From contig CAMYVI010000066.1 of NCBI GenBank assembly GCA_947302185.1, positions 1 to 10,921 of the forward strand: DNA of 10,921 nt, read 5' to 3'. The position numbers and the translations under genes are program-made. This document shows positions 1 to 10,921 of the stretch, in pieces. The stretch's first letter is position 1; every line of letters starts with the position of its first letter. Origin of the DNA: an uncultured Lachnospiraceae bacterium (GTDB lineage: Bacteria; Bacillota_A; Clostridia; Lachnospirales; Lachnospiraceae). The notes beneath the pieces were generated by a model. The model saw only the letters and a list, made by a program, of their open reading frames with translations. It was not told where the DNA came from and ran no database searches.

Positions 1-204
1 GCCGCGCATGGTGCGAAGCACCTTCCTTAATGCGCGGCTGCGATCCGCCGTGCCTGAGCATGCGTAACAATGCTCCGGTGGAGCATTGTGTAGCTGAGGC
101 TTTTAATCTCTGACGCGGGTTTGTATCCCATGTCAGAGACAAGTTTCATTTTGCGCATTCATCTCACGACTTAAGTCACGAGAATTCTGCGTCAGAGATT
201 AAAA
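1..204. repeat. Modular palindromic repeat, copy 1 (with extra hairpin)
   Basis: This is a non-coding structured repeat matching copy 2 at 2994-3184. Positions 1-50 form a branched fold: gccgcgcat (1-9) pairs with atgcgcggc (30-38) and encloses a second hairpin, ggtgc-gaa-gcacc (10-22). Positions 51-95 are absent from copy 2 and hold a perfect 10-bp stem (67-76 with 80-89, loop ggt). Positions 101-204 are bounded by a perfect 16-bp inverted repeat (101-116 with 189-204). Inside it are gtcagaga at 132-139, which can also pair with the left arm, and an imperfect palindrome around gacttaagtc (168-177). The first 103 bases of this last module are identical to copy 2. The right end contains the stop codon of the minus-strand gene at 199. 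The left edge may extend beyond the window. I see no coding capacity in 1-198. The function is unknown; possibilities are a MITE/REP-like element or an mRNA 3'-end structure. Confidence 0.9.
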
Positions 205-1380
205 TCGAATCCGATCCTTGAGCCATTTGTCAAGCTTCTCTCCGATAAGGACCGGCACTTCGCTCTCATAGTACCTCCCTGAGTAAGCCACATGCGGAAG
301 ATGTATGAATTTTCCGTCCTCATCCGGCAGCAGTCTCGCATAGAGCGGATCGGCAATCACGTATTTCGCCGCCCTGCACTCTTTCCTGAGTTCATCCTCC
401 CGTTCAATTTTCTCGCAGCCAAGGCTGACAATATCCCCGGGAAGCCCGTGCATGGGGCTGATTATTTTCACACTTCTTTTTGAGAAGGAAGTCTCGAGAG
501 TCTCCCTGATTGCCAGGGACAAAAAAGGTTCTCCTATGATCAGGATCTCTGCCGGCTCCTCGGTCTCACTTGCGGCCTCCCCAACAGACACTCTGTGCCT
601 TTCATCCGGTTCAGATTTCCGCCTCAGCTCAGATATGATCCTCTCCGTAACCTTTTTTCCTGCAGGAAGTCCCGCTACATAAGGGATTCCGAACTTTTTC
701 TCCATTGCCTTCGCTGCCCGAAGACCGAGGGCAGAAATAACAAGATTCTTCGAGACTGCGGAAGAACCGAGTATATTCTGAAGGCTATCGCCCATAGCCC
801 AGGTACTTTTCACCTCGAAGCCTTCCCGGATCAGAAGCCTTCTCATCTCCTCGACACTACCGTTCAGAGAAAAATCAAGAGGAGTCGCACCGATAATATT
901 CACACTATTCGGCATTGGCCTGCCGACCTCTCCGTCACCCGGCATCATGCTGACAAGAGCTTCCAGAGCCTGCCCGGCTCCGCTGATATAGGAGTCCATG
1001 CCGTTTGTCTGAAATCCGAATGCCGGTATACCGCACTTCCTGTATACCGCCCCGGCGACCGCCTTAAAATCCGTACCGATGATATGAGGAAGGGGACCGC
1101 CGCAGACGGCGATGAAGTCGGGACGGAACTCTTCCGCTGCAGTAACAAGGTCGTCGATCAGTTTATCATCATTTCCGAAGATGGCATTTTTCTCTGTTAG
1201 TCCGGAGATAAAGACCAGGCTGTCCATATCATACCAGCGAGGTTCATCATGAGTATTATAAGTAGAATTACACCCGGACGCATCGTGCATGACCACAAGT
1301 CCGCCGAGCTCATAGAGTGCGGAGCAGACGCCGAAATTGTCGGCCGAGTATGTGGACAGAACACGTTTTACAATTCTCAT
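199..1380 (-). CDS. Nitrogenase component 1-like protein (NifD/NifK superfamily), shorter subunit
   Basis: This 393-aa protein belongs to the oxidoreductase/nitrogenase component 1 superfamily. The superfamily includes NifD/NifK, the chlorophyll reductase subunits BchN/BchB, CfbD and many uncharacterised reductases. Three cysteines follow the cluster-ligand order of that superfamily: C19 in FGVCSALYELGG, C37 in HDASGCNSTY and C93 in IAVCGGPLPHIIG. Between them lies GLTEKNAIFGNDDKL (60-74), which resembles the conserved (E/L)TEKDxVFGG stretch after the second ligand. I chose the ATG at 1380 rather than the longer frame from 1443 because an AAGGAAAA-type ribosome binding site sits just upstream and the family-like sequence begins there (MRIVKRVLSTYSADNFG). 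It lies 120 bp downstream of the 489-aa homologue, so the two probably form a heteromeric pair. I see no FeMo-cofactor ligand pattern and no NifH in the window. The substrate is unknown. The stop codon lies inside the repeat element. Confidence 0.8.
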   Translation of the reverse strand: MRIVKRVLSTYSADNFGVCSALYELGGLVVMHDASGCNSTYNTHDEPRWYDMDSLVFISGLTEKNAIFGNDDKLIDDLVTAAEEFRPDFIAVCGGPLPHIIGTDFKAVAGAVYRKCGIPAFGFQTNGMDSYISGAGQALEALVSMMPGDGEVGRPMPNSVNIIGATPLDFSLNGSVEEMRRLLIREGFEVKSTWAMGDSLQNILGSSAVSKNLVISALGLRAAKAMEKKFGIPYVAGLPAGKKVTERIISELRRKSEPDERHRVSVGEAASETEEPAEILIIGEPFLSLAIRETLETSFSKRSVKIISPMHGLPGDIVSLGCEKIEREDELRKECRAAKYVIADPLYARLLPDEDGKFIHLPHVAYSGRYYESEVPVLIGEKLDKWLKDRIRF

Positions 1381-1500
1381 CTTTTTTCCTTTCAATTTTC
1401 GCGGCGGCAAAAATTCGACTGTCCGAAGTAGCGGCAAAGTCAATCACCCTGAAGATACGGAATCCTGTTAAGTTCCCCGTCGGTATCCCCGCCTGTGTCC

Positions 1501-2970
1501 TTATGTTTCCGGAACAGCCGCAAGCCTTGCGCAATTCTCGGCGCACCCGAGAGCCTTGATCTGGATTAGTTTCCCCGGGTCTTTCTCATGCAGGGCGGCG
1601 TCCTCGATCATCTCAGCAAGCCGCCGGATTCCTCTGAAGCCATAGAGACCGCCGTTCTCCACAAGATTCACAAAATGCTTCGTCCCCGTAAAATATGCCG
1701 CTTTCTGTCCGATAGCAACAAATCCCGGACCTGTCGGCCTTCTGTCTGCTTTTCGCATTCTGAAGTCTGTCATCGGATAAACACGGATTTCCGGAGCATG
1801 TATCGCGAGCCATTCGAAATCCTCGCGTTCTTCCGGAAAAAATGAATCCGCATACACTCTCGCTACCGAAAAACCCTGCTTGAAAAGCATCCTCGTAAGA
1901 CTCAGCGGACGTGTGACCGCTGCGCCGTCAATGGCAATATTCCTGATTCCGACTGCCATTTTTGCTTTTCTCAATGCATTTTCGGCCTCATATCTCAGGT
2001 TGTCGAACCGAATTTCGAAATCAGCGGGTATCGGCTTTCCGAGAGTTTCCATAAGTTCCCGCTCACAGCGCTCTATTTTCCGGAAATCATAGAGTGCGGG
2101 AAGATAAATTCCCCGGCGGCCAAGACGCTTTTCCATGTCGTCGGCAGCGAATTTGACTATCGGATTGAAATAGATGTCGGCAAAAGCCTCGCCCATACTC
2201 TTGTAGTCCTCATAACTCTCAAGAGTCGGAAGCTGTCTCACGACGAAGCCGTCATCAGCCGGTCCGCAGGACGGCTTCATGTTCAAAGAATCTGCAGAAG
2301 CCGTTGATTTCTCAAAACTTCTTCCCTTTCCCGCACCGAGAAAGTCGTACAGTTCACAGTCCTCATCGATAGCATAGTAGGAACCGATGAAATTCACTGC
2401 CCGCTTATTTACCGGAAGAGGACGGACGGCTCTGTAGAGCTGTCTCCATTGCATTTTCTCCGGCGTAAAATGCTTTCGCATCGTAGGCACCATATAGCAG
2501 TCTATAAAATCGATCTCCGGGAAACGGGCCGCGGATTCACGATAGACCAGACTCAGATCTATATTGAGGAAATGCTGCACGCAGCTGGTATAAAGCAGGA
2601 CGCATGCAGGCTTCTTCTCCATCTCGTTCAGGATTTCCGTAACGCCCTCGATGATCATCGACTCGAGATCGCCTTTCAGTATATGCTCATCAGTGAACTC
2701 CAGCATGGAAAAGCGTTCCATAGCTCCCATCTCTTCTGCCGAGAGTACGACACCTCTCAGGCAGCAGCTGGGACACACAAATATCTGATGGCTGCCGGGT
2801 ATCAGCATGGACGTGTGGGCAATTGTCCACGTCCCGCGGGCGGGTGATGAATAGACAAGACCGTCCGGAAAAAGCCGATTACGGTCCGCGTCCGATATTC
2901 GAACGCCCGGATCCGGCAGACTCTCCCTGTTCTTCATTTTTATTCCGGGAAAATGCAGGTCTCTAAACAT
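1501..2970 (-). CDS. Nitrogenase component 1-like protein (NifD/NifK superfamily), longer subunit
   Basis: This 489-aa protein is a second member of the nitrogenase component 1 superfamily and the likely partner of the downstream 393-aa protein. Cysteines visible in the N-terminal domain are C66, C69 and C70 (VCPSCCLRGVVLSAEEMG), C123, C130 (LLYTSCVQHFLNID) and C158. The CCLRGV and YTSC stretches match the second and third ligand positions of the family. The stretch FTDEHILKGDLESMI (92-106) parallels the xTExDIVFGG region. The first ligand position seems to lack a cysteine, because the corresponding part reads GLVYSSPARGTW. A CX3C pair (C476, C480) lies near the C-terminus. The start at 2970 is supported by a GGAGAGGTGA ribosome binding site. 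The gene follows hydE on the same strand across a 202-bp gap filled with repeat element. Group IV/VI-type nitrogenase-like reductase is the best label; nitrogen fixation is unlikely. Confidence 0.8.
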   Translation of the reverse strand: MFRDLHFPGIKMKNRESLPDPGVRISDADRNRLFPDGLVYSSPARGTWTIAHTSMLIPGSHQIFVCPSCCLRGVVLSAEEMGAMERFSMLEFTDEHILKGDLESMIIEGVTEILNEMEKKPACVLLYTSCVQHFLNIDLSLVYRESAARFPEIDFIDCYMVPTMRKHFTPEKMQWRQLYRAVRPLPVNKRAVNFIGSYYAIDEDCELYDFLGAGKGRSFEKSTASADSLNMKPSCGPADDGFVVRQLPTLESYEDYKSMGEAFADIYFNPIVKFAADDMEKRLGRRGIYLPALYDFRKIERCERELMETLGKPIPADFEIRFDNLRYEAENALRKAKMAVGIRNIAIDGAAVTRPLSLTRMLFKQGFSVARVYADSFFPEEREDFEWLAIHAPEIRVYPMTDFRMRKADRRPTGPGFVAIGQKAAYFTGTKHFVNLVENGGLYGFRGIRRLAEMIEDAALHEKDPGKLIQIKALGCAENCARLAAVPET

Positions 2971-2993
2971 CTGCTGTCACCTCTCCGTGAATT

Positions 2994-3184
2994 ATTTTAT
3001 CAAGAACGCCTCGGCGTTCTTGCCGCGCCGCGCATGGTGCGAAGCACCTTCCTTAATGCGCGGCTGCGATCCGCCGGAGGCTTTTAATCTCTGACGCGGG
3101 TTTGTATCCCATGTCAGAGACAAGTTTCATTTTGCGCATTCATCTCACGACTTAAGTCACGAGAATTCTGCGTCAGAGATTAAA
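2994..3184. repeat. Modular palindromic repeat, copy 2
   Basis: This repeat fills the gap between hydE and the 489-aa nitrogenase-like gene. In plus-strand order it holds attttat, a perfect 10-bp hairpin (3001-3010 with 3013-3022, loop tc), and the branched hairpin module at 3027-3076, identical to 1-50. Then come gaggc and the terminally inverted module at 3082-3184, which is identical to copy 1 with 15-bp arms at 3083-3097 and 3170-3184. Compared with copy 1 it lacks the 45-bp hairpin insertion. The hydE stop codon (3173-3175) is inside the right arm. There is no T-run after the hairpins in either direction, so a classical intrinsic terminator is not evident. Confidence 0.9.
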
Positions 3185-4237
3185 TCGAACATGATCCCCT
3201 CTGTCCGTGACAACATGATATCCGATGTTCTCCATCCTCATCTCCATGCAATGTCTGCATTCCGCCGCCTCATCCCCGGTACAGATTTTCCCGTCATAGA
3301 GAAGATAATCTTTTCGGACGGAAACAGGCGAGAGATTGGGCATCACTACATTTGCACCCGCTTTGATTCCCATCTCTCTCCCGAGAGGATGAATCGTACC
3401 GAGAGCAGTCGTTGCGGGAATAAGAGCTTCAGGGAACGACAGCCTGAGTATGGCAAGAAAGAACAGAGTATCTTCCAATGTTCCGCTTTTCATATCGGAA
3501 AAAGGCGTGTCATGATGCGGTATAAAGGGTCCGATACCGATCATTTCGGGCTGAAGCTCATGAAGGAACTCAAAATCATCCGCATAGCATTCCTCTGTCT
3601 GATACGGCGAACCGACCATAAAACCTGCCCCGACCTGATATCCGATGTCCTTCAGATCATAAAGACATTCCATGCGTCTCTTCATACTGAGATCCGAAGG
3701 GTGCAAACGCCGATAATGATCTTCGTTCGCAGTCTCATGTCTCAGCAGATAGCGGTCGGCACCTGCCCGGAAATATTTTTCATAGCTTGCCCGGCTCTTT
3801 TCGCCGATAGAAAGCGTTACGGCACAGTCGGGATGGAGTTCCTTGATTCCGTAAACGATTCCGCAAATGTCATCGTCACTGTAATGAAGATCCTCGCCGC
3901 CCTGTAGAACTATGGTGCGAAAATTGAGAGCATATCCGCGGTCGGCACACTCAAGGATCTGTTCTTTTGACAGCCTGTAACGGTTCACATTCCGGTTATC
4001 ACGGCGGAGACCGCAATAGATGCAATTGTTCCGGCATATATTCGTGAACTCAATGAGTCCTCGGAGAAATATGCTCTTACCGTATATGCGGTCGGCTTTC
4101 TCCCTCGCAAGACTGTACAGATATTCACGGTCTTCTTTCCGGAGCTCTCCGCGCATTGCAATCATGGATAGGAACTCCGCTCTGGACAGACTGTTGTCTT
4201 CGGCAAGCTTTTCAGCTGATTCTCTGAATTCCCGCAT
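3173..4237 (-). CDS. hydE: [FeFe]-hydrogenase H-cluster radical SAM maturase HydE
   Basis: HydE is a radical SAM enzyme that works with HydG and HydF to build the two-iron subcluster of [FeFe]-hydrogenase. The 354-aa protein has the CX3CX2C motif for the SAM-binding [4Fe-4S] cluster at C68, C72 and C75 (TNICRNNCIYCGLR), preceded by the family-typical FLRGLIEFTN. Near the C-terminus C319, C327 and C330 (CX7CX2C) reproduce the spacing of the second, non-essential cluster seen in Thermotoga maritima HydE. The length is normal for the family, about 350 aa. It begins 10 bases after the TM1266-like gene and has a GAGGAAA-type ribosome binding site. HydF and HydG are not in this window. The last residues (RFNL) are encoded by the arm of the repeat element. 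BioB or PylB are the alternatives, but the C-terminal cysteines and the neighbour favour HydE. Confidence 0.93.
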   Translation of the reverse strand: MREFRESAEKLAEDNSLSRAEFLSMIAMRGELRKEDREYLYSLAREKADRIYGKSIFLRGLIEFTNICRNNCIYCGLRRDNRNVNRYRLSKEQILECADRGYALNFRTIVLQGGEDLHYSDDDICGIVYGIKELHPDCAVTLSIGEKSRASYEKYFRAGADRYLLRHETANEDHYRRLHPSDLSMKRRMECLYDLKDIGYQVGAGFMVGSPYQTEECYADDFEFLHELQPEMIGIGPFIPHHDTPFSDMKSGTLEDTLFFLAILRLSFPEALIPATTALGTIHPLGREMGIKAGANVVMPNLSPVSVRKDYLLYDGKICTGDEAAECRHCMEMRMENIGYHVVTDRGDHVRFNL

Positions 4238-4247
4238 ATCGATTTCC

Positions 4248-4502
4248 TCAGCCTTTCTTTACATTCGAGCACGCAGCCTTAGCGCTCACACCCGGAAGTC
4301 TTCCGAGCTTTCCCGTCAGAGTATTAATTGTATTCATAGGAGCATCGATGGCTACCGCGATCAGATTCACTCCGGCTTCCCGATAAGGAATTCCCATTCT
4401 TCCGATGATGTACTCCGCATAATCATGCAGCAGGTTATTCATTTTTTCAACGGATTCCGCATCTTCCACAATGATGCTGATGAGAGCAATTCTGTTTTCC
4501 AT
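4248..4502 (-). CDS. TM1266-family iron-only hydrogenase system putative regulator
   Basis: This 84-aa protein resembles the small ACT-like/ferredoxin-fold family represented by Thermotoga TM1266, often annotated as iron-only hydrogenase system regulator and commonly found next to hydE, hydF and hydG. Visible features are the N-terminal beta strand ENRIALISIIVED, the central NLLHDYAEYIIGRMGIPYRE and the closing TLTGKLGRLPGVSAKAACS, typical of this family. There is no DNA-binding domain. The biochemical role of the family is not settled. An AAGGAG ribosome binding site lies 6 bases before the ATG at 4502. The gene is first in the operon and lies directly behind a terminator-type hairpin in the leader. 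Confidence 0.88.
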   Translation of the reverse strand: MENRIALISIIVEDAESVEKMNNLLHDYAEYIIGRMGIPYREAGVNLIAVAIDAPMNTINTLTGKLGRLPGVSAKAACSNVKKG

Positions 4503-4523
4503 CGGATACTCCTTTTCAATATG

Positions 4524-4553
4524 AAAAAAGCGTTCCTTTCACGGAGCGCTTTT
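4524..4553 (-). terminator. Terminator hairpin in the TM1266-hydE leader (candidate attenuator)
   Basis: Read on the minus strand, aaaagcgctcc pairs with ggaacgctttt (one mismatch, loop gtgaaa), and the stem runs directly into six Ts. This is a canonical intrinsic terminator ending about 20 bases before the start codon at 4502. That leaves no room for a promoter between hairpin and gene, so transcripts of the gene must read through it. The hairpin may also terminate the upstream deoR-family gene. Confidence 0.75.
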
Positions 4554-4632
4554 ACATACAAAGAGCAGCGGAAACACAATTATTTCCGTCGCGTCAGTAT
4601 TATTCATCGCTTCCGTGCAAGGTAAAGGCTCG

Positions 4633-4660
4633 CTGCGTCAGGTAGATTTTATCAAGAACG
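4633..4660. repeat. Degenerate fragment of the modular repeat
   Basis: The segment attttatcaagaacg (4646-4660) is identical to 2994-3008 of copy 2. It is immediately preceded by ctgcgtcag (4633-4641), which matches the right end of the terminally inverted module. The hairpin partner arm has decayed. The fragment lies inside the leader of the TM1266-hydE operon. Confidence 0.55.
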
Positions 4661-4698
4661 ACTCGCGAAAAAGATATTCTCCCCCGCAAGTCTGTATC

Positions 4699-4727
4699 AT
4701 TATAGCATTTCCACCGCCTATTAGGCG
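4699..4727 (-). promoter_or_regulatory. Extended -10 promoter for the TM1266-hydE operon
   Basis: The minus strand reads TGC-TATAAT at 4707 to 4699, a perfect extended -10 element. The -35 position holds no good consensus but overlaps a small palindrome, cgcct-att-aggcg, at 4716-4728, which could be an operator. It lies about 45 bases after the stop codon of the deoR-family gene. Confidence 0.6.
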
Positions 4728-4747
4728 ATACAAACCAATTTCATTTG

Positions 4748-5509
4748 TCAATGTAATCTCACATTGTTCCGCATACATGCCGTGCGGAATTCATCGGGAA
4801 CATTTTCATCCATCACAACATCTGTTATCCGGTCCATTTTGCTGATTGTAAAAGACCCCCGTCTTCCAATTTTGGAGGAATCCATCAGAATAATATTCTG
4901 GTCAGACTTTGAGATAACTGCTCTCTTGATCGCATTATCCTCTGCCGACTCACAGGTAAAACCCAGATTCTCCTCATAACTCGTCGAACCGAGAAAAGCC
5001 ATATCAAAGTTCACCGGCACCATTTCCTCGAGTGCGGAATGACCGACCACGCTCAGGGAGTTTCGATTCAGCAGACCTCCTATCATATAGACACGGGCTT
5101 TCGTCAGCCGGCTGAGTTCAATGCCGCAACTCAGGCTGTTCGTGAAAATAACACACTGAACATCCGGGAATATGTTGGCAAACAAAGTCGTGGAAGACCC
5201 GGAATCAATGAATACAGTCGTGTTGGACCTTACGAGTTTTACAGCCTTCTGAGCAATGAGCTGCTTCGCATCTACATTTCTGACAGCTCTCTTTCCGAGA
5301 AGATCATCATTTCCGATGACCTGTTCCACTGACTTTGCTCCGCCGTGAACACGGACGATTCTTTTCGCATCATCCAGAGCTTTCAGATCCGTTCTGATCG
5401 TCATATCAGAAACATGCGGAAATCTTTTTTTTAATTCTGCAAATGTTATGTTGCTCCTCTCATTCACAAGCGCTACAATTGCCTCGCGGCGTTCGTCCAT
5501 TGTTTCCAT
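4748..5509 (-). CDS. DeoR-family transcriptional repressor
   Basis: This 253-aa protein has the normal DeoR/GlpR architecture. An N-terminal winged helix-turn-helix (ITFAELKKRF, MTIRTDLKALDDAKRIVRVHGGA, about residues 21-58) is followed by a DeoRC sensor domain related to phosphosugar isomerases, with FIDSGSSTTLFA and VIFTNS. Family members usually repress sugar or nucleoside catabolic genes and respond to a phosphorylated sugar. The open frame extends to 5689, but I chose the ATG at 5509. It has a GAGGAAAAT ribosome binding site directly upstream and gives the family length, while the extra 60 residues look non-conserved and cross the promoter. No sugar genes are adjacent, so the target is unknown. 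The gene appears monocistronic. Confidence 0.9.
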   Translation of the reverse strand: METMDERREAIVALVNERSNITFAELKKRFPHVSDMTIRTDLKALDDAKRIVRVHGGAKSVEQVIGNDDLLGKRAVRNVDAKQLIAQKAVKLVRSNTTVFIDSGSSTTLFANIFPDVQCVIFTNSLSCGIELSRLTKARVYMIGGLLNRNSLSVVGHSALEEMVPVNFDMAFLGSTSYEENLGFTCESAEDNAIKRAVISKSDQNIILMDSSKIGRRGSFTISKMDRITDVVMDENVPDEFRTACMRNNVRLH

Positions 5510-5620
5510 ATTTTCCTCATATCTCGTAAAAAACCTGTCACAAGCGCCACCTGATTTTATCGCGCAGACCGGGGCGGTTTGCACATCAGTAATTTCCACA
5601 TCACGTTTTCTTTTATCACG

Positions 5621-5649
5621 ATAATAACCTGTTTTGAATTGACAGTCAA
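5621..5649 (-). promoter_or_regulatory. Sigma-A-type promoter of the deoR-family gene
   Basis: The minus strand carries TTGACT (5649 to 5644), a 17-bp spacer and TATTAT (5626 to 5621). This predicts a start of transcription near 5614 and a 5' leader of about 105 nt. Just downstream the heptamer-like cgtgat occurs twice (cgtgataaaagaaaacgtgat), which could be an operator for autoregulation; this part is only a suggestion. Confidence 0.65.
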
Positions 5650-5686
5650 GTCGCGCGAGAAGTTTTTTCCGGCTAACCGGCGAATT

Positions 5687-5733
5687 CAAGAACGCCTCGG
5701 CGTTCCTGCAGGAATTCCGTGTCAGAAATCAAA
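5687..5733. repeat. Degenerate short copy of the modular repeat at the dgkA 3' end
   Basis: The hairpin caagaacgcc-tc-ggcgttcctg (5687-5708) matches the hairpin of copy 2 with one change. It is followed at once by a 22-bp segment (5712-5733) that differs from the right end of copy 2 (3163-3184) at four positions, all transitions. The internal modules are missing. The dgkA stop codon is at 5722-5724, within this segment, and flanking gaattc sequences extend the hairpin. Confidence 0.75.
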
Positions 5734-6135
5734 CCAGCCTATGCCGAATGCCTGCAGTGCATCAGGCACTTTGGGGACAAATATAGCCAATCCGATAGCA
5801 GCGGCGAATATCGCTGAAATCAGGACCGCGCCTGCAGCTGCATCCTTCGCTTTCTTGGCCAGCGGCTTCCTTTCTTCAGTCACCAGATCTACAACTGCTT
5901 CCACGGATGTGTTGACAAGCTCCAGACTCGTAATAAGGCCGAATAATATAAGGCATATGAACCACTCTTCTCTGGAAATACGGCAAATTATACCGGCTAT
6001 CACGACTGCTGCTGCCATCAGACAGTGAATCTTCATATTTCTTTCTGCACCTATTGTTTCGAAAATGCCTTCAAATGCATATCCGAAACTTTTATACAAA
6101 GGCTTTTTCCTGGGGCGCGGCGGCTTTTTTCTCAC
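5722..6135 (-). CDS. dgkA: Diacylglycerol/undecaprenol kinase, DgkA family
   Basis: This small integral membrane kinase of 137 aa phosphorylates a membrane lipid alcohol. In Gram-positive bacteria the family usually acts on undecaprenol, feeding the lipid carrier pool for cell-wall synthesis. Family signatures are ERNMKIH (31-37), the catalytic block LELVNTSVEAVVDL (71-84) with E72, N75, E79 and D83, and KKAKDAAAGAVL (94-105). Three hydrophobic segments lie at about 38-52, 57-75 and 98-120, preceded by a basic, proline-rich N-terminus. An AAGGTG ribosome binding site supports the start. It lies 15 bases after the AI-2E family gene and is probably co-transcribed with it. The last codons and stop fall in a repeat fragment, so the FDF tail may be a product of the insertion. 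Confidence 0.93.
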   Translation of the reverse strand: MRKKPPRPRKKPLYKSFGYAFEGIFETIGAERNMKIHCLMAAAVVIAGIICRISREEWFICLILFGLITSLELVNTSVEAVVDLVTEERKPLAKKAKDAAAGAVLISAIFAAAIGLAIFVPKVPDALQAFGIGWFDF

Positions 6136-6150
6136 TCAAAACACCTTCTT

Positions 6151-7422
6151 TCACATTACCGGTCCTTCCTCATGTGACACATCTTCGACCACTGTATGTC
6201 TGACCCTCGAGTCAGCCGTCTCCGGAATCACGTCGTCATCTTTCTTCGCATTTTCTCCGGAATGTGACGCTTCCTCACCTCGTTCAAGGCTCTCATAATG
6301 CAGACGCCGGTTACGGATCCAGGGCAGAATCAGTTCATCATATACAAATGCAAAGATAGCCGTGCAGGGAATCGCAAGAAGAATTCCTACAGCGCCGAAC
6401 AGGTTTCCTCCGACAATGATCATGATCAGTATTGCCACGCCCGAAACCCCCATAGAACCGCCGAAGAGCCTCGGTTTGACAATATAGCCGTCAATTGTCT
6501 GAAGAACGATTGTGAATATCATGAACCAAAGTGCATGTACAGGATTATTCAGAAGCATGATCAGACCGCCTATCACGGCTCCGACAATCGGCCCGAACGT
6601 GGGAAGAAGATTCATGACGCCGACAATTGTAGAAATCAGAGGAATGTAGTTCATTCCGGTTATCATCATGAACACTGCGTTTGCAATACCTACTATCAAA
6701 GCATCAAGCAGATCATATATAACGAAATTCAACATAATTTCATTGCATCGTCTGAAGAATCTCGTGCGGGCTTCGTACGTCTCATCGTTGTACATTGCAT
6801 GCCTGAGCCGCTTGATCTCGTTAATGATCTTATCCTTTCCGTTAAGGAAATAGATGGCAAGAATAAAACTGATAATAAGATTGATAATGCTGGAGCCCAT
6901 GCTGTGAGACGTCGACATGATCGTATTGATACTGCTCGGAAGTATGTCAAGAACGCTGTCAAGCATTTCCTGACCATAGCTCGTAATACTTGAAATATCA
7001 ATATTATTTTCCGAAGCGGTATTGTTCAGATAGCTTATAAACTGCTCGGCCGTTCGAACATAGACATTAATATTTCCGACAAAAGTCATGACACTGTCGA
7101 TCAATGACGGTATCAGTGCGATGATGAGTAGAATGAACAACGCGATGATAAGCAGCGCGGCAAGCGCCACGGCTACACTGTGCCTTGTATTTTTATTTAA
7201 AATCCATTGCTGAATAAAGCCTTCAATAAGGGTGACCAATGGATCCATCAGATATGCAATGACCACTCCTCCGAGGACCGGTGCGGTAAGAGTATATATT
7301 TTAACGAATACTCCCCCGATATTGCCTATATGACCAAGCAGCAGATAGAGGATAACGGCACTGCATGCAGCAAACGTATAAGCAGCCCATCTCTCATTCA
7401 GGAGTTCCTGAAATCTTTTCAT
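6151..7422 (-). CDS. AI-2E family transporter (PF01594-type membrane protein)
   Basis: This 423-aa polytopic membrane protein belongs to the AI-2E/PerM/YtvI family, whose members include exporters and Na+/H+ antiporters; the substrate here cannot be told. Hydrophobic segments are seen at about 15-32, 40-60, 84-108, 175-194 and 235-370. The C-terminal part contains the family-typical MNLLPTFGPIVGAVIGG and the region LQTIDGYIVKPRLFGGSMGVSG. The extramembrane region between the third and fourth segments is also typical. The cytoplasmic tail after residue 375 is charged and acidic (about 50 residues, such as ENAKKDDDVIPE). An AAAGGCG ribosome binding site precedes the ATG at 7422. It is upstream of dgkA in the same transcript. 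Confidence 0.9.
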   Translation of the reverse strand: MKRFQELLNERWAAYTFAACSAVILYLLLGHIGNIGGVFVKIYTLTAPVLGGVVIAYLMDPLVTLIEGFIQQWILNKNTRHSVAVALAALLIIALFILLIIALIPSLIDSVMTFVGNINVYVRTAEQFISYLNNTASENNIDISSITSYGQEMLDSVLDILPSSINTIMSTSHSMGSSIINLIISFILAIYFLNGKDKIINEIKRLRHAMYNDETYEARTRFFRRCNEIMLNFVIYDLLDALIVGIANAVFMMITGMNYIPLISTIVGVMNLLPTFGPIVGAVIGGLIMLLNNPVHALWFMIFTIVLQTIDGYIVKPRLFGGSMGVSGVAILIMIIVGGNLFGAVGILLAIPCTAIFAFVYDELILPWIRNRRLHYESLERGEEASHSGENAKKDDDVIPETADSRVRHTVVEDVSHEEGPVM

Positions 7423-7489
7423 AAAAAACGCCTTTCAGACTAATTATCTATATGAACCGGTTTTCCGAACAATTCTTCTGTTAAGTATA

Positions 7490-7518
7490 ATTATACACAA
7501 AAGATTCCAATTATTAAA
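7490..7518 (-). promoter_or_regulatory. Possible promoter of the AI-2E/dgkA pair
   Basis: A perfect TATAAT lies on the minus strand at 7495 to 7490, inside a 12-bp palindrome (gtataattatac, 7485-7496). The -35 at 17-bp spacing is weak (TTTAAT, 7518 to 7513). The predicted leader is about 60 nt. I see no clear terminator for the upstream methyltransferase gene in 7496-7551. Confidence 0.45.
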
Positions 7519-7551
7519 GCCACTATCCTTTTTCCTAAAGCCCTAACTTCT

Positions 7552-8247
7552 TCAAATGCGGAGTTCCTCATCTTCAGCCGTTTCATCCGTTCGTTTTGCT
7601 GGATCGTAGTACCATATCGAATAGCCTTGCGGAGCTTTGGCGATTCTTATTCCATAGATTGAACACAGCTTCTCCCTGTATTTCTTCTCCCAGCCCGGGC
7701 GATCCTTCAATAAGTATCCGCTCTGCTGATCGACCCAGTAAATTAACGTGATCGGATGAGTCAGAGTATCCTCAAGCCGTTCTATGAATTCCAGAAAAGT
7801 GTTGGGCAGAAACGGACGTCCGAGGAACAATACGGTGTAAGGGTTATAGTCCAACTCGAAGGCGTCGCCGAGCATCACGGCAGCCTGATCGTATCCGGCG
7901 GTCCATTCCTGTGCCACTTTACCGGAAATCTCATTGATCTCAATTCCCGTCAAAGCGCACGGCGCATGTTTCATAAGCAAAAAAGCCAGGACACGCCCTT
8001 TTCCGCAGCCGATATCCAGAAAGGAGTCCTCAGCAGTCAGGCTGACATGGGAGAAAATGCGGTTCAGTATGATGTAGTTTGTTGATTGCGAACCCGTCAT
8101 GCCCACTCCGTTGGCATCATCGCGATAAACACTGGGAACGTATTTCACGAGACTCCGGCTGCAAATACGCCTGTCCATAATTTCATCCATCACGCGCAGC
8201 AAACGTCTGCTGGCTTTGACATGTATGCTCCCGAATACGTTATCCAT
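7552..8247 (-). CDS. Class I SAM-dependent methyltransferase
   Basis: This 231-aa protein has a Rossmann-type methyltransferase core. Motif I is SFLDIGCGKGRVLAFL (75-90), the SAM-binding glycine loop. An acidic residue at the end of the second strand is in TGIEINE (100-106), and DAFELDYNPYTVLFLG is a motif IV-like segment. The N-terminal 60 residues (with SQSTNYIILNRIF) precede the core. The substrate cannot be told; proteins of this kind act on RNA, protein, lipid or small molecules. A GGGAG ribosome binding site precedes the ATG at 8247. The gene is monocistronic as far as can be seen, with its own TTGACA promoter, and diverges from the DtxR/MntR-type gene. Confidence 0.82.
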   Translation of the reverse strand: MDNVFGSIHVKASRRLLRVMDEIMDRRICSRSLVKYVPSVYRDDANGVGMTGSQSTNYIILNRIFSHVSLTAEDSFLDIGCGKGRVLAFLLMKHAPCALTGIEINEISGKVAQEWTAGYDQAAVMLGDAFELDYNPYTVLFLGRPFLPNTFLEFIERLEDTLTHPITLIYWVDQQSGYLLKDRPGWEKKYREKLCSIYGIRIAKAPQGYSIWYYDPAKRTDETAEDEELRI

Positions 8248-8296
8248 CCTGCTCTCCCATCTTTCTCATCTTGGTAATTTTTTCTTCATCAGATTC

Positions 8297-8310
8297 TTTT
8301 GCCGGCAAAA
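8297..8310. promoter_or_regulatory. Perfect 14-bp palindrome (possible operator)
   Basis: The sequence ttttgccggcaaaa is exactly self-complementary. It lies about 50 bases upstream of the methyltransferase start codon, inside its predicted leader. The form suits a dimeric repressor site, but no matching second site was found in the window. Confidence 0.35.
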
Positions 8311-8403
8311 AACAGATGATACCACTGCTCAGCCCGATTAAAAGATACCACATGGCTTGATGGCTTTACAAGAGAGAACCGCGTTATTACGTAGCCGTTC
8401 CCC

Positions 8404-8433
8404 TTCATAATTACCGTCCACGGCCAATGTCAA
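8404..8433 (-). promoter_or_regulatory. Promoter of the methyltransferase gene
   Basis: The minus strand reads TTGACA (8433 to 8428), an 18-bp spacer and TATGAA (8409 to 8404). The predicted leader to the ATG at 8247 is about 150 nt. Confidence 0.55.
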
Positions 8434-8471
8434 AATAGTATCTCCGCAGAGTTTCGTTCCTGTATGTTGTC

Positions 8472-8500
8472 TTGAAATCGCTTTTTTTCTATGTTATGAT
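8472..8500 (+). promoter_or_regulatory. Sigma-A-type promoter of the DtxR/MntR-type gene
   Basis: TTGAAA (8472-8477), a 17-bp spacer with a T-tract and TATGAT (8495-8500) form a good promoter. The predicted transcript start is near 8507, giving a leader of about 130 nt. Confidence 0.68.
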
Positions 8501-8600
8501 TAATTCGCCAAAAGTATATTACAGATTATTCCGTGCCCGCGCATTCCCACTAGTCTGTTATGTCAGTCTAACGGTACGGTAAAAAAACCGAAACATACTT

Positions 8601-8621
8601 GCCCGGATCCCGGATTCGGGC
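8601..8621 (+). promoter_or_regulatory. Hairpin just upstream of the metalloregulator ribosome binding site
   Basis: The arms gcccggat and attcgggc form an 8-bp stem (one G-U pair, loop of five). The stem ends five bases before the AGGAGG site at 8626-8631, and the ATG is at 8637. It could influence translation or mRNA stability. There is no T-run, so it is not a terminator. Confidence 0.4.
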
Positions 8622-8636
8622 GGTCAGGAGGCATCT

Positions 8637-9011
8637 ATGAATTATAATGAGTCTTCCGAGGATTATCTCGAGGCGATTCTCATGCTGCGTGAACAGCTCG
8701 GCAAAGTAAGATCCATTGATATAGTATACAAGCTCGGCTATTCAAAACCAAGCATCAGCATCGCAATGAAGAAGCTGCGGGAAAAAGGTCTCGTCAATAT
8801 GGATGCGGACGGTTACATCACACTGACAGACGAAGGTCTCAAGATAGCCCGCCACACATATACCAGGCACAAAGTTCTCACCAGCTTCTTCGAAAATATC
8901 GGAGTAAATCCCAAGACCGCCGAGAATGATGCATGCAAAATTGAACATGACATCAGCGACGAGACGTTCAAGCGGCTTCGTGAATTTATGACAACTCATG
9001 ATATGAAGTAA
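8637..9011 (+). CDS. DtxR/MntR-family metal-dependent transcriptional regulator
   Basis: This 124-aa protein has an N-terminal winged helix (ESSEDYLEAILML, SIDIVYKLGYSKPSISIAMKKLREKGLV, about residues 5-65) and a dimerisation/metal-binding domain (66-124). It lacks the SH3-like third domain, so its build is that of MntR rather than DtxR. Aligned by eye with Bacillus subtilis MntR, the ligands are D9, E12, H78, E103 and H104. The MntR Glu99 position is C100 (NDACKIEH), as in DtxR/IdeR, where a cysteine is the corresponding ligand. Metal choice (Mn or Fe) therefore cannot be read from family alone. A consensus AGGAGG site and a good promoter precede it. No metal transporter gene is adjacent; regulated genes may lie elsewhere. 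Confidence 0.9.
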   Translation: MNYNESSEDYLEAILMLREQLGKVRSIDIVYKLGYSKPSISIAMKKLREKGLVNMDADGYITLTDEGLKIARHTYTRHKVLTSFFENIGVNPKTAENDACKIEHDISDETFKRLREFMTTHDMK

Positions 9012-9089
9012 AGTCAGTCTGCTTTCAGCTTATTTCAGAGTAATGACTTTTTTCCGAAATACTGTAACTGATGATGATAAAAACATTTC

Positions 9090-9118
9090 GCGGAGGCAAT
9101 CGATCCTCCGCTTGTTTT
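9090..9118 (+). terminator. Intrinsic terminator of the metalloregulator gene
   Basis: A perfect 7-bp GC-rich stem (gcggagg with cctccgc, loop of eight) is followed by ttgtttt. A weaker stem ending in six Ts (aaagtca at 9010-9016 with tgacttt at 9044-9050) lies closer to the stop codon and may act in tandem. Confidence 0.7.
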
Positions 9119-9156
9119 GCTGTCCCGGTAAGGCAGCACTAACTCGCATTTATTAC

Positions 9157-9215
9157 ATAAAATAAGTTGACCGTGCCTGACACAGATTATCCGCTGTCAG
9201 ACACGGTCATTTTAT
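9157..9215. terminator. Bidirectional terminator-like hairpin between convergent genes
   Basis: The arms gaccgtg and ctgaca (9169-9182) pair with tgtcag and cacggtc (9195-9208) around one mismatch. Outside these, ataaaat (9157-9163) and attttat (9209-9215) are also complementary and give AT-rich exits in both directions. It ends 14 bases before the Nudix stop codon and suits termination of both convergent genes. The sequence could equally be a REP-like repeat. Confidence 0.6.
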
Positions 9216-9228
9216 CGGTGACTTTTTT

Positions 9229-9732
9229 CTAAAATGACAGTCTCGGACTGTCAATGTCCATCTGTTTTCCGTTAAGTCTGGCTTCGATTAGACCGCCCTT
9301 CCCGTCATAGACCAGCTTCAGAGAGAAGAAAGGGATATTTTCATCGATCAATCTGAAGAAGATCTTATCTCCCGGCCAGATGTTGAGACTTTGGATTTTG
9401 CTTTTTTCTACCCACAGCAGCTCGCCCTCATCGCAGTCATGCATTTCTCCGCTGAAATCGTCGGAGGTAAATAAATGCATATAATCAACCACTCCGTCGC
9501 CGGAAACAAATGTCACGATGCCCCTGAAGGCCCATGAATTGAGCGTGAGACCCGTCTCCTCGCGCACTTCCCGGATCACACACTCCTCGGGGGTTTCTTC
9601 CGCCTCGAAGTGACCTCCTACGCCGATCCACTTTTCTTTGTTGATATCGTTCTTTTTTTTGATGCGGTGGAGCATCAGGTATTTGCCGTCTTTTTCAAGA
9701 TAGCACAGTGTGCTCAGCTCTGCGTTGATCAT
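9229..9732 (-). CDS. Nudix hydrolase (MutT/8-oxo-dGTP diphosphatase-like)
   Basis: This 167-aa protein has a complete Nudix box: G40, E46, R54, E55, E58, E59 and G61 in GHFEAEETPEECVI followed by REVREETGL. These residues fit GX5EX7REUXEEXGU and bind the metal needed for cleaving a nucleoside diphosphate linked to another group. The N-terminal strand (LCYLEKDGKYLMLHRIKKKND) and KWIGVGGHFE resemble the clostridial and bacillar 8-oxo-dGTP diphosphatase group. Substrate specificity is not shown by sequence. An AAGGAGAATT ribosome binding site precedes the ATG at 9732. It probably stands alone, since it is separated from the upstream membrane gene by a strong hairpin. Confidence 0.9.
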   Translation of the reverse strand: MINAELSTLCYLEKDGKYLMLHRIKKKNDINKEKWIGVGGHFEAEETPEECVIREVREETGLTLNSWAFRGIVTFVSGDGVVDYMHLFTSDDFSGEMHDCDEGELLWVEKSKIQSLNIWPGDKIFFRLIDENIPFFSLKLVYDGKGGLIEARLNGKQMDIDSPRLSF

Positions 9733-9772
9733 AATAATTCTCCTTCGTTTTCACTCTTTGGGTCACTCTTCG

Positions 9773-9803
9773 GGGACGGTTCTTAACCGTTAAGAACCGT
9801 CCC
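9773..9803. repeat. Strong inverted repeat between the antiporter-like and Nudix genes
   Basis: A perfect 14-bp stem (gggacggttcttaa with ttaagaaccgtccc) encloses a 3-base loop. It lies 13 bases after the stop codon of the upstream membrane gene and about 40 bases before the Nudix start. It has no T-run on either side. GGGACGGTTCTT-type inverted repeats are familiar dispersed REP-like sequences in Firmicutes, so this is probably one of those, perhaps protecting or ending the upstream mRNA. Confidence 0.7.
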
Positions 9804-9815
9804 TGTCAGGTGTTT

Positions 9816-10921
9816 TCAGAACAGCAGGATCAATGCCAGAGCCCCGAGAATCAGGACCACCCCGACACAGGTCATCGCAAGCGCAAACGAAAAATTCGCG
9901 AAAATCGGAGTCACCGCCTCGTTTGTGTCGCGAAGGAATATCTCCAGTCGGCTGGGCCTCATATCCCTGCGCCCCCGGACCGGAATCTCGCGAACAATCG
10001 TCCTGCGCAGCAGATAAATAAGCCCGTCGAAGCTGTCACACAGGACCCTGCCGATAAAGGATCCGAGGAACACTATAAACCCGCAAAGCGGTTTTAAAAC
10101 CATATTCTCGCCGAAGACTTTTGCGACAGAGCCACCGATATCCGGCATCCTGCGCGCAATCTGCCGCAAGATCAAATTCTCTCCGAACACCCTCGCTATC
10201 GCGCCCCCTATATCGGGAAGCCACTTTGTAAGCATCGGTCGATATAACAGGTCCTCAAGATCAAGCCACTCCGGCCACAGATTCACATAAGAACCGTCCC
10301 GCATCAGAACACGCCTTACGGCAAATATATACAGGATTGCACCGATACCGAGAGAGATAAATCCGCCTTTCAGGTTTTCAGGTATGAACGCCGCAAACTC
10401 AAGAATCTCCTCTCTGCCGTTCATGAGCCCGGCCAGATGTGTCATGACATACGGCTGCCCCAGGATTATCATGAACATGGACGAACCGAAGACCGCAGCC
10501 GTCGATGCAGCATTCATGCATACCGGGTCCGCATCATATTTCTCCTGTACCTCATCGTCGCGGTTCCGCTCCAGGAACACACAGATAAAGAGCTTCAGCA
10601 TATAGGCAAATGTAAATCCGCCGGAAATCAGGAATACCCACTCGCCGATCCGAAAGAAAGTATTCACGCCGCTCATTCCGGCCATCTCTTCCGTGACCTC
10701 GATGCCGTGCACGATCCCCTCATGCAGCATCGTCTTGGATATATATCCGTTAAAAAGCGGAACACCGCTTATTCCGACCCCGCCGAGTGCAAATGCGATC
10801 TTGAGGAACAGCTTATTCCGTCCCCACCCTCTGATATCATTCAGATTCAGCTTATGCAGATTCATGACCACAACACCCGCCGCCATGAAAAGGACAAGTT
10901 TCAGGAGTGAATGATTCACCA
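9816..10921 (-). CDS. Proton-conducting membrane transporter subunit (NuoL/NuoM/MrpA/HyfB-type), 5' truncated by window end
   Basis: These are the C-terminal 368 codons of a polytopic antiporter-like subunit of complex I, Mrp antiporters or membrane-bound hydrogenases. The visible N-terminal edge, VNHSLLKLVLFMAAG, corresponds to the middle of the Proton_antipo_M domain (compare HAFFKALLFLAAG of NuoL), so the true start is beyond 10921. The GTG at 10919 is an internal valine. The family-typical GGVGISGVPLFNGYISKTML (46-65) follows. More hydrophobic segments lie at about 94-115, 140-160, 184-204, 277-293 and 338-366, the last ending the protein. Residues 234-251 and 258-275 are near-identical copies of a PDIGG...VFGEN motif, a tandem duplication. 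Which complex it belongs to cannot be told without the upstream genes. Confidence 0.85.
   Translation of the reverse strand, partial: VNHSLLKLVLFMAAGVVVMNLHKLNLNDIRGWGRNKLFLKIAFALGGVGISGVPLFNGYISKTMLHEGIVHGIEVTEEMAGMSGVNTFFRIGEWVFLISGGFTFAYMLKLFICVFLERNRDDEVQEKYDADPVCMNAASTAAVFGSSMFMIILGQPYVMTHLAGLMNGREEILEFAAFIPENLKGGFISLGIGAILYIFAVRRVLMRDGSYVNLWPEWLDLEDLLYRPMLTKWLPDIGGAIARVFGENLILRQIARRMPDIGGSVAKVFGENMVLKPLCGFIVFLGSFIGRVLCDSFDGLIYLLRRTIVREIPVRGRRDMRPSRLEIFLRDTNEAVTPIFANFSFALAMTCVGVVLILGALALILLF

Follow-up and report, generated by a model that had tools for sequence, protein, structure and literature searches.

A candidate transcription attenuator before TM1266-hydE and a putative RNA family of [FeFe]-hydrogenase maturation genes

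Results

TM1266 and hydE lie behind a predicted terminator

The window is the 10,921-nucleotide stretch of uncultured Lachnospiraceae DNA that we analysed. In it, a gene for a TM1266-family protein and the hydrogenase maturation gene hydE follow a leader with a predicted intrinsic terminator just before the first start codon. How might genes placed in this way be controlled? The preliminary description of the locus proposed an attenuator or an unknown riboswitch. The genes concerned are as follows.

ends at 4748, minus strand: deoR-family gene, the upstream neighbour, on the same strand as the leader
4248..4502, minus strand: TM1266-family protein, first gene after the leader (TIGR03959, 109.7 bits; PF21699)
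3173..4237, minus strand: HydE, the H-cluster radical SAM maturase (TIGR03956, 559.3 bits)
1501..2970, minus strand: nitrogenase component 1-like protein, co-transcription possible (PF00148, 66.7 bits)
199..1380, minus strand: second nitrogenase component 1-like protein (NifE/BchB-like), co-transcription possible (PF00148, 105.2 bits)

The TM1266 protein of the window has a solved relative, 2nzc (E 9.5e-13), and the profiles annotate the family as a putative regulator only. The two nitrogenase-like genes (199-2970) matched no NCBIfam equivalog at its cut-off. At another locus (L026, 6297-7355), a TM1266-like domain (66.3 bits) forms a C-terminal fusion on an ABC transporter ATPase, with a FecCD permease gene before it and NifH-like and NifD/NifE-like genes after it. 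This fusion hints at a ligand-sensing role for the TM1266 domain, connected with the import of metals or cofactors. The window also carries direct repeats of 100% identity, one of 108 nt (96-203 and 3077-3184) with 16-nt inverted ends (TTTTAATCTCTGACGC / GCGTCAGAGATTAAAA) and one of 50 nt (1-50 and 3027-3076). By eye, a resembling element is present in L129, a close relative described below, and in the TM1266 leader of L135. Therefore, the repeat looks like a dispersed repeat of the group.

We assembled the parts of the leader from the sequence, from folds and scans, and from comparison with the close relatives L129 and L130.

4707-4699, minus strand: extended -10 promoter TGCTATAAT, read from the sequence (TGCTATAATG kept in L129 and L130)
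4692-4660, minus strand: 5' hairpin at the expected transcript start, with a 15-pair stem that folds and is flagged as terminator-like (kept in L129 and L130)
4641-4610, minus strand: diverged CUGAC...GGAAG hairpin, the proposed sensor element, from scores of models R1 and R2 (below) and identity to L129
4617-4608, minus strand: antiterminator strand CACGGAAGCG, common to the sensor hairpin, pairing with 4548-4540
4588-4569, minus strand: spacer hairpin CGGAAAUAAUUGUGUUUCCG, from scan and fold (kept in L129 and L130)
4553-4524, minus strand: intrinsic terminator with six Us, containing the partner 4548-4540 (kept in L129 and L130)
4509..4514, minus strand: Shine-Dalgarno sequence AAGGAG of TM1266, read from the sequence

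The transcript would start near 4692, which gives a predicted leader of about 190 nt. The terminator stem (AAAAGCG-C-UCC / GGA-A-CGCUUUU, 4553-4526) has one C.A mismatch, and its six Ts (4529-4524) end 21 nt from the TM1266 ATG (4502). One automatic hairpin finder also placed it correctly. A consensus terminator scan did not list 4553-4524, probably because of the stem mismatch; it flagged 4692-4660 and 4588-4569 as terminator-like, with three hits in the scanned region versus 2.1 expected. A two-hexamer promoter scan returned no site at 4707-4699. Promoter, leader, terminator, and antiterminator strand all lie on the minus strand where the preliminary description had placed them. It had also proposed a third hairpin competing for the same sequence, presumably 4588-4569. 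This hairpin exists and is kept in L129 and L130, but in our fold it sits inside the antiterminator loop without competing.

Directly upstream of the -10 element (within 4732-4693) there is a palindrome, CGCCTAATAGGCG (4727-4715), and TGTATC/GATACA flanks the promoter on both sides. The palindrome, which L129 and L130 lack, is a possible operator.

The antiterminator pairing in the window

The strand CACGGAAGCG (4617-4608) and the terminator segment CGCUCCGUG (4548-4540) form nine base pairs with one bulged A, exactly the pairing first reported for this leader. With the 5' hairpin (4692-4660) included, the leader folds at -61.3 kcal/mol (z -3.83), and none of 200 shuffles was as good. Folding with and without a constrained terminator, the check suggested in the preliminary description, gave two close states: -61.3 kcal/mol for the antiterminator and -59.9 kcal/mol for the constrained terminator, a gap of 1.4 kcal/mol. 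Taken by itself, the antiterminator pairing does not exceed chance. Among dinucleotide-shuffled leaders, 552 of 3,000 equalled it, and 55 of the window's 540 tiles pair with the terminator arm as well as the antiterminator strand does. Therefore, the credibility of the antiterminator rests on comparative data.

Compensated changes in two close relatives

We searched the genus of the best syntenic TM1266 loci, where 25 of 42 genomes encode TM1266. Two loci, L129 and L130, have TM1266 proteins 89-90% identical to that of the window and the same deoR neighbour, which suggests that the window comes from this genus. Their leaders keep the promoter, the 5' hairpin, the CUGAC segment, the small hairpin, and the terminator, and the linker differs by tens of bases. 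The best kept stretch is 4644-4604, where 36 of 41 positions are identical to L129; the remaining leader aligns with gaps and lower identity.

Within the antiterminator strand, L129 and L130 have UGC versus CAC in the window, and the terminator loop has GCA versus GUG. These are two compensated pairs, and all nine antiterminator pairs are maintained across the three leaders. By eye, the terminator stem also differs by one A-U to G-C pair change, and the window and both relatives can form a different inner helix, GCGAG/CUUGC. Because L129 and L130 hardly differ from each other, the compensated pairs amount to a single evolutionary comparison.

Two other loci of the genus, L009 and L013 (the same as L133 and L136), have hydE and nitrogenase-like genes in synteny. 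Roughly 300 nt ahead of TM1266, the canonical element is replaced in both by a shared variant, AUCU(A/C)AGGCAAAAACCCGGC...GCUUGAUGCGCAA. R1 found no match there, and the segment is possibly a variant sensor.

A conserved, covarying hairpin in TM1266 leaders

We collected at least 80 TM1266-encoding loci from genome contigs and read their leaders. Many of those in Clostridia contain CUGAC, a short stem, and G-R-AAG, followed by a terminator. An alignment of 42 leaders, which excludes the window, defines a hairpin (CUGAC...GRAAG) of nine pairs, with CUGAC and G-R-AAG nearly invariant. It consists of three pairs, a G.A-type internal loop, three or four pairs, a second such loop, and a second stem. 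Both short internal loops resemble tandem G.A pairs. We dropped the idea that CUGA...GA forms a kink-turn: pairing flanks the G.A-type pairs, and the 3-nt bulge is absent from the alignment.

The hairpin is supported by covariation. In the 42 leaders, 90.2% of cells were paired and there were 62 double changes, a result that none of 500 shuffles reached; slid controls on the same alignment gave far lower pairing. RNAalifold recovered eight of the nine pairs unaided. A MAFFT alignment of 27 further leaders gave 92.6% pairing and 39 double changes (0 of 500 shuffles). None of these 27 was used to train R1, the covariance model built from the 42 leaders, but all were found with R1, which contains the structure, so their pairing is favoured by the selection.

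A second hairpin of the same layout (GCU-GA-GYC ... GRC-AA-AGC) lies upstream of the element in 18 of 76 leaders, for example in L019 (4836-4870) and L011 (176-210). Seventeen aligned copies (16 distinct) were 96.5% paired with 17 double changes, and all five measures were reached in 0 of 500 shuffles, although the segments were picked by eye, which favours structure. A model of this second hairpin, R3, found L144, outside its training set, at 28 bits. It also scored the CUGAC element of L131, L132, and L134 (18 bits, E 0.049), which weakly suggests a common layout of the two hairpins. The 5' hairpin of the window occupies the position where the tandem relatives carry the upstream hairpin. R3 had no match in the window leader, 4692-4660 included, so the 5' hairpin is not recognisable as a second copy.

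The element precedes H-cluster maturation genes

R1, whose seed set omitted four leaders with long inserts (L049, L054, L057, and L075), was run over 728,671 bases around the at least 80 TM1266 genes. There were 46 matches of at least 26 bits, all on the gene strand, and the best other match scored 17.3 bits. Forty-two of the 46 were training sequences, and L042, L049, L054, and L071 were not. The matches lie before TM1266 in 44 cases and before hydF in two (L042 and L071, between TM1266 and hydF).

We also scanned, independently of TM1266, 391 genomes of the class to which L022, a strong member of the family, belongs. Forty had a match at E <=0.01, in one place each, and this count is a minimum, because at most 15 candidates were scored in each genome. 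Thirty of the 40 matches were inspected: 29 loci, plus L113, which is L022 itself (two, L151 and L171, are copies of known contigs). All 29 loci precede, on the same strand, TM1266 (23 loci), hydG (4; L158, L165, L166, and L169), hydE (1; L159), or aspA (1; L172), and NCBIfam confirmed the six genes other than TM1266. By position, the other 10 matches (25.0-29.0 bits) fall just upstream of TM1266 (four), just downstream of it (one), or elsewhere (five). NCBIfam also identified hydF downstream of the motif in L042, L071, L141, and L143 (26.5, 29.1, 22.3, and 18.9 bits, respectively). The element thus precedes all three maturase genes, TM1266, and aspA in Clostridia. The available parts of one report (PMC11736057) describe ammonia-lyases as found near hyd operons and able to supply the nitrogen of the dithiomethylamine ligand of the H-cluster, with AspA as a possible ammonium source for synthesis of this ligand. 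Because ammonia-lyases can feed that nitrogen, aspA belongs functionally among the element's genes.

In 29 genomes with TM1266 but without the element before it, R1 found three matches only, which indicates that many TM1266 genes do without the element. Two of the three (L174 and L175) are inside unrelated long open reading frames; these and L122, at 26-29 bits, are likely false positives. The third (L173, 1670-2471) is an element of 41.3 bits before an open reading frame that by eye has a HydE-like N terminus. This frame overlaps another that by eye resembles the C terminus of the window's NifE-like protein. Neither had a Pfam match, and the arrangement is perhaps a deletion or an assembly join.

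The hairpin strand is matched to the terminator arm

In 63 of 73 family leaders, an automatic finder detected a terminator no more than 130 nt away, with a T-run and an energy at or below -6 kcal/mol. It found no hairpin in six of the 73, L163 was not included, and it chose a wrong, longer hairpin in the window and probably also in L131, L132, and L134. In 62 leaders, after the near-duplicate L171 was dropped, the 3' strand of the motif paired better with its own terminator arm than with permuted arms (means, -12.56 versus -10.53 kcal/mol; 0 of 20,000 permutations, counts that ignore species relatedness).

The matching extends to single bases in the 37 leaders with NCTTY in the arm (25 of the 62 lack it). 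The R of G-R-AAG and its arm partner were A-T in 20, G-C in 13, G-T in three, and A-C in one, so that 33 of 37 are Watson-Crick (Fisher P = 2e-6). At the next position, just after AAG, base and arm partner were G-C in 22, A-T in 10, C-G in one, and other combinations in four. In L158 (1501-1551), the motif lies directly before the hydG ATG and contains GAAAGGUGG, which reads as a Shine-Dalgarno sequence. L158 is therefore likely a translational version of the predicted switch.

In 44 of 69 leaders, the 66 nt before the element contain a -35/-10 pair, compared with a shuffled rate of 12.5%. The end of the -10 hexamer is 6-20 nt from CUGAC in 33 of these leaders and 52-58 nt in 11.

The window copy as a predicted diverged member

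Is the hairpin at 4641-4610 a copy of this element? R1, built without L129 and L130, gave it 10.2 bits (E 0.37), which is not significant, and scored another place in the window at 10.9 bits. A second model, R2, which includes L129 and L130 and excludes the window, gave the site 16.7 bits (E 0.0078; E 1.4e-4 within the leader alone) and ranked it the best place in the window. R1 itself scored L129 at 16.6 and L130 at 17.5 bits, and three loci of the same genus, L131, L132 (the genome of training locus L070), and L134, at 33.6, 33.6, and 27.8 bits, respectively.

CUGAC and GGAAG are intact in the window. The inner helix next to the first G.A-type loop is not standard, with two pairs mismatched. 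The 3' strand is complementary to the 5' arm of the terminator, and the site lies before the H-cluster maturation genes TM1266-hydE. On this comparison, the window leader is a predicted member of the family by descent, not by score alone, and its copy is a putative sensor hairpin with a rearranged inner helix.

Discussion

Our comparison indicates that the window leader is probably a transcription attenuator. The attenuator or riboswitch-like interpretation with which we began has gained from the compensated pairs, from the preference of the hairpin strand for its own over permuted terminator arms, and from the covarying hairpin. By the preliminary description, the proposal would fail if relatives neither conserved the pairings nor showed covariation in them, and Rfam searches and alignment of related leaders were suggested as checks. 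We found two compensated pairs, a pairing preference seen in 0 of 20,000 permutations, and a conserved hairpin that covaries; the leader alignments revealed compensatory changes, and Rfam returned no known family for the window and the related loci scanned. The leader appears to belong to a new family of cis-regulatory RNAs that accompany [FeFe]-hydrogenase maturation genes, a family in which a conserved predicted sensor structure is joined to an expression platform, a terminator or, in L158, a Shine-Dalgarno sequence.

In the mechanism we propose, the conserved hairpin CUGAC...GRAAG would be the sensing domain, and its 3' strand would double as the antiterminator strand, the partner of the terminator's 5' arm. 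A ligand that stabilises the hairpin would block the antiterminator, the terminator would form, and TM1266-hydE would be off. With the hairpin empty, the antiterminator would form and TM1266-hydE would be on. The occurrence of both terminator and Shine-Dalgarno platforms points to hairpin formation as the OFF state, and we infer the direction of control from this. An OFF-type attenuator of H-cluster assembly genes is most likely. The ligand may be a small compound, or a metal, connected with H-cluster assembly and not a protein, a proposal that we hold less firmly than the attenuator.

The fullest reading is a dedicated riboswitch class, to which we assign a probability of roughly 0.45. Its small, sometimes tandem hairpin aptamer would sense an H-cluster intermediate, a building block, or a metal, and would switch off TM1266, hydE, hydF, hydG, and aspA, either through termination or by sequestering the Shine-Dalgarno sequence. 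The window would then represent a lineage remodelling its sensor before HydE and a nitrogenase-like set. A tentative alternative is compatible with the same attenuator: the hairpin might bind a protein, in the simplest case TM1266 itself, in an autoregulatory circuit. A PF21699 protein is present in 40 of the 40 element-bearing genomes versus 237 of 391 overall, and in G633 and G637 TM1266 is present even though the element precedes hydG or aspA on another contig. The element is a short hairpin with invariant purines, and we know of no enzymatic role of TM1266, both of which suit a TM1266-binding RNA. However, the element mostly adjoins TM1266, so the co-occurrence is partly built in, and none of the profile matches of TM1266 names a nucleic-acid-binding domain. 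Moreover, small-ligand RNAs commonly use terminator or Shine-Dalgarno platforms and commonly have tandem hairpins, which counts against a protein partner.

Two further explanations would take the window leader out of regulation. The family could be real and the window copy a decayed relic, leaving a terminator with fortuitous complementarity. The R1 score of 10.2 bits, the loss of two standard inner-helix pairs, and the chance-level pairing in the single sequence agree with this. Against it, the sensor segment is kept at 36 of 41 positions compared with L129, the rest of the leader is kept less well, and CUGAC and GGAAG are retained; in addition, the substitutions that disrupt the inner helix have compensating counterparts in the terminator loop. 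We consider a relic unlikely. It is less probable still that the hairpin merely ends the deoR-family transcript, with TM1266-hydE expressed by constitutive read-through. The deoR gene does lie upstream in the same orientation, ending at 4748, and a degree of read-through is necessary, but a promoter kept in relatives lies between deoR and the hairpin. Across the family, a promoter-like pair lies close before the element (33 of 69 leaders, plus the 11 with the longer spacing), so the terminator belongs to that transcript. The riboswitch-like attenuator remains our preferred reading.

The proposed attenuator has partial parallels in known systems. The antiterminator hairpins of LicT and SacY are short, have two internal loops, and prevent termination when bound by protein. 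In layout, the element resembles them as a short two-loop hairpin that affects a terminator, but its folded hairpin precludes the antiterminator, and binding would be expected to terminate transcription; in sequence, the comparison with these hairpins is that of the Rfam scans below. Tandem riboswitches exist, such as those for glycine; the doubling in 18 of 76 element leaders is similar, whereas the window has no recognisable second copy.

The Moco RNA motif, according to the available part of its description (PMC2408646), is likewise a cis-regulatory riboswitch candidate before metal-cofactor genes, and excerpts of a second report (PMC5651825) place it, in Eubacterium limosum, ahead of a hydrogenase cluster. 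The element differs from it in its genes (hydE, hydF, hydG, aspA, and TM1266), and the Rfam scans of the window, of L022, and of 15 related loci did not detect a Moco motif. The HMP-PP (thiS) riboswitch (PMC6478431 and PMC6429828, in the parts available) likewise combines a compact sensor with an intrinsic terminator. To judge by the title of PMC6478431, its aptamer is embedded in the terminator, whereas the element's hairpin is separate and would compete through the antiterminator strand; Rfam gave no match here either.

Neither the gathering cut-off nor a permissive threshold brought up a relevant Rfam 15 family, and the window had no match at the gathering cut-off. Fifteen of the at least 80 related loci yielded two tRNAs only, and the best sub-threshold match in L022 was TarB (21 bits versus a cut-off of 80). 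Among the matches listed in our literature searches, none described an RNA element controlling [FeFe]-hydrogenase maturation, and several of the lists held unrelated papers or mentions in passing. In main text, the word "hydrogenase" is absent from PMC6429828, PMC8632094, PMC11109978, and PMC8040213; the supplements that hold the motif lists were outside the search, so an earlier unnamed listing of the element is possible. The element is thus apparently undescribed so far.

Its position before the maturase genes, TM1266, and aspA would make the element a genetic means of learning what the cell monitors during H-cluster assembly. It also suggests a testable role for TM1266.
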